DNA from: a virus
DNA: 62,070 nucleotides
IMG/VR virus record: IMGVR_UViG_3300034063_001003
Span: 1-62,070 of that record
Strand: one strand, 5' to 3'
Position 1 is the stretch's first letter, and each line of letters starts with the position of its first letter. The position numbers and the translations under genes were made by a program. Positions 1-62,070 of this stretch are shown one piece after another. The notes beneath the pieces are model-generated. The model saw only the letters and a program-made list of their open reading frames with translations, made no database searches and had not been told where the DNA came from.

Positions 1-45
1 GGAGACTCAGTAGACGAGCTTTGCGTTCGTCTACTGAGTCTCCTG
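1..45. other. Fold-back inverted repeat at the contig start, probably an assembly artefact
   Basis: Bases 1-17 are the exact reverse complement of bases 29-45, with an 11-base loop. Only bases from 12 onward match the copy at the far end of the window; there the upstream sequence is different and keeps the reading frame of the junction gene. Bases 1-11 are therefore most likely a chimeric fold-back added during library amplification or assembly, and not phage sequence. Confidence 0.75.
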
Positions 46-137
46 GGCCAGCAAGGCTATCCTGCTGAGCAGGCACAGAAGATCGAACCCCAGACCCTCA
101 AGGCCTGGGTGAAAGAGCGTGTCGAGAAGGGTGACCA
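12..137. repeat. Terminal direct repeat, left copy (circular closure overlap)
   Basis: These 126 bases are identical to the final 126 bases of the window. The repeat lies inside a gene, and reading from the right end into base 138 keeps that gene open. It is therefore an assembly overlap of a circular map (permuted genome), and not obviously a biological terminal repeat. A true short direct terminal repeat cannot be excluded from sequence alone. Confidence 0.9.
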
Positions 138-198
138 AGTCGACACAGAGCTGTTTGGCGTGTACATCGGCCAAAAAGCAACCATCAAGACCAAGTGA
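12..198 (+). CDS. C-terminal part of the junction-spanning gene (see 61577-62070)
   Basis: This stretch is the 3' end of the gene that begins at the right edge of the window. Joining 61577-62070 to 138-198 gives one frame of 184 codons ending in TGA. The part here encodes the last ~61 residues, finishing in a basic TIKTK tail. The next gene starts 16 bases downstream, so the two are probably co-transcribed. I do not recognise the family. Confidence 0.85.
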
Positions 199-214
199 AC
201 CAAGGAAATTTATC

Positions 215-988
215 ATGGCAAAGAACGAGATCGCGGAACAAAAGGCCAGCACCGCACTGGCAATCATGAGCGACCTGGAGCAGGACGCTGGCGCCGGCTT
301 TGACGGCATGACGCAGGACGACTATGCACTGCCGTTCCTGCGGCTGCTGACCAGCACCAGCCCTGAGGTGGGGGAAGTGGACGGCGCGCTGCCGGGCATG
401 ATCCTCAACTCTGTGACCGGCGAGCTCTACGACGGCAAGAAGGGCATCACCGTTGTGCCGTGCGCCTACGTGCGCCAGTACATTGAGTGGGCACCCCGCG
501 GCCAGGGCAGCGGTGCACCCGTGCACATCTACCCCGCAACCAGCGACATCCTCGCGCAGACTCACAAGGAGCCTGGCGACAACAAGGACTACCTGGACAA
601 CGGGAACTACATCGAGAACACGGCCAACTACTACGTCATGCTGGTGGGCGCCAATGGCGTGCCGGAGCCGGCGCTCATCACCATGAAGTCCACGCAGCTC
701 AAGAAGAGCCGCAAGTGGAACTCCATGATGCAGTCGGTGAAGATGTCGGGCAAGAACGGCCTCTTCACGCCGCCGATGTACAGCCAGATGTACATGCTGA
801 CCACCGTGGCCGAGTCCAACGACAAGGGCAAGTGGTTTGGATGGGAGATTCAGCGCATTGGCGACGTAGGCAGCGCGGACATCTACAACGCAGCCAAGTC
901 GTTCGCGCAGTCAGTCGGCGCGGGTGATGTCAAGGTCAAGCACGAGAGTGAGTCGGGCGCCACGAGCAACGGGCCAGCTCCATTCTGA
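215..988 (+). CDS. Early DNA-metabolism protein, possibly a ssDNA-binding protein
   Basis: The product is 257 residues. I chose the ATG at 215 because AAGGAAA lies just upstream and the longer frame would overlap the preceding gene. The middle has a conserved-looking block with WAPRGQGSGAPVHIYP, and the C-terminus is a flexible, polar tail ending in PAPF. A short tail ending in proline-phenylalanine is typical of ssDNA-binding proteins, although this one lacks the usual acidic run. Its place directly before primase, helicase and polymerase genes fits a replication accessory role. The SSB assignment is inference. Confidence 0.5.
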   Translation: MAKNEIAEQKASTALAIMSDLEQDAGAGFDGMTQDDYALPFLRLLTSTSPEVGEVDGALPGMILNSVTGELYDGKKGITVVPCAYVRQYIEWAPRGQGSGAPVHIYPATSDILAQTHKEPGDNKDYLDNGNYIENTANYYVMLVGANGVPEPALITMKSTQLKKSRKWNSMMQSVKMSGKNGLFTPPMYSQMYMLTTVAESNDKGKWFGWEIQRIGDVGSADIYNAAKSFAQSVGAGDVKVKHESESGATSNGPAPF

Positions 989-1029
989 TTTTGGGGCCGA
1001 AAGTGGCTGGGTCACTGATAGTTGAGTCA

Positions 1030-1067
1030 TCCTGGGTAGCTCCCAGGAGGCAACACACGGGTACCCG
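1030..1067 (+). promoter_or_regulatory. Structured leader before the primase gene
   Basis: The 118-base gap between the first early gene and the primase contains a 7-bp hairpin (TCCTGGG at 1030-1036 with CCCAGGA at 1042-1048, five-base loop) and a 10-bp palindrome CGGGTACCCG at 1058-1067. No T-run follows, so a terminator is unlikely. It may be an mRNA processing or translation-control element. Confidence 0.3.
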
Positions 1068-1106
1068 CCTGGCCATGAGTAGGCCCCTCCTCACAAGAAA
1101 GAAGAA

Positions 1107-2639
1107 ATGACTGACATCACCAGGTTCAAGGCGATCTTCTCCGGCCTGGACATCGCCTATGGAACATACAAAATCGAGTCCTCACGAGGGGACGGAAAGC
1201 AGGCAGGCAAGGCCGTCGTGGTGCGCAAGCCACCGACTGACGACCTCTGGTCCAAACACCTCGAAGGCGTTGAGCCGAGTCTGGGGATTATTCCGATCAG
1301 GGCGGATAACACGTGCATCTGGGGCTGTATTGACATTGACCAGTATCCACTGGACCACGCCGGGCTCATAAAGAAAATCCGCAGCCTGGACCTGCCCATG
1401 GTGGTGTGCCGCAGCAAGTCCGGCGGCGCTCACGTCTTCCTCTTCATCAAGGACCCCATCCCCGCCTCGGAGATGCAGCGGTTCCTCAAGGCTGCAGCGG
1501 CGCTGCTGGGTGAAGCAGGGCGCGAGATATTCCCCAAGCAGTCAGAGATTCTGGTCGACCGCGGCGACACCGGCAACTTCTTGAACCTGCCCTACTTCGG
1601 CAGCGACCAGACCATGCGCTACGCCATCAAGGACGATGGCACAGCAGCAACCCTTGAAGAGTTCTACGGCCTTTACGACCAATGGGTCCAGCCCACAGAC
1701 CTTCAGTTTCCCGAGCAGCCCAAGCAGGCTGACCACCCAATCAAAGACGGCCCTCCGTGCCTGCAAGCATTGTGCGCGCAGGGCGTACCAGAGGGCACAC
1801 GCAACAACGCGCTCTTCAACATTGGCATCTACCTCAAGAAGGTGCACCCAGTGAACTGGGACAATGCCCTGTCCGAGCACAACTTCAAGTACGTGGCGCC
1901 TCCGCTGCCCAACAACGAGCTGCAGGTCATCATCAAGCAGCTCCACAAGAAGGACTACCGCTACAAGTGCAAGGACGCGCCGCTCAACAGCTTTTGCAAC
2001 AGCGGCCTGTGCAGGACACGCAAGCATGGGATCGGGGCCCACGGGCCAGACGCCCCGCAGATGTCTTCACTGTCCAAGTACAACAGCGACCCGCCCCTGT
2101 GGTTCCTCGACATCAACGGCAAGCGCATCGAGCTCGACACCGAGAGCCTGTTTGCCCAGGCAGCCTTTCAGAAGGCCTGCGTTGAGAAGATTAACCTGCT
2201 GCCGCCCACACTGCGCAAGCAAGACTGGGAGCAGCTCCTCAACGCGTTGCTCAAGGAGATGGTCGAGACTGAGCAGATCACCGAGGCCAGTGAAGACACC
2301 AGCATCACCGGCCGCTTCAACGACCTACTTGAAGAGTTCTGCACCCACCTGCAACAGGCCATGGACCGCGATGAGATTCTCATGGGCCGGCCGTGGACGG
2401 ACGACGAAGAGGCCAAGACTTACTTCCGCATGAAGGACCTCGAAGCGCACCTGGTGCGCAACAACTTCAAGGGCATGACTGCGCCCAAGATGGCCCAGCG
2501 CATCCGCGACCTCGGGGGCGAACCCATAAGCCTCTTCTTGAAGAACAGAGCGGCGCGCTGTTGGCGCATCCCGCGCTTTGACCGGCAAGACGCCCCATTC
2601 GCAACGCCCGAGCAACGCACCCAGAGGAGCCCATTCTGA
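1107..2639 (+). CDS. Archaeo-eukaryotic-type primase (AEP / primase-polymerase)
   Basis: This 510-residue protein carries the three AEP core motifs. These are the metal-binding DxD (D76, D78 in GCIDIDQY), the SGGAH block at 105-109 followed by a hydrophobic strand, and a NFLNLPYF strand near 157-164. The pattern is closest to the primase domain described from TOTE-type conflict systems and many phages. Around residues 285-312 a cysteine-rich segment resembles a zinc-binding primase C-terminal element, followed by a ~200-residue helical tail. It would synthesise primers for the adjacent family A polymerase. Its stop shares one base with the next start. Confidence 0.85.
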   Translation: MTDITRFKAIFSGLDIAYGTYKIESSRGDGKQAGKAVVVRKPPTDDLWSKHLEGVEPSLGIIPIRADNTCIWGCIDIDQYPLDHAGLIKKIRSLDLPMVVCRSKSGGAHVFLFIKDPIPASEMQRFLKAAAALLGEAGREIFPKQSEILVDRGDTGNFLNLPYFGSDQTMRYAIKDDGTAATLEEFYGLYDQWVQPTDLQFPEQPKQADHPIKDGPPCLQALCAQGVPEGTRNNALFNIGIYLKKVHPVNWDNALSEHNFKYVAPPLPNNELQVIIKQLHKKDYRYKCKDAPLNSFCNSGLCRTRKHGIGAHGPDAPQMSSLSKYNSDPPLWFLDINGKRIELDTESLFAQAAFQKACVEKINLLPPTLRKQDWEQLLNALLKEMVETEQITEASEDTSITGRFNDLLEEFCTHLQQAMDRDEILMGRPWTDDEEAKTYFRMKDLEAHLVRNNFKGMTAPKMAQRIRDLGGEPISLFLKNRAARCWRIPRFDRQDAPFATPEQRTQRSPF

Positions 2640-2875
2640 TGCTCAAGATCGACGGACACGACAACGCCATCATCGGGCCTGCAATGGTCTGGCGGGACAA
2701 GGGACTGTGCAGCGCACTGGTGTACGACGCCGAGCAGATCAGGGAGAACCTGATCAAGCAGGGCATGACGCACGAAGAAGCACGCGAGTTCATCGAGTTC
2801 AACATCGAAGGCGCCTACGTGGGCGAGCACACGCCGGTGTTGGTGTGGCCAGCGGACGAGTGGGAGGAAGAATGA
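2639..2875 (+). CDS. Small acidic early protein of unknown function
   Basis: The 78-residue product is acidic (C-terminal EWEEE) and is translationally coupled to both neighbours: its ATG shares a base with the primase stop, and its TGA overlaps the helicase ATG. It contains DKGLCSALVYDAEQI and an EEAREFIEFNIEGAY helix. Small proteins of this look recur in phage replication operons. I assign no function. Its position suggests a replisome accessory. Confidence 0.75.
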   Translation: MLKIDGHDNAIIGPAMVWRDKGLCSALVYDAEQIRENLIKQGMTHEEAREFIEFNIEGAYVGEHTPVLVWPADEWEEE

Positions 2876-4371
2876 ACATCACCAAAGTTTTCGGCCCACC
2901 CGGCAGCGGCAAGACGACGTTCTTGTTGGGCATCGTAGAGACAGAGCTGGGCCGCTCAGTGCACCCGAGCCAGATCGGCTACTTTGCCTTCACCAAGAAG
3001 GCGGCCACCGAAGCGCGCGACAGGGCCATCCAGAAGTTCCCGCACCTGAACCCCGACACGGACTTCCCATGGTTTCGAACGCTGCACAGCCTGGCGTACC
3101 GGTGCCTTGCCATCAGCACCAAGGACATGATGGCGCCTGAGCACTACAGGGAGTTCGCCCTGGAGGCCGGCATTGAGCTTGCCATCGAGAGCGGCGAGGA
3201 AGAGTTTGCCGTGAAGGCGGACAACCCCATCCTCAACGAGATCAACATCGCACGGATCAAGGGCCTGGACCTGCGCACTCACTACAACCAGTCGCAGATG
3301 GAGATCGAGTGGTTTCACTTCGAGTACGTCGAGCGCGCCTATCGCCACTACAAGACCAGCCGCAACCTGCTGGACTTCACCGACCTGCTGGAGCAGGCTT
3401 GCCAGTTCCCCGAGCGCCTGCCGCGCCTGGAGTCCCTGATCATTGACGAGGCGCAGGACCTCTCGCGTTTGCAATGGAGGCTGGTCGAGCAGTTGGCACT
3501 GCGCGCCCAGCGCTGCTTTCTGGCAGGCGACGACGATCAGGCCGTCTACACCTGGGCCGGAGCAGACGTCGACAGCTTCCTGAACTTCGAGGGCCAGATC
3601 AAGGTCCTCGACCAGTCCTACCGCGTCCCGGCCAAGGTGCACGCCCTGGCCGACCGCGTGGTGCACCGCATCCGCAAGCGCCAGCCCAAGGTCTGGAAGG
3701 CCCGCGAGGAGGCGGGCAGCGTCCACTACTACAACGACTTCCAGCAGGTCGACATCACCGCCGGCAACTGGCTCATCCTGGCCAGCACCAATTACATGCT
3801 CACCGACATGCACGACTGGATCAAGAGCCAGGGCTTGCTGTTCGAGCGCCACGGCCAACGCAGCGTCAGCGAAGCAGTGCTCACCGCGGTGCTGGGCTGG
3901 GAGAAGCTGCGCAAGGGCGGGGAGGTGCCCTACCCGGTCGTCAAGCACGTCTACAAGTACCTCGACAGCAGCTGCATCAAGCACGGCCACAAGATGCTGC
4001 GCACGGCCGACACGACCGCCAGCTACACGCTCGATCTGTTGAAAGAAAAGCATGGGCTTCTTTCCACAGAAATCTGGCACAAGGCGCTGACCAAGATCAG
4101 CGAAGAGAGGCGCGACTACCTGATCTCGCTCTTGCGTCGCAACACACGGCTCACGGGCCACGTGCCAATCAAGCTGTCCACGATCCACGGCGCCAAGGGC
4201 GGGGAGGCGGACAACGTCCTGCTGCTCACGGACCTGTCGACTAGGTTTGCCAAGGACTACGACAAGAACTCCGACGACATTAACCGGCTGCTGTACGTGG
4301 GCATCACCCGCGCCAAGCAGACACTGCATGTTGTCCTACCCAAGAACGAGCAAAAAGGATTTCGACTATGA
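2872..4371 (+). CDS. UvrD/Rep-like superfamily 1 DNA helicase
   Basis: This 499-residue protein has the full SF1 helicase set. Walker A is GPPGSGKTT at residues 8-16, motif II is LIIDEAQD, and motif III is in GDDDQAVYTWAGAD with its stacking aromatic. Near the end come motif V (STIHGAKGGEADNV) and motif VI (YVGITRAKQTLHVV). It is shorter than bacterial UvrD (~720), as phage versions often are. The ATG at 2872 overlaps the upstream stop as ATGA and its own stop overlaps the polymerase start, so primase, helicase and polymerase form one coupled unit. It presumably unwinds DNA 3'-5' at the fork. Confidence 0.92.
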   Translation: MNITKVFGPPGSGKTTFLLGIVETELGRSVHPSQIGYFAFTKKAATEARDRAIQKFPHLNPDTDFPWFRTLHSLAYRCLAISTKDMMAPEHYREFALEAGIELAIESGEEEFAVKADNPILNEINIARIKGLDLRTHYNQSQMEIEWFHFEYVERAYRHYKTSRNLLDFTDLLEQACQFPERLPRLESLIIDEAQDLSRLQWRLVEQLALRAQRCFLAGDDDQAVYTWAGADVDSFLNFEGQIKVLDQSYRVPAKVHALADRVVHRIRKRQPKVWKAREEAGSVHYYNDFQQVDITAGNWLILASTNYMLTDMHDWIKSQGLLFERHGQRSVSEAVLTAVLGWEKLRKGGEVPYPVVKHVYKYLDSSCIKHGHKMLRTADTTASYTLDLLKEKHGLLSTEIWHKALTKISEERRDYLISLLRRNTRLTGHVPIKLSTIHGAKGGEADNVLLLTDLSTRFAKDYDKNSDDINRLLYVGITRAKQTLHVVLPKNEQKGFRL

Positions 4372-6245
4372 AACGCGACACCAAGACCATGTCCATGTTC
4401 CCCCGGATTTCCGAGTGGGTGCCCCCTCAATCATTCCCCAACCTGAGCGAAGCCAAGGAGATTGCAATTGACCTCGAAACGTGTGATCCCAACATGGAAT
4501 CAATGGGCCCTGGCTGGCCTCGCAACGACGGTTACATTGTGGGCTACGCTGTGGCCGTCGACGGTTGGGCAGGCTATTTTCCTGTTGCTCATGGCGGTGG
4601 CGGTAACCTTGATCGCCGGATTGTTGATCGCTGGGTGCGAGATGTACTCGCAACGCCAGCAGACAAGATCATGCACAACGCAGCCTACGACCTCGGCTGG
4701 CTCAAAGCCTCCGGCTTCGAGGTGAATGGCACGATCTATGACACCATGCTGGCAGCGCCGCTGCTCGACGAGAACCGGTTCAGCTACGCCTTGAACAGCC
4801 TGGGCTTTGACTACCTCAAGGAGATCAAGAGCGAGCAAGGCTTGAAGGAGGCGGCGCAGGACTTCGGCGTGCACGCCAAGAAGGAGTTGTGGAAGCTGCC
4901 GGCCATGCACGTGGGCGAGTACGCGGAGCAGGACGCGGCCCTCACGCTCAAGCTCTGGCACCATTTCAAGGCGCTGATGCGCAACGACGAGGTCGAGTCG
5001 ATCTTCCAGCTTGAAACAGAGGTGCTGCCGGTGCTGGTGGACATCACGCTCAAGGGCATCCGCTTCAATCGCGCCGAGTGCGAGGCCAAGATGGAAGAGA
5101 TGCGGACCAAGGAGCAGGACATCCTGAAGTACATCAAGAACCAGGCCGGCGTGAAGGTGGACATCTGGGCCGCGGCCAGCGTCGCCCATGCTTTTGACAA
5201 GCTGGGCATCCAGTACCCACGCACCGCCCAGGGCGCGCCGAGCTTTACCAAGAGCTTCCTGGACACGCACGAGCACCCCATGGCCAAGATGATCGTGGAG
5301 GCCCGGGAGCTCAACAAGACCCACGGCACGTTCCTGGAGCCCTACTTGCGCCACAGCGCCAAGGACGGGCGCATTCACACCCACTTCAACCAGATGCGCA
5401 ACGAGGACGGCGGCACGGTCACCGGGCGCCTGTCGGCGGCCAACCCCAACCTGCAGCAGGTGCCGGCCAGGCATGAGGTGATCGGACCGCTGGTGCGGGG
5501 CTTGTTCCTGCCGGAGGAGGGCCAGCTTTGGGCGGCAAACGACTTCTCCTCGCAGGAACCGCGCTTGCTGGTGCACTATGCCACACTTCTGGGCCTGCCG
5601 GGTGCTGAGAAGATGGCGCAGGCCTACCGCGACAACCCAGATACCGACTTCCACCAGATGGTCGCGGACATGGCCAGCATCAAGCGCAAGGCGGCCAAGA
5701 CGATCGGCCTGGGGCTGATGTACGGCATGGGCAAGCCCAAGCTGGCGGGTAGCCTGGACTTGCCGTTGGACGAGGCCAGCGAGCTGATCGCCACCTTCCA
5801 CAGCAAGGTCCCCTTCCTCAAGGGCACCGTGGACGCGGTGATGAAGCGCATCGAGCACCCGGCCTCGGGCGGCGCGATCCGCACGCTGCTGGGCCGCAAA
5901 TGCCGCTTCCCGTTGTGGGAGCCAGTGGAGTGGGGCGTCAACAAGGCGCTGCCGCGCGAGCAGGCAGTCATTGAATACGGCTCACGGATCAAGCGCGCCG
6001 GCACCTACAAGGGCCTGAACAGGCTCATCCAGGGCTCGGCCGCCGACCAGACCAAGGCGGGCATGGTGGCGCTGGCCAAGGCCGGCTTTGACATCCGCCT
6101 GCAAGTGCACGACGAGATCGCCCTGTCGGTCAAGAGCGTTGAGGAGGCCCGCGAGGCTGCAGACATCATGGCCAAGGCCGTGAAGCTGGAAGTGCCCAGC
6201 CGAGTGGACGTTGAGACTGGACCGAGCTGGGGGGCCGCGGCATAA
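4368..6245 (+). CDS. Family A DNA polymerase with 3'-5' exonuclease domain (Leu-762 type)
   Basis: The 625-residue enzyme has an N-terminal proofreading domain (DLET at 35-38, HNAAYD at 102-107, YAEQD at 184-188). The polymerase domain has motif A from D392, motif B R440-K444-L448-Y452 and motif C HDE at 581-583. There is no 5'-3' exonuclease domain, as is usual in phages. Aligning motif B to E. coli Pol I puts leucine (L448) where Pol I has F762. Substitution at this position is known to alter dideoxynucleotide discrimination, speed and fidelity. It is the last gene before a terminator. Confidence 0.97.
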   Translation: MKRDTKTMSMFPRISEWVPPQSFPNLSEAKEIAIDLETCDPNMESMGPGWPRNDGYIVGYAVAVDGWAGYFPVAHGGGGNLDRRIVDRWVRDVLATPADKIMHNAAYDLGWLKASGFEVNGTIYDTMLAAPLLDENRFSYALNSLGFDYLKEIKSEQGLKEAAQDFGVHAKKELWKLPAMHVGEYAEQDAALTLKLWHHFKALMRNDEVESIFQLETEVLPVLVDITLKGIRFNRAECEAKMEEMRTKEQDILKYIKNQAGVKVDIWAAASVAHAFDKLGIQYPRTAQGAPSFTKSFLDTHEHPMAKMIVEARELNKTHGTFLEPYLRHSAKDGRIHTHFNQMRNEDGGTVTGRLSAANPNLQQVPARHEVIGPLVRGLFLPEEGQLWAANDFSSQEPRLLVHYATLLGLPGAEKMAQAYRDNPDTDFHQMVADMASIKRKAAKTIGLGLMYGMGKPKLAGSLDLPLDEASELIATFHSKVPFLKGTVDAVMKRIEHPASGGAIRTLLGRKCRFPLWEPVEWGVNKALPREQAVIEYGSRIKRAGTYKGLNRLIQGSAADQTKAGMVALAKAGFDIRLQVHDEIALSVKSVEEAREAADIMAKAVKLEVPSRVDVETGPSWGAAA

Positions 6246-6293
6246 TTCCCTCAGGGCTTCTTGCAGTTGCCCTTTGGGGGAAGTCTCCAACTT

Positions 6294-6321
6294 GGCCAGG
6301 CCGCGTGCCTGGCCTCTTTTT
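6294..6321 (+). terminator. Rho-independent terminator after the polymerase gene
   Basis: GGCCAGGC at 6294-6301 pairs with GCCTGGCC at 6307-6314 around a five-base loop, followed by TCTTTTT. It ends the primase-helicase-polymerase unit just before the next gene's AGAAAGGAG ribosome site. Because the next gene is only 18 bases downstream, termination may be partial. Confidence 0.8.
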
Positions 6322-6338
6322 CCACAGAAAGGAGAATC

Positions 6339-6716
6339 ATGCCTACATGGGTTAAGAACAGAGTGGTTCCGGCCTATCCGGAGCCTTACGTGCGCAAGCG
6401 CAAGAGAGGCAGGCCGAAGAAGAACGGCCGCCCAAAGAAGGACCGCTGGCAGGAGATGCGCGCGTCGCCCTCCAAGCGCACCGGCAGCCGCTTCCGTACC
6501 GTGTCCATGCCTGAAGAAGCGTACTTCATGCTCGACGAGATGAGCCTGTTTTACAAGTCCCCGAAGAGCGGACTATTGGCCAAGCTGGTAGAGGCTGCAT
6601 TCGAGAAGGCACACAAAGAGTCACTCACCCTTCAACGTATCAACGAGAACAGAAAGAAAGAGGTCCCCAATGAAGCATCAGACGGAGATATCCCTGCCCG
6701 TAGAACTCACTTTTGA
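6339..6716 (+). CDS. Basic, probable DNA-binding protein with AT-hook-like RGRPKK motifs
   Basis: The start is the ATG at 6339, preceded by AGAAAGGAG. The 125-residue product has a strongly basic segment (KRKRGRPKKNGRPKK, ~residues 20-34) containing two GRP cores like AT-hooks. It is followed by a strand-helix-helix stretch (residues ~50-92) that could be a ribbon-helix-helix fold. Placement directly after the replication terminator suggests a nucleoid- or transcription-modulating early protein. The DNA-binding role is inferred from composition and motif. Confidence 0.65.
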   Translation: MPTWVKNRVVPAYPEPYVRKRKRGRPKKNGRPKKDRWQEMRASPSKRTGSRFRTVSMPEEAYFMLDEMSLFYKSPKSGLLAKLVEAAFEKAHKESLTLQRINENRKKEVPNEASDGDIPARRTHF

Positions 6717-6894
6717 GGTCTGGGAAGAGATCAGACTTACAGGCATAGAAATGCCTGCGGAGCTACACTTAAAACGCGTCATGCTGCCGGTGATTGGGCC
6801 GAGCAACAAGCTGCGCTACATCGACATCACCAACAGCATCTCCGAGGCCCAGAAGCTGCTCTGGGAGGAGGAGTTTCTTGAGTCCCAGTCATGA
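6670..6894 (+). CDS. Small early protein, unknown
   Basis: This 74-residue frame overlaps the end of the preceding gene by 47 bases, and its TGA overlaps the next ATG. An AAGAGG ribosome site lies seven bases before the ATG. The sequence has alternating strand-like stretches (ISLPVELTFEVWEEI) and an acidic C-terminus (LLWEEEFLESQS). I recognise no family. Confidence 0.65.
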   Translation: MKHQTEISLPVELTFEVWEEIRLTGIEMPAELHLKRVMLPVIGPSNKLRYIDITNSISEAQKLLWEEEFLESQS

Positions 6895-7067
6895 AGCTAT
6901 CTGATATCCTGCGCGACCTGGCCAAGTACCCAAGCCACTCCCTTATCAGACCGTACCTTCAAGCCGCGGCAGACAAGATTGACGAGAGCCATTTGTGGCG
7001 TGAAGCGTGGCTGAGAGCAGAAAAAAGAGTTGAGGAGTTGACAAAAGAATTGGAGTCGCTAAGATAG
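6891..7067 (+). CDS. Very small helical protein (58 residues)
   Basis: The ATG at 6891 overlaps the previous stop as ATGA. The product starts MKLSDILRDLAKYPSH and ends in a charged heptad-like helix (AEKRVEELTKELESLR) that could form a coiled coil. The coupling pattern matches that of neighbouring real genes. Function unknown. Confidence 0.6.
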   Translation: MKLSDILRDLAKYPSHSLIRPYLQAAADKIDESHLWREAWLRAEKRVEELTKELESLR

Positions 7068-7096
7068 CGTTTCCACGAACAGAAAGGAGAAAGAAG

Positions 7097-7240
7097 ATGA
7101 GCCCTAAGTTACAGCCCTGGCCCTGGCCATTCCCTCAGTGGGATGGCACTCGTTGGGTCATGCCTGCTGAGCAGGCACCTGAAGAATTCTTGAAGCGCCC
7201 CGATGCGCCTGTCGAAGAACTTGAGGAGGCACCGTTTTGA
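7097..7240 (+). CDS. Very small proline/tryptophan-rich protein (47 residues)
   Basis: The ATG at 7097 follows the phage's AGAAAGGAGAAAG leader. The N-terminus is LQPWPWPFPQWDG, and the rest is acidic, ending EELEEAPF. The excellent ribosome site and the four-base overlap with the next gene support it as real despite its size. Function unknown. Confidence 0.6.
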   Translation: MSPKLQPWPWPFPQWDGTRWVMPAEQAPEEFLKRPDAPVEELEEAPF

Positions 7241-7476
7241 ACCCCGATGTCTTTAAAGCCCTAGCTGCCAGTGGGCGTTACTACAACACCGGCAAAGTAC
7301 TCATTGGCCTGCAATACAACAAGCCTCTCCCGCAGCTCAACAGCGACGAGGAGCTCGTGCAAGCAGGACTGCTGGGCATCCCCAAGAAGCGCCCCTTGGC
7401 CACCTTTTCCCTCTGCTTGGTGTATGGACTTGCCGTCTTTGCGGCCGGCTCGTACGTCGCCAAGCTTCTTGCCTGA
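7237..7476 (+). CDS. Small membrane-anchored early protein (TTG start)
   Basis: The 79-residue frame opens with TTG at 7237, overlapping the TGA of the preceding gene. Upstream CTTGAGGAGG supplies a ribosome site. The C-terminal ~25 residues (ATFSLCLVYGLAVFAAGSYV) form a single transmembrane helix with almost nothing after it, so the N-terminal 50 residues probably face the cytoplasm. Early phage membrane peptides of this type often alter host envelope or division functions; here that is only a guess. Confidence 0.65.
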   Translation: MNPDVFKALAASGRYYNTGKVLIGLQYNKPLPQLNSDEELVQAGLLGIPKKRPLATFSLCLVYGLAVFAAGSYVAKLLA

Positions 7477-7502
7477 CCTCCAACCATTTAAGGAGAACCC
7501 CC

Positions 7503-8000
7503 GTGAAAACTGCAAAAGCAAAATCCAAAACCGCCCAGGTCCGCGAGTTCCTGGCCAAGAACCCCAACGCCAAGGCCAAGGACGTGGCCACGAAGTTTGG
7601 CGTCTCAGCGCCCGTGGTCTACGTAGTGCTCAGGCACATCAAGGAGCAAGCCGAAAAGATCGCCCAAGAGGGGGCGGCACAGGTGCAGCAAGAAGAGGTG
7701 TCGACCACGCTGACCGTCCACGAGGGCGGAGGCATCGTCGCGATACTCACGGAGCGCGGCGACCGCTACGGTAAGTTTTCTGGCCACGCCAAGATCACGC
7801 AGGACATCAAGCGTGCGATGTCAGAGCATGCCCGTCTGCACAACAAGACCTTCACCGATAGCCAGTGGGAGTCATTGGAGATGATCGCCCACAAGATCGG
7901 CCGCATCGTCAACGGCGACCCGGATCACGTCGATAGCTGGGTTGACATTGCTGGCTACGCCCAACTGGTTGCCGACGAGTTGCAAGGAGTGGAGCGATGA
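7503..8000 (+). CDS. DUF6378-like phage protein with N-terminal HTH
   Basis: This 165-residue protein starts at GTG 7503 behind AAGGAG. Residues ~10-45 look like a helix-turn-helix (VREFLAKNPNAKAKDVATKF, then VSAPVVYVVLRHI). Residues ~80-160 hold the block ERGDRYGKFSGHAKITQDIK with ESLEMIAHKIGRIVNGDPDH, then WVDIAGYAQLVADEL, which I recognise as the phage domain now called DUF6378. Stand-alone versions usually lack the HTH, so this is a fusion. Biochemical role unknown. Confidence 0.75.
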   Translation: MKTAKAKSKTAQVREFLAKNPNAKAKDVATKFGVSAPVVYVVLRHIKEQAEKIAQEGAAQVQQEEVSTTLTVHEGGGIVAILTERGDRYGKFSGHAKITQDIKRAMSEHARLHNKTFTDSQWESLEMIAHKIGRIVNGDPDHVDSWVDIAGYAQLVADELQGVER

Positions 8001-8164
8001 GCGAACTTCTTCCTATCGTAGGCATCATCTGGGTTGCCGCTGCGTGGCTCACGCATGTGGTCACCTGCTTGAGCGCGGCCAAGTGGGGCTTCCTCATTGC
8101 AGGGGCCATCTTCTTTCCGGTCGGGTGCGTGCACGGCACAGGCATTTGGTTTGGGGTGTTCTGA
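7997..8164 (+). CDS. Small two-helix membrane protein (55 residues)
   Basis: The ATG at 7997 overlaps the previous stop (ATGA) and its TGA shares a base with the next ATG. Two hydrophobic spans are visible (about residues 5-25 and 30-53), the second rich in glycine and aromatic residues. It sits immediately before a lipoprotein gene, so the pair may act together at the envelope. Confidence 0.6.
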   Translation: MSELLPIVGIIWVAAAWLTHVVTCLSAAKWGFLIAGAIFFPVGCVHGTGIWFGVF

Positions 8165-8541
8165 TGAAGAAAACGCTTCTCATTGCACTTGCGGCCGCCG
8201 CTCTTGCTGGCTGCCAGTCTGACGCTGACGTGGCATCACGCAACGTGTCAAAGGCAGCGGACAACTTTGAAGTTGCCCGCCGCGTGATCTTCTACAACGG
8301 CATCACGAACGACTACATGCTGTCCATTGAAGGCTACTGCAGCCTGGGCAACAACGACAAAGCAGGCTTCTTGTCTGTGACGTGCAGGACCGGGCCTGGC
8401 GCGTTCAAGAAGCACTTCTTGGGGCTGTCCGACAACGTCACGTTCTTCGTTGAGCAGATCGATGCGAAGAACGTCAGCACGTCGTTTTACCGAGTGGTGT
8501 TCAAGCCCTCGGTCATTGTCCCTGACATTGAGATCAGGTAA
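8164..8541 (+). CDS. Phage beta-sandwich lipoprotein
   Basis: The 125-residue product has a textbook lipoprotein signal: MKK, a hydrophobic Ala/Leu stretch, then the lipobox LAGC with lipidated Cys17. The mature part has the family pattern SKAADNFEVARRVIFYNGIT, later YCSL and CRTGPGAFKKHFLGLSDN, and looks all-beta. Related proteins are annotated as beta-sandwich lipoproteins in many phages. An outer-membrane role such as superinfection exclusion is plausible but not shown. Confidence 0.8.
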   Translation: MKKTLLIALAAAALAGCQSDADVASRNVSKAADNFEVARRVIFYNGITNDYMLSIEGYCSLGNNDKAGFLSVTCRTGPGAFKKHFLGLSDNVTFFVEQIDAKNVSTSFYRVVFKPSVIVPDIEIR

Positions 8542-8585
8542 GAGAAAGCCGTGGTGTAGGGAAAACACCTAGATTAACTTTTGCT

Positions 8586-8602
8586 GTGATTAGTAAAATC
8601 AC
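8586..8602. promoter_or_regulatory. Inverted repeat before an early operon, candidate operator
   Basis: GTGATT at 8586-8591 and AATCAC at 8597-8602 form a perfect 6-bp inverted repeat with a five-base AT-rich centre. It lies in the only ~85-base gap in this stretch, 27 bases before the next start. TAAAAT inside it (8594-8599) could be a -10 box, but no convincing -35 is visible. Confidence 0.35.
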
Positions 8603-8628
8603 TACGCCAACTTAGAAAGGAGAAAGGC

Positions 8629-8829
8629 ATGAGCAAGAACTTCAACCTCAACATCCATCACGTCACCTCGATCAGCATCGGCTCCATCAAGGAGACGCTC
8701 AGCTATGGTGGCGTGAGCGCCACTCGTGAGCTGGTGATCGAGACGCCTGAAGGCACCATCGAAATCACCCTGTTCTCGCAGCACGTCAGCGAGGACTCGG
8801 ACGAGAAGCTGCTGGAGGTGCGACTGTGA
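8629..8829 (+). CDS. Small early protein, unknown (66 residues)
   Basis: It has the standard leader AGAAAGGAGAAAGGC before the ATG. The sequence alternates hydrophobic and polar residues (ISIGSIKETLSYGGV, RELVIETPEGTIEITLF), suggesting a small beta-sheet protein. Its stop overlaps the next GTG, so it begins a run of coupled small genes. No family recognised. Confidence 0.7.
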   Translation: MSKNFNLNIHHVTSISIGSIKETLSYGGVSATRELVIETPEGTIEITLFSQHVSEDSDEKLLEVRL

Positions 8830-9023
8830 CCGGCCGCCAGTATGAAATTGAAGACAAGGAGCTTGTCCAGGAGCTTTTGGACTTGGTGGACAGGCTGGAA
8901 CGGCTTAACGACAGCGTAGGTTACACGCCGATACGGCATGCAATAAGCCACCGTGTCGTAGAGATACGCTTGCTGGCACGCGATGGGCATCTCAGGAACA
9001 TGAACGGGGGGAAAGGGCTATGA
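8826..9023 (+). CDS. Small helical early protein (GTG start)
   Basis: This 65-residue frame starts at a GTGA overlap with the gene above, with GGAGGTG in register as ribosome site. Residues 5-30 form an amphipathic acidic helix (EDKELVQELLDLVDRLERLN) and the rest is basic. Its stop overlaps the next gene's ATG. Function unknown. Confidence 0.65.
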   Translation: MTGRQYEIEDKELVQELLDLVDRLERLNDSVGYTPIRHAISHRVVEIRLLARDGHLRNMNGGKGL

Positions 9024-9340
9024 GCATGAACACCCCGTTCCATCTGCGGCAGCGGGAGTTCAACGCCTTCAACGCGGCCAACCCGGCCGTGTGGGAGCAC
9101 TTTGAACGCTTCACGCTGGAGGCCATCAACGCCGGCCACAGGAAGATCAGCCACTGGCTCATCATCAACCGCATCCGCTGGGAGGTGATGATCACCACCC
9201 GCGGTTCGGACTACAAGATCAGCAACGACCACATCGCGTTCTACGCGCGCTTGTTCGTGAAGGTGCACCCGCAGTATCGGTTCATCTTCAACCTCAAGCG
9301 CATGAAGGACGAACCATGGCACGGGGACATGCCGCTATGA
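9020..9340 (+). CDS. Conserved early phage protein
   Basis: The 106-residue protein has the recurring phage pattern of AANPAVWEHFERFT, then AGHRKISHWLIINRIRWEV, then KISNDHIAFYARLF and KVHPQYRFIF. I have seen this arrangement as a widely distributed small protein of proteobacterial phages, without an experimentally assigned role. GGGGGAAAGG upstream gives a ribosome site, and it is coupled at both ends. Confidence 0.75.
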   Translation: MSMNTPFHLRQREFNAFNAANPAVWEHFERFTLEAINAGHRKISHWLIINRIRWEVMITTRGSDYKISNDHIAFYARLFVKVHPQYRFIFNLKRMKDEPWHGDMPL

Positions 9341-9525
9341 CCTTCACCGGAACAAACCTCATCCTCGTGCGCCAGGCCCTGGCCTTGGCCATCGAGCATG
9401 TGACCATTGAAATAGGCATGTGCCCCGACGTTGAGTTGTGGGGCGTGGAGATTGAAGATTTGGAGCGTGACCGGGCGGCCTACCAAAGGCTGCTGGCGCG
9501 CATTGACAGAAAGCTACTACCGTGA
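9337..9525 (+). CDS. Small early protein, unknown (62 residues)
   Basis: I place the start at 9337, where ATGA overlaps the upstream stop as in most genes here. An ATG 21 bases earlier is the alternative. The product is mostly helical (VRQALALAIEHVTIEI, ERDRAAYQRLLARIDRKLL). Its stop overlaps the following GTG. No family recognised. Confidence 0.6.
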   Translation: MTFTGTNLILVRQALALAIEHVTIEIGMCPDVELWGVEIEDLERDRAAYQRLLARIDRKLLP

Positions 9526-9776
9526 ACAGTAAATACAAACGGCGCACGTTCGCCGACGTCGAAACCGAAGCCTACGCCAAGGGCTGGAGCGAGGGCCGCG
9601 AGCTGGCGCGCAAGGAATTTGAAGAGGGCTGGAAGCTTCTGTCCAAACACGACAGCGACACCATGGCAGAGCTGCTGCGCACCCAGGCACAGCTTCGTAA
9701 CATCTCCCTGCGCCGGCTGGCCTGGCAGCGGGTCAAGGCAATCTTTTCAAGGACCAAGGATCATGACTTTCAATGA
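9522..9776 (+). CDS. Small helical early protein, unknown (84 residues)
   Basis: It begins at GTG 9522 in a GTGA overlap. The product is charged and helical: acidic first half (KGWSEGRELARKEFEEGW), basic and hydrophobic second half (ISLRRLAWQRVKAIFSRTK), perhaps membrane-surface or nucleic-acid binding. It overlaps the next gene by 14 bases. Confidence 0.6.
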   Translation: MNSKYKRRTFADVETEAYAKGWSEGRELARKEFEEGWKLLSKHDSDTMAELLRTQAQLRNISLRRLAWQRVKAIFSRTKDHDFQ

Positions 9777-10029
9777 GTGGTGGGGCGGCCTGACCAAGGG
9801 CGAGCGCAAGGTGATCGGTGAGGGCAACGCGCGCTTCGTCTGGGAGGAGTGCGAGAAGCACACCGCGGCCAAGGAGGACGGCGATGAGGTCCAAATTGGC
9901 GGCTACACCCTCAAGCAGGGCGAGCGCCCGGGCATGATCTGGATCAGCGCTGCCAGCGGTGAAGGCGGGGAGTTTCACCTTGACGAGCTGGCCCAGATCA
10001 TCGACCGCTTCTTTAAGGAGAAGTTCTGA
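9763..10029 (+). CDS. Small early protein, unknown (88 residues)
   Basis: I use the ATG at 9763, which has AAGGA upstream, and not an earlier in-frame start that would lie deep in the preceding gene. The product begins MTFNEWWGGLTKGERKVIG and ends in an amphipathic helix (LDELAQIIDRFFKEKF). Its last base is shared with the next ATG. No family recognised. Confidence 0.6.
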   Translation: MTFNEWWGGLTKGERKVIGEGNARFVWEECEKHTAAKEDGDEVQIGGYTLKQGERPGMIWISAASGEGGEFHLDELAQIIDRFFKEKF

Positions 10030-10202
10030 TGGACGACAACCACCTGCTCTATCTGACCACCGCCGAGTGGCTCAAAGGATACGCTTCAGGACTCGACGAG
10101 CACCTGCACCCGGCCCTGATCTTCCGCCTCAACTGCGCCGCCGACTTGCTGACCGCAGTGTGGGAGAAGGGCTGCGGCCAAGGGGAGCCCAAGCATGACT
10201 GA
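10029..10202 (+). CDS. Very small early protein (57 residues)
   Basis: The ATG shares a base with the upstream stop, and the frame runs eight bases into the next gene. The sequence has YLTTAEWLKGYASGLDEHLH, then a cysteine-containing helix (RLNCAADLLTAVWEKGCG). AAGGAGAAG before the start is a good ribosome site. Function unknown. Confidence 0.55.
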   Translation: MDDNHLLYLTTAEWLKGYASGLDEHLHPALIFRLNCAADLLTAVWEKGCGQGEPKHD

Positions 10203-10527
10203 CTGCAAACACGACTGGCATTTCACCAGTGACGCGACCATGGCCATGCGGTGCCAAAAGTGCGGCCAGGATACCGGACCGCGGGACATTCTGGCCGACG
10301 TCACGATGTTCGGCATGTCCTGGAGCAGAGGCGGTGAGCGCATCGACCCGACAACCGTCTACAAGCTTCAGAAGCCGCCGAAGTCAGTAGGGGCCTGGGT
10401 GATTGACCCATCACCAGACGAGGGCCACGGACCGAGCACCACGTTCTACATCTATCACAGGCCCACGGACGAGCAGATCAAGAACACTGAGCAGGCCTTT
10501 GGCTGGAAGTGGAAGGACTTGGCATGA
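10195..10527 (+). CDS. Small protein with possible zinc ribbon
   Basis: The 110-residue product starts MTDCKHDWHF and has MRCQKCGQD about 15 residues later. C4, H6 or H9, C20 and C23 could bind a zinc ion. The remainder carries no recognisable domain. The start sits inside the preceding gene with AAGGGGAG upstream, and the end overlaps the next ATG. A nucleic-acid or protein adaptor is possible. Confidence 0.6.
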   Translation: MTDCKHDWHFTSDATMAMRCQKCGQDTGPRDILADVTMFGMSWSRGGERIDPTTVYKLQKPPKSVGAWVIDPSPDEGHGPSTTFYIYHRPTDEQIKNTEQAFGWKWKDLA

Positions 10528-10979
10528 CTATTGAAGCAATGAAGCAGGCGCTGGAGGCATTGGAGACTTGCGCCGAAGACGAGTGGTGTAGTGAAGATGA
10601 CTTTGGCATGGTGCAGGTTTATGACGAAGGCAAGGTGAAGACAGCCATCACCGCCCTGCGCACCGCCATCGAGGCCGCTGAGAAGCAGGAGCCGGTGGCG
10701 TGGGCTGTGTTTGAGGGGTGGAACGCGCATGACCTGTACCTGCCTCAAGAGTACGACGAGGCTCTGAAGATGGCGGGATACAAAGGCGATCACGCTGAAA
10801 TTAAGCCTCTCTACACCACCCCACCCGCAGCACAGCGCCAGCCGCTGACGGATGATCGGATCGGCCAGATCATCGAGCAGTGCAAAATCACTTTGGTCAA
10901 CTATTGCAGTGGCGAAAAGCAAACCGAGTTTGCCCGCGCCATCGAAGCCGCGCACGGCATCGCAGGAGAGAAGACATGA
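10524..10979 (+). CDS. Mosaic early protein, paralogue A (KQALEALE family)
   Basis: This 151-residue protein belongs to a set of three in this window that share short blocks: MKQALEALE at the start, AEKQEPVA in the middle and PPAAQRQ followed by a LTDD/LTDE helix, with unrelated sequence between. Its variable insert is WAVFEGWNAHDLYLP to about LYTT. Such block-shuffled proteins are common in Burkholderiales and enterobacterial phages, with no known function. Coupled to both neighbours by ATGA overlaps. Confidence 0.7.
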   Translation: MTIEAMKQALEALETCAEDEWCSEDDFGMVQVYDEGKVKTAITALRTAIEAAEKQEPVAWAVFEGWNAHDLYLPQEYDEALKMAGYKGDHAEIKPLYTTPPAAQRQPLTDDRIGQIIEQCKITLVNYCSGEKQTEFARAIEAAHGIAGEKT

Positions 10980-11299
10980 CTCAACAACCCAAGGCTCTGC
11001 AACTGGCTGATGCTATGGAAAATGCTGAATATCCAAATGACTATGACGTAGCAGCCGAACTGCGCCGTCAGCATGCGGAGATCGAGCGACTGACAAAGTT
11101 CTGTGACGACCTCATCTGCGAGCTATCGGGTTTAAGAATGGCGGCGAATATGCAAAAGCGGATCGACGAACTTAAGGCATCCCCATCCGCACAGGGCCAG
11201 TGGGTCGGGCTCACAGACGAGCAGATCAACCAGTACGACTACCAGTACCGCGATCTGCTCTATGACGCTGAGAAGATGCTCAGGGAGAACAACGCATGA
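10976..11299 (+). CDS. Mosaic early protein, paralogue B
   Basis: The 107-residue product has LQLADAMENAEY at the start and a coiled-coil-prone middle (AAELRRQHAEIERLTKF). It ends in the shared block QGQWVGLTDEQINQ, matching QWVGLTDTQIEQ of the protein encoded from 11463. It is therefore related to its neighbours through one module only, which suggests recombination between paralogues. Function unknown. Confidence 0.65.
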   Translation: MTQQPKALQLADAMENAEYPNDYDVAAELRRQHAEIERLTKFCDDLICELSGLRMAANMQKRIDELKASPSAQGQWVGLTDEQINQYDYQYRDLLYDAEKMLRENNA

Positions 11300-11466
11300 C
11301 CAAGCGCATCACCATTCCGGTGTCCACGGACATCGACAAGATCAGAGACAGGCTGGAGCGCGACACCGGGGTGCGAATGACCTACACGCAGGTCTTCAAC
11401 TTCCTGGTTCACTTTTACGTCCAACGGGCCAGCGAGCCCAAAAGCAGATGGAGGTCATTGGAATGA
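11296..11466 (+). CDS. Ribbon-helix-helix protein (56 residues)
   Basis: The product starts TKRITIPVSTDIDKIRDRLE and continues with a second helix (TYTQVFNFLVHFYVQ). The strand-helix-helix order matches the Arc/MetJ fold, which binds DNA as a dimer through the N-terminal strand. It is encoded between two mosaic paralogues with ATGA overlaps on both sides. It probably represses a phage or host promoter; the target is unknown. Confidence 0.65.
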   Translation: MTKRITIPVSTDIDKIRDRLERDTGVRMTYTQVFNFLVHFYVQRASEPKSRWRSLE

Positions 11467-11864
11467 ATGTAGATGCGATGAAACAGGCGCTGGAGGCGCT
11501 GGAAAACGTGAGAAGCTACGACAAAGGTAATCTTTACGGACTTGACGAAAACATCACCGCCCTCAATGCCGCAATCGCGGAGGCTGAGAAGCAGGAACCG
11601 GTGGCTGACGGGTTGATTCGTAGGTACATAAACGCGCTGGTTGCAAACAAGCCCGACGAAGCTGCCGATGCGACAAAACGCATGGTTGATTATGTGTTTG
11701 CCACCCCACCCGCAGCACAGCGCCAATGGGTTGGGCTGACGGATACGCAAATTGAACAGGTTTACTTTGAAACGGTAAAGAAACACCGAGGCGCACCAAT
11801 GCCTTGGGGGCAAGTGCAGTTTGGCAAAGCATTGGAAGCCAAACTCAAGGAGAGAAACACATGA
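11463..11864 (+). CDS. Mosaic early protein, paralogue C (KQALEALE family)
   Basis: The 133-residue protein shares MKQALEALE, AEAEKQEPVA and TPPAAQRQ with the protein from 10524, and QWVGLTDxQI with the one from 10976. It thus joins both relatives. The C-terminus (YFETVKKHRGAPMPW, FGKALEAKLKERN) is its own. The start is the ATG at 11463, overlapping the RHH gene's stop and preceded by GGAGG. Confidence 0.7.
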   Translation: MNVDAMKQALEALENVRSYDKGNLYGLDENITALNAAIAEAEKQEPVADGLIRRYINALVANKPDEAADATKRMVDYVFATPPAAQRQWVGLTDTQIEQVYFETVKKHRGAPMPWGQVQFGKALEAKLKERNT

Positions 11865-12238
11865 TCGACTTTATTTCATCCAATCCCTCCGCGCACCCGC
11901 AGACAGTGGCCTGCGCGCGCCTGTTGGCCGCGGTAACTGCCCAGGCCATTGAGGACGCTTCCAGCAGGCAGGCAACCGGCGCCGAGAACTTCGCCGCCAT
12001 TGACTGGCTGTTCAGCAAGACCTCTGCGTTTGAGGACTACGCCCGGCTGATTGGCGCGGACGCAGAGCAAATTCGCACCGCCCTGCTGGAGCCGCCCCCC
12101 GACATCGAGCCCAAAAGCAGCAGGTTCGACACGAGCAGACGCCGCTACTTGAAAGTCTCTCATGGGAAGTGGCTGGCAAGACGCAAGGCAGAAGAAGCCG
12201 CCCTGAAGAAGGCAATGGGGGAGGACAATGCCGCTTAA
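11861..12238 (+). CDS. Early protein, unknown (125 residues)
   Basis: The ATG at 11861 overlaps the upstream stop (ATGA) and has AAGGAGAG before it. The N-terminal two thirds looks helical and alanine-rich (VACARLLAAVTAQAIEDAS). The last third is basic (FDTSRRRYLKVSHGKWLARR), which could contact nucleic acid. No family recognised. Confidence 0.6.
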   Translation: MIDFISSNPSAHPQTVACARLLAAVTAQAIEDASSRQATGAENFAAIDWLFSKTSAFEDYARLIGADAEQIRTALLEPPPDIEPKSSRFDTSRRRYLKVSHGKWLARRKAEEAALKKAMGEDNAA

Positions 12239-12629
12239 CAAGCCACTCACACGAGAAGACTGGCTGACGTACTTGGACACAACTTGGAAAAAATGTTTGG
12301 CTGATGCATGGCAAAAGGAGTGGGATGACATGAACAGAGACGACATCATCAAAATGGCGCGTGAGGCTGGGTTCAATCTGGAGCACGGCTTCTTGCTGCG
12401 CGTGACAGGCATTGATGAAGACCTTGAACGCTTCGCCGCCCTTGTCCGTGCTGATGAGCGCAACCGCACATGGACGCAAGAGCATTGGACTGAGTATGAG
12501 CGCAGCATCGCAGCAGCCGAAAGAGAGGTGTGTGCAAAGGTGGCTGACCTTGTGGCCCGTGAGATGGACGACACGAACGGCATCGCAACCTACATAGCCG
12601 CTGCCCTCCGAGCAAGGGGGCAGACATGA
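12228..12629 (+). CDS. Early phage protein with 'MAREAGF...CAKVADLVARE' pattern
   Basis: Residues 35-133 begin MNRDDIIKMAREAGF and continue through LERFAALVRADE to CAKVADLVARE, a pattern seen in many small phage proteins that normally start at this internal methionine. Here 34 extra residues precede it. An internal ATG at 12330 has its own AAGGAG and may be the true start. The function of the family is unknown. Confidence 0.65.
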   Translation: MPLNKPLTREDWLTYLDTTWKKCLADAWQKEWDDMNRDDIIKMAREAGFNLEHGFLLRVTGIDEDLERFAALVRADERNRTWTQEHWTEYERSIAAAEREVCAKVADLVAREMDDTNGIATYIAAALRARGQT

Positions 12630-12832
12630 CAAGCCCCGAAGTAATGGGGGCCCTGGCCCTCGTGCCGGTGATCCTGGTCATCCTGTGGGCGTTCAACGCC
12701 GACTGGGAACAGGACCACGGACCGCGCGACGACTTCCTGCCCGACTACCCGCCATGCCCGCCCTGCAACAACGACTGCGAACAAGGTCGGGACTGCCCAA
12801 ACAAAGCAGACAAAGCACACAAGGAAAACTGA
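12626..12832 (+). CDS. Small membrane-anchored cysteine-rich protein
   Basis: The 68-residue product has an N-terminal transmembrane helix (VMGALALVPVILVILWAF). A short soluble tail follows with four cysteines in two pairs (PPCPPCNNDC and RDCPN) and a lysine-rich end. The cysteines could form disulfides or bind metal. ATGA overlap with the preceding gene supports the start. Confidence 0.6.
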   Translation: MTSPEVMGALALVPVILVILWAFNADWEQDHGPRDDFLPDYPPCPPCNNDCEQGRDCPNKADKAHKEN

Positions 12833-12833
12833 G

Positions 12834-13046
12834 ATGCCGAAAAAATTGATCCTGTCCCCGCGCGAGGAGCAAATCCTCAACGCCATCTGCGAGCTTGGAC
12901 AGACCGACCTGGTGGCCCGTAAACTGGATATCTCGCCGCGGACCGTGGAGGTCTACATCAGCCGCGCCATGTCCACCAACAAATACCCCAACCGCCTCAT
13001 GCTGGCCCTGGCCAGGGACAGAGAACTTCGTAGCAAAAGGAGCTGA
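12834..13046 (+). CDS. LuxR/GerE-type helix-turn-helix regulator (70 residues)
   Basis: The whole protein is one HTH domain: LSPREEQILNAICELG, then QTDLVARKLDISPRTVEVYI with SRAM, which is the LuxR_C/GerE signature (recognition helix SPRTVEVYISRAM). It has no receiver or ligand domain, so it may bind DNA constitutively or pair with a host partner. It lies near the end of the early operon, where a switch toward late expression could be made; that role is inference. Confidence 0.75.
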   Translation: MPKKLILSPREEQILNAICELGQTDLVARKLDISPRTVEVYISRAMSTNKYPNRLMLALARDRELRSKRS

Positions 13047-13048
13047 AC

Positions 13049-13297
13049 ATGAGACCCGCTGAATTTTCAACAGAAAACCCACCCCGGCCCATCGACTGCC
13101 TGGAGACCAAGGAATACATCGCCGGCCTGCGCCGCCGCATCGAGGTCCAACAGGACGGCATGGAACACCTGGCCAACCAAGTCCACCAACTCAGAGTCCA
13201 AAAGCGCCGGCTGGAAGAGCAAATCGAGCGCCTCGCCCTCGACCTGGGCATCAAAGACGGCCACACCGGGCCAGGATGGGAAGAGGTACCCAAGTGA
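13049..13297 (+). CDS. Small coiled-coil protein (82 residues)
   Basis: After a proline-rich start the sequence is a continuous charged helix with heptad-like leucines and isoleucines (RRRIEVQQDGMEHLANQVHQ, then LRVQKRRLEEQIERLALDL). It probably dimerises. It follows the LuxR-type gene by two bases with AAAAGGAG upstream, so the two could be partners. Confidence 0.65.
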   Translation: MRPAEFSTENPPRPIDCLETKEYIAGLRRRIEVQQDGMEHLANQVHQLRVQKRRLEEQIERLALDLGIKDGHTGPGWEEVPK

Positions 13298-13509
13298 CCC
13301 CGGCGTTCGAAGGGCTCATCGCGGGCCTCGTGCCACGGCCCACGGTCCAACTGCTCATCATCACCGCCGGCAACACCAAGTACGCCTTCGTCGGGCCCTG
13401 CTTCGGCGACAAGGCCATCACCGCCATCGAAGTGGCGGACACCCTCCCCATGTCAGTGGCCGCCCGCCTGATGACAGGGGAATGGTGCGAGCCGGGGGAG
13501 CTGCAGTGA
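13294..13509 (+). CDS. Small early protein, last of the early run
   Basis: I prefer GTG 13294, which overlaps the previous stop (GTGA); an ATG at 13276 is the alternative. The 71-residue product is beta-rich (TVQLLIITAGNTKYAFVGPC) and ends in CEPGELQ. Its last 57 bases are overlapped on the other strand by the tail of the HNH gene. No family recognised. Confidence 0.55.
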   Translation: MTPAFEGLIAGLVPRPTVQLLIITAGNTKYAFVGPCFGDKAITAIEVADTLPMSVAARLMTGEWCEPGELQ

Positions 13510-13788
13510 GGACAAAGCCAAGTTCTCAATCCGGTTGTCCCAGCGGTTGCCGTTGAGGTGGCGCACAGGGGACATGGGCCACTCCCCGTCAGTCAAGTAC
13601 AAGGCAATGTCCTGACCGTCGAAATAACGGCCGCCAATGCCAATGCGGACAGGGGAATGAGGCTTGTACGTGCCAGCAAGAGCACCGGCCTTGACCCGCG
13701 GACCAAGGGCCTTGCGCCAATAGATGCGGCCAGTGTCGGGTTCGTACCGGAGAAACTGGGAGATCAGGGTAAGATAGTCGTCGCTCAT
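13453..13788 (-). CDS. HNH homing-type endonuclease, probably C-terminally truncated
   Basis: I chose the ATG at 13788 because GGAGAGG precedes it on the minus strand. The 111-residue product starts MSDDYLTLISQFLRYEPDTG and reaches the HNH signature: HLNGNRWDNRIENLALSS has the H-x-N-G-x3-D-N-R-x2-N-L pattern. Relatives usually continue with a DNA-binding tail. Here the frame runs instead into the antisense of the neighbouring gene, giving an unusual PRLAPFPCHQAGGH end, so it may be decayed. Free-standing HNH genes of this type are mobile. Confidence 0.7.
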   Translation of the reverse strand: MSDDYLTLISQFLRYEPDTGRIYWRKALGPRVKAGALAGTYKPHSPVRIGIGGRYFDGQDIALYLTDGEWPMSPVRHLNGNRWDNRIENLALSSLQLPRLAPFPCHQAGGH

Positions 13789-13818
13789 GTCGTTCCTCTC
13801 CAACGATGATGGGAAGTG

Positions 13819-13847
13819 AAGCCCAGGTGTGTCGAGCACCTGGGCTT
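13819..13847. terminator. Strong hairpin, probable terminator of the early region
   Basis: AAGCCCAGGTG at 13819-13829 pairs perfectly with CACCTGGGCTT at 13837-13847 around a seven-base loop. A short T-run is included, and TTTT follows ten bases later. It would stop plus-strand early transcripts and may also insulate the minus-strand HNH gene. Confidence 0.6.
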
Positions 13848-13854
13848 TGCGCAT

Positions 13855-14233
13855 TTTATAGGCAATGCGGTGGTTTAGGGGCGAAGAAGGGTGTTTTGTC
13901 AGGGTTTCTACCTACACGGACCACGGGTCACGGGCAAATTCGGGGTTTCTATAGACCAAATGAGACTCAACATGTGTTTTTATTTTTTTTTTTTTAAAAA
14001 TGACGTGATAGACGTAATGGTGTAATAGATCAATGAAATCAATAGGTTAGATGTGTACAGTACATTACAAGGTGTTCTACAGTGTAATTTCACATAAAAT
14101 GCGCGCGCGACCTTTTTTTGAAAAAAAAAAAACATACATTGGTCATTTTTTTCCTATATAAACCCCCGAATTCGCCTTCCCCGGCCTTGGGAGGAGGTTG
14201 CGTTACCCTGTAGAAGTGTTGCACAATCGGCCT
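13855..14233. other. AT-rich non-coding block with inverted repeats, candidate origin
   Basis: About 380 bases hold no credible gene and are far more AT-rich than the rest. Outer arms 13937-13954 and 14154-14172 are near-perfect inverted copies (AATTCGGGGTTT with a CTATA stretch). Inside lie a T13-A5 tract (13983-14000) and a T7-G-A12 tract (14113-14132), also in mirrored order. Between them are four GTAAT/ATTAC elements and an 11-bp palindrome TGTACAGTACA (14054-14064). Such features fit a replication origin or a major control region between early and late halves. No initiator gene is adjacent, so this is inference. Confidence 0.45.
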
Positions 14234-14449
14234 ATGAGAATCGAGAGACACGTCCCCCTGCCTGACGACCGCCAACGGCAGGTCTACCCCTTCCCTGACA
14301 TGGCGGTGGGCGACAGCTTCCTGGTGCTGGACGCGGATTGGATCAAGAACTTGCGCAGCGCGGCCTACATGTACGCCAAGCGGCATCCTGGGGTGCGGTT
14401 CACCATTCGCAAGTATGGTGAGGGCTGGCGGCTGTGGAGGGTCACTTGA
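14234..14449 (+). CDS. Small conserved phage protein (VPLP...YPFPDMAVGDSF family)
   Basis: The 71-residue product has the pattern VPLPDDRQRQVYPFPDMAVG, DSFLV and then RFTIRKYGEGWRLWRV, which recurs as a small protein in many phages near early or packaging genes. I start it at ATG 14234 because the conserved part begins there. A TTG at 14198 is possible, but GAGGAGG abuts it too closely. Function unknown; its stop shares a base with the terminase start. Confidence 0.7.
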   Translation: MRIERHVPLPDDRQRQVYPFPDMAVGDSFLVLDADWIKNLRSAAYMYAKRHPGVRFTIRKYGEGWRLWRVT

Positions 14450-15123
14450 TGCGGACGTACAAGGATGAAAAGTTCTTGGCTGGCAAAAGCCTTGGTGGGG
14501 TGGACCAACGGGTCGAGGACCGGATCACCGCGCCGGTCAAGCCCCACAAGCCCCGGGTGCTGACACCGCAGGAGTGGAAGTTCGTCGAGGAATTCGTGGC
14601 CGGTGATGGGCACGTGACCCTCAAGGAAGCCGCGATCCGCGCCGGGTACAGCGAAATCTGGGCAAAGAACCGGGCCCGGGAGCTGACCGACCCTGACAAG
14701 AGCCCCCACATCGTGGCCGCTATCCAGGAGCGCCGCCGGGAGCTGGGCGAAAAGTACGCCACCACCTTTGAGCGGCACATGCGCGACCTCCAGGTCATCC
14801 GCGACCAGGCGCTGGCTGCAGGTGCGTATGGCGCGGCCGTGCAGGCAGAGTATCGCCGCGGCCAGGCCCTGGGCACGATCTACATCGACCGCAAGGAAAT
14901 CAGGCACGGGACCATTGACAGCATGTCCAAGGAAGAGGTCATGCGAAAGCTTGAGGAGATCAAGCGCCTGTACGGTGGCCAGGCCGGGCCCATCGTGGAC
15001 GTAACGTCCAGGCAGATCGAGGAAGAGCCTGAAGAGGAAAAAGACGATGGCAATGAAGCCCGAAGCGAACCTGTACAAGCGCCTGAAAGACAACGTCCCA
15101 AATTGCCATTTCACCCGGATTGA
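14449..15123 (+). CDS. Terminase small subunit
   Basis: The ATG at 14449 follows GGAGGG by eight bases. The 224-residue product has an N-terminal helix-turn-helix of the TerS type (LTPQEWKFVEEFVAGDG, then TLKEAAIRAGYSE), which recognises the packaging site. A long helical oligomerisation region follows (RHMRDLQVIRDQALAAGAYG onward), then an acidic EEEPEEEK tail suited to docking on TerL. The large subunit lies 5.6 kb downstream, separated by an accessory module, which is unusual. Confidence 0.8.
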   Translation: MRTYKDEKFLAGKSLGGVDQRVEDRITAPVKPHKPRVLTPQEWKFVEEFVAGDGHVTLKEAAIRAGYSEIWAKNRARELTDPDKSPHIVAAIQERRRELGEKYATTFERHMRDLQVIRDQALAAGAYGAAVQAEYRRGQALGTIYIDRKEIRHGTIDSMSKEEVMRKLEEIKRLYGGQAGPIVDVTSRQIEEEPEEEKDDGNEARSEPVQAPERQRPKLPFHPD

Positions 15124-15463
15124 ATCCCGGGTCAACCTGGGCATCCCGGACTGTCTGGTCGCCTTCCCGCACGGGGAGTTCGTGATGGTCGAGCTCAAGG
15201 TGGTCAAGCGTGGGCGCAAGATTGCCCTGTCTCCGCACCAGGTGGCCTTCCATGTCAAACACGCGGACCTGCGCTGCCCGACCTACATCCTGGTCCAGTA
15301 TTTCCCGCCTGGTACTGCCCATGCTCACAAGTCGGACCTGCTGCTATACGCGGGAGAGCAGGCCCTGGACCTGGTGCGCATGGGGATCGACACACCGCCT
15401 ATGGCGCGCTGGCCCTGGACAGGGATTTCCTGGGCTGAACTGCGCGCTGCCATGCTGGCTTGA
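15047..15463 (+). CDS. VRR-NUC family nuclease
   Basis: This 138-residue protein matches the stand-alone VRR-NUC fold: a PD-(D/E)XK core with E near residue 25 (IESRVNLGIPDCLV), the PD motif, and the ELKVVK strand supplying the E-x-K pair. VRR-NUC proteins cleave branched or flap DNA, and phage versions probably resolve recombination or packaging intermediates. It overlaps the terminase gene by 77 bases in another frame with GAGGAAAA upstream. A packaging role beside TerS is inference. Confidence 0.85.
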   Translation: MAMKPEANLYKRLKDNVPNCHFTRIESRVNLGIPDCLVAFPHGEFVMVELKVVKRGRKIALSPHQVAFHVKHADLRCPTYILVQYFPPGTAHAHKSDLLLYAGEQALDLVRMGIDTPPMARWPWTGISWAELRAAMLA

Positions 15464-15489
15464 CGATCGTAAAAACACTATGCTATGAT
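15460..15489 (+). promoter_or_regulatory. Candidate sigma70-type promoter P1
   Basis: TTGACG at 15460-15465 and TATGAT at 15484-15489 are separated by 18 bases, in front of the gene at 15535. The -35 box contains the TGA stop codon of the VRR-NUC gene, an arrangement repeated at two other promoters of this module. Confidence 0.6.
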
Positions 15490-15534
15490 GCCCCTGCCTG
15501 GATGACCAGGTAACCATAGAAAGGTAGAAAGCAA

Positions 15535-16209
15535 ATGAGGAAGCTCAAAACATTCACGCAAGGCGACGGCGCACATTGGGGCCTGTCTGATTGGTATGAC
15601 GACGGCGAGACAGAGCTTGCCGCTGCGCTTACCGACCATGCCCCGTTCGATACGGGTTGGTACTCCAGCAAGAAGGAGATCGCATCCGCACGCATCTGGT
15701 CAGAGGACGGCATCAAGATCAAGGTCGAGGTGTCTGTGTCTGATGACTTTGACACCCTCGGCGGAGGCTACGCCAGCACTAACGAGTGGACGATTGATGC
15801 CATCCGTGCCTGCATCAGCAACGCATGGGACAGGGCGGAGTCGGACAGGGGGGAGAATCAGGAGTACGAAGGATTCAGAGTCGGGCGAGAGGGGCGCTGG
15901 GAGGAGACTTACCTCGTCAGCATTGGGTGGGGAGAGAATCTGTCACCCCCGGGCGAAAACTACCATTGGTGGGGTTGGCAATACGACGGCGCTGACGACA
16001 CAGTTGGCGTGCCGCACCCTGACATCCCGGTCGAGATCGTGCAAGCGTTTGAGAAGTGGGCGAATGACTGGGCGTTCGGTCGCATCGAGGAGAAGTCCCT
16101 CACAGTTGGGGAGTGGACGATCACCCCGTGGAGGGATACTCGCTCGCAACCCGAAGACCCCAACGATTACGTTGGGATGGGGTGGGTCGGTCATGATGGT
16201 CGCCCGTAA
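15535..16209 (+). CDS. Accessory protein, unknown (224 residues)
   Basis: This is the first gene of the accessory module and has its own promoter and the doubled leader AGAAAG-GT-AGAAAG ending three bases before the ATG. The product is acidic and very rich in tryptophan (WGLSDWYDDGE, NYHWWGWQYDGADD, WANDWAFG). It reads as a compact soluble protein with mixed strands and helices. I recognise no domain. A host-takeover or anti-defence role is only suggested by the context. Confidence 0.7.
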   Translation: MRKLKTFTQGDGAHWGLSDWYDDGETELAAALTDHAPFDTGWYSSKKEIASARIWSEDGIKIKVEVSVSDDFDTLGGGYASTNEWTIDAIRACISNAWDRAESDRGENQEYEGFRVGREGRWEETYLVSIGWGENLSPPGENYHWWGWQYDGADDTVGVPHPDIPVEIVQAFEKWANDWAFGRIEEKSLTVGEWTITPWRDTRSQPEDPNDYVGMGWVGHDGRP

Positions 16210-16258
16210 TTTGTAGCCGAGGGTGAACCGGACCACGCGCAAGAAAGTTAGAAAGCAG

Positions 16259-16375
16259 ATGATTGCCAACAGCCGGCCTAAAGAACCCGAAATGGTCCCA
16301 AACACGCAGCGGGGGCTTGTCCTGCGCCTGTTCTGGCTTTGGCTGTTCCATAGAATTGTTGGCGGGGATAGTTGA
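16259..16375 (+). CDS. Tiny membrane-type peptide (38 residues)
   Basis: An ATG three bases after the leader AGAAAG-TT-AGAAAG (16242-16255) opens a short frame whose C-terminal half is hydrophobic (GLVLRLFWLWLFHRIVGG). Its TGA forms part of the -35 box of the next promoter, as for the other genes of this module. The shared leader is the main reason to call it real. Confidence 0.5.
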   Translation: MIANSRPKEPEMVPNTQRGLVLRLFWLWLFHRIVGGDS

Positions 16376-16402
16376 CACCAGTTGATAATTGTGGTGTAGA
16401 AT
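16372..16402 (+). promoter_or_regulatory. Candidate promoter P2
   Basis: A consensus TTGACA (16372-16377) and TAGAAT (16397-16402) are 19 bases apart. The same 19-base spacing and the same TAGAAT occur at P3. The stop codon of the tiny upstream gene lies inside the -35 box. It should drive the three genes from 16456 to 17397. Confidence 0.65.
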
Positions 16403-16455
16403 TTCAACCAGGCCGAGCATTCCGCAAGGCCTACAACCTAGAAAGTGAGAAAGAC

Positions 16456-16941
16456 ATGTCCGAAACGAATCCTATCGTGGCCGCCTTGCAGGGGGCATTT
16501 GAGTCCGCGGTCCAGGCCGCGGTCGAGCAGCGTCTGGCGCCCCTGGCCGCCCGACTGGCCGCGCTTAAGCGCGGCCTGGCCGCGCTTGAGGCGGTACAGG
16601 TGCCGCACGAGCAGCGCCTGATTTTCAACGATGACGAGCTGCGCCAACTGGCCGCGCACGTCAACCTGGCAGAGCTGGCCGGCGAACTGATCCCTGCCCA
16701 ACTGCGGACAATAGGCGAGGGCGTCAACCTGGCCAGCCTGGCCGCCGAGCTGAGCCCGTCCGAGCTGCTCGACAATGTCGATTGGTCCGAGGTGCTGGAC
16801 TATGCCGACCTGGCCAGCGAGGTCGACCTGTCCGACCTGGCCGATGAGATCAGCATGGAGCGCCTGACGGATGCGATCGACCTGAATGGGAAAATCCGCG
16901 ACTATTTGTCCGACACGATGTTCAACATCCGGGAAGCCTGA
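16456..16941 (+). CDS. Leucine/alanine-rich repeat-like accessory protein
   Basis: The start is the ATG at 16456, two bases after the AGAAAG-TG-AGAAAG leader. Residues 10-50 of the 161-residue acidic product form an alanine-rich helix (coiled-coil type). The rest repeats a loose unit seen in VNLAELAGELIPAQL, VNLASLAAELSPSELL and VDLSDLADEIS, with the leucine spacing of a solenoid. It may be a scaffold or protein-binding inhibitor. No family recognised; confidence in the repeat reading is moderate. Confidence 0.65.
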   Translation: MSETNPIVAALQGAFESAVQAAVEQRLAPLAARLAALKRGLAALEAVQVPHEQRLIFNDDELRQLAAHVNLAELAGELIPAQLRTIGEGVNLASLAAELSPSELLDNVDWSEVLDYADLASEVDLSDLADEISMERLTDAIDLNGKIRDYLSDTMFNIREA

Positions 16942-16942
16942 C

Positions 16943-17170
16943 ATGCGGCGCAAAGATAACGTGCAGAAAATCACCCACCTGATGGTAATGAACCCGGGCG
17001 GCCCACTGACCCAGGCCCTGGTGCTCGAGGCGGTGCGCCAGTACTGCAGCGACATAGTCGCGGCCGGCCGGCCTGAGGATGACTCGCGCGCCTGGATCAG
17101 CCCGGTCGCGATCTACAACTGCGCCGAGGGCATCATCGAGGCGCTCGACCACATGGAGGCCGCGGTATGA
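16943..17170 (+). CDS. Accessory protein, unknown (75 residues)
   Basis: It starts at ATG 16943 right after the preceding stop and ends overlapping the next ATG. The product begins MRRKDNVQKITHLMVMNPGG and has two helical segments (LVLEAVRQYCSDIVAAG, AIYNCAEGIIEALDHMEAA). It looks like a small all-helical phage protein of the P2 transcript. Function unknown. Confidence 0.6.
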   Translation: MRRKDNVQKITHLMVMNPGGPLTQALVLEAVRQYCSDIVAAGRPEDDSRAWISPVAIYNCAEGIIEALDHMEAAV

Positions 17171-17397
17171 CCGACGACCAGGAATGGGCGCTCTGGCAGA
17201 AAGAGCTCGCGCTCTGGAACCACCGCGCGGCCCAGGTGATGGACAAAATGGGCGGCGGCTTTGCCGCAGCTATCGCCCTGGCCTACTTCCGCGCCGACAG
17301 TGACAACAGGGCGCGCTTGCTTGACGCCTTCCCCGACCTGTTCGCGAAATACCGCCAGTGGGCGCGCGACCTGCACGATGATCAACCAGGCGCTTGA
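17167..17397 (+). CDS. Accessory protein, unknown (76 residues)
   Basis: An ATGA overlap sets the start. The product carries LWQKELALWNHRAAQVMDKM, then AAAIALAYFRADSDNRARLL and DAFPDLFAKYRQWA, a pattern I associate with small helical phage proteins of unknown role. Its TGA is part of the -35 hexamer of P3, so the P2 transcript ends where the P3 promoter begins. Confidence 0.65.
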   Translation: MTDDQEWALWQKELALWNHRAAQVMDKMGGGFAAAIALAYFRADSDNRARLLDAFPDLFAKYRQWARDLHDDQPGA

Positions 17398-17430
17398 CGC
17401 CTGCCCCTTGTTTGCATGTAGAATGCAAAC
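17394..17430 (+). promoter_or_regulatory. Candidate promoter P3 with overlapping operator
   Basis: TTGACG (17394-17399) and TAGAAT (17419-17424) are 19 bases apart, as in P2. The -10 box lies inside an inverted repeat: GTTTGCAT (17410-17417), five-base centre, ATGCAAAC (17423-17430). A protein bound there would block RNA polymerase. The same arms fused into a 20-bp palindrome occur at 20076-20095, and a half site GTTTGCA follows TAGAAT at 18840-18852. Confidence 0.6.
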
Positions 17431-17483
17431 ACCGCCGCCGGGACGGTTTCCCGGTTTCCTAGAAAGTTAGAAAGAGAGTCAGT

Positions 17484-18581
17484 ATGAAAACACTTATGCA
17501 GGCCAACACTCAGTGGGCCACCCGTCCGGACGAAGAGCGCTTTTGCAGCCTCCCCGAGATGCATGCCGCCATGGAGGCGCGCCGCGCCATCAGCCGCGCG
17601 GCCGTGGTCAGCAGTCGGCGCCTGCGCGCCGTCCCGACCGACGATAACCGGGGCCTGATGATCGAGGGCCCGAACGGCCACGGCTATGCGCCCACGCACT
17701 GGGCCATGGGCCAGGCCGCTAACCTGGTCGGCGCGCCAGGCGCCTACCTTCGGCAGCTGCCGGCCCCGCTGGCGGCCGACTGCCTAAATTACGGGTTCCA
17801 GGTCGAGCGTGACGCCAAGGATATCGGCGTCCTGTTGTCTCGGAATGGCGTGTCGGAGCTTCGGGCCGTGACCGGGCCCAACTATGGCCGCATTTGGGAC
17901 GGTGACGTGGTGGCCGCCCTGATGGATCGCTTCGGGGATGGGGTAACCGGTGACTGGCGCGTCCCTGGCACGTGGGGCAAAGCACTCGACCAGGTGACAA
18001 AGGCCAACACCACGTTATATGCCGGCGATAGGGATTGTTTTATTTTCCTGGCGGATGAGATAAACCGTATTGAACTGCCAGGCCGGCGTGACGGTAAAAC
18101 CGGCGAGCTCGCGCGCGGGTTTTTTGTCACCAACAGCGAAACCGGCGCCGGCTCCCTGCGCGTCAAAACCTTTTTGTTTGATTTTGTTTGCGCTAATCGC
18201 ATTGTTTGGGGCGCGCACGAATTGGATGAAATCAGCATCCGGCACACGGCCAGCGCGCCGGATAAATTTATCGACCAGGTGACGCCCGCTCTTTTGGAAT
18301 ATAGCCGCGCGAGCGCGGCCAATATATCCGGGGTCCTGCGCGGCGCCCAGGCCAGCAAAATCGACAAGGTCGATAAATTCCTGGCGAACCGGTTCGGGCC
18401 GCGCGTGGCCGCACGCGTGCAACATGCGCACATGCTCGACGAAGGCCGGCCGATCGAGACGGTTTGGGACGCGGTAACCGGCGCCACCGCGTACGCCAGG
18501 TCGATCCCCTGGCAGTCCGACCGGGTCGAATTTGAAACCCAGGCCGGCGGCCTGTTGGACCTGGTAGAGGTGGTTTCGTGA
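17484..18581 (+). CDS. DUF932 family phage/plasmid-like protein
   Basis: The 365-residue protein matches the DUF932 (phage/plasmid-like, TIGR03299-type) layout. It opens with a region on a DNGGLxIxG-type strand (NRGLMIEGPNGHGYAPTHWA). A core follows with LRAVTGPNYGRIWDGDVVAA, then NEINRIEL-like and SETGAGSLRVKTFLFDFVCA, NRIVWGAHEL. The C-terminus is a helical tail. The family occurs on plasmids and phages near anti-restriction or recombination genes; the function is unproven. Some stretches use AT-ending codons unlike the replication genes. Transcribed from P3 with the AGAAAG-TT-AGAAAG leader. Confidence 0.8.
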   Translation: MKTLMQANTQWATRPDEERFCSLPEMHAAMEARRAISRAAVVSSRRLRAVPTDDNRGLMIEGPNGHGYAPTHWAMGQAANLVGAPGAYLRQLPAPLAADCLNYGFQVERDAKDIGVLLSRNGVSELRAVTGPNYGRIWDGDVVAALMDRFGDGVTGDWRVPGTWGKALDQVTKANTTLYAGDRDCFIFLADEINRIELPGRRDGKTGELARGFFVTNSETGAGSLRVKTFLFDFVCANRIVWGAHELDEISIRHTASAPDKFIDQVTPALLEYSRASAANISGVLRGAQASKIDKVDKFLANRFGPRVAARVQHAHMLDEGRPIETVWDAVTGATAYARSIPWQSDRVEFETQAGGLLDLVEVVS

Positions 18582-18787
18582 GCCGGCGCCTGGTTTATGC
18601 CGGGGCTTTCCCCGGGGTCGGTCGGTTTCGCGTTACCTGGTCGGCCGAATATTCCGAATACAGGGTCCAGTTAATCGACCAGGTCGAAAACCTGGTTTCG
18701 GAATATTTCACGCCCGACCGGGTTGACGCAATTAACACGGCCGACCGCATGCTATCCGACCAGGCCGCGCGCCTGGGGGTCGACTGA
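18578..18787 (+). CDS. Small protein coupled to the DUF932 gene
   Basis: It starts at GTG 18578, overlapping the DUF932 stop as GTGA. The 69 residues form a basic strand region (RRLVYAGAFPGVGRFRVTWS), then helices (VDAINTADRMLSDQAARLG). A strong terminator follows within 25 bases, so the DUF932 gene and this one form a two-gene operon and may work together. Confidence 0.65.
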   Translation: MSRRLVYAGAFPGVGRFRVTWSAEYSEYRVQLIDQVENLVSEYFTPDRVDAINTADRMLSDQAARLGVD

Positions 18788-18810
18788 CCTGGTCGACCTG
18801 GTAGATTTAA

Positions 18811-18834
18811 CCCGGCCAGCGTGCCGGGTTTTTT
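18811..18834 (+). terminator. Rho-independent terminator after the DUF932 operon
   Basis: CCCGGC (18811-18816) pairs with GCCGGG (18823-18828), followed by six Ts. It closes the P3 transcript. TAGAAT and an operator half site GTTTGCA lie immediately after it, hinting at a further promoter for the next genes. Confidence 0.85.
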
Positions 18835-18900
18835 ATGGTTAGAATGTTTGCACCGCGCCAGGTCGGTTACCTGGTTAGAAAGTTAGAAAGTGAGCCCCGA

Positions 18901-19074
18901 ATGCTTAAGACAATCCGCACCAGCGCGAACCGCAAAACCGGTCCCGCAACAGTCACGCACCGCCCCGACCCGCGCCAGGCTTTGCCCGCTACCAGCGCGA
19001 TCGCTCGCGATTGGACCGGGCGCCCGTTGGCCTATCGCATCCCCGGCCTTGGCCGTTTTACTTCAAACAAGTAA
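18901..19074 (+). CDS. Short protein sharing its N-terminus with the next gene
   Basis: The 57-residue frame begins MLKTIRTSANRKTGP, identical to the start of the gene at 19085; over 44 bases only one differs. It then diverges (IARDWTGRPLAYRIPGLGRF) and stops. The AGAAAG-TT-AGAAAG leader lies ten bases upstream. It may be a truncated duplicate, a separate small protein or a leader peptide for the next gene. Confidence 0.5.
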   Translation: MLKTIRTSANRKTGPATVTHRPDPRQALPATSAIARDWTGRPLAYRIPGLGRFTSNK

Positions 19075-19084
19075 GGGGCCGGCC

Positions 19085-19774
19085 ATGCTTAAGACAATCC
19101 GCACCAGCGCGAACCGTAAAACCGGTCCGATTGCCGTCACCTACCGCGCCGGCCAGCATGCGACCCTGGCCACCTGCCCCAAGGCGTGCCCGCTAAACCC
19201 CAAAGGGGACCAAGGCGCCGACCTGGTCGACCAGGCCTATTTGACGGCCGTGCGCCAGGCCGTGCCACCTGGTGGCCAAGCTTGGACCTATTCGCATTTC
19301 CCGGCCGAAACCCTGCCGGCGCCGGCGCCTGGTGAAACCGTGATTAACGCCAGCTGCGACACGATCGACCAGGCCCTGGCCGCCATGGCCATCGGCCGCC
19401 CGGCCACCGTGGCCGCACCGGCCGGCACGGTTTGGCCGTATACCGTGGCCGGCCGCCGGTTTATCCAGTGCCCGGCCGAAACGGTCGACACGGTTACGTG
19501 CGCCAGCTGCGGCGCCGGCCGTCCCTTGTGCGCACGCGGGGACCGGGACTACGCGATTGTTTTTGTTGCGCATGGCCAGGCCGCGCGCCTGGTCGGGTCC
19601 GACCAGGCCGGCGGATGTTACGGGACCGGCGGACCTGTTGCGATAGCCTGGCACAGTACCCGCCAGGCCGGCGCGCCTGATGACGCGGCCGCCGTGGTCC
19701 GGTTTGCCCGGTCCCTCCCGCCTGGGTCCCTGTTGCGCCACCACGTGGTCGGCGACCTGGGTCGCGACCAGTAA
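19085..19774 (+). CDS. Cysteine-rich accessory protein, unknown (229 residues)
   Basis: The N-terminal part reads KTGPIAVTYRAGQHATLATC followed by PKACPL, and later AWTYSHFPAETL, GETVINASCDTIDQA and a CASCGAGRPLCARG cluster. The cysteine spacing suggests one or two metal sites. I recall similar phage proteins (KTGPIAVTYR...CP...YSHF...ETVINASCD) without a known role. A start at ATG 19085 gives the family-like N-terminus, and a terminator follows directly. The downstream half is very GC-rich with repeated ACCTGGT heptamers in the coding sequence. Confidence 0.65.
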   Translation: MLKTIRTSANRKTGPIAVTYRAGQHATLATCPKACPLNPKGDQGADLVDQAYLTAVRQAVPPGGQAWTYSHFPAETLPAPAPGETVINASCDTIDQALAAMAIGRPATVAAPAGTVWPYTVAGRRFIQCPAETVDTVTCASCGAGRPLCARGDRDYAIVFVAHGQAARLVGSDQAGGCYGTGGPVAIAWHSTRQAGAPDDAAAVVRFARSLPPGSLLRHHVVGDLGRDQ

Positions 19775-19796
19775 CCCGTTTTCACCCCACAGCGAG

Positions 19797-19819
19797 CCCG
19801 GCCGCGCGCCGGGTTTTTT
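19797..19819 (+). terminator. Rho-independent terminator closing the accessory module
   Basis: CCCGGC (19797-19802) pairs with GCCGGG (19808-19813) and is followed by six Ts. The stem is the same as that of the terminator at 18811, suggesting duplication of a cassette end. Confidence 0.85.
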
Positions 19820-19830
19820 GCTTCGGGTAT

Positions 19831-19886
19831 CAAGCTCCTGCCGGCCTACCTGGTCAAGCTCCTGCCGGCCTACCTGGTCGAGCTCC
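19831..19886. repeat. 24-base tandem repeat
   Basis: Two exact copies (19831-19854 and 19855-19878) starting CAAGCTCCTGCCGGCC are followed by a partial third beginning CGAGCTCC. It directly follows the terminator of the accessory module. Confidence 0.85.
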
Positions 19887-20075
19887 CATTAACCCGCCAG
19901 GCCGGCCGCCGGCCGTGCCAGGCCGCGAGCTTCGGCCAGCTGGCCCGTGGTCCGCGCGCCAGGTATCACGCGCCTGGTCGACCTGGTGCTGCAGCTGGTG
20001 GCGCGCGGTTTTGCACCTGGTGCTGCAGCTGGTGGCCGTGGCCGTGTTTGTGTTTGTGTCTACCTGGTGGCCCGT

Positions 20076-20095
20076 GTTTGCATGTACATGCAAAC
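20076..20095. promoter_or_regulatory. 20-bp perfect palindrome, candidate operator
   Basis: GTTTGCATGT is followed at once by its reverse complement. Its arms equal those of the inverted repeat over the P3 -10 box, so both may be sites for one dimeric regulator. Confidence 0.5.
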
Positions 20096-20437
20096 CAGGT
20101 CCGGGGCCCGTGCACCTGGTCGACCAGGCCGCCGACCTGGTGCCCGTGCTACCTGGTCGACCAGGCCGCGCACCTGGTGCCAGGCGACCAGGCGACCAGG
20201 CCGCCGACCAGGTGGCCGCGGCGCCCGGCGCCAGGTCCGCGGACCGCGGCGCCCGGACCCCCCACCCCGGACCCCGGGTCCAAAAAACGGGCCGCTGCCC
20301 AGGCTGCGCCGGCCTTGGCCCGGTTTTACACGGTCAGTGGTCCGCGAAACAGTTTTCTTGTTCCATGAAAACTACCCCCTTCCAAAAAACCTCGATTTGG
20401 CCCAAAAATTTTTCGCAGTTGAAATACAATCAGTTCC

Positions 20438-20770
20438 ATGAAAACAACCTGCTCAAAGTGTGGCTTGCCCAATGACCGCCTGCCCCAGCGGTATTGCCGC
20501 GTGTGCCATGCTGCGTACGCCAGGGCCCGTCGTCCGCGGCACGCGGACCTTGAACCGGGTCAAAAGCAGCGATCGATCGCCCGCTCGTACGCCAACGTGT
20601 ATCAGCGCCGTGGCAAGATTGCCCCCGAGCCGTGCTCCGTCTGCCGTGATCCGGTTGCCCAGAAGCATCATGAGGACTACAGTAGGCCCTTGCAGATCAC
20701 CTGGCTCTGCCGCAAATGTCACCAAAAGCGGCATTTGGATGACAAACTTCTTCACGTGAAACAATCATGA
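20438..20770 (+). CDS. Zinc-binding HNH-like protein next to the terminase
   Basis: The 110-residue product has CSKC and YCRVCHAAY near the start, and in the second half CSVC, KHHEDYSRPLQITWLCRKCH and QKRH. The HHEDYSxPLxxxWLCxxCH block is typical of small phage HNH/zinc-finger endonucleases. HNH proteins beside terminase genes can assist cohesive-end cutting or packaging. Its start sequence GTTCCATGAAAAC is duplicated 73 bases upstream. The TGA overlaps the terminase ATG. Confidence 0.7.
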   Translation: MKTTCSKCGLPNDRLPQRYCRVCHAAYARARRPRHADLEPGQKQRSIARSYANVYQRRGKIAPEPCSVCRDPVAQKHHEDYSRPLQITWLCRKCHQKRHLDDKLLHVKQS

Positions 20771-22227
20771 TCCCTGACGACGTTGACGCGGAACGACTGC
20801 GCCTTGAGCTGCGGCTCTCGCAACTTGAAGCTCAAGACAGAGCGAGGACTCACTTCATCGACTTTGTTCGGTACGTCTGGCCTGAGGCGATCCTTGGCGC
20901 GCACCATGAGAAGATGGCCGCGGCCTTTGATCGGATTGCCAACGGCACGCTCAAGCGCCTGATCATCAACATGCCGCCCCGGCACACGAAGTCTGAGTTT
21001 GCGTCCTACCTGCTGCCGGCGTTTCTCATGGGCCGCGCTCCGCGGACCAAGGCCATTGAGGCGACCCACAATGGTGAGCTTGCCGTGCGCTTTGGTCGCA
21101 AGGTCAGGGACCTGATGGATCAGCCTGCGTACAAGGAGCTTTTTCCTGAGGTGAGCCTGAAGCAGGATTCAAAGGCTGCTGGCCGGTGGGACACGAACAA
21201 GGGTGGCGAGTACTTTGCGGTCGGTGTTGGCGGTGCGATGACCGGGCGGGGTGCGGACGTGTTGGTGATTGACGATCCGCATTCAGAGCAGGATGCCTTG
21301 TCGGATTTGGCTTTGGACAATGCCTGGGAGTGGTACCAGGGTGGTCCTCGTACTCGTTTGCAGCCGGGCGGGGCGATTGTGATTGTGATGACGCGCTGGG
21401 GCACGAAGGACATGACGGCCCGGCTGATCAAGGCGCAGTCGAGCCACAACGCGGACAAGTGGGAGGTGATTGAGTTCCCGGCCATCTTACCTAGTGGTAG
21501 ACCCTTATGGCCTGAGTTCTGGAAGCTCGACGAGTTGTTGGCGGTGAAAGCGTCGCTGTCGGTGCAGAAGTGGAACGCGATGTACCAGCAGCAGCCCACG
21601 AACGACGAGGGCGCGATCTTGAAGAGGGAGTGGTGGAAGGTCTGGCAGCATGATGATCCGCCGGTGGTGAACTACATCATCCAGACGATGGACACGGCGT
21701 ACTCGAAGAAGGAGACGGCTGACTTCTCTGTCATCGCGACCTGGGGCGTGTTTTACCTGAACGAGGACTCGGGGGCCAACATCATCTTGTTGGACGTCAA
21801 ACGGGGCAGGTGGGATTTCCCGGAGCTCAAAAAGGTGGCCAAGGAGCAGTACGACCACTGGCAGCCTGACAACCTGCTGATTGAGGCGAAGGCGACGGGA
21901 ACGCCGCTGCAGCAGGAGCTGCGGCGGATGGACATCCCGGTGACGATGTACTCACCTGGTGGGCGCAAGACGGGGACGGACAAGATTGCCCGGGTCAACG
22001 CGGTGGCGCCGGTGTTGGAGTCGGGGATTGTCTGGGCGCCGGATACGGACTGGGCCGAGGAGTTGGTGGAGGAGTGTGCGGCGTTTCCGCACGGGGACAA
22101 CGACGACATGGTGGACGTGACGACCATGGCGCTGATGCGCTTTCGCCAGGGCAACTTCGTGACCTTGGCCACTGACGCGCCGGACGAGGAGCCTAGCCAA
22201 GAAGGGCTTGTCCCAGAGTACTACTGA
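20767..22227 (+). CDS. terL: Terminase large subunit
   Basis: The 486-residue protein has an ATPase domain with the deviant Walker A MPPRHTKS (69-76), Walker B VLVIDD (165-170) and a TRWGTKD coupling segment. The C-terminal RNase H-fold nuclease has its first acid in QTMDTAYSKK and the last in HGDNDDMVDVTT. The length is normal for the family. It cuts concatemers and drives DNA into the prohead through the portal. The ATG overlaps the stop of the HNH-like gene. Confidence 0.97.
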   Translation: MIPDDVDAERLRLELRLSQLEAQDRARTHFIDFVRYVWPEAILGAHHEKMAAAFDRIANGTLKRLIINMPPRHTKSEFASYLLPAFLMGRAPRTKAIEATHNGELAVRFGRKVRDLMDQPAYKELFPEVSLKQDSKAAGRWDTNKGGEYFAVGVGGAMTGRGADVLVIDDPHSEQDALSDLALDNAWEWYQGGPRTRLQPGGAIVIVMTRWGTKDMTARLIKAQSSHNADKWEVIEFPAILPSGRPLWPEFWKLDELLAVKASLSVQKWNAMYQQQPTNDEGAILKREWWKVWQHDDPPVVNYIIQTMDTAYSKKETADFSVIATWGVFYLNEDSGANIILLDVKRGRWDFPELKKVAKEQYDHWQPDNLLIEAKATGTPLQQELRRMDIPVTMYSPGGRKTGTDKIARVNAVAPVLESGIVWAPDTDWAEELVEECAAFPHGDNDDMVDVTTMALMRFRQGNFVTLATDAPDEEPSQEGLVPEYY

Positions 22228-22237
22228 GGCATAAAAT
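22208..22237 (+). promoter_or_regulatory. Candidate late promoter before the virion gene run
   Basis: TTGTCC (22208-22213) and TAAAAT (22232-22237) are 18 bases apart, at the end of terL and 32 bases before the next start. It would drive the head genes. The -35 match is fair and the -10 match good. Confidence 0.4.
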
Positions 22238-22268
22238 GGGGCGACACTCTTGACCCGGACGGGGAAAT

Positions 22269-25200
22269 ATGCAAGACGAACTCTCGCCCTATCAGCTCAA
22301 CACCGACCCTATGTCGGAGCCTATTGACTTGAACGCGGAGCAGCCGCTGCCGCAGTTCGCTGAGGGCGGGGAAGTCATGCAAGAGCCTGAGGAGCCGGAC
22401 TCCGAGGGCTACTACCGGCAACTGCTGGCCCAGTACGCCGGCTACGGCGCGCCGCCGCAAGCACCAGTGCAGTCCTTTGCCAAGGGCGGCTCCGTGAGCC
22501 TTGATGCGATGAGCGCGCTCATTGACGCGAGCGAGCCGCAGACTGAGGACGAGGCGACGGCCGACTACCTGTCGCAGTCGCAGCGCATGCTCGAGAACCT
22601 CGGTCCGCGGACCAGTCCTCGTCAGGCCACCGGCATGCGCCGGGTGCTGGCGCCCTCTGGTGGTGGCGCGGCGTCTCCGAAGGAGATGGAGTTGGCTGCC
22701 GGACCGCTGGCCACGGGCCAGGACTTTGCGATCAAGGAGCCCAAGGCGAAAGGCAAGGGCAAGGCGGGCAAGTCTGCCAAGGAGCAGTTGCAGGCTTTGG
22801 CCAGGCAGTACAAGCTCAAGCTGCGGGCGACGGAGAACGAGTCGCGTGGGCTGATGCGCTCGACGCTGGGCGCGCCCACATTGGAGCAGCCCACCTTGAC
22901 TTCGGAGACGCTGGGCGTGCGCCGGTTCCAGAAGGGTGGTGAGGCAAAAAAGTCTGAGGGGCAGGAGCTGCGGTCCCCTGAAGAGCAGCCGGTGACCGAA
23001 GAGTCCAGCGCCTCGCGGGCGCTCAAGTCAATGGTCTCTCCTGTCATGGAAGGCCTGCGTGGTTACGCGGGCCTTGAGCCGAGCGCCTCTGGCAGTGACG
23101 CGTATCGCACTGGCCAGGCCTTGGGCAACATGCCTGGCGTGGGCGTGCCTGGGGCGCTGGCGGGCATCTTCATTGGCAAGGGCGCCAAGGGCTGGAACGC
23201 GGCTTCCAATGCCTTGGCCCAGAAGATGACCAAGCAGGGTGCCGCGCCTGAGGAGGTTTGGAAGGCGACGGGCAACTTCAAGGCGCCGGACGGCATGTGG
23301 CGCCAGGAGATATCGGACGCAGGCGCGACGATTCGCGAGTCTGTTCTTCAGGGTCGGGCGGAGCGAGTGCTGTCGCATCCGGAACTCTTCGCAAACTACC
23401 CCGAGCTGGGCAAACTGTCGACGATTGTGAACCCACGGTCAATCAACAGCGCACTTGTTGGTGGTGCAGAACCAGGTGCCGTGATCACTGTCGGTGGGGC
23501 CTTGGGAAAAAACGCAGGGGCGAAAGGCATGCTTCACGAGCTGCAGCATGCAATTCAGTTCAAAGAAAATTTCGGCCAAGGCGGGTCAAAGGCCCTGGCC
23601 TTTACTGACCCCCAGGCGTTTGAAATTTTAAAGACGGTCCGGGCCCGAATGGCTCAGCCCGTGTCGGCAGAAAAGTTTGCCAAGGAGGGTTGGCAAAGTG
23701 ACGTGGTGACACCAGAGATTGCGCAGAATTACCAGAAATATCTGAACCACCACAAGAAAAATTTGACCCGCATGGACAAGGCAGCTCAGCAAGCTGCTGC
23801 GGAGGAGTATTACATGAGGCTTCTGGGCGAGGCCGAGTCGCGAGCCGTTGAACTCCGTAAGGACATGCCATGGGACAAACGGCTTCAAGTCATTCCCTCG
23901 CAAAGTTACCGTATGAATGATGGCCGGGACATCATCCCGCTGGACAAGCTGATCGTCAAGCGCGCCGAGGGCAGTCCCAAGGAAGGCGAGGTCAGTGACG
24001 CGGAGATGGAAGCGGCCAGCCGCCCGGCCTTTGTCACGCCCAAGTCAGGCAAGGGCCGCAAGCGCGGTCCCATCAGCGATGCGCTCAACACCGGCTCGGC
24101 GTACGTGGCCGCGGCCAAGGGAGCGTCGGAGCTGCCCTACGACATCGCCGGCGCACCGGTGGACATTGCCACGATGGCGCTGCGCCCCCTTGGCTACAAC
24201 GTCGACAAGCCTGTCATGGGCAGCGACTGGATCAAGGAGAAGATGACGCGCGCGGGCGTGCGGCAGGCGCCTCCTGAGGACCCGACGGCCAAGGGCTTTT
24301 ACACGGCTGGCGAGCTCATGGCCAACGTAGTCAACCCAGCGGCGGCAGTGCGCAGCGGGGTCCGCGGTGCGCAAAGGGTTGGCCAAGCAGCGCGGAGCGC
24401 GGCCCAGGACTTCCAGCAGTACAACCGCCAGTTGGACGTGCCCGGTGCGTCGTACGCCGTGCGGCCCATTGGCAGCACCATGCTCACGGGTCCTGTGGGC
24501 CACGATACCGACGTCAGCGAGATAGATCACATTCTGCGGCAGGGAAGAGACAGTGCGCGTAGCGTGGCGGGACAAAACGTTGAACAAGAAGAGCTGATTA
24601 AAAACTTCTGGGACGTAAAAGCTCGCAACTTTTTTACGCGTCAATTTGGAACGCCAAATGACCCCATTGCCGCGGCTATTTCCAAGAAGCAAATCAAAGG
24701 CTCGGCTTTGGACAAACTTTTCCCTGGATACATGATTGACCAGCTTTCAGTGGGCAAGACGCGCGTAAACGATCAGGGACAAGAACGCTTTTTCCCCAAG
24801 TACCCGCAAGCCATGGAAGACTTTACAAGTCGTTATGACCAGGCCACCGGCATTAAAGGCGGCCTGCTTACCCGCAACCCTGCTGCCTCTGAAAAAGACT
24901 ACACCTCGCTCAGCTCCGAGGGGCGGGCCATAGGCAGTGCCGCGGAGGAGTCAGAGGCGGACAGGATGTTGATGCAGGGCATGAGGCCTGAGCTGATTAA
25001 CGCAAGGGTGGGTGCGGTCACGCGCTCTTTGAAAGACCCTGCCCGCGTTATTGGAGACGGACCTAGTTCAACCAAAGACCTGTACCTGGCCTATGAGGAT
25101 TTATTGGCTTACGACAAGATGACGCCTGAGCAGAAAACAGCGTGGGCCAGCAACGAGTTTGGTAGAGGACGCAAGTTGCACGGCATGGACGAGGCGGAGG

Positions 25201-25925
25201 TCGGCAGGGGCTTTATGGGGGAAAACGTGCGGGCAGCCATTGAAAAGGGCGAGCCAATCTACGACGTCGGTTACATGGGCCGAGAGCTCAAGACGCTGTT
25301 CAACGCCGAGAACATCAACACCTATCTGTCAGGCCTGTCTCCCAGAGAACTTGCCAACATCCGGTTTGAAGACGCGGTACGAGGGGGCCTCAAGTTTGGG
25401 GACCGGGCCTCAGAATTTGAAAAAATACACGAACGCATTAGGGCGAACAAGCCCGTAGCCGACACAGTGTACTCAAACGGTGTGAGCGCTCCTTTACTGC
25501 AGTTTGGCGAGGGCTCAGGCCTTGATGGATTTGCTTGGAAGCGCATCGAAAAGCGCGAAGCCACCGTGCCTGAGGGGGCGTACGTAGGTCACTCTGTTGC
25601 AGGATATGAGCTGGGCGGCGTGGGGTACACATCCGACAAGCGCAACGGTTTCAACACTGGCAAGTGGCAAATATATACTCTACGTGACAACAGGAATAGG
25701 CCCGTCAACACAATTGAAGTGCGCATGGAAAATACGGGTCCGGTGGTCACGCAAATTAAGGGCAACGGCCGAGCCACAGGCAATACGGCCCCGGAGAAAT
25801 ACGACCAAGGAGTGCTGAGCTTCTTGCAAAACTACCTCAAGCCTATCAGCATTGCGGAGTCGGACACGTACCTCACCCCGCTGTTACAGTCCTATCGGGA
25901 TCAGCTCAAGACCGCTCGGCCATAA
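22269..25925 (+). CDS. Large polyvalent-type protein with HELQH motif and PcfJ-like C-terminus
   Basis: This 1218-residue protein lies between terminase and portal. The first ~230 residues are disordered and hold three F-x-x-G-G motifs (residues 30-36, 70-76, 220-226). From ~335 the pattern KATGNFKAPDGMWRQEISD, then LHELQHAIQ with a HExxH zincin motif at 423-427, matches the LPD23 domain of large polyvalent proteins. The end (YTLRDNRNRPVNTIEVRM, QIKGNGR) resembles the C-terminal part of PcfJ-like proteins. Such proteins are thought to be packaged and injected, or to act as toxins or anti-defence effectors. Proteolysis by HELQH is possible, unproven. Confidence 0.7.
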   Translation: MQDELSPYQLNTDPMSEPIDLNAEQPLPQFAEGGEVMQEPEEPDSEGYYRQLLAQYAGYGAPPQAPVQSFAKGGSVSLDAMSALIDASEPQTEDEATADYLSQSQRMLENLGPRTSPRQATGMRRVLAPSGGGAASPKEMELAAGPLATGQDFAIKEPKAKGKGKAGKSAKEQLQALARQYKLKLRATENESRGLMRSTLGAPTLEQPTLTSETLGVRRFQKGGEAKKSEGQELRSPEEQPVTEESSASRALKSMVSPVMEGLRGYAGLEPSASGSDAYRTGQALGNMPGVGVPGALAGIFIGKGAKGWNAASNALAQKMTKQGAAPEEVWKATGNFKAPDGMWRQEISDAGATIRESVLQGRAERVLSHPELFANYPELGKLSTIVNPRSINSALVGGAEPGAVITVGGALGKNAGAKGMLHELQHAIQFKENFGQGGSKALAFTDPQAFEILKTVRARMAQPVSAEKFAKEGWQSDVVTPEIAQNYQKYLNHHKKNLTRMDKAAQQAAAEEYYMRLLGEAESRAVELRKDMPWDKRLQVIPSQSYRMNDGRDIIPLDKLIVKRAEGSPKEGEVSDAEMEAASRPAFVTPKSGKGRKRGPISDALNTGSAYVAAAKGASELPYDIAGAPVDIATMALRPLGYNVDKPVMGSDWIKEKMTRAGVRQAPPEDPTAKGFYTAGELMANVVNPAAAVRSGVRGAQRVGQAARSAAQDFQQYNRQLDVPGASYAVRPIGSTMLTGPVGHDTDVSEIDHILRQGRDSARSVAGQNVEQEELIKNFWDVKARNFFTRQFGTPNDPIAAAISKKQIKGSALDKLFPGYMIDQLSVGKTRVNDQGQERFFPKYPQAMEDFTSRYDQATGIKGGLLTRNPAASEKDYTSLSSEGRAIGSAAEESEADRMLMQGMRPELINARVGAVTRSLKDPARVIGDGPSSTKDLYLAYEDLLAYDKMTPEQKTAWASNEFGRGRKLHGMDEAEVGRGFMGENVRAAIEKGEPIYDVGYMGRELKTLFNAENINTYLSGLSPRELANIRFEDAVRGGLKFGDRASEFEKIHERIRANKPVADTVYSNGVSAPLLQFGEGSGLDGFAWKRIEKREATVPEGAYVGHSVAGYELGGVGYTSDKRNGFNTGKWQIYTLRDNRNRPVNTIEVRMENTGPVVTQIKGNGRATGNTAPEKYDQGVLSFLQNYLKPISIAESDTYLTPLLQSYRDQLKTARP

Positions 25926-25934
25926 GGAAAGCAC

Positions 25935-28268
25935 ATGCCAATCGACAAAGCACTTAACCGGGCGCCCGTTCTGGACGTCGTAGTGGGCCTACCAGAGCCT
26001 GAGATGGACATTGAGGTGGTCATCGACGAGGACGGAGGCGCCACGGTTGAGATCGGCGGGGACGAGGCCGACGAGGTCGACTTCTACGCCAACCTGGCAG
26101 AGGTCATTGACCCTGACGACCTGGGCAGAATTGCCCTTGACGTGAGCGCTTTGTTCGAGGCAGACAAGGGTTCGCGCTCCGATTGGGAGCAGATGTACGC
26201 CAAGGGCCTTGATCTGCTGGGCTTGCGCATGGAAGAGCGCACAAAACCCTTCCGCGGGGCCTCTGGCGTGGCCCATCCGATGCTCACCGAGGCCATCGTG
26301 CAGTTTCAGGCGCAGGCATTCAAGGAGCTTTTGCCCGCCGGCGGACCTGTTCGCAGCCAAATCGTGGGCAAAGAGACGGTGGAGAAGTACCAGCAGTCCA
26401 CCCGCGTGCAGGACTTCATGAATTACCAGATCACAACGGTGATGGAGGAGTACACACCGGAGTTTGATCAGCTACTTTTCTACACCGGCTACGGCGGATC
26501 GACCTTCAAGAAGGTCTACTACGACTACCAACTGGGCCGGATGGTGTCAAAACTGTGTTTGGCCGACGACGTGTACATCCCGTACAACGGTTCGAGCGTC
26601 ATGAGCCAGTGCGCGCGGATCACGCACCGCATTGCGATGGACTCCAACGACTTTCGCAAGCGCATTGTGGCCGGCGAATACCTCGATGTCAGGGTTGACA
26701 CCGCCGCATCGCCTGCCGATCCCAGCCAAATCAAGGAAGCGGTCGACAAAGCGATCGGAGTGCAGCCCACGGACGACATCGGCGAGGTCTTTTTGCTGGA
26801 GATGATGGTCGATTTGGACATTCCAGGCTTTGAAGACAAGGACGAGAACGGGGAGCCCACCGGAATCAAGCTGCCGTACGTTGTCACGCTGGCCGAAGAC
26901 ACGTTGCGGGTTGTCGGAGTGCGCCGAAACTGGCGCGAAGAGTCGAAAAACAAGCAGCGCAAGAACTATTTTGTCCACTACGTGCTCGTGGAGGGCCCGG
27001 GCGCGTACGGATTGGGCTTTGTGCATCTCGTTGGGGGCCTTTCTAAGGGCGCAACGAGCGCCTTGCGCCAGTTGATCGACGCTGGCACGCTCGCAAACCT
27101 GCCGGCAGGCTTCAAAGCCAAGGGCGCGCGGATCGCGGACGACTCCACGCCCATCCAGCCGGGCGAATGGCGCGACATTGACGCTGGCGGCGCGGAACTT
27201 TCGGCCTCGCTCATGCCGCTGCCGTACAAGGAGCCCAGCCAAGTGCTCTTTAGCCTGCTTGGCTTCCTCGTGGACGCCGGAAAACGGCTCTCCAGTACCG
27301 CGGACATGCAAGTTGGCGACGGCAACCAATACGCACAGGTCGGAACGACCCTGGCGCTGCTCGAGCGCGGCTCCATGGTCATGTCCAGCATTCACAAGCG
27401 CATGCATTACGCGCAGACGCTGGAGTTCAGGCTGCTGTTTGAGGGCTTTGGCACCTTCTTGCCCGACGAGTACCCCTACGAGGTCCCTGGCGCGTCCCGG
27501 CGCGTCAAGAAATCGGACTTCAACGACATGGTGTCGGTGTTGCCGGTGGCCGATCCCAACATCTTCAGCACTGCGCAGCGCATTCAGCTTGCTCAGATGC
27601 AGTTGCAGCTCGCGCAAAGCGCCCCGAACATGCACAACATGTACGAGGCCTACTACCGCGTGTATGCGGCGCTCAACGTGCGCGACATCGACGGCATTTT
27701 GATGCCGCAGAACACGCAAAAGCCCAACGACCCGGCCTCAGAGAACGGCGACGTGCTCAACGGCATGCAGCTCAAGGCGTTTGCCGGCCAGCAGCACGAC
27801 GCGCACATCGCAGCGCATCTGATGATGGGCCTGTCGCCTATCCTGCAGTCCAATCCGATGTCAGCCATGATGCTGCAGCGCCACATCCTTGACCACGTGC
27901 GCCTGAAGGCCGAAGAGGACGTCGAAGCCGAGCTCTTCAAGCTCTACGGGGTGGACCCGGACCGCATGATTTCTCTGATCCAGAAAGAAGGCATGGTTGC
28001 GCTCAAGATCGCGCAGTACATGAAAGAAGTTCGCGAGATGCAAGACGAGCTTGCTGGCGGTGGCGGCGAAGACCCGCTGATCGCGCTCAAGCAGCAGGAA
28101 TTGCAGCAGCGTGCGCAGAACGACCAGGCAGATAACCAGATTGACCAGCAGCGCCTGGCACTGGATCAGCAACGGCTGCAGCAGAAGACGGCGCTCGACC
28201 AGCAGCGCCTGGCGTTGCAGATGAACAAGACCCAGCAACCACCTCAGGGAGTACGCAATGCCGCTTAA
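25935..28268 (+). CDS. Portal protein
   Basis: The 777-residue protein has an acidic N-terminus. The portal-like core begins GSRSDWEQMYAKGLDLLGLR with KPFRGASGVAHPMLTEAIVQ, and later carries LPAGGPVRSQIVG and DFMNYQITTVM. The C-terminal ~80 residues are a glutamine-rich coiled coil (barrel-like) of repeated LDQQRLxLQ units, as in P22-type portals. It forms the dodecameric DNA gate to which TerL docks. It overlaps the next gene by 11 bases. Confidence 0.85.
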   Translation: MPIDKALNRAPVLDVVVGLPEPEMDIEVVIDEDGGATVEIGGDEADEVDFYANLAEVIDPDDLGRIALDVSALFEADKGSRSDWEQMYAKGLDLLGLRMEERTKPFRGASGVAHPMLTEAIVQFQAQAFKELLPAGGPVRSQIVGKETVEKYQQSTRVQDFMNYQITTVMEEYTPEFDQLLFYTGYGGSTFKKVYYDYQLGRMVSKLCLADDVYIPYNGSSVMSQCARITHRIAMDSNDFRKRIVAGEYLDVRVDTAASPADPSQIKEAVDKAIGVQPTDDIGEVFLLEMMVDLDIPGFEDKDENGEPTGIKLPYVVTLAEDTLRVVGVRRNWREESKNKQRKNYFVHYVLVEGPGAYGLGFVHLVGGLSKGATSALRQLIDAGTLANLPAGFKAKGARIADDSTPIQPGEWRDIDAGGAELSASLMPLPYKEPSQVLFSLLGFLVDAGKRLSSTADMQVGDGNQYAQVGTTLALLERGSMVMSSIHKRMHYAQTLEFRLLFEGFGTFLPDEYPYEVPGASRRVKKSDFNDMVSVLPVADPNIFSTAQRIQLAQMQLQLAQSAPNMHNMYEAYYRVYAALNVRDIDGILMPQNTQKPNDPASENGDVLNGMQLKAFAGQQHDAHIAAHLMMGLSPILQSNPMSAMMLQRHILDHVRLKAEEDVEAELFKLYGVDPDRMISLIQKEGMVALKIAQYMKEVREMQDELAGGGGEDPLIALKQQELQQRAQNDQADNQIDQQRLALDQQRLQQKTALDQQRLALQMNKTQQPPQGVRNAA

Positions 28269-28530
28269 AAAGGGTTCAAGTCAGAAGACGATCAGCTCCA
28301 ACATTGGCGAGATCGTGCGCGACTACAAGAAAGACGGGATGATTGGCACCAGCAAGCCAAAGAGCAAGGCTGCCGCTGTCAAACAGGCCGCGGCAATTGC
28401 CTACGACAAAGCAGGCAAGTCGCGCAAGATGGCCAAGGGCGGCGACGTCATCAAAAAGGCCAAGGGCGTGCAGGGCCCGTCGATGATTGTGAAGAAAAAG
28501 GACGGTAACCGTCCGGTGAAGATATACTGA
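28258..28530 (+). CDS. DUF6496-like basic protein with GG motif
   Basis: This 90-residue, very basic protein reads ISSNIGEIVRDYKKDG and AAVKQAAAIAYDKAGKSRK, which fits the phage family DUF6496. Its second half has MAKGGDVIKKAKG (58-70), nearly the same as YAAGGAVKKTKG in the protein from 34120 and similar to motifs in several virion proteins. Being encoded right after the portal, it is probably a minor virion component that binds DNA. That role is inference. Confidence 0.7.
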   Translation: MPLKKGSSQKTISSNIGEIVRDYKKDGMIGTSKPKSKAAAVKQAAAIAYDKAGKSRKMAKGGDVIKKAKGVQGPSMIVKKKDGNRPVKIY

Positions 28531-28546
28531 TCCTCACCAACGCCTT

Positions 28547-28574
28547 CAGTCGGGGCGCAAAACCGACTGCTTTT
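28547..28574 (+). terminator. Hairpin with short T-run, possible weak terminator
   Basis: CAGTCGG (28547-28553) pairs with CCGACTG (28563-28569) around a nine-base loop, followed by CTTTTC. It sits in the 57-base gap after the DUF6496-like gene and may attenuate transcription or be an mRNA processing site. Confidence 0.4.
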
Positions 28575-28587
28575 CATGGAAACGACC

Positions 28588-28788
28588 ATGCTTGAATTTG
28601 CAGAAGCAGTCTTGAAAGAAATCAGAAAGCACCGTCAGCAGGCACACGAAATTGTGCTCAGTGGAGGTATTTCCGACATGGAGCGTTACCGCTTCATGAT
28701 GGGCCGCCTTGAGGGTTTGAACCTGGTCGAAGAATCCGTGAGAGGCCTTTTGAAAAAGGTCAATGGGGACCAAGACGAGGATTTTTAA
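28588..28788 (+). CDS. Small head-region protein, unknown (66 residues)
   Basis: I prefer ATG 28588, preceded by GGAAACG, to the ATG four codons earlier. The product is one or two amphipathic helices (MLEFAEAVLKEIRKHRQQ, ERYRFMMGRLEGLNLVEESV). Small proteins of this type occur between portal and capsid genes in related phages. Role unknown. Confidence 0.6.
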   Translation: MLEFAEAVLKEIRKHRQQAHEIVLSGGISDMERYRFMMGRLEGLNLVEESVRGLLKKVNGDQDEDF

Positions 28789-28803
28789 CCCGAAAGGAGA
28801 GCC

Positions 28804-29274
28804 ATGGAAGTCGAAACTGCACCGGTCGAAATGACCGCACTTGAGCGCAAATGGGCCGAACAGGCCGCGACCAAGGCACCCGCCTTGGACGATGCCTACA
28901 CGGAGCTGGGGTTTGACCCCGAGAAGCTTCATGAGTCCGTTGTTGACACCATCCCCAAGCCCACCGGCTGGCGGATCGCCATCCTGCCTTACCGCGGCGC
29001 TGAAAAAACCAAAGGCGGCATTGTCCTGGCGGAGGAGACGCAGCGTAAAACGCAGCTTGCCACCGTGTGCGGATATGTCCTGAAGGTGGGTGACCTGGCG
29101 TACGCGGACGAGTCTAAATTTCCCTCCGGCCCCTGGTGCAAAGAAGGTGACTGGATCATCTTCGGTCGCTACGCGGGCGCGCGAATTCCAATCGACGGCG
29201 GGGAAATTCGCCTCATCAATGACGATGAGGTGCTTGGCGTGGTCAACGACCCTGAAGACATTCTGCACATGTAA
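28804..29274 (+). CDS. GroES-like co-chaperonin
   Basis: Residues ~48-156 fit the Cpn10 fold. The order is PKPTGWRIAILPYRG with mobile-loop residues EKTKGGIVLAEETQ, then ATVCGYVLKVGDLAY, the roof region, KEGDWIIFGRYAG and INDDEVLGVV near the end. The ~47-residue N-terminal extension is unusual. T4 gp31 shows that a phage co-chaperonin can reprogram host GroEL to fold a capsid protein. Its place between portal, scaffold and capsid genes supports the same job here. AAAGGAG precedes the ATG. Confidence 0.85.
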   Translation: MEVETAPVEMTALERKWAEQAATKAPALDDAYTELGFDPEKLHESVVDTIPKPTGWRIAILPYRGAEKTKGGIVLAEETQRKTQLATVCGYVLKVGDLAYADESKFPSGPWCKEGDWIIFGRYAGARIPIDGGEIRLINDDEVLGVVNDPEDILHM

Positions 29275-29285
29275 AGGAGAGCAAT

Positions 29286-30209
29286 ATGGCGGATCAAATG
29301 GACCTACAGTTCAAAATTGGAGAGGACGAGCAGCCTGCTGCCGTCGAGATTAACGAAGAGGGGAAGGCGGAGCTGCTGGATCAGCCGCAGGACCCGGCGG
29401 TAGACACCTCTGGCGGCGCGGAACATCGCAGCGAGGTTGACGACTACAGCGAGAACGTCAAAAAGCGCATCGACAAGCTCACCGCCCGCCTGCGTGAGAC
29501 CCAGCGGCGCGAGCAGGCCGCCTTGGACTATGCGCGCAACGTGCAAGCCCGGGCCCAACAGCTCGAGCAGCAGTACTTGAGCACCGATGGCCAGCGCGTT
29601 GCCGAGGCGCAAAGCCGCATCGAAACCCAGAACGTGGCCCTCAAGCAGATCATCCGCAAGGCCCGTGAAGAGGGAGACGTGGACACCGAGACTGAGGCCA
29701 TGCAGCGCCTGGCCCAGTTGACCAATGAGCAGAGCACCATCCAGGCCCAGGCAGCTCAACGCGAGGCCTATCAGCAGCAACTTGCCGCTCAGCAGCAGGT
29801 GGCCCAGCAGCAGGCTCAACCGGCTGCGCAGGCTCCCCGCCAGATCGACCCCAGGGTCGAGGATTGGGCGGAACGCAACCCCTGGTATGGCCGAGATACA
29901 GCCATGACCCACGCTGCGTGGGGCATCCACAAACAACTTATTTCCGTCGAGGGATTTGACGCCAGCTCGGATGAGTATTATCATGAGCTCGATCGCAGGA
30001 TTCGTGAAACCTTCCCACAGAAGTTTCAGCAGAATGCTGCGCCCAACCAAAACAGGCCACAGCGAAACGTGCAGGCTGTGGCACCTGCTTCCCGGTCATC
30101 CGGGGTATCAAATGCACGCCGCACTGTCAAATTGACGCCAAGTCAAGTTGCAATTGCCAAAAAGCTGGGCGTTCCGCTTGAGGAATACGCCAAGTACGTG
30201 AAGGAGTGA
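29286..30209 (+). CDS. Scaffolding protein
   Basis: The 307-residue protein is acidic at the start, then one long coiled coil from ~55 to ~180 ending in a Gln/Ala run (QQQLAAQQQVAQQQAQPAAQ). A small folded region (VEDWAERNPWYGRD) and a basic C-terminal helix (ARRTVKLTPSQVAIAKKLGV) follow. This is the classical scaffold layout, with the C-terminal basic helix binding the capsid protein. It sits two genes before the capsid gene. Confidence 0.8.
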   Translation: MADQMDLQFKIGEDEQPAAVEINEEGKAELLDQPQDPAVDTSGGAEHRSEVDDYSENVKKRIDKLTARLRETQRREQAALDYARNVQARAQQLEQQYLSTDGQRVAEAQSRIETQNVALKQIIRKAREEGDVDTETEAMQRLAQLTNEQSTIQAQAAQREAYQQQLAAQQQVAQQQAQPAAQAPRQIDPRVEDWAERNPWYGRDTAMTHAAWGIHKQLISVEGFDASSDEYYHELDRRIRETFPQKFQQNAAPNQNRPQRNVQAVAPASRSSGVSNARRTVKLTPSQVAIAKKLGVPLEEYAKYVKE

Positions 30210-30213
30210 GATC

Positions 30214-30696
30214 ATGAGCGACGTCAAAATACCAACTCTCAGCCGTACCCCGCGCGAGGCCGAATCTCGCGCAAAAAGTACGCGACGTAAGCCGTGGGCT
30301 CCGCCGTCTCGACTTGACGCACCGCCAGCTCCCCCTGGATACAAGCACCGTTGGATTCGGGCAGAGGCAGGTGGGGTAGAAGATCGTACCAATGTGGCTG
30401 GCAAAATCCGTGAGGGTTATGAGCTGGTCCGGGGCGATGAATACCCTGACTACCATGTGCCAACGATTGAAGACGGCCGACATGCTGGCGTGATCAGCGT
30501 GGGAGGTCTCTTGCTTGCACGCATCCCTGAGGAGACTGTTGCAGAGCGTAATGCGCATTACCGAGATCGTGCGAACGACCAATTGCAGGCTGCTGACAAT
30601 GAACTGTTGAAAGCCAATGCTCATTCGAGCATGGTGATCACCAAGCCCACGCGCCAATCTCGCGTGTCGTTTGGTGGCGGTTCACGAGGCAGCTAA
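30214..30696 (+). CDS. Conserved head-region protein of podovirus-like phages
   Basis: The 160-residue protein has RKPWAPPSRLDAPPAPPGYK with HRWIRAEAGG, VAGKIREGYELVRGDEYP and a VISVGGLLLARIPEE segment, then helices. This pattern recurs beside scaffold genes in environmental short-tailed phages, annotated only as hypothetical. It starts two bases after the scaffold stop region with AAGGAGTG. A minor capsid or assembly role is likely by position. Confidence 0.7.
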   Translation: MSDVKIPTLSRTPREAESRAKSTRRKPWAPPSRLDAPPAPPGYKHRWIRAEAGGVEDRTNVAGKIREGYELVRGDEYPDYHVPTIEDGRHAGVISVGGLLLARIPEETVAERNAHYRDRANDQLQAADNELLKANAHSSMVITKPTRQSRVSFGGGSRGS

Positions 30697-30725
30697 TCAA
30701 ACACTTTTTGTGAAGGAACCATCAA

Positions 30726-31307
30726 ATGGCAAACGTCGATAAGCCCTTTGGTCTGCGTCCTCTCGGCAATCTGTCCGCTACTGGCTCTCAAAAACAGTAC
30801 GGCTACGAAATTGCTGATAACCAGTCCGGGGCAATTTTTCAAGGCGACCTAGTCACCGTCTATGACGGTTACCTGGTCAAGTTCGCACCTGCGACCCACA
30901 CCGCTGCTGTTGGTGTGTTCAATGGCTGCAACTACATTGACCCGACTTCGGGCAAACCCACCTGGAAGAACTACTACCCTGGTTCTGTCAACATCACCGC
31001 TGGCAAGATCATTGCCGACGTGATCGACGATCCCAGCCAGTTGTTCATCATCCAGGTCGATGAGTCCGTTGCCCAAACCCAAGTCGGCTTCAACGCTGAC
31101 GTGGTTGGCACTGGCGGTAGCACCACCACTGGTGTGTCTTCCATGGAACTCGACTCGTCCACTATCGCAAAAACTGCAGCTTTGAACCTGAAAATCGTTG
31201 GCCTGTGGGAAGTCCCTGGCAACGAGTTTGGGACCAACGCCGTGGTGGTAGTGAAGATCAACGAACACCTGTACGGTAGTGCCGGTGTTGCAGGCCAAGG
31301 AGCTTAA
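30726..31307 (+). CDS. Head decoration-type protein
   Basis: The 193-residue protein begins MANVDKPFGLRPLGNLSATG and is beta-rich throughout, with GAIFQGDLVTVYDGYLVK and an immunoglobulin- or jellyroll-like rhythm. The DKPFGLRPxG start is common to proteins encoded directly before Mu-like or podovirus capsid proteins, where they stabilise the shell. GAAGGAAC precedes the ATG, and the capsid gene starts two bases after its stop. Confidence 0.65.
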   Translation: MANVDKPFGLRPLGNLSATGSQKQYGYEIADNQSGAIFQGDLVTVYDGYLVKFAPATHTAAVGVFNGCNYIDPTSGKPTWKNYYPGSVNITAGKIIADVIDDPSQLFIIQVDESVAQTQVGFNADVVGTGGSTTTGVSSMELDSSTIAKTAALNLKIVGLWEVPGNEFGTNAVVVVKINEHLYGSAGVAGQGA

Positions 31308-31309
31308 TC

Positions 31310-32215
31310 ATGGCAATTTCCCGCGCACAACTGGTAAAGGAACTTGAGCCTGGCCTGAACGCTTTGTTTGGCCTGGAGTACAAGAACTACGAAAACGAGC
31401 ACGAGCAGATTTACACCATGGAAACTTCGGACCGCGCGTTCGAGGAAGAAGTGATGGAATCTGGCTTCGGCGAAGCTCCTGTGAAGACTGAGGGCGCTGG
31501 CGTCGCTTACGACCAGGCGCAAGAGGTCTACACGGCTCGTTACACCCACGAGACCATCGCTCTGGCGTTCTCGCTGACCGAAGAAGCCGTGGAGGACAAC
31601 CTCTACGACCGTTTGTCGGCCCGCTACACCAAGGCCCTGGCTCGCTCGATGGCTCAGACCAAGCAGATCAAGGCGGCCGCCGTCCTGAACGGCGCTTTCA
31701 CCACCTCGATCGGCGGCGACGGCAAGCCTCTGTGTGCAACCGACCACCCCACCCTGGGCGGTCCGGACCTGCGCAACGAGCTGTCCACCCCTGCTGACCT
31801 GTCCGAGACCTCCCTGGAGCAAGCTCTGATCGACATCGCGGCGTTCACCGACGAGCGCGGCCTGAAGATCGCTGTCCAAGGCCTCAAGCTCATCATCCCG
31901 AAGGAGCTGATGTTCACTGCCGACCGTATCCTAAAGTCCACGCTTCGCGTTGGTACGGCCGACAACGACCTCAACGCCATCCGGAACATGGGCATGGTGC
32001 CGCAGGGCTACGCCGTGAACCACTTCCTGACCGATCCCGACGCGTTCTTCATCAAGACCGACGCGCCCAACGGCATGAAGGGCTTCACCCGTGTGGCGAT
32101 CAAAACCGGCTTCGAGGGTGACTTCGATACCGGCAACGTCCGCTACAAGGCTCGCGAGCGCTACAGCTTCGGCTTCAGTGATCCGCGGGGCATCTTCGGC
32201 TCGCCTGGCGGCTGA
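31310..32215 (+). CDS. Major capsid protein
   Basis: The 301-residue protein has the HK97-fold, Mu gpT-like sequence pattern. The N-arm runs ELEPGLNALFGLEYKNYE, the E-loop region is around GFGEAPVKTEGAGVAYDQAQ, and the A-domain end is GLKLIIPKELMFTADRIL and DPDAFFIKTDAPNG. The coding sequence uses preferred GC-rich codons, as expected for an abundant product, and ends at a very strong terminator. It needs the scaffold and probably the GroES-like protein. Confidence 0.9.
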   Translation: MAISRAQLVKELEPGLNALFGLEYKNYENEHEQIYTMETSDRAFEEEVMESGFGEAPVKTEGAGVAYDQAQEVYTARYTHETIALAFSLTEEAVEDNLYDRLSARYTKALARSMAQTKQIKAAAVLNGAFTTSIGGDGKPLCATDHPTLGGPDLRNELSTPADLSETSLEQALIDIAAFTDERGLKIAVQGLKLIIPKELMFTADRILKSTLRVGTADNDLNAIRNMGMVPQGYAVNHFLTDPDAFFIKTDAPNGMKGFTRVAIKTGFEGDFDTGNVRYKARERYSFGFSDPRGIFGSPGG

Positions 32216-32241
32216 AAAAGGGTTGGGGGTTCCCGGCCGAG

Positions 32242-32271
32242 AAAAAGGGGCTTCGGCCCCTTTTTCTTTTT
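32242..32271 (+). terminator. Strong UUCG-loop terminator after the capsid gene
   Basis: AAAAAGGGGC (32242-32251) pairs with GCCCCTTTTT (32256-32265) around a TTCG tetraloop, followed by CTTTTT. The symmetric A/T flanks make it usable from both strands. It separates head genes from tail genes. TATATT at 32284-32289 may be the -10 box of a following promoter. Confidence 0.92.
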
Positions 32272-32381
32272 GCGGACTTGGGTTATATTCAGGTCAAGTT
32301 CCGGGGTCATCTCGGCACGTCTGACAGTCCCGGCTGACGACATGCAGACAGACGTGCCTTAACTCGCATGTGAGGAAAGTC

Positions 32382-33092
32382 ATGGCTGCTACACACTATT
32401 CAGGCCCGCTCCAGTATTCTGGTAAAGGCGCAACGGGCGCATGGGGCACCGATCTGACCACCGCCGTCGATACCGATGTCGTCGTCTACATGGACGACTT
32501 CACCGGAGTGGCGTTGGATTCCACCAACGACTGGACCGTGGTCAAGGATTCTGGAGCCTCGGCCGGTATTGGCGCGGACGTTGTCAACGGCGTCCTCGAA
32601 CTGACCTCCACCGCCACGACCGACAACGATGGCGCGTCGGTTCAGGGCAACGAGGTCTTCAAGGCGCAGGCTGACAAGTCGCTTTGGTTTGAGACCAAGA
32701 TCAAGTGCAACGACGCTGACCAGACCGACATTTGTGTGGGCCTGACGGTGAACTTTGCGACCAACCCAGAGAACATGCTGACCGCTGCCGATCGGATTTG
32801 CTTCCAGATCGACGACGGCAATGCGTCGATCCTGTGCAAGACCGAGTCTGGCGGCACTGAGACCTCCACGGACTCGGGCATTGACCTGGTTGACGACACG
32901 TACGTGACGCTGGGCATTCGGATTGTAGGCACGGGCCAGGTGCTCTTCTACATTGACCGCACTCAGGTTGCTTACCACAGCACCAACATCCCGACAACCG
33001 AGCTGGCGCTTGCCGCCATGTCGCTGTCGGGCAGTGCCACGGGGACTCGGACGACCACTGTTGACTACATGTTCGCTGCGGCCACCCGCTGA
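32382..33092 (+). CDS. Beta-rich virion protein, lectin/LamG-like
   Basis: I use ATG 32382, with GAGGAAAG upstream. The 236-residue protein has a short repeat-like start, then a concanavalin-type strand pattern: VVYMDDFTGVALDSTNDWTV, SLWFETKIKCNDADQTDICV, ICFQIDDGNASILCKTE and TLGIRIVGTGQVLFYIDRTQ. Such lectin-like domains decorate phage heads or fibres and may bind glycans. Assignment is from fold-like pattern only. Confidence 0.6.
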   Translation: MAATHYSGPLQYSGKGATGAWGTDLTTAVDTDVVVYMDDFTGVALDSTNDWTVVKDSGASAGIGADVVNGVLELTSTATTDNDGASVQGNEVFKAQADKSLWFETKIKCNDADQTDICVGLTVNFATNPENMLTAADRICFQIDDGNASILCKTESGGTETSTDSGIDLVDDTYVTLGIRIVGTGQVLFYIDRTQVAYHSTNIPTTELALAAMSLSGSATGTRTTTVDYMFAAATR

Positions 33093-33104
33093 TAGGAGGC
33101 CGCC

Positions 33105-33407
33105 ATGAGCTTCAGCAACATTCAGTCGGTACGGAAGACCGCTGCTGCGGCAGCGGTCTCTGGTCGCGCACGCTTGCTGGGGGTGTACTTCACGCATACG
33201 GCCACTTCTGCCACGATTACTCTCAAGGATGGGAGCACCAGTGGCGGCACGGCCAAGTTGACGTTGTCGTCGCCCGCAGCAATTGGCTCGCAGGACCTCA
33301 TCATCCCCGACATGGGGATTCTGTTCGAGAGCGGCATCTACATCGACCTCAGCTCGGCTGAGATCACGAGCGTGACGCTGCTCTTCGAAGGTGGAGCACC
33401 TGCGTAA
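33105..33407 (+). CDS. Small beta-sandwich virion protein
   Basis: The 100-residue product begins MSFSNIQSVRKTAAAAAVSG and continues as alternating strands (ARLLGVYFTHTATSATITLK, IIPDMGILFESGIYIDLS). It resembles, in layout, the protein from 48311 (VTNRNASTTALTVNVYPVGG), another small decoration-like protein. AGGAGG lies before the ATG. Likely a particle surface component. Confidence 0.6.
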   Translation: MSFSNIQSVRKTAAAAAVSGRARLLGVYFTHTATSATITLKDGSTSGGTAKLTLSSPAAIGSQDLIIPDMGILFESGIYIDLSSAEITSVTLLFEGGAPA

Positions 33408-33694
33408 TGGCTACCAAAAAGGGCATGGGCATCAAGACCTCGGTGAAGTCGGGCAACTTCCGACCCACCAAGCAAGGCGCTGGCATGACCAAAAAGGGCG
33501 TGGCGGCATTCCGCAAGGCCAACCCCGGAAGCAAGTTGAAGACGGCGGTGACCACCAAGACACCGTCGGCGGCAGAAGCAAAGCGCAGGGCGTCGTATTG
33601 TGCGCGGTCCGAGGGGCAGATGAAGCAGTTCCCTGACGCAGCAAAGGACCCCAATAGCCGCTTGCGCCAGGCGCGGAAGCGGTGGAGGTGCTGA
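33407..33694 (+). CDS. Small basic protein (DUF6321-like)
   Basis: The 95-residue lysine- and arginine-rich product reads GAGMTKKGVAAFRKANPGSK and AAEAKRRASYCARSEGQMKQ, then RLRQARKRW, which matches the phage family annotated as DUF6321. These occur repeatedly among virion genes of environmental phages. DNA or nucleoid binding inside the head is plausible from charge. Its ATG shares a base with the previous stop. Confidence 0.7.
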   Translation: MATKKGMGIKTSVKSGNFRPTKQGAGMTKKGVAAFRKANPGSKLKTAVTTKTPSAAEAKRRASYCARSEGQMKQFPDAAKDPNSRLRQARKRWRC

Positions 33695-33697
33695 GCC

Positions 33698-33943
33698 GTG
33701 GAGATGATGATTTGGAATGTTGTCTTGACGGCGATTGTCGGGATCATGGGCTTTTTGTTGAAGGCGAAGTTCGATGAGATCGGCCGGCTGGGCATTCTCT
33801 TGAACAAGACCCGCGAAGAGGTCGCTCGGGACCATGTCACGCGCAAGGAAGTCGACGACCGGTTTGATAAGTTCCTCAGTCATGTGGACCAGCGGTTCAA
33901 CAGGATTGAGGCAAAGTTGGATGAAATCCGAAAGGCAGGGTAA
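33698..33943 (+). CDS. Membrane-anchored coiled-coil protein
   Basis: It starts at GTG 33698. The 81-residue product has an N-terminal membrane helix (MMIWNVVLTAIVGIMGFLLK) followed by a continuous coiled coil (KTREEVARDHVTRKEVDDRF, then DQRFNRIEAKLDEIRKAG). The topology resembles small phage lysis or superinfection proteins. With the other lysis genes 9 kb away, its role is open. Confidence 0.6.
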   Translation: MEMMIWNVVLTAIVGIMGFLLKAKFDEIGRLGILLNKTREEVARDHVTRKEVDDRFDKFLSHVDQRFNRIEAKLDEIRKAG

Positions 33944-33947
33944 GTAG

Positions 33948-34118
33948 ATGAAAAGTGCAGGCATGAAGATGGTGAAGAAGGGCGGCAAATCCGTCCCCGC
34001 TTTCGCCGCGGATGGCATTGGCAAGATGAAAAAGGGAGGTATGGCCGACAAAATGGGCCGTGCTGTGAAACGTAAAACGGCCGACGTCAAGGGCCGTGCA
34101 ATGAAAAAAGGAGCTTGA
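33948..34118 (+). CDS. Very small basic Lys/Gly/Met-rich protein (56 residues)
   Basis: The product is composed of lysine, glycine, methionine and alanine (MKMVKKGGKSVPAFAADGIG, KMKKGGMADKMGRAVKRKTA). It carries two KKGG motifs. The ATG lies five bases after the preceding stop and AAGGCAGGG provides a site. It resembles the next protein and may be a DNA-condensing or assembly peptide of the virion. Confidence 0.55.
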   Translation: MKSAGMKMVKKGGKSVPAFAADGIGKMKKGGMADKMGRAVKRKTADVKGRAMKKGA

Positions 34119-34119
34119 T

Positions 34120-34413
34120 ATGGCTGGACGTGGAATGGGAGCCGCTACGCGCGGCGGTGGTGCCGTTGAAAGCGGCCCCGCGAACAAGGTTGTCTCGGAG
34201 CCCAGCAAGACTAGTGGCCCCATTATGATGGCCAAAGGCGGCATGGCCAAAGGCGGCATGGCCAACAAAGGCAACATGAACGAGCACAAGCGCATGGCCA
34301 TGGGCAAGCCCATCGGCATGATGGCTGGCGGCATGATGTCCAAAGGCTACGCTGCGGGCGGCGCTGTCAAGAAGACCAAGGGCTACGCTGCGGGCGGTAA
34401 ACGCGCGAAGTAA
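34120..34413 (+). CDS. Glycine/methionine/lysine-rich protein with repeated AKGG motifs
   Basis: The 97-residue product contains MAKGGMAKGGMANKGNM and later GYAAGGAVKKTKGYAAGGKR. These are repeats of the GG motif found in several large virion proteins. Composition suggests disorder and DNA or protein binding. AAAAAAGGAG precedes the ATG, and its stop shares a base with the next gene. No known function. Confidence 0.6.
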   Translation: MAGRGMGAATRGGGAVESGPANKVVSEPSKTSGPIMMAKGGMAKGGMANKGNMNEHKRMAMGKPIGMMAGGMMSKGYAAGGAVKKTKGYAAGGKRAK

Positions 34414-35081
34414 TGGCCTACCTCATCAGCAACATCCCGTACTTCAAGTGCTGGGTTAGACGCGAGTTTACCCACATGCACCAGAAGTACCATGGCGAGT
34501 ACTTGCACGCAAATGTCATTGCGGTCAATGTCATGCCGGATCGTTGCTTGAGTTTTCAGATCGTATTTACCGGGTGTGAAAGCCAGGAGGACGGTTCTGA
34601 AAACGTGCATGGGGGAGCGATGTGGGCGCGCATGCCCATCACGGCGCTGGTGGGGGACATCCCATTGGAAGAGTGGCCAGAGCGTATGCCTACACATCTG
34701 GCGCAGCCCTGGGACTGTCCTTCACATCACCATACTGTGGTGAAGTTCGCGAGAACCAGCCCGAGCCCTTGGTTATGCAAAATTGACGGCGAGTTCCACA
34801 CCGGCAGGTACCTGTTTACGGTGGACTACTCGGAGAGCGAGGTAGCTGATTGCCCTGCACAGCACAAGCAAAGTCATGTGCTGGTTTTGACCGATGCGGG
34901 CAAGTGGACAGGTAACATTGTGGCGCTGCCAAACAACCGCGTCCGGGTCACAAGCCCTGCGTTTTGGCAAACAGGGGAAGGGGCGCCTGACTTCAGGCCC
35001 AGTCAGTGGACACATTGTGCGGAGCAGGACGACTCGTACATGGATGCGCAAGCGACATTCGATAACCTCTACAACAAATGA
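34413..35081 (+). CDS. Conserved virion-region protein, unknown (222 residues)
   Basis: The protein begins MAYLISNIPYFKCWVRREFT and contains ECQ-like strands (CLSFQIVFTGCESQEDGSEN), a GGAMWARMPITALV block and three histidines in CPSHHHTVV. Similar proteins are encoded among head-neck genes of environmental podoviruses and remain unnamed. It is coupled at both ends, which points to a structural or assembly role. Confidence 0.65.
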   Translation: MAYLISNIPYFKCWVRREFTHMHQKYHGEYLHANVIAVNVMPDRCLSFQIVFTGCESQEDGSENVHGGAMWARMPITALVGDIPLEEWPERMPTHLAQPWDCPSHHHTVVKFARTSPSPWLCKIDGEFHTGRYLFTVDYSESEVADCPAQHKQSHVLVLTDAGKWTGNIVALPNNRVRVTSPAFWQTGEGAPDFRPSQWTHCAEQDDSYMDAQATFDNLYNK

Positions 35082-35743
35082 CCACCTCCGGCACCACCAC
35101 CTTCGACCTAGCGATCGACGACTTGGTCGAGGAAGCGTTTGAACGCTGCGGCATTCGAGCAACGAGCGGCTATCAGCTCAACTCGGCTCGCCGTTCGCTC
35201 AACCTGCTATTCCTCGACTGGGCCAATCGTGGGTTGAACCTGTGGACGATCGAGCAGGCGACCTACGCGTTGACCCAGGGGGTCAACGAGATTAACCTGC
35301 CGACCGACACGGTCAATGTGCTCGAGGCCGTCATTCGACAGAACAGCCAAGGCATCAACACTGACGTCTACATCGAGCGCATTAGCCGAGAAGACTGGCT
35401 TAACGTGCCCGACAAGACAACGCAGGCACGGCCTGCGCAGTTCTACGTCCAGCGGGACAACGCCCCCAAGGCCTTCTTCTATCCGGCCGCCGACCAAAAC
35501 TACACGTTCGTGTACTACCGCATCCGCCGCATTCAGGATGCGGGGGCGTACACCAACACCTCGGACGTTAACTTCCGGTTCCTGCCTTGCCTGGCGTCTG
35601 GCTTGTCCTACTACCTGTCCCTGAAGTTCGCCCCTGACCGTGGCGCCGCGTTGAAGGCGATCTACGAAGAGGACTTCCAGCGCGCTGCCTTGGAAGATCG
35701 CGACACCGCCAGCGTCCAGTTTGTGCCGGACATGGGGGTATGA
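35078..35743 (+). CDS. Head-tail adaptor (P22 gp4 / tail tubular A-like)
   Basis: The 221-residue protein has the adaptor pattern: helical DLVEEAFERCGIRATSGYQL with NSARRSLNLLFLDWANRGLN, then LWTIEQ, INLPTDTVNVLEAVIRQN, a beta region and LPCLASGLSYYLSLKFAPDR. It would form the ring below the portal that holds packaged DNA and receives the tail. Position after the head genes fits. Confidence 0.8.
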   Translation: MTTSGTTTFDLAIDDLVEEAFERCGIRATSGYQLNSARRSLNLLFLDWANRGLNLWTIEQATYALTQGVNEINLPTDTVNVLEAVIRQNSQGINTDVYIERISREDWLNVPDKTTQARPAQFYVQRDNAPKAFFYPAADQNYTFVYYRIRRIQDAGAYTNTSDVNFRFLPCLASGLSYYLSLKFAPDRGAALKAIYEEDFQRAALEDRDTASVQFVPDMGV

Positions 35744-35744
35744 C

Positions 35745-36095
35745 ATGGCATTTGCATCCGGCAAGTTCTCGTATGGCTTGTGCGACTACTGCGGCCAGCG
35801 GTACGCGTACAACACCCTGCGCAAGAACTGGCAGGGGTACATGGTTTGCCCGGACGACTACGAGCCCAAAGAGCCGCAACTGGAGCCTCTGCGCTACCGG
35901 GGCGACGCGATCGCACTGCGCGATCCGCGTCCCGACCGCATCGAGCCAGTGTCCGTGTTCGTCGGTGCGCCAGGCTTCACCGCTTTCCAGAGCTACGGCA
36001 GCGCCCGTGGCACAAATGACATGCGGCCCTACGTGGAGGGCCAGGCTCTCATCGCCCAGGGCGTCGTCGGGTCCGTCACAGTGAGCACATCATGA
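35745..36095 (+). CDS. Neck-region protein with zinc-finger-like CxxC
   Basis: The 116-residue protein starts with a fold around CDYCGQRYAYNTLRKNWQG, then YMVCPDDYEPKEPQ, where two CxxC or CxxD elements could hold zinc. The PDDYEPKxPQL block is common in small proteins encoded beside adaptors in phages. The rest is beta-like. Probably a minor neck or tail component. Confidence 0.7.
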   Translation: MAFASGKFSYGLCDYCGQRYAYNTLRKNWQGYMVCPDDYEPKEPQLEPLRYRGDAIALRDPRPDRIEPVSVFVGAPGFTAFQSYGSARGTNDMRPYVEGQALIAQGVVGSVTVSTS

Positions 36096-36748
36096 CCTAC
36101 GACGAGCTTGTCACCAACATCCGCAACTACACCGAGGTGGACGCCAATGTGTTCTCCAACTCGGTGATCAACACGTTCATCACGATGGCGGAGAACCAGA
36201 TTCTCCGTGAGATCGATCTGGACGTGTTCAAGCTCGAAGTCGCCGGCAGCATGACTTCGGGCAACAAGTTTCTGACTGCTCCATCGGACATCCTGACCCA
36301 TCGCTACTTGATGATCACCGTGGACGGCAAGCAGGTCTTTTTGGACTTTCGCGACACGTCCTTCATGAAGGAGTACTGGGCGGACGGCACTGCCACCGGC
36401 GTGCCCAAGTACTACTCCGTGTGGGACCAGAACACGTTCTACATTGCCCCCACGCCTGCGCAGAACTACACGGCTGAGATGGGCTACATCTACCGCCCGG
36501 CCCAGCTCTCGCCTGCTGCGCCAACCACGTGGATCAGCACCAATGCCCCTGAGGCGTTGCTGTACGCCTGCTTGATTCAGGCCTACAGCTACACCAAGGG
36601 CCCGTTGGAGATGCTACAGTACTTCCGTCAGTCGTACAAAGAAGCGATCCAAGGCCTGGGTGTCGAGCAGCAGGGCCGTCGTCGTCGCGATGAGTACCGC
36701 GATGGCATGCTTCGCATTCCCCTTAAATCGGAGTCACCTGGACCATGA
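36092..36748 (+). CDS. Neck/closure protein, adaptor-like (218 residues)
   Basis: The protein begins TYDELVTNIRNYTEVDANVF with SNSVINTFITMAENQILREI, a pattern shared by phage adaptor or tail-tubular proteins. Strands (YLMITVDGKQVFLDFRDTS, FYIAPTPAQNYTAEMGYIY) and a helical end with LLYACLIQAYSYTKGPLEML follow. It resembles the protein from 35078 in layout, so the two may form successive rings. Coupled by ATGA overlaps. Confidence 0.75.
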   Translation: MTYDELVTNIRNYTEVDANVFSNSVINTFITMAENQILREIDLDVFKLEVAGSMTSGNKFLTAPSDILTHRYLMITVDGKQVFLDFRDTSFMKEYWADGTATGVPKYYSVWDQNTFYIAPTPAQNYTAEMGYIYRPAQLSPAAPTTWISTNAPEALLYACLIQAYSYTKGPLEMLQYFRQSYKEAIQGLGVEQQGRRRRDEYRDGMLRIPLKSESPGP

Positions 36749-37032
36749 TCTCTGTGCAATCACCCGTCCTCGTTGGAGGCGTACAAGTCGAAACTACTGC
36801 CCATCGTGGGTGGTCTGTCGAGGAGCTCGCGCAGCGGGCCGCCGACAAGATCATTTACGTGGGCGATCAGTCGCACCCGGCGGTGCGCGAGCAGGCCCGC
36901 GCTTTCAAAGAGAGCGTCAAAGGCGTGGTCGCGTTCTACCTTCGGGAGGCGGTTGAGCAGGATCGACTCACGCTGGCCAATCGTCTGCGCGAGGCGGGCT
37001 ACCCGGACCTGGTCCACCTATTAGGAGAGTAA
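36745..37032 (+). CDS. Small neck/tail-region protein (95 residues)
   Basis: The product has a short N-terminal beta part (QSPVLVGGVQVETTAHRGWS), then helices (ELAQRAADKIIYVGDQSHPA, EQARAFKESVKGVVAFYLRE). The ATG overlaps the previous stop. Similar small helical proteins follow adaptor genes in related phages and may chaperone tail assembly. No domain recognised. Confidence 0.65.
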   Translation: MISVQSPVLVGGVQVETTAHRGWSVEELAQRAADKIIYVGDQSHPAVREQARAFKESVKGVVAFYLREAVEQDRLTLANRLREAGYPDLVHLLGE

Positions 37033-37034
37033 TC

Positions 37035-37472
37035 ATGGCATTCAGCGGCAACTACATGTGCACCAGCTTCAAAGTGGAGCTGATGCGCGCGGTGCACAAC
37101 TTCACGACGAGCACCGGCAACACCTTCAAGCTGGCTCTGTACGACAACACCCCGTCGTTCACGGCCGCAACGACCGCCTACACCAGCTCGGGCGAGGTCG
37201 CCAACTCTGGCACCTACTCTGCTAGCGGCGGCGCGCTGACCAACGTCACGCCCACGAGCTCGGGAACCACTGCGTTCACCGATTTCGCGGACTTGTCGTT
37301 CACCAGTGCGACCATCACGGCCTATGGCGCGATGATCTACAACGACTCAGCAGCGGGCGACCCGGCTGTCTGTATCTTGGACTTTGGCGGGGCCAAAACC
37401 TCGACCAACGGCACGTTCACGATCATCTTCCCGACCGCTGACGCAACCAGTGCGATCATCCGCATCGCGTAA
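37035..37472 (+). CDS. Structural tail/decorating protein (145 residues)
   Basis: The protein begins MAFSGNYMCTSFKVELMRAV and is rich in Thr, Ser and Ala with the pattern LALYDNTPSFTAATTAYTSS, GEVANSGTY, then ITAYGAMIYND. This is a recognisable beta-sandwich seen in many phage tail-region proteins (LALYTxxAT...EV...GY). AGGAGAG precedes the ATG. Virion surface location is likely. Confidence 0.75.
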   Translation: MAFSGNYMCTSFKVELMRAVHNFTTSTGNTFKLALYDNTPSFTAATTAYTSSGEVANSGTYSASGGALTNVTPTSSGTTAFTDFADLSFTSATITAYGAMIYNDSAAGDPAVCILDFGGAKTSTNGTFTIIFPTADATSAIIRIA

Positions 37473-37481
37473 GGAACGTAG

Positions 37482-38993
37482 GTGGCAGATGCAACCGTTG
37501 CGTTCCAAGGATGGAATGCCTCCGGCGTAGGCTGGGGTGAAGACCCCTGGGGGGAAAGCCTTGCCAGCTTACCCACCGGGACAGGTCAGGTTGGGTCTGT
37601 AGCGATCTCGGCCGATGCCAACGTCACGCTGACGGGGGTATCGGCCTCGGCACTTCTGGGCCAGGTGACGGTCACGGGGGATGCTAATGTCCTGGTAACC
37701 GGTGTGCAGGCCTCCGGCGCGGTGGGAACCGTGGCCGTTACAGGGGACGCCAACGTCCTCCCGACGGGTGTGCAGGGCACGGGCGCGGTGGGAACCGTGG
37801 CCGTTACTGGGGACGCCAACGTCCTCCCGACGGGTGTTCAGGGCGCTGGCGCGGTCGGCACCGTTGTGGTGGCCGCCGATGCCAACGTCACGCTGACGGG
37901 GGTATCGGCCTCGGCACTTCTGGGCCAGGTGACGGTCACCGCGAATGCGGACGTCCCGGTCACCGGGGTGTCTGCTTCCGGCGCGGTGGGAACCGTGGCC
38001 GTTACAGGGGACGCCAACGTCCTCCCGACGGGTGTGCAGGGCACGGGTGCAGTCGGCACCGTCGTGGTGGCAGCCGATGCCAATGTCACGCTGACGGGGG
38101 TATCGGCCTCGGCACTTCTGGGCCAGGTGACGGTCACGGGGGACGCCAACGTCCTCCCGACGGGTGTGCAGGGCACGGGCGCGGTCGGCACCGTTGTGGT
38201 GGCAGCCGATGCCAATGTTACGCTGACGGGGGTATCGGCCTCGGCACTTCTGGGCCAGGTCACGGTAACCGTAACCGCCAACGCGGACGTGCTGGTCACC
38301 GGTGTCTCGGCCACGGGCCAGGTTGGCCAAGTGGCCATGACGGGCGACGCCAACGTCCTCCCGACGGGTGTGCAGGGCGCTGGCGCGGTCGGCACCGTCG
38401 TGGTGGCAGCCGATGCCAATGTGACGGTCACCGGCGTCCAGGGCACGATGCAACTGGGCCAGGTCACGGTAACCGCCAACGCGGACGTGCTGGTCACCGG
38501 TGTCTCGGCCACGGGCCAGGTTGGCCAAGTGGCCATGACGGGCGACGCCAACGTACTGGTCACCGGCGTGTCCGGAACCATGCAGTTGGGCAGCGTGACG
38601 ATTGCGGCCAATGCCGACGTCTACGTCTACGTCACTGGCGTGCAGGCGACCGGCCAGGTTGGCAGCGTTAGCACCACGGGCAATGCCAGTGTCACGTTGA
38701 CAGGTGTGTCCGCCTCAGGTGCCGTTGGCACCGTGGTCGTTGATGCGAGCGGCAATGTCAATGTCACGGGCTTGCAAGCAACCGCCAGTGTTGGCAGTGT
38801 CACCGTGGCAGCCAATGCCGACGTGTACCTTACGGGCGTGTCCGCTCAGGGGCAGGTCGGCTCGGTACTGGTCTGGGGCGTGATTGATGACAACCAGACC
38901 CCCAACTGGCAAAATGTGGATGACTCCCAAGCTGAAAATTGGGTGGTTGTCAATGACGGCAACACAGTGACCTGGACACGGGTCACGACGTAA
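37482..38993 (+). CDS. Repeat-built tail protein with 19 units of 22 residues
   Basis: It opens at GTG 37482 and encodes 503 residues: a Trp-rich head (FQGWNASGVGWGEDPWGE), then residues 38-459 as tandem 22-residue units of the form GxVxVxADANVxxTGVxAxGxV, and a Trp/Asn-rich end (PNWQNVDDSQAENWVVVNDG). The strand-turn rhythm suggests a beta-solenoid or fibrous rod. Units 11 and 16 are 24 residues long through a doubled VT or YV. It sits just before the S74 fibre, so it is likely a tail or head fibre. Confidence 0.75.
   Translation: MADATVAFQGWNASGVGWGEDPWGESLASLPTGTGQVGSVAISADANVTLTGVSASALLGQVTVTGDANVLVTGVQASGAVGTVAVTGDANVLPTGVQGTGAVGTVAVTGDANVLPTGVQGAGAVGTVVVAADANVTLTGVSASALLGQVTVTANADVPVTGVSASGAVGTVAVTGDANVLPTGVQGTGAVGTVVVAADANVTLTGVSASALLGQVTVTGDANVLPTGVQGTGAVGTVVVAADANVTLTGVSASALLGQVTVTVTANADVLVTGVSATGQVGQVAMTGDANVLPTGVQGAGAVGTVVVAADANVTVTGVQGTMQLGQVTVTANADVLVTGVSATGQVGQVAMTGDANVLVTGVSGTMQLGSVTIAANADVYVYVTGVQATGQVGSVSTTGNASVTLTGVSASGAVGTVVVDASGNVNVTGLQATASVGSVTVAANADVYLTGVSAQGQVGSVLVWGVIDDNQTPNWQNVDDSQAENWVVVNDGNTVTWTRVTT
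37593..38858 (+). repeat. 66-bp tandem coding repeat array (19 units)
   Basis: Nineteen units of 66 bp (two of 72 bp) encode the 22-residue repeat. Several units are nearly identical at DNA level, for example those encoding GTVVVAADANVTLTGVSASA, so the array should vary in number by recombination or slippage, and short-read assembly may have misjudged its length. Confidence 0.9.
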
Positions 38994-39004
38994 AGGAACT
39001 GAAG

Positions 39005-42000
39005 ATGCCAAGCACCTACTCCAGCAATCTAAAACTTGAGCTGATGGCCACGGGTGAAAACTCGGGTACCTGGGGCAACATCACCAATACCAACCTTGGC
39101 ACAGCAGTCGAGCAAGCTATCGTCGGCTACGGCAATCCGAATTACGCGTCTGATGCCAACCTGACGATCTCGATCACCAACAGCAACGCAGCGCAGGCCG
39201 CGCGTGCGCTGGTGCTCAACGTGACGTCCTCGCTGAGTCTGACGGGTACTCGCGAGCTGGTGGTCCCGACCATCGAGAAGCAGTACATCGTCCAGAACAA
39301 CACCACGGGCTCGCAGAGCATCACGGTGAAGACCTCGGCCGGCACCGGCATCACTGTGCCCAACGGCCGCAAGGCGCACCTATACGTGGATGGCACGAAC
39401 GTCATCCAGATGTTCGACTTCGTGGACATCAACGGCGGCACGATTGACGGCACGGCCATTGGTGGCAGCTCGGCTGCAGCAGGCTCGTTCACCACGCTTG
39501 GTGCTTCTGGTGCTGCGACCTTCAACGGCGCGGTGACCTTGGGTGATGCGGCAGCCGACAACATCACGTTCAACGGAACCATCACCTCACACCTACTCTT
39601 CACCGACAACACCTACGACATTGGCGCGAGCGGTGCGACGCGGCCCCGGAACCTGTTCTTGGCCGGCAACGCGACGGTAGGCGGCAACCTGAGCGTCGGC
39701 GGCACGCTGACCTTGACGGGCGGCGTGAACCTGAACGGTAACGTGACCGTGGGCGACAGCTCGGCGGACACGCTGACGATCAACGCCACGATCACGAGCA
39801 ACCTGCTGTTCACCGACAACACCTACGACATCGGTGCCAGTGGCGCGACGCGCCCGCGCAACCTGTTCCTGGCCGGCAACGCGACCATCGGTGGCAACAC
39901 CACGATGACCGGCACGCTGACCGTGGACAGCACGACCGATTCCAGCAGCACGACCACCGGCTCGATCCAAACGGACGGTGGCCTGGGCGTGGCTAAGGCA
40001 CTGTACGTCGGTACCACGGCCAACATTGCAGGGGCCGTGACCCTTTCAGGCGGCACCGCCAACGGCGTGGCCTACCTCAACGGCAGCAAAGTCCTGACCA
40101 CTGGGTCTGCGCTGACGTTTGATGGGACGAATCTTGCCACGACCGGGACGGCTAGCGCAACGAAACTGATCCCGACCGGCGGCACGGCAACCGGCAACGG
40201 GATGTATCTGCCTTCGGCCAATACGCTTGGGTTCAGCACGAACGGCGTGTTGAATATGTCGCTCGACTCCTCCGGCAACCTAGGCCTGGGGGTGACGCCG
40301 AGTGCTTGGTATCCCGCTGTTTACACGGTGATGGATGTTGGTGCGGCATCATCCTTTGGAGGTTTTGCCTCTGGCGCATCTGGCGATGAGTTGTCTTTCA
40401 TGGCAACAAATACCTTTTTTAACAGTTCTAATAATCCAATTTATAAGGCAAACGGATTAGCGTCAAATTACCGTCAGTTCAATGGCGTTCACCAATGGTT
40501 CAACGCCCCCTCCGGCACCGCAGGCAATGCGATCACCTTCACGCAGGCGATGACGCTGGATGCGAGTGGGAATTTGGGTATTGGCATTACAATCCCGACT
40601 GTTAAATTGGATGTTCAAGCAGCTAATGTCGCAGCAACTGGTGATGCTACTCCACTAAGACTTTATCAAGATGGGGATGGCGGTGTCGCAATGCTGTTTA
40701 CAAACAACGTATCCAATTTGGTGCGTCTTGCTGGAACAGTAACGTCAGGTGGTGCTGGCACAAACGATGGTGTATTTACCATTCAAACTGCATCAGAGGG
40801 GACATTGGCCGAACGTATGCGCCTCGACTCCTCCGGCAACCTGGGTATTGGGACGAGTTCGCCTTCAAGCGGCTCAAACCCCGGCAAATTGGCGGTTCAG
40901 TCAACACAAGACTTTGGTATTTCAATTTACAGAAGTGCCACAAGCCCTTCGCAGATTGCTTTCTTGGACAACAACAATAGCTGTGCCATCGGAACAGACG
41001 GCAACAGCAATATGGTGTTTCTCAACAACAGCAGAACCACCGAACGCATGCGCCTCGACTCTTCAGGCAACCTGGGTATTGGGACGAGTTCGCCAGCTTA
41101 TAAGTTGGATGTTAGCGGAAGTGCGTTTGCGTCTAACTGGTATGGCCCTCAAACAGCATTTACTGTCGGAACGGTAGGTGGCGGCGTTGGTCTTATTGGC
41201 TACGGGTCAACTGGGGTAGGCGGATTAACAAACACACTGCTGTTTCAAGCTAATGGCGAAAAGATGCGCCTCGACTCCTCCGGCAACCTGGGCCTGGGGG
41301 TGACGCCGAGTGCTTGGCGCTCTGTTTTTAGGGCTTCACAGATTGGTCTTGGTGGCGCGGTTGCAGCCAGGACAGACAACAGCGCAATAAACCTGTCATC
41401 CAACTGGTATGAAGACAGCGGCGGCACGGACCGCTACATCAACACCGCCGCAGCTACGCGCTATCTACAGTTCAGCGGCGCACACTCTTGGTACACCGCC
41501 GCTTCCGGCACCGCAGGCAACGCGATCACGTTCACGCAGGCGATGACGCTGAATGCGAGTGGGAGACTGCAACTTGGAGCAACAGTCCCCGGTACATTTG
41601 ATATGGCTATTTTGTCCGGCACAGATGCAACGGCAAACGATTTAACTTTGTATGGTCCGTCTACGGCTCAAATCCGTTTGCAGTTTTCCCGTTCTGGTGG
41701 AACTGGTCGCGGCGAAGTTGGCTATGATATGGCTAACGATGTTATGCGCTTTGTGACTTCCGGCTCCGAACGCGCCCGCATCACGAGCGGGGGGAAAATG
41801 CTGGTTGGGACAACTAGCACATCTGGCACCCTTACTGTTGATGGTGTTGATGCGGTTTCAACGGGTAGCGCAAACACCTATGCAATAACCTGCGGTAACG
41901 ATGCCGCAGATGCGCTTGCTTTTGGTTCTGATGCTTCATTTGCTTTTATGCAAAGTTTTGGAAGCAGGGCATTAGTTATTAATTTCCAAGGTAACGAAGT

Positions 42001-42403
42001 CCGTGTTGCCGGTAGTACCGACCAAGGCGCTTACAACCTGCAAGTCAACGGCACAGGCGTGTGGGGCGCTGGCGCATACGTTAATGGCTCCGACGAGCGC
42101 CTGAAAGAAGACATCGCCACTATTGACGCTGCGCTTGATGTTGTCACTTCTTTGCGGCCTGTCACGTTCCGCTACAAAGAAGCGTACAGCAAAGACCAAA
42201 GCATTCAGCCCGGATTTATCGCGCAGGAACTTCAGGCCGCAATGGCTGGTAAGTCGTATCTTGGCGGCATCGTGCAAGAGGGGCCGCAACATCTGAATGT
42301 TGCATATCAATCCTTAATCCCACTTCTGACCAAAGCCATCCAAGAGCAGCAAGCTCTCATCCAAACCCTGACCGCCCGTGTGGCACAACTTGAAGGAAAG
42401 TAA
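39005..42403 (+). CDS. Tail fibre/spike with C-terminal S74 intramolecular chaperone
   Basis: The 1132-residue protein has an N-terminal virion-binding part, then long Gly/Thr/Ser/Asn-rich beta repeats including a duplicated block (LLFTDNTYDIGASGATRPRN) and several copies of RLDSSGNLGIGTSSP. The end is a Peptidase S74 domain: GSDERLKEDIATID with candidate nucleophile S1029, then VTSLRPVTFRYK, FIAQELQ and a trimeric coiled coil. In this family the domain trimerises the fibre and then cuts itself off. It is the best host-range candidate here. Confidence 0.9.
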   Translation: MPSTYSSNLKLELMATGENSGTWGNITNTNLGTAVEQAIVGYGNPNYASDANLTISITNSNAAQAARALVLNVTSSLSLTGTRELVVPTIEKQYIVQNNTTGSQSITVKTSAGTGITVPNGRKAHLYVDGTNVIQMFDFVDINGGTIDGTAIGGSSAAAGSFTTLGASGAATFNGAVTLGDAAADNITFNGTITSHLLFTDNTYDIGASGATRPRNLFLAGNATVGGNLSVGGTLTLTGGVNLNGNVTVGDSSADTLTINATITSNLLFTDNTYDIGASGATRPRNLFLAGNATIGGNTTMTGTLTVDSTTDSSSTTTGSIQTDGGLGVAKALYVGTTANIAGAVTLSGGTANGVAYLNGSKVLTTGSALTFDGTNLATTGTASATKLIPTGGTATGNGMYLPSANTLGFSTNGVLNMSLDSSGNLGLGVTPSAWYPAVYTVMDVGAASSFGGFASGASGDELSFMATNTFFNSSNNPIYKANGLASNYRQFNGVHQWFNAPSGTAGNAITFTQAMTLDASGNLGIGITIPTVKLDVQAANVAATGDATPLRLYQDGDGGVAMLFTNNVSNLVRLAGTVTSGGAGTNDGVFTIQTASEGTLAERMRLDSSGNLGIGTSSPSSGSNPGKLAVQSTQDFGISIYRSATSPSQIAFLDNNNSCAIGTDGNSNMVFLNNSRTTERMRLDSSGNLGIGTSSPAYKLDVSGSAFASNWYGPQTAFTVGTVGGGVGLIGYGSTGVGGLTNTLLFQANGEKMRLDSSGNLGLGVTPSAWRSVFRASQIGLGGAVAARTDNSAINLSSNWYEDSGGTDRYINTAAATRYLQFSGAHSWYTAASGTAGNAITFTQAMTLNASGRLQLGATVPGTFDMAILSGTDATANDLTLYGPSTAQIRLQFSRSGGTGRGEVGYDMANDVMRFVTSGSERARITSGGKMLVGTTSTSGTLTVDGVDAVSTGSANTYAITCGNDAADALAFGSDASFAFMQSFGSRALVINFQGNEVRVAGSTDQGAYNLQVNGTGVWGAGAYVNGSDERLKEDIATIDAALDVVTSLRPVTFRYKEAYSKDQSIQPGFIAQELQAAMAGKSYLGGIVQEGPQHLNVAYQSLIPLLTKAIQEQQALIQTLTARVAQLEGK

Positions 42404-42406
42404 ATC

Positions 42407-42727
42407 ATGACTACTATCACATGGACAATCACTGCGATGGACTGCTATCCGCAAGAGGGTGGCAACACCGATGTCGTGTTCAATGTCCACTGGACATGCG
42501 CTGGCACTGACGGCACATACAACGCCTCTGTGTACTCCACCTGTGCTGTTCCCGCGCCGACTGGCTCCGCCTTCACGCCCTACGCCAACCTGACTCAAGA
42601 GCAAGTCTTGGGCTGGATTTGGGCTGACGGGGTGGACAAAGCAGTCACAGAAGCTGCCGTGCAGCAGCAGATCAACAACCAGATCAACCCTCCGGTGGTT
42701 ACGCCCCCGCTGCCTTGGGCGGCATAA
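42407..42727 (+). CDS. Small protein following the tail fibre (DUF7936-like)
   Basis: The 106-residue product starts ITWTITAMDCYPQEGGNTDV and continues VVFNVHWTCAGTDGTYNASV, then LTQEQVLGWIWADGVDKAVT and ends with proline-rich PPVVTPPLPW. The WxIxxMDCYPQ...GxxdVVxxVhW pattern recurs after phage tail fibre genes. It may cap or chaperone the fibre. It starts four bases after the fibre stop region with GAAGGAAAG. Confidence 0.75.
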   Translation: MTTITWTITAMDCYPQEGGNTDVVFNVHWTCAGTDGTYNASVYSTCAVPAPTGSAFTPYANLTQEQVLGWIWADGVDKAVTEAAVQQQINNQINPPVVTPPLPWAA

Positions 42728-42779
42728 TGCGTATGGGGTTCCATCGCTGCCCCATCTCAGCGATGCTTTGGAGATATCC

Positions 42780-42965
42780 ATGAATGACGAAGTGAAAGTG
42801 TCCCTGCCCCTCATCAACGGCATCCTGGGCTACCTGGGTACGCGCCCCTACGGCGAAGTGTTCCAGTTGGTCAATGCCATCCACGGTGAAGTGCAGCCAC
42901 AAATCCCGATGCCCGAGATGGCAAAGACCGATGAAGCTGCAAAGCCCGTCACGGACGCTGCCTGA
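42780..42965 (+). CDS. Small protein after the fibre (61 residues)
   Basis: I use ATG 42780 with GGAG upstream. The product reads VKVSLPLINGILGYLGTRPY with GEVFQLVNAIHGEVQPQI, a pattern seen in small phage proteins near fibre and lysis genes. It is probably helical. The next gene starts within it. Function unknown. Confidence 0.65.
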   Translation: MNDEVKVSLPLINGILGYLGTRPYGEVFQLVNAIHGEVQPQIPMPEMAKTDEAAKPVTDAA

Positions 42966-43143
42966 CGGCAGTATCGAGCCCGCACACGCCATAGAGGTCC
43001 TCTGTGGCGCGTGTGGCTACGACCTCGACCAGGCCGAGTTGGATGCAGACGCCTGCTCCGACTGCGGCCAGCCACTGAACCTCGCCCGTTCGGTGGCCAT
43101 TGAGATCACGACGGTTCCTGCTGCATCGGGGGCCACGATGTAA
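42931..43143 (+). CDS. Small zinc-ribbon protein (70 residues)
   Basis: The second half contains CGACGYDL and, 14 residues on, CSDCGQPLNLA, a two-knuckle zinc ribbon. I choose ATG 42931 as start; an earlier one would overlap the preceding gene more. It is encoded between fibre and lysis genes and could be a small regulator or assembly factor. Confidence 0.55.
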   Translation: MKLQSPSRTLPDGSIEPAHAIEVLCGACGYDLDQAELDADACSDCGQPLNLARSVAIEITTVPAASGATM

Positions 43144-43153
43144 TCAGGAAGCC

Positions 43154-43633
43154 ATGATTGATCCAATCACCGCCCTTGCTGCCGTCTCTTCTGCGGTCAA
43201 CCTGGTCAAAAAGGCCGTCAAGACTGTGCAGGATGTGCAGTCATTGGGGCCTGTTCTAGGCCAGTATTTCGACGCCAAGGCCCAGGCCATTGAGGTCGTT
43301 GAAAAGGCTAAAACCGGTGGATTTAAGGGGTCGGCACTTGGCAAGGCATTGGAGCTGGAGCTTGCATTGGAGCAGGCGCGGGAGTTTGAGGAGCAGGTGA
43401 AGATGCTCTTCTTTCAGTCGAACAAGATGGACGTCTGGATGCGCATCACGGCCAGGGCCAAGCAGATGGAGGCCGATGCCGCCCGTGCTGAAGGCAAACG
43501 CAAAGCAGAGGCAAAGCGCAGACAAGCAGAAATCGACGATATGTTCTTGATCGGCATTGCGGTGCTGACCGCTGTGTTTGTTCTAGGAATCACCTTTTAC
43601 TTTGTGGTTAATGCGCTGCAACATCAGCTATGA
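43154..43633 (+). CDS. Coiled-coil protein with C-terminal membrane helix
   Basis: The 159-residue protein starts MIDPITALAAVSSAVNLVKK. It has a long charged helix (LELELALEQAREFEEQVKML, KQMEADAARAEGKRKAEAKR) and ends in one transmembrane span (MFLIGIAVLTAVFVLGITFY). The MIDPITA start is shared with a family encoded near fibre and lysis genes in marine and freshwater phages. It may be a lysis accessory or be ejected to the membrane. Role unknown. Confidence 0.7.
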   Translation: MIDPITALAAVSSAVNLVKKAVKTVQDVQSLGPVLGQYFDAKAQAIEVVEKAKTGGFKGSALGKALELELALEQAREFEEQVKMLFFQSNKMDVWMRITARAKQMEADAARAEGKRKAEAKRRQAEIDDMFLIGIAVLTAVFVLGITFYFVVNALQHQL

Positions 43634-44244
43634 CCGAAAAGCTCAACGCCAACACCACCCTCGACAAGGTTTTGGGGTATGTGGACTCACCGTTCAAGCT
43701 GTTTGCGGTGATCCTGATGGCGGTGTTTGCGTTTGCCGGCTACGCTTTGTACGAGAGCCAGGAATTTATCCGCGACGCCTATAAGGAGTCGCAGAAGCTG
43801 CCGGAGATACGAACAGACCGGGCCGATGACGCAGCAACGATGCTGTTCAAGCAAACTGGTGCAACGGTGGTGGCGGTCTTCAAAGTCAACCCGCTGTTCA
43901 ACTCTCGGACGCTCTACAGAGCCTACACCAAAGATGGGCGAGACAAGACAATTGAGGATATTGACGTTGGCCTGTTCACGCATAACTCGTCGAATAACGC
44001 GGACGTTGTCAAGCTGATGACCAACGAGATTCCATGCGGCGAGTATCGTTACGCTCAATCAGAGGTTGGGCTTTGGTATCTTGAGAAGGGCGTGACGTAC
44101 ACCTGCCGGGTAAGCGTCCCGCCGGACTCGCATCGTTTCGTGGGACAGGTTACAGTTGGCTGGGCAGCGCAGCCGGCAAACCTAGAGCAGACAAAATTCA
44201 TGCTGGAGATTGCCAGCGCGATGTTAACTAAAAGGGGTGGGTAA
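43630..44244 (+). CDS. Membrane-anchored periplasmic protein of the lysis region
   Basis: The 204-residue protein has a short cytoplasmic start and one N-terminal membrane helix (LFAVILMAVFAFAGYALYES). A soluble, presumably periplasmic domain follows with two cysteines (IPCGEYRY, VTYTCRVSVPP) that could form a disulfide. The architecture would suit a lysis control or spanin-like protein. No family recognised. Its ATG overlaps the upstream stop and its end overlaps the holin start. Confidence 0.65.
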   Translation: MTEKLNANTTLDKVLGYVDSPFKLFAVILMAVFAFAGYALYESQEFIRDAYKESQKLPEIRTDRADDAATMLFKQTGATVVAVFKVNPLFNSRTLYRAYTKDGRDKTIEDIDVGLFTHNSSNNADVVKLMTNEIPCGEYRYAQSEVGLWYLEKGVTYTCRVSVPPDSHRFVGQVTVGWAAQPANLEQTKFMLEIASAMLTKRGG

Positions 44245-44747
44245 TGCTTTCACTGATTTCGACTCTCGGCGGCCTGCTGATCAGCGGCCTGCCCAAACTG
44301 CTTGAGTTCTTTCAGAACAAGAGCGACCAGAAGCACGAGCTTGCCCTTGCGCGGCTCCAGAACGAGCGGGAGTTGGCCTTGGCAGCCCAGGGCTACGCCG
44401 CCCAGCAGAAGATTGAGGAAATCCGCACGGATCAGGTCATGATGCAGACCGAGGCGCAGATGACTGAGGCCGCGCTCAAGCATGACGAGCAGGTGCTGGA
44501 GAAGGCCCACAAATGGGTCGCCAGCTACGTCGGCACGGTGCGCCCGACCGTGACCTACATCTTCGTGATTGAGCTTGTCCTGATTAACGCCTTCATGGCG
44601 GTGTACCTGTGGAACCACCCGACACTGATTACCAGCATCGACGATGTGGTCAAGTACAGCAGCTTGATTTTCTCCAGCGACGAGATGGCCATGCTGGGCG
44701 CTGTGGTTGGGTACTGGTTTGGGACAAGGGGATGGGCCAAGAAATGA
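44244..44747 (+). CDS. Holin (3TM-type holin superfamily)
   Basis: The 167-residue protein has a hydrophobic N-terminal segment (LISTLGGLLISGLPKLLEFF) and a long charged helix (KHELALARLQNERELALAAQ). Two membrane spans follow (TYIFVIELVLINAFMAVYLW, MAMLGAVVGYWFGTR). This fits the Holin_3TM family encoded directly before endolysins. It would permeabilise the inner membrane at the end of infection. The stop overlaps the lysozyme start. Confidence 0.8.
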   Translation: MLSLISTLGGLLISGLPKLLEFFQNKSDQKHELALARLQNERELALAAQGYAAQQKIEEIRTDQVMMQTEAQMTEAALKHDEQVLEKAHKWVASYVGTVRPTVTYIFVIELVLINAFMAVYLWNHPTLITSIDDVVKYSSLIFSSDEMAMLGAVVGYWFGTRGWAKK

Positions 44748-45277
44748 TTGGTCTGTACGCTAAACTGAGCAAGGTCGGTGCTGACTTGATGCACAAGTAC
44801 GAGGGGTACAGAACCCGCCCGTACCTGTGCCCGGCGCACATTTGGACCATTGGCTACGGCCATGTGCTTTACCAAGAGCAGATCAGGCTCCCGATGTTCC
44901 GGCCAGAAGGGAAGACCAAAGCCGACATTCCTATGATTCGCAGTGAGTATCCGCTCAAGCCGGAGGACAATCGTGTCTGGACAAAGCAGGAAATTGACGA
45001 ACTATTCGCGCAGGATGTCGCGTCTTTTGAACGTGGTGTTCTTCGACTTGTTCCCGGCAGTGCTAGCCGTCAAGGCCGCTTTGACGCTCTGGTCAGTATT
45101 TCCTTCAATTTTGGGTTAGGTAACCTCCAGCGCAGCTCTATCCGTATCAAGGCAAATCGCGGAGAATGGGAGGGGGCGGCAGATGCCTTCCTGCTTTGGA
45201 ACAAGGGCGGAGGCAAGGTGTTGCCGGGCCTGGAGCGCCGTCGCAAAGACGAGCGCGCTCTCTTTTTGTCGACCTGA
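44744..45277 (+). CDS. Endolysin: GH24 (T4-type) lysozyme
   Basis: The 177-residue protein shows the GH24 signature KYEGYRTRPYLCPAHIWTIGYGH with catalytic E20 and T35; the middle residue, Asp20 in T4 lysozyme, is Cys29 here, a variant known in this family. The C-terminal FNFGLGNLQRSS, LLWNKGGGKVLPGLERRRKD and ERALF complete it. There is no signal or SAR helix, so it needs the holin for export to peptidoglycan. Confidence 0.93.
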   Translation: MIGLYAKLSKVGADLMHKYEGYRTRPYLCPAHIWTIGYGHVLYQEQIRLPMFRPEGKTKADIPMIRSEYPLKPEDNRVWTKQEIDELFAQDVASFERGVLRLVPGSASRQGRFDALVSISFNFGLGNLQRSSIRIKANRGEWEGAADAFLLWNKGGGKVLPGLERRRKDERALFLST

Positions 45278-45291
45278 CCGAGGAGCTTAAA

Positions 45292-45489
45292 ATGCCCACT
45301 AAGAAACCTGCAACCAAGTCCAAAGTCAACGCCGCTGGCAACTACACCAAGCCCGAGATGCGCAAGCGGATCGTGAGCCAGGTTAAGGCAGCGGCCACGC
45401 AGGGCACTGGCGCGGGGCAGTGGTCCGCAAGAAAAGCTCAACTTGTCGCCAAGAAGTACAAGGCCGCAGGCGGCGGGTACAGAGACTGA
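45292..45489 (+). CDS. Small basic protein (DUF5872-like)
   Basis: The 65-residue lysine-rich product has YTKPEMRKRIVSQVKAAATQ with GAGQWSARKAQLVAKKYKAA, GGGY, the pattern of DUF5872-type phage proteins. GAGGAGC precedes the ATG. It is one of six small basic proteins scattered in the late region and probably binds DNA or packs with it. Confidence 0.75.
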   Translation: MPTKKPATKSKVNAAGNYTKPEMRKRIVSQVKAAATQGTGAGQWSARKAQLVAKKYKAAGGGYRD

Positions 45490-45490
45490 C

Positions 45491-45724
45491 ATGAAGGCTC
45501 CTCAAAAAAGCCTCAAGGACTGGGGCGACCAAAAATGGCGCACCAAGAGCGGCAAAAAGTCGTCCGAAACGGGCGAAAGATACCTGCCTGAGTCCGCGAT
45601 CAAAGGCCTGAGCGCTGCGGAGTACGCTGCAACAACCCGCGCAAAACGCGCGGGCAAAAAGGCCGGCAAACAGTTCGTGGCGCAGCCTAAAAAAATAGCC
45701 AAAAAAACCGCAGGGTACAGGTAA
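45491..45724 (+). CDS. Small basic protein (KSLKDWGDQKWRTKSG family)
   Basis: The 77-residue product reads KSLKDWGDQKWRTKSGKKSS, ETGERYLPESAIKGLSAAEY, then AATTRAKRAGKKAGKQFVAQ. This pattern is highly conserved in unrelated phages, often beside the DUF5872-like gene, as here. It is strongly basic. The start follows the preceding stop by one base. Virion or nucleoid function is likely but untested. Confidence 0.75.
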   Translation: MKAPQKSLKDWGDQKWRTKSGKKSSETGERYLPESAIKGLSAAEYAATTRAKRAGKKAGKQFVAQPKKIAKKTAGYR

Positions 45725-45727
45725 GCC

Positions 45728-47587
45728 ATGGCACTTCTTCGACTCTTCCTAAAACCTGGTGTCGACAAGCAGAACACCGAGTACGGCGCAGAGGGCGGCT
45801 GGGTGGATTCTGACTACGTCCGCTTTCGATACGGCCTGCCCGAGAAGATGGGCGGCTGGACCAACTTCAACAACACCGAGGCCTACTTTATTGGCGCAAC
45901 CAGTGAGGTCTTCACATGGACCGCGCTCGACGGCTCGCCGCGCGCGGCTATTGGCACCAACCGCAAGCTCTACGTGTTCTACGGCGGCTCGTGGGCCGAT
46001 GTCACCCCCATTCGAGACACCAACACCGGCGTCACCTTCAACACCACGAACGGCAGTACGAACGTCGTGGTCAACGACTCTGGACATGGAGTCATCACTG
46101 GTGACTTCGTGACCTTCTCCAGCGTCACTGGCAACCCTGGCGGCATACCCGATGCGGATTTGGACAACGAGTTCGAGATCGTCGAGGTCTTGAGCGCCAA
46201 CACCTACCGCATCACGTCCCCTACACAGGCCACCAGTACTGCCACTGCAGCCGGCACAGCAAGTGCTGCTTACCAGATCAACACCGGGGCTGATCGGGGC
46301 TACGTGGACTTCGGCTGGGGCACGGGCACGTGGGGCTTCTTTACGTGGGGCACGCCCCGTCCACCGTCTGCCGGTCTGCAGCTCAATCCCCGCGTCTGGC
46401 AGTTCGACACCTATGGCGAGAACCTGATTGCGCAGGTGGTCGACGGAGGCATTTACGAGTGGCTGCCCACTGGGGGCCTTGGAACGCGGGCCGTGGCCAT
46501 CTCAGGCGCGCCCACCAAGAGCAAGTACGCTCTGGTTTCCACGCCAGACCGTCACCTGATCTGCTTTGGCACGGAGAGCGTGCTCGGCACGCCGACGTCG
46601 CAAGACCCGATGTTCGTGCGCTTCTCTGACCAGGAGAACATCACCGACTTCGTGGCCACCGCCACCAACACGGCAGGCGGCCAGCGCCTGACGGATGGCA
46701 ACACCATCATCACGGCCGTGCGCTCGCGTGGCCAGATTCTGATCTGGACCGACACCTCAATGCACGGCCAGCAGTATTTGGGGCCGCCCTACACCTTTGG
46801 CTTTCAACAGCTCGGTGCCAACTGCGGCTGCATCGGGCCGCACGCAGCAGCGGACGTCAACGGCGTGGCGTACTGGATGGGCCGTGATGCGTTCTTCACG
46901 TTCGACGGCACGGTCAAGAAGATTCCCTGTACCGTGCAGGACTACGTGTTCAAGGACATCAACCTTGTCCAGAGCTTTCAGGTAAACGTGGGCATCAACA
47001 CCCAGTTCAACGAGGTGACCTGGTGGTACTGCTCGTTCACGAGCGACCACATTGACCGCTTCGTGAGTTACAACTACATGGAGAATGTCTGGTCCGTTGG
47101 CACTTTGGCGCGCACGTCTTGGGTGGACATGAACACCTTTGCCAAGCCCATCGCCGCGGCCTATCACCCTGACTCCACGCAAGCGCCGACGTATGGCGAC
47201 CCGATCTACGGCCTCACGGCCGGCCGCACGCGCCTGTACAACCAAGAAGACGGGGTCAATGCAGTGGATCAGCCGATCTCCGCTTACATCGTCTCGGGGT
47301 ACTTTGACATTGGTGACGGCGACCAGATGTTGCTCATGAGCCGATTCATTCCCGACTTCAAGAACCAGGTAGGCAACCTGACCGTGAGGTTGCTGCTCCG
47401 CGCGTTCCCACAGGCCACGGCCAGCCCTAGTTCTTTGGACCCCTACGTCATTGCACCTGGCACGCAGAAGGTGGACACGCGGGCGCGCGGCAGGCAGATT
47501 CAGCTTCGCATCGAGAGCGCAGACTTGAACAGCAACTGGCGTTTTGGCACGATGCGTGTCGACATCCAACCTGATGGCTTGAGGTAG
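45728..47587 (+). CDS. Tail tubular / stabilisation protein (P22 gp10-like)
   Basis: This 619-residue protein looks like a beta-propeller tail hub. It starts LLRLFLKPGVDKQNTEYGAE with GGWVDSDYVRFRYGLPEKMG, GWTN. Repeated blade-like strands follow (RAAIGTNRKLYVFYGGSWAD, RHLICFGTESVLGTPTSQDP) and GVAYWMGRDAFFTFDGTVKK. This matches the P22 gp10 / packaged-DNA stabilisation group that sits below the adaptor ring. An inserted Ser/Thr-rich region lies at ~100-185. Confidence 0.8.
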   Translation: MALLRLFLKPGVDKQNTEYGAEGGWVDSDYVRFRYGLPEKMGGWTNFNNTEAYFIGATSEVFTWTALDGSPRAAIGTNRKLYVFYGGSWADVTPIRDTNTGVTFNTTNGSTNVVVNDSGHGVITGDFVTFSSVTGNPGGIPDADLDNEFEIVEVLSANTYRITSPTQATSTATAAGTASAAYQINTGADRGYVDFGWGTGTWGFFTWGTPRPPSAGLQLNPRVWQFDTYGENLIAQVVDGGIYEWLPTGGLGTRAVAISGAPTKSKYALVSTPDRHLICFGTESVLGTPTSQDPMFVRFSDQENITDFVATATNTAGGQRLTDGNTIITAVRSRGQILIWTDTSMHGQQYLGPPYTFGFQQLGANCGCIGPHAAADVNGVAYWMGRDAFFTFDGTVKKIPCTVQDYVFKDINLVQSFQVNVGINTQFNEVTWWYCSFTSDHIDRFVSYNYMENVWSVGTLARTSWVDMNTFAKPIAAAYHPDSTQAPTYGDPIYGLTAGRTRLYNQEDGVNAVDQPISAYIVSGYFDIGDGDQMLLMSRFIPDFKNQVGNLTVRLLLRAFPQATASPSSLDPYVIAPGTQKVDTRARGRQIQLRIESADLNSNWRFGTMRVDIQPDGLR

Positions 47588-47597
47588 GGTAAACCCT

Positions 47598-48308
47598 ATG
47601 AGCAAGATCAACAACGTCCGCCTGCCCAATGCGGTTGCGCAGAACTACAGCCCTGAGCAGTTCAACCAACTGGTGCGCTCGCTTGAGCAGGTCATCTTTC
47701 AGCTCAACAACACCTACACGCCGGTGACCAGCGAGAACACTGCTGGCGCGGCCACGTGGATGGCCATGGGCAGCGGAGCGGGAGGCGGGTTTGCCGGCGG
47801 TATCCGTGGGTTCCAAAACAGCAATGGCATCATCTTGCCCCAGGCAATGATGGTCTCGGACCAGGACCAGACAAACGCCAGCATTACCGCTGAGAACTTG
47901 CTCACCTTTGCCCCAGCGTTTTCCAATGGCATCACCGTGGAGAGCGGCTCACGGATCAAGGTCCCCTGCGCAGGCCAGTACCTGGTGACGTTCACCTTGC
48001 AGGTGACAAACCGCAGCAATACGGCGGGTGAGTTTGAGGTATGGGCCAAGGACACGGGCGTCAACTACCCATTGAGCAACACACGGTTTGACGTGCCAGC
48101 CCGTAAAACTGCCACCATTTGGTCTCACGTGGTCCCGGCAGTTACCGGCATTTTCACTGTGGATGACCCCATCAACGACTATCTGGAGGTTGCATGGTGG
48201 TCAAACAACATTGACATTTACCTGGAGCACTATGCCGCTGGCACAAGCCCCACGCGCCCTGCCATACCGTCGGTGATCCTCACCATCAACTTTGTATCGG
48301 CGAACTGA
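47598..48308 (+). CDS. Virion surface protein, unknown (236 residues)
   Basis: The protein starts INNVRLPNAVAQNYSPEQFN with QLVRSLEQVIFQLNNTY, a helical anchor seen in proteins encoded after gp10-like genes. A beta-rich C-terminal domain follows (YLVTFTLQVTNRSNTAGEFE, EVWAKDTGVNYPLSNTRFDV, IDIYLEHYAAGTSPTRP) like a TNF/C1q-type jellyroll. It could be a receptor-binding accessory. Fold reading is tentative. Confidence 0.65.
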   Translation: MSKINNVRLPNAVAQNYSPEQFNQLVRSLEQVIFQLNNTYTPVTSENTAGAATWMAMGSGAGGGFAGGIRGFQNSNGIILPQAMMVSDQDQTNASITAENLLTFAPAFSNGITVESGSRIKVPCAGQYLVTFTLQVTNRSNTAGEFEVWAKDTGVNYPLSNTRFDVPARKTATIWSHVVPAVTGIFTVDDPINDYLEVAWWSNNIDIYLEHYAAGTSPTRPAIPSVILTINFVSAN

Positions 48309-48310
48309 CC

Positions 48311-48643
48311 ATGGCAAACAAGTACCTTCGGAAATATCTGACCCCAGCAGCGGCGACGGAGACCACGATTTACACCGCCCCAGACGCCAACACGGCGGTG
48401 TTGTCCTCTTTGCGGGTGACGAACAGGAATGCGTCAACCACCGCTTTGACGGTCAATGTCTACCCTGTTGGCGGGGCTACCGCATATTGTTTGCTCAAGG
48501 GTTATTCACTGCCCACGAACCAGACTTTGGACGTTTTAAGCGGAGTGCCATGCGTTTTGGAGACAGCCGACGTAATTAAGGTCACCAGCTCGCAGGCCAC
48601 GGCTGACTTTTACCTGTCCTACCTAGAGATGGACAGGTCGTAA
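48311..48643 (+). CDS. Small beta-sandwich virion protein (110 residues)
   Basis: The product begins MANKYLRKYLTPAAATETTI and continues YTAPDANTAVLSSLRVTNRN, ASTTALTVNVYPVGG, then DVIKVTSSQATADFYLSYLE. This small beta-sandwich pattern is common among phage tail or decoration proteins. It starts two bases after the previous stop. The 108 bases that follow are non-coding. Confidence 0.7.
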   Translation: MANKYLRKYLTPAAATETTIYTAPDANTAVLSSLRVTNRNASTTALTVNVYPVGGATAYCLLKGYSLPTNQTLDVLSGVPCVLETADVIKVTSSQATADFYLSYLEMDRS

Positions 48644-48751
48644 TGAGTGGACAGGACGAGTGGTTTTGTTGGATAATTTCAGCCATTAACGCGTCCTTTC
48701 CAGGCGCGCGGCCCCACGCAGGGCCACTGGCCAAACTCGGAAAGGACAACC

Positions 48752-51064
48752 ATGGCGAATGAAGGCATCATGGCGCTGCCCCAAGGGGCAGGCATGCAGG
48801 ACGACCAGGCATCTGAGATGCCTGCGGTGACCAGTTTTGACGCGTACGACGCTGCGCAAACCGCTCTTAAGATGGCCCGGCCGGAGGAGCAGGACATGCT
48901 CCGCCAGGCCCTGCGTGAGAACATGCAGGAGCTGGAGCTGACCCCGTCTGAGCTTGAGCAGCTCATCGAGGTGTTTGAACAGCTCTCCCAACGCCCTGAC
49001 CGTTACAAGCAGATGCGCGAGCAGCTCATCCGCGAGGACATCGTCGACGCTGAAGACATCCCTGAGGAATACGATCCGGAGTTCTTGGGCGCTGTTCTGT
49101 CGGTGCTCAACGAGTTGAAGATGACCTCCATCCAGGGTGCGCAAGCTCCCATGATGGAGGAGTCTCCGATGGAGGGCATGGGAGCGATGCCCATGGCCCA
49201 AGGCGGGTTGGCCGATGTCGCTTCGTACTTGGCCTCTCAAGGGCGCCGCGGCGACACCATGCTCGCGCACATCACGCCAGAGGAGGCACAGCTTCTGCAA
49301 AGCCGCGGCGGCGCGGGCACGATCAACCCAAACACGGGCCTGCCTGAGTTTTTCGTGAAGAAGGTTGCCAAGGCCTTCAAGAACACCGTCAAGCGGGTTG
49401 TCGACGTCACCAAGAAAATTGTCAAGTCCCCCGTCGGTCGAATCCTGATGACCGTTGCATTGGCCACGGTCCTCGGGCCAGCAGGCATTGGCCTGGCCAG
49501 CACCACCGCCGGAGCAGCGGCCCTGGGCAGCGCGGGGGCCACGCTGCTTGGCGGCGGCAACCTCAAGGACGCTCTGATCTCCGGCGCCATGGGCTACATC
49601 GGCGGCGGCGGCACGATCATGGGCACCAACCCCATGGCAGCGGTCGGCAAATACCTGCCGGGCGTCACGGGTTCTGCCCTGAACACCGGCTTGGCCACGG
49701 GCGTCATTGGCGCCGGCTTGGGCAAGCTGGGAGGCATGAGCACGCAAGACGCCCTGCGCATGGGCTTGATGTCCGGCGCTTCCGCGGCGGCTTTGGCCGG
49801 CGTGCGGAACAACACGACCCTGATGGACGGTCGCGTGACCCCGGAAGACCTGCGTCAAAGAGCTCAGGAGGGTTTCAGGAGCGGCGAGATCGCGGCGCAA
49901 AACGCCGCTCAACCAAGTGCTCCGGGTCCTATCGGGACCGCTGCAGACCTCATGTCTCCGGTGGAGTCGCTGAACTATGGCGGCACTGCTCAGGCGGCCA
50001 GGTTCATGCCATTTGAGCCGCAAGGGCAAGGTATTTCTCCCCAGCGCCTAGCATATGACGCCGCGCAACAGGGGGATATTGGCCGTGTCGCGGACTTGCA
50101 GCAAAAGTTCCCCGATAGGATCGTGGGCCGCTATGAGTACGATGCAGGCGGCGGTGCTAGGTCTTATTCAATGGCAACCAGGGACCCAGTAAGCAAGTTC
50201 ACCCAGAGACCGCTGGAATTTAATCCTGCCGCTGGACCTGGCGTCGCGCCAGCGGGTGCCGCGCCTGCGGCCCCGGGGGCGACGGCCCCGTTTCCTTCCG
50301 CCTCTCAAAGCGCCCTGGACCAAATCTACGGAGGGCCTGCACCAGGGGCGGCGACTCCGGGGGCAGTGGCTCCAGGGGCAGGAGAACCGGGCTTTTTTGA
50401 TCGCATGGCCCAAGGCGCCAAGGACTTCTACAGCGAGAACATCTCGCCGAGCCGCCCGGGCCTGCCCAGCGACGTCAGCTTCATTCGCCAGTACGGCCCG
50501 CTTGCGGCAACCGGTTTGGCTGTGGCGGGCGCTGCCGGCGGGTTCAAGAGCAAGCCTGCCGACCAGAATCCGGCGTTCAACCGGGACTACACCGGCATCG
50601 ACTACATGAGGGATAACCCCAGTATGTTCACTGGGGGCCTGGACTCTGGCTATAGGCCGCCTATGGTGCGCCCGCCCATGGTAGATATCCCAACTCCTGG
50701 GTATGCCGCGGCGCCAATGGGCGCCCCAGGAATCTCGGCCCCCGGAGGTTTCAGCCGTAGTCCCGCGGGGATACCGCAGCCCTACAACATGGCGGGCCTG
50801 TACGGAGTGCCCATGTTGTACGGTCAGCCGCAGAGGCTCGCAAAAGGTGGCCAGCCCAAGCCGACGGAGTTCCCGCGCAAGACGGGCCCGATCAACGGCC
50901 CGGGCACGGGCACTTCGGACTCCATTCCGGCCATGCTGTCGGACGGCGAGTTTGTCTTTACCGCCAGGGCGGTACGCAACGCTGGGGGCGGCAGCCGACG
51001 CAAGGGAGCTGCACGCATGTACAAACTCATGAAAAAGCTCGAAGGCGGAGCTGTAAAGGCGTAA
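48752..51064 (+). CDS. Internal virion / ejection protein 1 (770 residues)
   Basis: After a helical acidic N-terminus, hydrophobic Gly/Ala-rich segments appear at ~225-350 (ILMTVALATVLGPAGIGLAS, NTGLATGVIGAGLGKLGGMS). A Pro/Ala linker and an end with TGTSDSIPAMLSDGEFVFTA and RRKGAARMYKLMKKLEGG follow, a C-terminal pattern I know from environmental podovirus internal proteins. Two GG motifs are present (MAQGGLA and LAKGGQP). It probably sits in the head and helps form the DNA ejection channel. AAAGGAC precedes the ATG. Confidence 0.7.
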   Translation: MANEGIMALPQGAGMQDDQASEMPAVTSFDAYDAAQTALKMARPEEQDMLRQALRENMQELELTPSELEQLIEVFEQLSQRPDRYKQMREQLIREDIVDAEDIPEEYDPEFLGAVLSVLNELKMTSIQGAQAPMMEESPMEGMGAMPMAQGGLADVASYLASQGRRGDTMLAHITPEEAQLLQSRGGAGTINPNTGLPEFFVKKVAKAFKNTVKRVVDVTKKIVKSPVGRILMTVALATVLGPAGIGLASTTAGAAALGSAGATLLGGGNLKDALISGAMGYIGGGGTIMGTNPMAAVGKYLPGVTGSALNTGLATGVIGAGLGKLGGMSTQDALRMGLMSGASAAALAGVRNNTTLMDGRVTPEDLRQRAQEGFRSGEIAAQNAAQPSAPGPIGTAADLMSPVESLNYGGTAQAARFMPFEPQGQGISPQRLAYDAAQQGDIGRVADLQQKFPDRIVGRYEYDAGGGARSYSMATRDPVSKFTQRPLEFNPAAGPGVAPAGAAPAAPGATAPFPSASQSALDQIYGGPAPGAATPGAVAPGAGEPGFFDRMAQGAKDFYSENISPSRPGLPSDVSFIRQYGPLAATGLAVAGAAGGFKSKPADQNPAFNRDYTGIDYMRDNPSMFTGGLDSGYRPPMVRPPMVDIPTPGYAAAPMGAPGISAPGGFSRSPAGIPQPYNMAGLYGVPMLYGQPQRLAKGGQPKPTEFPRKTGPINGPGTGTSDSIPAMLSDGEFVFTARAVRNAGGGSRRKGAARMYKLMKKLEGGAVKA

Positions 51065-51067
51065 CCC

Positions 51068-53659
51068 ATGTCAGACCAGACCGTTACCCAATCGATAATG
51101 CGGGAAGCCCCGGAGATTGAAGCGTATAAGCTCAAACTCCTTCAACAGGCGCAGGCCCTTGCCTACAACAACATCATTGATGACAAAGGCAACGTCATCG
51201 GGCAACGGACCCCGCTGGGTGAGCAACTCCCCGCCTATCAAGTAGAGGGGTTTACTGGCCCTCAGACAACCGCGATTAACGCGGCAACGGCCACGGGGGT
51301 GGGGTCCTTCACGCCCTACATGACGGCGGCCAACCAGGCACTGGGCGGCGCCTATGCCACCACCGCCGAGGCCGCTGACATCCTGCGCGGCGCCGACACC
51401 CGGGCGCAGTTCACCGACGCACAGCGGGCCATGCAGCAAGCTGGGGGCGCCACTGCCAACATGGCAGCGGGCCTTGCCCCAATCTCCCAGGGGCTTGGTT
51501 ACCTGGGCACGGCAGGCCAGCGGGCCTTGGCCTCCGACACGTCCGCCCGGTTCAACCCGGCCTACCAAGACATCAGCAGGGGCCTCGGATCGCTGACCAC
51601 GGCCCAGCAGATGGCCGCTCAGGCCAGCCAAGCGGACCTTCGCCCGGCCACTGCGGCCATCGGACAAGGGCTCACGGGCCTGACCGAAGCGCAGCGCATG
51701 GCTGCGATGAGCATGGGCGCGGACCTGTCCGGCTCCCAGGCACTCCTGAGCCAAGCCGCTGGCATGACCGCTGGCGCACGTCCGGACTTTACGGGGGCGC
51801 AAAGCGTCACCATGGGCGGCCTGCAGCAAGGCTCGCTCGCGGCCCAGCAAGCCGCTCTGGCGGCCCAGCAGCCGGGCTTTGGCCAAGCCAACGCCTATCT
51901 GGGCATGGCAGGCCAGACTGCGGCTCAGGCCGGCCCTTCTGACTTCACCGGGGCCATGCAAGGTCTGGGTGGTGCTGGCCAGACGGCCGCGCAGGCTTCT
52001 CAAGCCGCTGCCCAGGCTGCCGCGCAGCCGGGCTTCAACATGGGCGTGTACAACGCCATGACTGCTGCGGAGCAGGCCCGCTTGGCCGCTGCGCAGCCGG
52101 GCTTTGAGACCGCAGGCCGCACGCTCCAGCAGGGCATTGCCCAACTGGGCGGTGCCGCTCAGGGCTACAACCCACAGGCCGCTCAGGCCTTCATGAATCC
52201 GTACCAGCAGCAGGTGATCGACGAGACCATGCGTCAGATCAACCGCCAAGGTGCGATTGCGCAGCAGGGTTTGGCAGCACAGGCCGTGCGGTCTGGTGCG
52301 TTCGGCGGCGAACGCGAGGGCGTTCAGCGTGCCGAGATGGAGCGCAACCTGATGGATCAGCGCGCCAGCACGATTGCCAACCTCCTGTCGCAGGGCTACA
52401 GCCAGTCGCAGGCGCAGGCCATGTCGGCGTTCGAGCAACAGCAGCAGCGCCAGGCGCAGGCTGCACAAGGCATTGGCCAGCTCGGCAGCCAACAGGCTGC
52501 CTTGGCCGCTCAACAGGCTGGTCTTGGCCAAAGCGCCGCGCAGCAGCTCGCGCAAGCCGCGCAGTTGCAGACTCAGGCCGCTGGCCAGCAGGGTCAGTTG
52601 GGCTTGCAGGCCGCGCAGCAGCGGTTCCAACAAGCTGGGTTCGACGCTCAAACGGCCATGCAGATGGCTCAGTTGCAGCAGACCCAACAACAGCAGCAGG
52701 CGCAGCAGTCTCAGTTGCTCTCAGGCATCGGCAGCTTGTACGGTCAGCAGGCACAGGCGCAGGGCGCTCTTGGCCAGCAGGCTGCGCAGACTGCTATGCA
52801 GCAAGCGCAGCTTGGTCTACAAAGCGGTGCCCAGTTGGGACAGTTCGCGGCCCAAGGAGCACAGCTCGGACAAGCCGCCGCAGGCCAGCTCGCCAACATC
52901 GGCCAGACCGTGGGCCAGCAGGCCGCGCAGCAGGCGCAGCTTGGCCAGGCGGCAGCAGGTCTCTACGGCAACCTTGCCCAGCAGCAGATCGCTGGTGGCC
53001 AGGGGCTGGGTCAGCTCGGCGTGCAGCAGGCGCAGCTTGGACAGGGGGCCGCGGGCCAGTTCCTGCAAGCAGGGCAGCAGTACGGCAACCTGGCCTCGCA
53101 GCAAGGCGCGCTAGCCGGACAGGAGTCGGCGATCAACCAGAACATCGCCAACCTCTTGGCTCAGCAGGCGGGCCAGTATGGTCAGATGGGTGGCCAGATC
53201 GCCAATATCTACGGCCAGCAGGGGCAGCAGTTCCAAGGGCTTGGGCAGGGCATCGGGCAGTTGGCCGGGCAGCAGTTTGGCATTGGCCAGGCTCAGGCCC
53301 AGGGCCTCGGTCAGATGGCCGGTCAACTCGGTCAACTCGGCGTGCAGCAAGGCGCGCTGGGCCAGACCGCGCAGGCGCTGCAGCAGGGCGACATCAACTT
53401 CCTGTACAACGTCGGCCAGGCGCAGCAGGCCTTGAATCAGCAGAAGGCAGACGCCGCGCGCGCTAACCAGTTGCAGAAGGTTTACGCCCCGTACCAGCAG
53501 GCAGGCTTCCTGTCGGACATCTACAAGGGTGCACCGTCGAGCCAGATGTCGACTCAGGTGGCCAGCCAGCCCACTGCAAGCCCGTTCCAGCAGGCTGTTG
53601 GCGTGGGCCTCGGCGCGCTGACCACGGCCGCTGGTGCGAAGAAAATGGGACTTTTTTAA
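51068..53659 (+). CDS. Internal virion / ejection protein 2, Gln/Ala/Gly-rich (863 residues)
   Basis: The first ~80 residues (SIMREAPEIEAYKLKLLQQA) are followed by hundreds of residues of degenerate repeats rich in Q, A and G (AAQQPGFGQA, QLGQAAAGQL). They are broken near 375-440 by a folded block with AFMNPYQQQVIDETMRQINR and QAVRSGAFGGEREGVQRAEM. The NPYQQQVID...AAxSGAFGGSR pattern is seen in DNA-injection proteins of many phages. It is probably an elongated ejected protein. Confidence 0.7.
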   Translation: MSDQTVTQSIMREAPEIEAYKLKLLQQAQALAYNNIIDDKGNVIGQRTPLGEQLPAYQVEGFTGPQTTAINAATATGVGSFTPYMTAANQALGGAYATTAEAADILRGADTRAQFTDAQRAMQQAGGATANMAAGLAPISQGLGYLGTAGQRALASDTSARFNPAYQDISRGLGSLTTAQQMAAQASQADLRPATAAIGQGLTGLTEAQRMAAMSMGADLSGSQALLSQAAGMTAGARPDFTGAQSVTMGGLQQGSLAAQQAALAAQQPGFGQANAYLGMAGQTAAQAGPSDFTGAMQGLGGAGQTAAQASQAAAQAAAQPGFNMGVYNAMTAAEQARLAAAQPGFETAGRTLQQGIAQLGGAAQGYNPQAAQAFMNPYQQQVIDETMRQINRQGAIAQQGLAAQAVRSGAFGGEREGVQRAEMERNLMDQRASTIANLLSQGYSQSQAQAMSAFEQQQQRQAQAAQGIGQLGSQQAALAAQQAGLGQSAAQQLAQAAQLQTQAAGQQGQLGLQAAQQRFQQAGFDAQTAMQMAQLQQTQQQQQAQQSQLLSGIGSLYGQQAQAQGALGQQAAQTAMQQAQLGLQSGAQLGQFAAQGAQLGQAAAGQLANIGQTVGQQAAQQAQLGQAAAGLYGNLAQQQIAGGQGLGQLGVQQAQLGQGAAGQFLQAGQQYGNLASQQGALAGQESAINQNIANLLAQQAGQYGQMGGQIANIYGQQGQQFQGLGQGIGQLAGQQFGIGQAQAQGLGQMAGQLGQLGVQQGALGQTAQALQQGDINFLYNVGQAQQALNQQKADAARANQLQKVYAPYQQAGFLSDIYKGAPSSQMSTQVASQPTASPFQQAVGVGLGALTTAAGAKKMGLF

Positions 53660-53668
53660 GAGGTAGCC

Positions 53669-55735
53669 ATGAAAGACAAGATGATGGGCGACGACGACGT
53701 CGAGAACGTCGGAATCATGCAGGGGTTCATGGACTCCATGAGCGAAGACGAGGATGAGGGCGAGGGCGAAGACCAGGATGAGGGCGAGGGCAAGTACCTC
53801 GAACGCCGTCCGGATTCCCCCGAAATCCTCATGAACAACCTGCGCGGGGACATGCGCTCGATCGACGCGCGCCGCGACGAACTGGCCGACATGGTCGGCT
53901 ACGCCGCTGCCACGGAGACCCCCGAGTCCGTGCTCGCGATGCTCCAGCCTATTCTCGCCCAAGGCGGCGGGATTGGCGCGCTGCCCCCTTCACAAGCCAT
54001 GGCCCAAGGGCCACAGCCCCCGATGGCGCCTCCTGGGCCCCAAGGAGCAGCCCCTGGCGGCCCGCCTCCTGGTGCACCGCCCATGGGCCCCGGCACACCG
54101 GGCGCAGAGATGGCGCCTCCCCCTGCGGACGGCGGCATTGCAGCACTCTTGGGCGGCGCCGGCGCGCCCCCGGCAGAAGGTCCGCCGCCCGTGCAGATGG
54201 CCCGCGGCGGCTACGTCCAACATTTTCAAACGGGGTCTGATCCGAGCGGCGTGACCCCTGCTGACGGTACCGCTCGGGAAGACGAGAACATGCTGTACGA
54301 CCCTGCGATGGTCAGCAGTGCCAAAGCAGAAATGAACAAGCTCCTGACGCGGTCCCCTGCCGCTGTGCCAACCCTGACAAAGGCCATGGAGGCGCGTCTG
54401 CCGGAGTACCAGAAGGCGTTGGGCGCTGACAGGAAGCTGTCGGAAGCCCAGATGCTGTTTGAGCTGGGCCAGCGGGCCTTTGGCTTTGCGGCCAACGTCG
54501 ACGAAGGCGGTCGCCCGCTCAAGGGAAGTTTCTTCTCGCGCCTGGCAGGGGCCACCAAGACGCTGCCGACAGCGATGGGCAGGCAATTGGAGGCCATGGA
54601 CAAGATTGACCGCCAGATCAAGGTACTGGCCCTCCAGCAGGGCGAGAAGGACATTGACCAGGTCGTCACCCAGAACAACGAACTGCTCAAGCGCAAGACT
54701 GACATCTTCAAGGACGTCCTGCGCGCTGACGCAAAACTCCAGGCTCAGAAACTCAAGATGGGCGAATCGATCTTCGGCAAGGGCGACTTTGAATGGAACA
54801 TCGTCAACATGCCCGGACTTACCGAGAGGTATGCACAGGGCCTGACCAATCCCGCAGAAGACAAGCTGATGGCTTCTGCCATCATGAAGTTCAAGCTGGG
54901 ACGGCAAGAGCTCAGAATTCACCCTGTCACGAGAATCCCCGACATCGTGCAGGTGCCGGGCGTGCTCCCCGACTTTGTGGCGCAGGCCGAGGCGGCGCGC
55001 AGGAGACTGGGGCTGCCGACAGCGCCGCAACCTGTGATGAACCCCGCGGCAGGGGCGCGCCCTGCTGCTCCGGAAGCGGGTGCCGCGGCTCCTGCCGCAG
55101 TGCCCGCTGGTGCAGCGCCTGCGGCAGGGATGCCCGCGCCTGGGGCTCCGGCGGCTCCGGCTGCAGGTGCGCCCGCAGGTGCGCCCGCAGGTGCGCCCGC
55201 AGCAGGTGCCGCGGCTCAAGGACCACGGCCCATGACGCTGTGGGCCACCCGGACCGATGTAGCGGGCCCAGGCGCGGCGGCGGTTGCCGGCGTGTCAGCC
55301 ATCCCTGGGCTGGGCGACCCTGCATCCTCAGTGACGATGGCACGCAAGAATGCTGAGCTTCTGGCAGAACGCTTGAAGGAGGCCATGCTCAAGAGCGTGG
55401 CCGGCAGTGTCTGGGAACAGAAAAACATCGACAAGGTCATGGCGATCCAGCCAAGCGCGTGGACTGACCCTGACGTGTACGGCACGCGTCTCATTACTCT
55501 TGGCCAGGCGCTTCGCGAGGGGATCGCGTCCTACCAGAAGATGGGGGCCGACAATTCTGGGCTTACTCCAGAGGACAAGGGCAAGGCGCGCGAAAAAGCC
55601 ATGGAGTACCAGAAGTTCCTGGGCCAGATTGGCCTTCCTCCTGCTGCGTACACAATGGAGCAGCTCAATGCTCTGCGCCGGCAAGGACACAGAGAGGTCC
55701 TCTGGCAAGGTATCACGCCCATCAAGCAGAATTAA
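53669..55735 (+). CDS. Internal virion / ejection protein 3 (688 residues)
   Basis: The N-terminus is acidic (SEDEDEGEGEDQDEGEGKYL), then a helix pair (MNNLRGDMRSIDARRDELAD with MVGYAAATETPESVLAMLQP), a Pro/Gly-rich linker and the motif MARGGYVQHFQTG near 175-190. A long helical domain follows, then a proline/alanine linker (~450-510) and a helical C-terminus. GGGY(V)xxFxxG is a phrase I associate with environmental podovirus internal proteins. Ejection role inferred from position and composition. Confidence 0.65.
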   Translation: MKDKMMGDDDVENVGIMQGFMDSMSEDEDEGEGEDQDEGEGKYLERRPDSPEILMNNLRGDMRSIDARRDELADMVGYAAATETPESVLAMLQPILAQGGGIGALPPSQAMAQGPQPPMAPPGPQGAAPGGPPPGAPPMGPGTPGAEMAPPPADGGIAALLGGAGAPPAEGPPPVQMARGGYVQHFQTGSDPSGVTPADGTAREDENMLYDPAMVSSAKAEMNKLLTRSPAAVPTLTKAMEARLPEYQKALGADRKLSEAQMLFELGQRAFGFAANVDEGGRPLKGSFFSRLAGATKTLPTAMGRQLEAMDKIDRQIKVLALQQGEKDIDQVVTQNNELLKRKTDIFKDVLRADAKLQAQKLKMGESIFGKGDFEWNIVNMPGLTERYAQGLTNPAEDKLMASAIMKFKLGRQELRIHPVTRIPDIVQVPGVLPDFVAQAEAARRRLGLPTAPQPVMNPAAGARPAAPEAGAAAPAAVPAGAAPAAGMPAPGAPAAPAAGAPAGAPAGAPAAGAAAQGPRPMTLWATRTDVAGPGAAAVAGVSAIPGLGDPASSVTMARKNAELLAERLKEAMLKSVAGSVWEQKNIDKVMAIQPSAWTDPDVYGTRLITLGQALREGIASYQKMGADNSGLTPEDKGKAREKAMEYQKFLGQIGLPPAAYTMEQLNALRRQGHREVLWQGITPIKQN

Positions 55736-55757
55736 CCAAGGCAAGACGGGGTTTCGC

Positions 55758-58700
55758 ATGGATGAGAACGAAGCACAAGGTCAAGCGCCCTCTATCCCTG
55801 AGGGGTGGAGTCCTGTTGGCGGTTCACCAAACTTGAGGACGATTACGGAGCCTCTAAAAGGCTTTGATAGCGCCCCTCTCCCGGAAGGCTGGACAACAAG
55901 CAGGCCGACGTTGTCCCAACGCGCGGAGCAGGTCGGCATTGGCACTGTCCAAGGCGCAGCTCGTGACCTGCCTATTTTGACTGGCGCCGTAGGGGGCGCG
56001 CAATTTGGCATAAAAACAGCGCCTATGGTGGCGCCTGTCTTGGGCCCGTTCACACCTGCCTATCCGGTCGCCACGACCCTCTTTGGCATCGGTGCCGGGT
56101 ACTTGTTTGGCCAAGAGCTTGACCGCTGGTTTCCTGCTGTGCCGCGGGACGATCTGGTGCCCTACCGCGAGGGTGCAAAGACCTTTGGCTCTGCCCTTTC
56201 CACCGCGCCGGCGGCATTCGCCATTCCTCAGATGACGGCCAATCGGGTGGCTCGAATCCTGTCCGCGGTCGGAGAGTCGGCCCGCCGAAGCCCAGGTGTT
56301 TTCATGGCAACAGAGGCCGGCACTGCCGCTGCTATGGGGGTAGCGGGAGGAATTTCAGAGGCCTGGGCGCCGGGGCAAGCAGGAACCCGTTTTATGGCGG
56401 AGACCACTATGGGGGTTATCTCTCCAGGCAGACTGCTGGTGGAGGGCACGAACCTTACCAAGCAAGGTCTTCAGTATGCTCGCGGGGCGAAGGCCACGCA
56501 GTCCGTTAGAATGGAAAACAAGGCGGTGAACATCCTGCTCGATGCCTTGGAGAAAAACAAGGAAGACCCAGCGGCACTGATCGCGGAACTGCGGCAGCAA
56601 TTGCCTCGGGGCGTTGCTCCGACCGCTGCGCAGAAGACGGCCAGTCCTACTTTGATGGACCTGGAGAAGTCGCTGGGGGACTTCCACAAGCAGTTTGGCG
56701 CGCAGACGGCAAAGCAGGGCAAGGACGCGATGGCGGCGTACGAGCTTCTCATCGAGAACCTGCAAACCATGACGGGCAACCCCGCCGCACTGCGGGCGGC
56801 GGCCCAGCTTCGTGACACCAGGTTTCGCGCCACGTTGGACGCGCGCCTGGCACAGGCTGACGCCAACTCCGCGATGAAGATCGCGCAGATCACCAAGGAC
56901 ACCCCAGCCGCGCGAGCACAGATCGGCGACATTATCAAGACCGAAACAGAACTCGCACTCAGCCAGGCAAGGATGGCCGAGCGCGAGCTGTGGACCGCGG
57001 CTATCAGGGACCTGACGCGACCCGTGCAGAAAAAGACCTTGACGACAGTGCAGACTGGGTGGGACTACGGCAAAGACCGTCCTAAGACTACCACCTTCCA
57101 AGACGTGAAGCTGGTGGCACCAAGCCTTGCGCCGAGGCAAACTGCTGACCTCTTCTTGGCCCGCGCAGCAGAGGTCGGTGATGCGGTCTACGACCAGGCG
57201 GTCCCCGACATGGTTCGCAGGATCATGGATAGCTTCGGGTTGGACCAGGCGGCTGTGCGGAAGTACAAGCTTGGGCGCAACACGCAAGAGTTCTTGGACA
57301 CCGGCAAAGTTCCATCCTCCTTTGTTGCCACACCAAAGTCTGTTCCGCTGGCCGAACTGGTCAACTATCGCTCCAACCTGTTGGAAGCAGCGCGCAACGA
57401 TCCCGCCAATGCGGAGATGTATGCCAAACTGGCTGGATCGATGCTTGACGATCTAAGCACCGTCAATAATCCTATTCTTGATCAAGCGCGCGCTTTTTCT
57501 AACGCGCTGAACGACACGTTCACACGTACTTTTGCAAAGACCGCTTCCATTACTGGGGGCAAGGTGCGGGGTGGAGCGGAAAAGCTGCCCGCTGAAATCT
57601 TGGTTTCGCGGGCATTTGGCTCGAATGCAGACGTCACCATGCAGCGGATGGAGCAGATTGAAGACGCCGTCAAGTTTCTTCGCACGCAGTACGACGAGGC
57701 GGTGACCAAGTTTGGCACGAACAGCCCTCAGGCGCAAATGTTCAAGCCCATGGCCGAGCTGTCTGATATGGGCGTCGTGTCAGTTCGGGATGCGCAAAAT
57801 CGTGTGCTGCGTCTTCTCGCCGCTGACGCGATTGAAACCGTGTACGACAAGGCCAAGGGCGTCAATGTCCAACAGTTGAATACGGCCAAACTCACGCGCT
57901 TTACCCAGCAGAACGAGACCATGCTCAATAGGCTGGGCATCATGGACGACTTGCGCGACGCCACACGTGCACAGAACCTACTGTTGCAGGTTAAGAGCCA
58001 AAACGATGTGATGGCAGACACTATCCGCAAGCAGACGGCGTTTGCGCAGGTCCTCTCTGCTGAAAGTCCAACCAGGGTCATTGGCGACATACTCAACAGC
58101 CGCAACCCCGTCAAAGGCTTTACTCAGGTCGTGAAATTGGCGAGGGCAGCGGGACCAGACGCAATGGATGGCCTGCGAGCATCCGTACTGGACTACGCCT
58201 ACACAAAAGCAGGAGGCATGTCGAGCTCATTGCAAGCCGGCAGCGGGGCGAACAAGTTCAGTATCTCCGCCTACAACGACGCTCTCTTTGAGCCGCTGTC
58301 ACGCACACAACCGTCGATAGTCAACATGATGCGCGCCAGCGGGGCGATGACGGCGCAAGATGTTCAAAGGTTAAAACAACTGATCGACCCGATGATGAAG
58401 GTTGAGACGGCGATCAAGAACGGCATCCCAATCGACAACCTCATTGAGGGAGCGGATGCTGTCACTGATTTGGGCCTGAAGTTGGCTGGTTCTGCGATTG
58501 GTACCAGGGTCGCCTCCGGAGCCACACCTGGCGGGGGCAACTCGCTGATCGCCGCTGCGGCCGGCTCCAAGGCGATCCGCCAAATCTTCGACGCGCTGCC
58601 CAACGCGACTGTGCGCCAGGTCATGGAGAACGCTGCCAAGGACCCGGAGCTGATGGCGTTGCTGCTCGAAAAGGGCAAGACAGCCAAGCAGCAGACCAGC

Positions 58701-59072
58701 ATTGCCAACAGGTTTCTCGACAAGCTGGGCGCCATGGGCGTGGCGGTCGGCCGTACCGCGGTGACTCCTGCGCTGAACTACATCGCGCCTGAAGAACCAC
58801 GGCCCTCGCAACTGCGAGACACCGTCCAGCCCATCTTCACCCCGCAGGGCCAAGCAGCGCGTCAGTTGCGTCTGATGCCCGTGGCCCCCAACACCCGTGG
58901 GGTGCCTGGCGTGCTGCCGCCCAAGGGCCCGCAGGGCCAGGCGCCGCAAGGCGGTGGGGGTGGTGGTGGTGCACCCAACCCCAGCTCGCGGTCGATGTTC
59001 CAGCAGCTCTTCCCGTTCGACACGGTCAGCCCGCTGGTGGCTGCTGCTCAGCAGCCCGCTCCGCCGACGTGA
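55758..59072 (+). CDS. Internal virion / ejection protein 4 (1104 residues)
   Basis: I start it at ATG 55758. The N-terminus (residues 1-50) has EGW repeats (PSIPEGWSPVGG, APLPEGWTTS). Hydrophobic Gly/Ala segments lie at ~60-130 (VQGAARDLPILTGAVGGAQF, VATTLFGIGAGYLFGQELDR), then ~800 residues of mostly helix, a glycine run and a C-terminal QLFPFDTVSPL. Size and hydrophobic patches fit a gp16-like inner-membrane channel protein. Its last 47 bases overlap the exonuclease gene on the other strand. Confidence 0.65.
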   Translation: MDENEAQGQAPSIPEGWSPVGGSPNLRTITEPLKGFDSAPLPEGWTTSRPTLSQRAEQVGIGTVQGAARDLPILTGAVGGAQFGIKTAPMVAPVLGPFTPAYPVATTLFGIGAGYLFGQELDRWFPAVPRDDLVPYREGAKTFGSALSTAPAAFAIPQMTANRVARILSAVGESARRSPGVFMATEAGTAAAMGVAGGISEAWAPGQAGTRFMAETTMGVISPGRLLVEGTNLTKQGLQYARGAKATQSVRMENKAVNILLDALEKNKEDPAALIAELRQQLPRGVAPTAAQKTASPTLMDLEKSLGDFHKQFGAQTAKQGKDAMAAYELLIENLQTMTGNPAALRAAAQLRDTRFRATLDARLAQADANSAMKIAQITKDTPAARAQIGDIIKTETELALSQARMAERELWTAAIRDLTRPVQKKTLTTVQTGWDYGKDRPKTTTFQDVKLVAPSLAPRQTADLFLARAAEVGDAVYDQAVPDMVRRIMDSFGLDQAAVRKYKLGRNTQEFLDTGKVPSSFVATPKSVPLAELVNYRSNLLEAARNDPANAEMYAKLAGSMLDDLSTVNNPILDQARAFSNALNDTFTRTFAKTASITGGKVRGGAEKLPAEILVSRAFGSNADVTMQRMEQIEDAVKFLRTQYDEAVTKFGTNSPQAQMFKPMAELSDMGVVSVRDAQNRVLRLLAADAIETVYDKAKGVNVQQLNTAKLTRFTQQNETMLNRLGIMDDLRDATRAQNLLLQVKSQNDVMADTIRKQTAFAQVLSAESPTRVIGDILNSRNPVKGFTQVVKLARAAGPDAMDGLRASVLDYAYTKAGGMSSSLQAGSGANKFSISAYNDALFEPLSRTQPSIVNMMRASGAMTAQDVQRLKQLIDPMMKVETAIKNGIPIDNLIEGADAVTDLGLKLAGSAIGTRVASGATPGGGNSLIAAAAGSKAIRQIFDALPNATVRQVMENAAKDPELMALLLEKGKTAKQQTSIANRFLDKLGAMGVAVGRTAVTPALNYIAPEEPRPSQLRDTVQPIFTPQGQAARQLRLMPVAPNTRGVPGVLPPKGPQGQAPQGGGGGGGAPNPSSRSMFQQLFPFDTVSPLVAAAQQPAPPT

Positions 59073-59730
59073 GCCTCTCCATCCACTGAGCCTTGAATGC
59101 GGACCATTCACGGCCAGTGGTGGTGAACTCCTGAGTTGTGCCATCCTGCACGGCAATCAGCACAGCGCCAAAGTCAATCTGCGTGTCGTACATGCGGTCG
59201 TGCGCGATCGCGTACGCCGCAAGCTGGTGGAAGTAGTCGGTGATGTACTCGTACCGCTTGGGCTTGACAGACTGCTTGAAGTCGACGATGGCCAGCTTGC
59301 CTCGGTACGTGGCCACCAGGTCGGTCGTTCCGGCATACCGGTGCCCAAAATGCAGGTTTATCTCCGAGCCATAAACCGTGGTAATTTGGCTAAAGTATGC
59401 ATCAACGAGCTTGAGTGCCATCAGGTGGCCCTTCATAGCCAGCCAGTCAGCACCAAACGTCATCGGCTCGCCCGTCAGCACGCTCTCCAGCGTCGCGTGC
59501 ATGTGCGTGCCGACGTAGGCCGCCTGCCCCTTGATCCTGTCAGCCTCCGCCTGCCCGACGCGGTCGGCCCATTCTTTGAGCTTTGCCTTGTCCTTCGTGC
59601 GGTCCAGGATCGTGGTGACCGACGGGACATGTACAGAATCTTCGGTTTTGTAAACACGTCCTGACGACGTGTCCATCCGGTCCAGTTTCTTGTACCCGAA
59701 TTGGTGCGACCAGGGGATCAAATGAGCCAT
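59026..59730 (-). CDS. PD-(D/E)XK exonuclease (RecB/Cas4-like fold)
   Basis: The 234-residue protein has the RecB-type motifs: GTHMHATLE (histidines 76 and 78), GTTDLV with D137, the IVDFKQS strand with D150 and K152, and the Q-x3-Y motif at Q169-Y173. Phage versions resect DNA for recombination or host DNA breakdown. It follows the SNF2 helicase gene on the same strand with a 13-base overlap, so the two form an operon. The C-terminus runs 47 bases antisense into the last virion gene. Confidence 0.88.
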   Translation of the reverse strand: MAHLIPWSHQFGYKKLDRMDTSSGRVYKTEDSVHVPSVTTILDRTKDKAKLKEWADRVGQAEADRIKGQAAYVGTHMHATLESVLTGEPMTFGADWLAMKGHLMALKLVDAYFSQITTVYGSEINLHFGHRYAGTTDLVATYRGKLAIVDFKQSVKPKRYEYITDYFHQLAAYAIAHDRMYDTQIDFGAVLIAVQDGTTQEFTTTGREWSAFKAQWMERLTSAERAAEQQPPAG

Positions 59731-61169
59731 TGTTTGAGGTCCTCTCCCAGCACCTGGGTTGCGATGTTGATCTTGTCACGCAGGGCCTTCACGATCTTCT
59801 CATCCACCGTGCCTGGCGAGATGAGGTCGATGTAGGTCACGTTCTTGGTCTGCCCGATCCGGTGTGCGCGGTCCTCGGACTGCAAACGCTTTTCCAGGTC
59901 AAAGCTGTTGCTGAAGTAGACCATCGTGCTGGCCGCGGTCAGGGTCAAGCCGTAGCCGCCCGTGCTCGGGTTGCCAATGAAAAAGCGCATGTCACTGTCA
60001 GGCTTTTGGAACTCCTCCAGCACACGCTTGCGCTCGTCCCCATCGGTGTCGCCGTAGTACGTGCCGATGGTGTTCATGCCGTACTCTTTGGCCAGGGCCA
60101 TCTTGATGGCTTCGATGTCGTGTCGGTACGTGGCCCAGATGATGATCTTGCCGTCCGTCTCCTCGACCAGGCCAAGCAACTCCTTGATCCTGTTGTTGGG
60201 CAACTCTACCACCGTGCCGTCGTCCATCTTCACGTGGCCACAGACGATCTGGTGCATCCGCATGATCTGCGTGAGTGCATTGACCGTGCTCACCAGGCCG
60301 CCGTTGATCTGCGCCAGAGCCATCGTCTTCATCTCGTTGTAGGCCTTGACCTGCTCGTCAGTCAGGTCCACCTCACGCTTGACGTAGAGCTTGTCCGGCA
60401 AGTCCAGGCACTCTTCCTTCTTCACGCGAAACGCGAAGCGATCGAGCTTTTCCTTGAGCTCATCAAGGCGCCTGTAGCCGACGATCTGCTTGAAGCTGTG
60501 CGTGTTGAGCTGGCGCTCCACGGTCACAGCGTAGCGAGCCTGGAAGACGTAGTAGCTGCTCGTGTTCAAGCAGCCGTCAGACAGGAAAGCACATTGTTGG
60601 TACAGGTCCATCGGGCTCTTCGTGACCGGGGAGCCTGTCATGATGCGCCTGAACCGCGCGCCACGGCCCACCTTCTCGGTGTTCTTGCTGCGCGTCGATG
60701 TGGGCGTCTTGATGGTCGTGCTCTCGTCGACTGCCATGAGCGCGTTGTGCACCAGCAGGAACCGCTTGGCAAAGGCTGTGCCCTTGGGCGTGCTGAAGGC
60801 CTCGACGTTCATCACGAGAATCTTGAGGTCCTCTGTGACGGTGAACAGGTCATCGAGCGCCTGCTGCTCGGCCTTGCGTGGGCTTGCTGCCCAGATGGCC
60901 ATGCGGTAGACCACGTGCTCGGGTAAGTGCTTAGGGATTTCAGTGTCGTACCAGTTGCGGTAGACGCCCTTGGGGGCTACGATTAGCACCCCGTTGATCT
61001 TGCCCGTGTCGTAGAGCATGGCCGCGTTGTTGATCAGCATGAAGCTCTTGCCTGTTCCCATGTCGGCGAACAGGGCCGCAACTGGGCAATCCCAGAAGCG
61101 CTGAAGGTAAGCCTGCTGATGCAAAAACGGCTTGTTCTTGAACGGGTACGTCGAAAGAAATTGGTTCAT
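59718..61169 (-). CDS. SNF2/RapA-type DEAD-like helicase
   Basis: This 483-residue superfamily 2 ATPase has Walker A DMGTGKS at 36-42, motif II DEST at 148-151, motif III MTGSP, and in the second RecA domain motif V (GYGLTLTAASTMVYFSNSFD) and motif VI QSEDRAHRIGQT, the SNF2 arginine-finger box. There are no extra chromatin domains. Phage SNF2-like proteins are found in replication modules and may strip proteins or remodel forks. The minus-strand leader carries AGAAAGTGAGA before the ATG. Confidence 0.92.
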   Translation of the reverse strand: MNQFLSTYPFKNKPFLHQQAYLQRFWDCPVAALFADMGTGKSFMLINNAAMLYDTGKINGVLIVAPKGVYRNWYDTEIPKHLPEHVVYRMAIWAASPRKAEQQALDDLFTVTEDLKILVMNVEAFSTPKGTAFAKRFLLVHNALMAVDESTTIKTPTSTRSKNTEKVGRGARFRRIMTGSPVTKSPMDLYQQCAFLSDGCLNTSSYYVFQARYAVTVERQLNTHSFKQIVGYRRLDELKEKLDRFAFRVKKEECLDLPDKLYVKREVDLTDEQVKAYNEMKTMALAQINGGLVSTVNALTQIMRMHQIVCGHVKMDDGTVVELPNNRIKELLGLVEETDGKIIIWATYRHDIEAIKMALAKEYGMNTIGTYYGDTDGDERKRVLEEFQKPDSDMRFFIGNPSTGGYGLTLTAASTMVYFSNSFDLEKRLQSEDRAHRIGQTKNVTYIDLISPGTVDEKIVKALRDKINIATQVLGEDLKQWLI

Positions 61170-61254
61170 GATGTCTCACTTTCTGGCAGGGGGTTGCGGG
61201 TCCCTGAAAAGATAGTGTACACTGCATGTCCGCTTTTAGAAAGGAGAAATAAAA
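61170..61254. promoter_or_regulatory. Divergent promoter region between the helicase and early operons
   Basis: These 85 bases separate divergent genes. For the plus strand TTGCGG (61194-61199) and TACACT (61218-61223) are 18 bases apart. The -10 box lies in a 10-bp palindrome AGTGTACACT (61214-61223), which could be an operator acting on both sides. The plus leader has AGAAAGGAGAAA. Confidence 0.45.
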
Positions 61255-61599
61255 GTGCCAAAGGTATATGTCGTCTCTGAGACTTCGCAACACAACATTG
61301 CGAGCGCCTTGGATTACGGCCAGATCGAAACCATCCTGCCATTCAATGCGCAGATCGCCTTTTCTGTCGTCCCGACAGTACGGCGCATTCAGCGCAAACT
61401 CGAACGCTTCACCGACGAGGACTTCTTGCTTCTCATTGGTGATCCGTCTGCGATAGGTATCACCTGCGCAGTAGCAGCCGCGAAGAACAACGGCCGCTTT
61501 AAGTGCCTCAAGTGGGACAAGCGTGAGAGACGCTACATCCCGTTGGAGGTTGATCTTTTCAAGAAAGGAGAATCTGATGAGTCTTACGAATTTATTTGA
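61255..61599 (+). CDS. First early protein, unknown (114 residues)
   Basis: It starts at GTG 61255 behind AAAGGAG. The product reads PKVYVVSETSQHNIASALDY, then RIQRKLERFTDEDFLLLIGD with PSAIGITCAVAAAKNNGRFK, and ends with KWDKRERRYIPLEVDL. The alternating strand-helix order suggests a small Rossmann-like fold. I have seen similar proteins next to helicase genes in environmental phages, without function. It overlaps the next start by 23 bases. Confidence 0.7.
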   Translation: MPKVYVVSETSQHNIASALDYGQIETILPFNAQIAFSVVPTVRRIQRKLERFTDEDFLLLIGDPSAIGITCAVAAAKNNGRFKCLKWDKRERRYIPLEVDLFKKGESDESYEFI

Positions 61600-62070
61600 G
61601 GAAGATGCCGGTGCCCTGCAAGTTTCTGACGAGCAGGTAACAGGCATCGCGGGCCTTGCAAAGCGAGCCAAGCTTCTTGAGAAAGAACTTGCTGACCTTG
61701 AGAAGACCGTCTCAGAAAAGTCTGAGCAGTACCGCAAGCTCACTGAGCAAACGATCCCCGAGGCCATGGCCGAGGCGGGCATGAAGAAGTTCGTGATGGG
61801 CGACGGCTCAACCGTTGACATCAAGCCCTTCTACAGCGCGAGCATCCCCAAGGCGCGGCAGGAAGAGGCCTTCCAATGGCTGCGCGATCGGGGCTTTGAT
61901 GACCTGATCAAGAACACCGTGAGCGTCCGCTTTGGGCGCAACGAAGACGAGCTTTGCGTTCGTCTACTGAGTCTCCTGGGCCAGCAAGGCTATCCTGCTG
62001 AGCAGGCACAGAAGATCGAACCCCAGACCCTCAAGGCCTGGGTGAAAGAGCGTGTCGAGAAGGGTGACCA
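61577..62070 (+). CDS. Junction-spanning early protein, N-terminal part (184 residues in full)
   Basis: AAAGGAG precedes ATG 61577. The gene runs off the right edge and continues at 138-198, giving 184 residues. Residues ~28-62 are a charged coiled coil (LLEKELADLEKTVSEKSEQY). The rest is mixed (KKFVMGDGSTVDIKPFYSAS, KARQEEAFQWLRDRGFDDLI). It precedes the possible ssDNA-binding protein, so an early replication role is plausible. I do not recognise the family. Confidence 0.8.
   Translation, partial: MSLTNLFEEDAGALQVSDEQVTGIAGLAKRAKLLEKELADLEKTVSEKSEQYRKLTEQTIPEAMAEAGMKKFVMGDGSTVDIKPFYSASIPKARQEEAFQWLRDRGFDDLIKNTVSVRFGRNEDELCVRLLSLLGQQGYPAEQAQKIEPQTLKAWVKERVEKGD
61945..62070. repeat. Terminal direct repeat, right copy (circular closure overlap)
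   Basis: Identical to bases 12-137. Circularising on this overlap removes one copy and restores the reading frame of the gene that crosses the junction, which supports a complete genome of about 61,933 bases. Confidence 0.9.

Follow-up and report, generated by a model that had tools for sequence, protein, structure and literature searches.

The window, by which we mean the whole 62,070-nt stretch of viral DNA analysed here, carries a module of accessory genes whose starts are preceded by leaders containing AGAAAG. The features of this module, and a related site on the minus strand, are as follows (aa, amino acids; SD, Shine-Dalgarno sequence).

15460..15489, plus strand: promoter-like TTGACG-18-TATGAT 5' of the first leader (consensus scan)
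15497..15510, plus strand: putative 5' UTR stem-loop CCTGG-ATGA-CCAGG (from the sequence and from stem enrichment over the leaders)
15518..15531, plus strand: leader AGAAAGGTAGAAAG, a split SD whose insertion sits one base further on (AAAGG-T-AG)
15535..16209, plus strand: ORF of 224 aa, without Pfam or PHROG match
16242..16255, plus strand: leader AGAAAGTTAGAAAG of the 38-aa ORF, an exception in having no single-insertion SD
16259..16375, plus strand: 38-aa ORF
16372..16402, plus strand: promoter-like TTGACA ... TGTAGAAT (by eye; its 19-nt spacer exceeds the scanner limit)
16440..16453, plus strand: leader AGAAAGTGAGAAAG, core AGAAAG-T-GAG, 6 nt 5' of the start
16456..16941, plus strand: ORF of 161 aa, without Pfam or PHROG match
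17394..17424, plus strand: promoter-like TTGACG ... TGTAGAAT (by eye; 19-nt spacer)
17438..17454, plus strand: putative 5' UTR stem-loop CCGGGA...TCCCGG, arms co-changing in relatives (alignment)
17461..17478, plus strand: leader AGAAAGTT-AGAAAG-A-GAG, GAG 5 nt 5' of the start
17484..18581, plus strand: DUF932 protein gene
18809..18836, plus strand: terminator-like hairpin and T run, directly 5' of the next cassette
18840..18845, plus strand: -10-like TAGAAT (from the sequence)
18858..18874, plus strand: putative 5' UTR stem-loop CCAGGT...ACCTGG (from the sequence and from stem enrichment over the leaders)
18877..18894, plus strand: leader AGAAAGTT-AGAAAG-T-GAG, GAG 6 nt 5' of the start
18901..19074, plus strand: 57-aa ORF, a repeat of the N-terminus found in the DUF7227 protein (gene at 19085-19774)
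61171..61184, minus strand: AGAAAG-T-GAGACAT, core as in the module leaders, GAG 5 nt 5' of the start of the SNF2-helicase gene (61169)

The doubled motif AGAAAGNNAGAAAG occurs exactly five times in the window, at 15518, 16242, 16440, 17461 and 18877, always on the plus strand, and ends 3, 3, 2, 9 and 10 nt before the start codons at 15535, 16259, 16456, 17484 and 18901, respectively. Dinucleotide shuffles of the window contained on average 0.01 and at most one exact copy. The preliminary description had reported a doubled AGAAAG-NN-AGAAAG before five starts, which is borne out by these five copies lying 2-10 nt 5' of an ORF start; four of its positions stand, while 16240 should read 16242. 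The minus-strand AGAAAG-TG-AGACAT that it had placed before the SNF2 gene is present at 61184-61171. The GGAG-containing leaders with which it had contrasted the module were also located, as AGAAAGGAGAAA/T, at 6326, 7081, 8614, 61238 and 61562.

The phage family with these leaders consists of uncultured water phages. Among its members, 160 of 163 clustered doubled motifs lie within 13 nt 5' of an ORF start, so the motif is far from equally common away from starts. They precede genes of about 40 protein families, mainly in the variable island that separates the gene for the small terminase from that for the large one. All leader counts given here refer to clustered sequences, with phylogeny not factored in. 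When leaders were anchored on AAAGNGAG (199 clustered), the base inserted in the core was C in 88, A in 75, T in 34 and G in 2, the flanking AG outside the anchor was 99-100% conserved, and GAG lay 5-8 nt from the start with a peak at 6 nt. In the doubled motifs, NN contains exactly one G in 109 of the 113 cases in which it occupies the SD position, as follows from a one-base insertion into AGAAAGGAG. Of the 45 cases with NN further upstream, 37 have no G in it; in 30 of the 45, HGAG comes right after the second AGAAAG, and in 4 more GAG follows directly. The right unit is the core AGAAAG-H-GAG at a fixed distance from the start, and the doubling of AGAAAG is partly a by-product. Leaders without a split SD are the one at 16242, the G-free cases in SD position (4/113) and several DUF932 leaders (AGAAACTTAGAATTGG).

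The absence of contiguous GGAG, proposed earlier, is indeed specific, as GG never fills NN among the 163 doubled motifs and G occupies the insertion site in 2 of 199 leaders. Split and contiguous AAAGG(G)AG sites are found in a ratio of 284:22 in the island and of 26:91 in the backbone, in line with the accessory module having a leader type of its own, linked to starts and different from the backbone leaders. An exact-pattern scan of IMG/VR with a TT spacer was dominated by chance hits in AT-rich sequence, and a reversed-pattern control was set aside because AGAAAGAGAGAAAG overlaps its own reverse, which contaminated it. A scan for GG-type motifs returned 52 stretches, mostly AT-rich and outside the phage family; in that scan, two related contigs had one shared context, with no hairpin there.

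The hexamer itself is highly specific. With HGAG-N5-8-ATG as the sole anchor, the exact hexamer AGAAAG stands directly 5' of 182 of 297 sites in the module, compared to 6 of 225 in the backbone, and 182 of the 185 all-purine hexamers before HGAG in the module are AGAAAG. This disfavours the host S1-type interaction suggested before, in which a generic unstructured purine- or A-rich leader would favour ribosomal protein S1 or accessibility without specific pairing. As would be the case for such a leader, the sequences are rich in purines and folding predictions leave them 74% unpaired on average, but other purine hexamers are almost absent and the G content depends on position. We rejected this explanation, which we regard as very improbable, since exact sequence and not composition is conserved.

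The long 16S rRNA tail 3'-UCUUUCCUC-5', mapped in Bacillus and Neisseria (PMC5427494, PMC6288834), is exactly complementary to AGAAAGGAG, and 16S tails that end in UUUCU have AGAAAG within their SD complement (PMC5427494 Table 1). Because AGAAAG is complementary and GAG is kept at SD distance, nine base pairs with a one-nucleotide bulge can form, and this is the predicted pairing of the leader with the long tail. The idea that the canonical ribosome site had been lost in the module therefore finds no support; judged from the sequence, the leader looks like a real, tuned translation signal. The conservation of the flanking AG is what its pairing with the CU at the end of the long tail would lead one to expect. 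Duplex energies of the leaders with GAUCACCUCCUUUCU, a tail that may not be the host's, were -9.62 ± 0.48 kcal/mol, compared to -6.04 when the leaders were shuffled. On the E. coli tail, the leaders (-5.2 kcal/mol) were no better than shuffled ones (-5.5). A G at the insertion site hardly alters the long-tail energy (-9.7 vs -9.6 kcal/mol), so that pairing strength alone fails to explain its exclusion.

The anti-SD complementarity is interrupted by one non-G base in 197 of the 199 anchored leaders. Since pairing needs a bulge, we class the leader as a variant of the extended long-tail SD and not as a plain member. It resembles the B. subtilis type (AGAAAGGAGG; PMC5427494, PMC6288834) in that AGAAAG and GAG fit 3'-UCUUUCCUC-5' with a spacing of 5-8 nt, but it differs in being nearly always split by a single non-G base and often accompanied by an extra AGAAAG repeat. 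A limited literature search found no papers on interrupted, bulged or imperfect SD sequences. If the host is long-tailed, its 16S rRNA would end in ...CCUCCUUUCU and not in ...CCUCCUUA. A search for the host through related bacterial genomes gave one weak match only, to an Acidobacteria MAG contig. Counting against the long-tail pairing, PMC6288834 assigns the short genomic tail to Beta- and Gammaproteobacteria together, while it maps a long tail in Neisseria.

Upstream of the leaders, a -10 box is present in 110 of 159 cases (26 expected) and a qualifying stem in 92 of 159 (18 expected from shuffles); about 30% have no strong -10 box and about 40% no such stem. The co-changing stem arms of the DUF932 leaders were read by eye from the alignment. 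RNAalifold on these leaders returned only 3 pairs and no covariation, from a MAFFT alignment that had gapped the stem loop. None of the leader stems has a T run or was predicted to be a terminator, the terminator at 18809 being separate. An Rfam scan of 13800-20800 gave nothing above threshold, the only hit being SorX at 22.7 bits against a cut-off of 46.6.

These features suggest, with a probability of roughly two in three, that the leader is the ribosome-binding part of an expression cassette made of a promoter, a 5' hairpin and a split SD. Such a cassette would run from a sigma-70-like promoter through a 5' UTR stem-loop and an extended, interrupted SD to the start codon. The SD would be AGAAAGGAG interrupted by one nucleotide other than G, mostly in the form AGAAAG-H-GAG. 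In the duplex, AGAAAG would pair with CUUUCU at the end of the tail and GAG, 5-8 nt 5' of the start, with CUC, while the inserted base would be bulged out. The predicted pairing strength is intermediate and not maximal, and attenuation may be its purpose; intermediate SD affinity has been reported as preferred for long-tail pairing (PMC5427494, PMC6288834). Additional AGAAAG copies up- or downstream would give the doubled look and may allow extra docking. Lying near the 5' end, the stem-loop probably holds the site open and shields the mRNA.

A sequence-specific RNA-binding regulator of phage or host, coordinating the translation of accessory genes like the T4 gene 32 operator, would also account for a single leader type common to many genes, for the very high specificity for AGAAAG (182/185) and for a G shut out at one position. 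In the gene 32 leader, too, a structured 5' element precedes single-stranded repeats that overlap the ribosome site (PMC3014915), but there the structure is a pseudoknot and the repeats are A+U, whereas the module has a simple hairpin with purine repeats, many genes and no known repressor. For the phage regulator suggested earlier, an RNA-binding candidate does not emerge, as Pfam found no such domain in the 30 window proteins scanned, which are part of the genome. Moreover, the spacing and G content of NN track the SD position and not the repeat, and the DUF932 orthologue of a sister clade is preceded by contiguous SD sites such as AGAAAGGAG, so that split and contiguous forms substitute for each other. 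A regulator is therefore unlikely.

The G exclusion could also mean that the split shields the mRNA from a nuclease or other factor recognising GGAG. T4 RegB cuts GG*AGRAYARAA in SD sequences (PMC3014915), GGAG is broken specifically in the module leaders, and without the split the leader, as AAAGGAGAAAG, would be similar to the RegB consensus. GGAG is, however, in free use at the backbone genes of these phages. A search of 19 phage records, the window among them, gave no match to PF10715 (T4 positive control, E=1e-69); several of the records were fragments, and an unrelated nuclease would escape such a search. With no homologue found in these records and the control passed, escape from a RegB-type enzyme was rejected and has little probability. 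A broader proposal, tentative and rather doubtful, is that the one-base split with G exclusion is a functional device, a site working only with full-length long-tailed 16S rRNA or hidden from a GGAG-recognising factor, and used as the signature of an exchangeable phage gene cassette. Its long-tail version draws on the predicted -9.6 kcal/mol against -5.2 on the short tail, while a contiguous GGAG would work on both.

Returning to the expression cassette, 32 leader pairs are at least 75% identical without a blastp match between their proteins, an upper bound because at least one pair looks homologous. As similar cassettes precede unrelated accessory genes, they probably travel with, or act as joints for, gene exchange in the island, and recombination may occur at the leader. 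T4 PeSLs (promoter early stem-loops) are mobile regulatory cassettes according to Arbiol 2010 and Comeau 2014, as cited in PMC4503421. On that account, both systems repeat a promoter and stem-loop in a variable region, with similar cassettes flanking non-homologous genes, here the 32 pairs. Unlike PeSLs, the module leaders have their stem in the 5' UTR, between promoter and start, this stem is no terminator, and a specialised ribosome site belongs to the cassette. A PeSL also has an early promoter; the -10 boxes of the module leaders (110 of 159) are enriched over expectation and may or may not be used early.

Historical copying alone, of one leader duplicated with its promoter and with a neutral split base, would also place similar leaders before unrelated genes. 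Set against this are 61 distinct stem arms among the leaders, three inserted bases without G and co-changing arms, yet a constant core. Varied stems and inserted bases around a constant core argue for selection, and copying alone is very improbable.

The leaders represent a strongly conserved, naturally repeated translation signal, before about 40 gene families, in which the SD complement is broken at one position from which G is shut out. They form a natural series on which the influence of bulges, tail length and affinity on initiation can be tested, offer a practical way to recognise accessory islands in this phage family, and may hint at the 16S tail of the host. A cassette bringing its own ribosome site would extend the idea of mobile promoter cassettes. 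In L129 and L131, unrelated ORFs occupy the place of the 224-aa ORF (15535..16209) behind a similar leader.

The doubled leader AGAAAGNNAGAAAG, in which two AGAAAG hexamers flank a two-base spacer (NN), occurs in five exact copies in the 62,070-base record, all on the plus strand between 15.5 and 18.9 kb, against an expectation of 0.01 in shuffled sequence. All five copies in the preliminary description were recovered, although its coordinate 16240 was incorrect and should read 16242. In every one of them, 2-10 nt separate the end of the motif from the start of an ORF. The record contains 31 AGAAAG sites, the majority directly upstream of starts. Because most of these sites adjoin starts, backbone leaders included, AGAAAG, judging from its placement, serves translation initiation throughout this genome. 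The core AGAAAG-H-GAG, a Shine-Dalgarno (SD) complement split by one inserted non-G base (H), is found only four times in the record, with GAG 5-6 nt from the start. The leaders concerned are:

15518, plus strand: doubled motif, inserted base one position later (AAAGG-T-AG)
16242, plus strand: doubled motif upstream of a 38-aa ORF, the exception without a split SD
16440, 17461 and 18877, plus strand: doubled motifs with the split core
61184-61171, minus strand: leader of the SNF2 gene, with the split core
6326, 7081, 8614, 61238 and 61562: backbone leaders AGAAAGGAG, all among the AGAAAG sites adjoining starts

A 57-aa ORF (18901-19074) duplicates the initial residues (MLKTIRTSANRKTGP) of the next protein, DUF7227 (19085-19774). 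This shared beginning suggests that the ORF may be a partial duplication or a gene-replacement remnant behind the leader.

Relatives were collected from IMG/VR with the DUF932 protein (17484-18581; 39 loci) and the DUF7227 protein (19085-19774; 254 loci, of which 80 were kept); the sample consists partly of fragments and gene starts are ORF-based. The family loci and related contigs contained 350 instances of the doubled motif, 244 of them distinct and 163 remaining after clustering. The proposed association with starts was borne out, as 160 of the 163 clustered copies lie at most 13 nt upstream of an ORF with 30 codons or more. The genes that follow belong to about 40 protein families, and most copies occupy the variable segment that separates the TerS/VRR-nuclease genes from TerL (small and large terminase subunits), which measures 3.5-7.1 kb in 62 complete cases.

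In 199 clustered leaders anchored on AAAGNGAG, the inserted base was C in 88, A in 75, T in 34 and G in only 2. The AG 5' of the anchor was conserved in 99-100% of these leaders and the AAA 3' of it in 75-90%, while the most frequent distance from GAG to the start was 6 nt. The content of the NN spacer tracks the position of the SD. When the motif ends 0-5 nt from the start, NN contains exactly one G (109/113), as a one-base insertion into AGAAAGGAG requires; when it ends 7-12 nt away, NN lacks G in 37 of 45 cases, and in 30 of these 45 an HGAG split core directly follows the second AGAAAG (Fisher p about 1e-23, with phylogeny uncorrected). With HGAG-N5-8-ATG alone as anchor, an exact AGAAAG was present upstream of 182/297 module sites versus 6/225 backbone sites, and other purine hexamers were almost missing upstream of the module sites.

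In the accessory island, the region between the terminase genes, 284 split sites stand against 22 contiguous AAAGG(G)AG sites; in the backbone the counts are 26 split and 91 contiguous. Sister clades keep orthologous genes with contiguous sites in place of split ones:

DUF932 orthologues: loci L046, L064, L110 and others of related uncultured phages
DUF7227 orthologues: loci L238 and L239
Orthologue in phage DSL-LC04: metagenome-assembled, predicted host Gammaproteobacteria

The island is also visibly dense in CCWGG (window 15400-20400), with many GGTCGACC-like words; CCWGG is over-represented in the record as a whole (332 versus 196 expected).

The backbone leader AGAAAGGAG shows complementarity to the 16S rRNA tail 3'-UCUUUCCUC-5', which is known in B. 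subtilis (PMC5427494) and has been mapped, in the same long form, for Neisseria (PMC6288834). With this long tail, which may not be that of the phage host, the predicted duplex of the split leader has nine base pairs with a one-base bulge and an energy of -9.62 ± 0.48 kcal/mol, compared with -6.0 kcal/mol for shuffled leaders and -13.4 kcal/mol once the insertion was removed. With the E. coli tail the energy was -5.2 kcal/mol, not better than shuffled. Intermediate affinity is reported to be preferred (PMC6288834), and this preference would fit the split leader as an attenuated site under the pairing model. A G at the insertion site left the long-tail energy nearly unchanged, so the exclusion of G is not accounted for by pairing strength alone.

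The leader is thus far best read as a real ribosome site, probably ordinary in purpose and unusual in form, and as a likely variation on already known kinds of element. The idea of a generic unstructured, A-rich leader of the S1 type is disfavoured by the exact conservation of the sequence. The leader could possibly be the target of a sequence-specific regulator, for which the search covered part of the window's proteins. Escape from a RegB-type nuclease, which in T4 cuts GGAG, was also considered; no such nuclease was found in the search, which did recover the T4 positive control.

A -10 box with at least 5/6 matches was found upstream of 110/159 leaders (26 in shuffles), mostly 30-37 nt upstream of the motif, and a GC stem ending at most 14 nt from the motif was found in 92/159 (18 in shuffles). 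These stems have 61 different 5' arms, and in the DUF932 leaders the two arms, as read from the alignment, change in concert (for example CCGGGA/TCCCGG, CCAGGT/ACCTGG, CCGGT/ACCGG, CCGAT/ATCGG). Leaders at least 75% identical precede proteins without detectable similarity in 32 pairs, an upper bound, as for window 15518 and L129 8379. Pure copying could make leaders alike, but it leaves a constant core alongside diverse stems unexplained. A conserved minus-strand gene of about 80 aa on the opposite strand (L135:5900, L137:10063, L176:3239, L178:13778 and L196:12898) has its own type of 5' UTR, in which a hairpin is followed by a boxA-like TTCTTTAAC, AGAAAGNGAGAAAG and ATG.

Elsewhere in the window, positions 12834-13046 encode a small LuxR/GerE-type helix-turn-helix protein, possibly a transcription regulator. 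The region 13900-14200, between the HNH gene and the TerS region, is AT-rich with long T and A runs. Finally, the last bases of the record (61970-62070) match the sequence from about position 38 on (window 1-100), and this repeat points to a possibly circular or terminally redundant genome.
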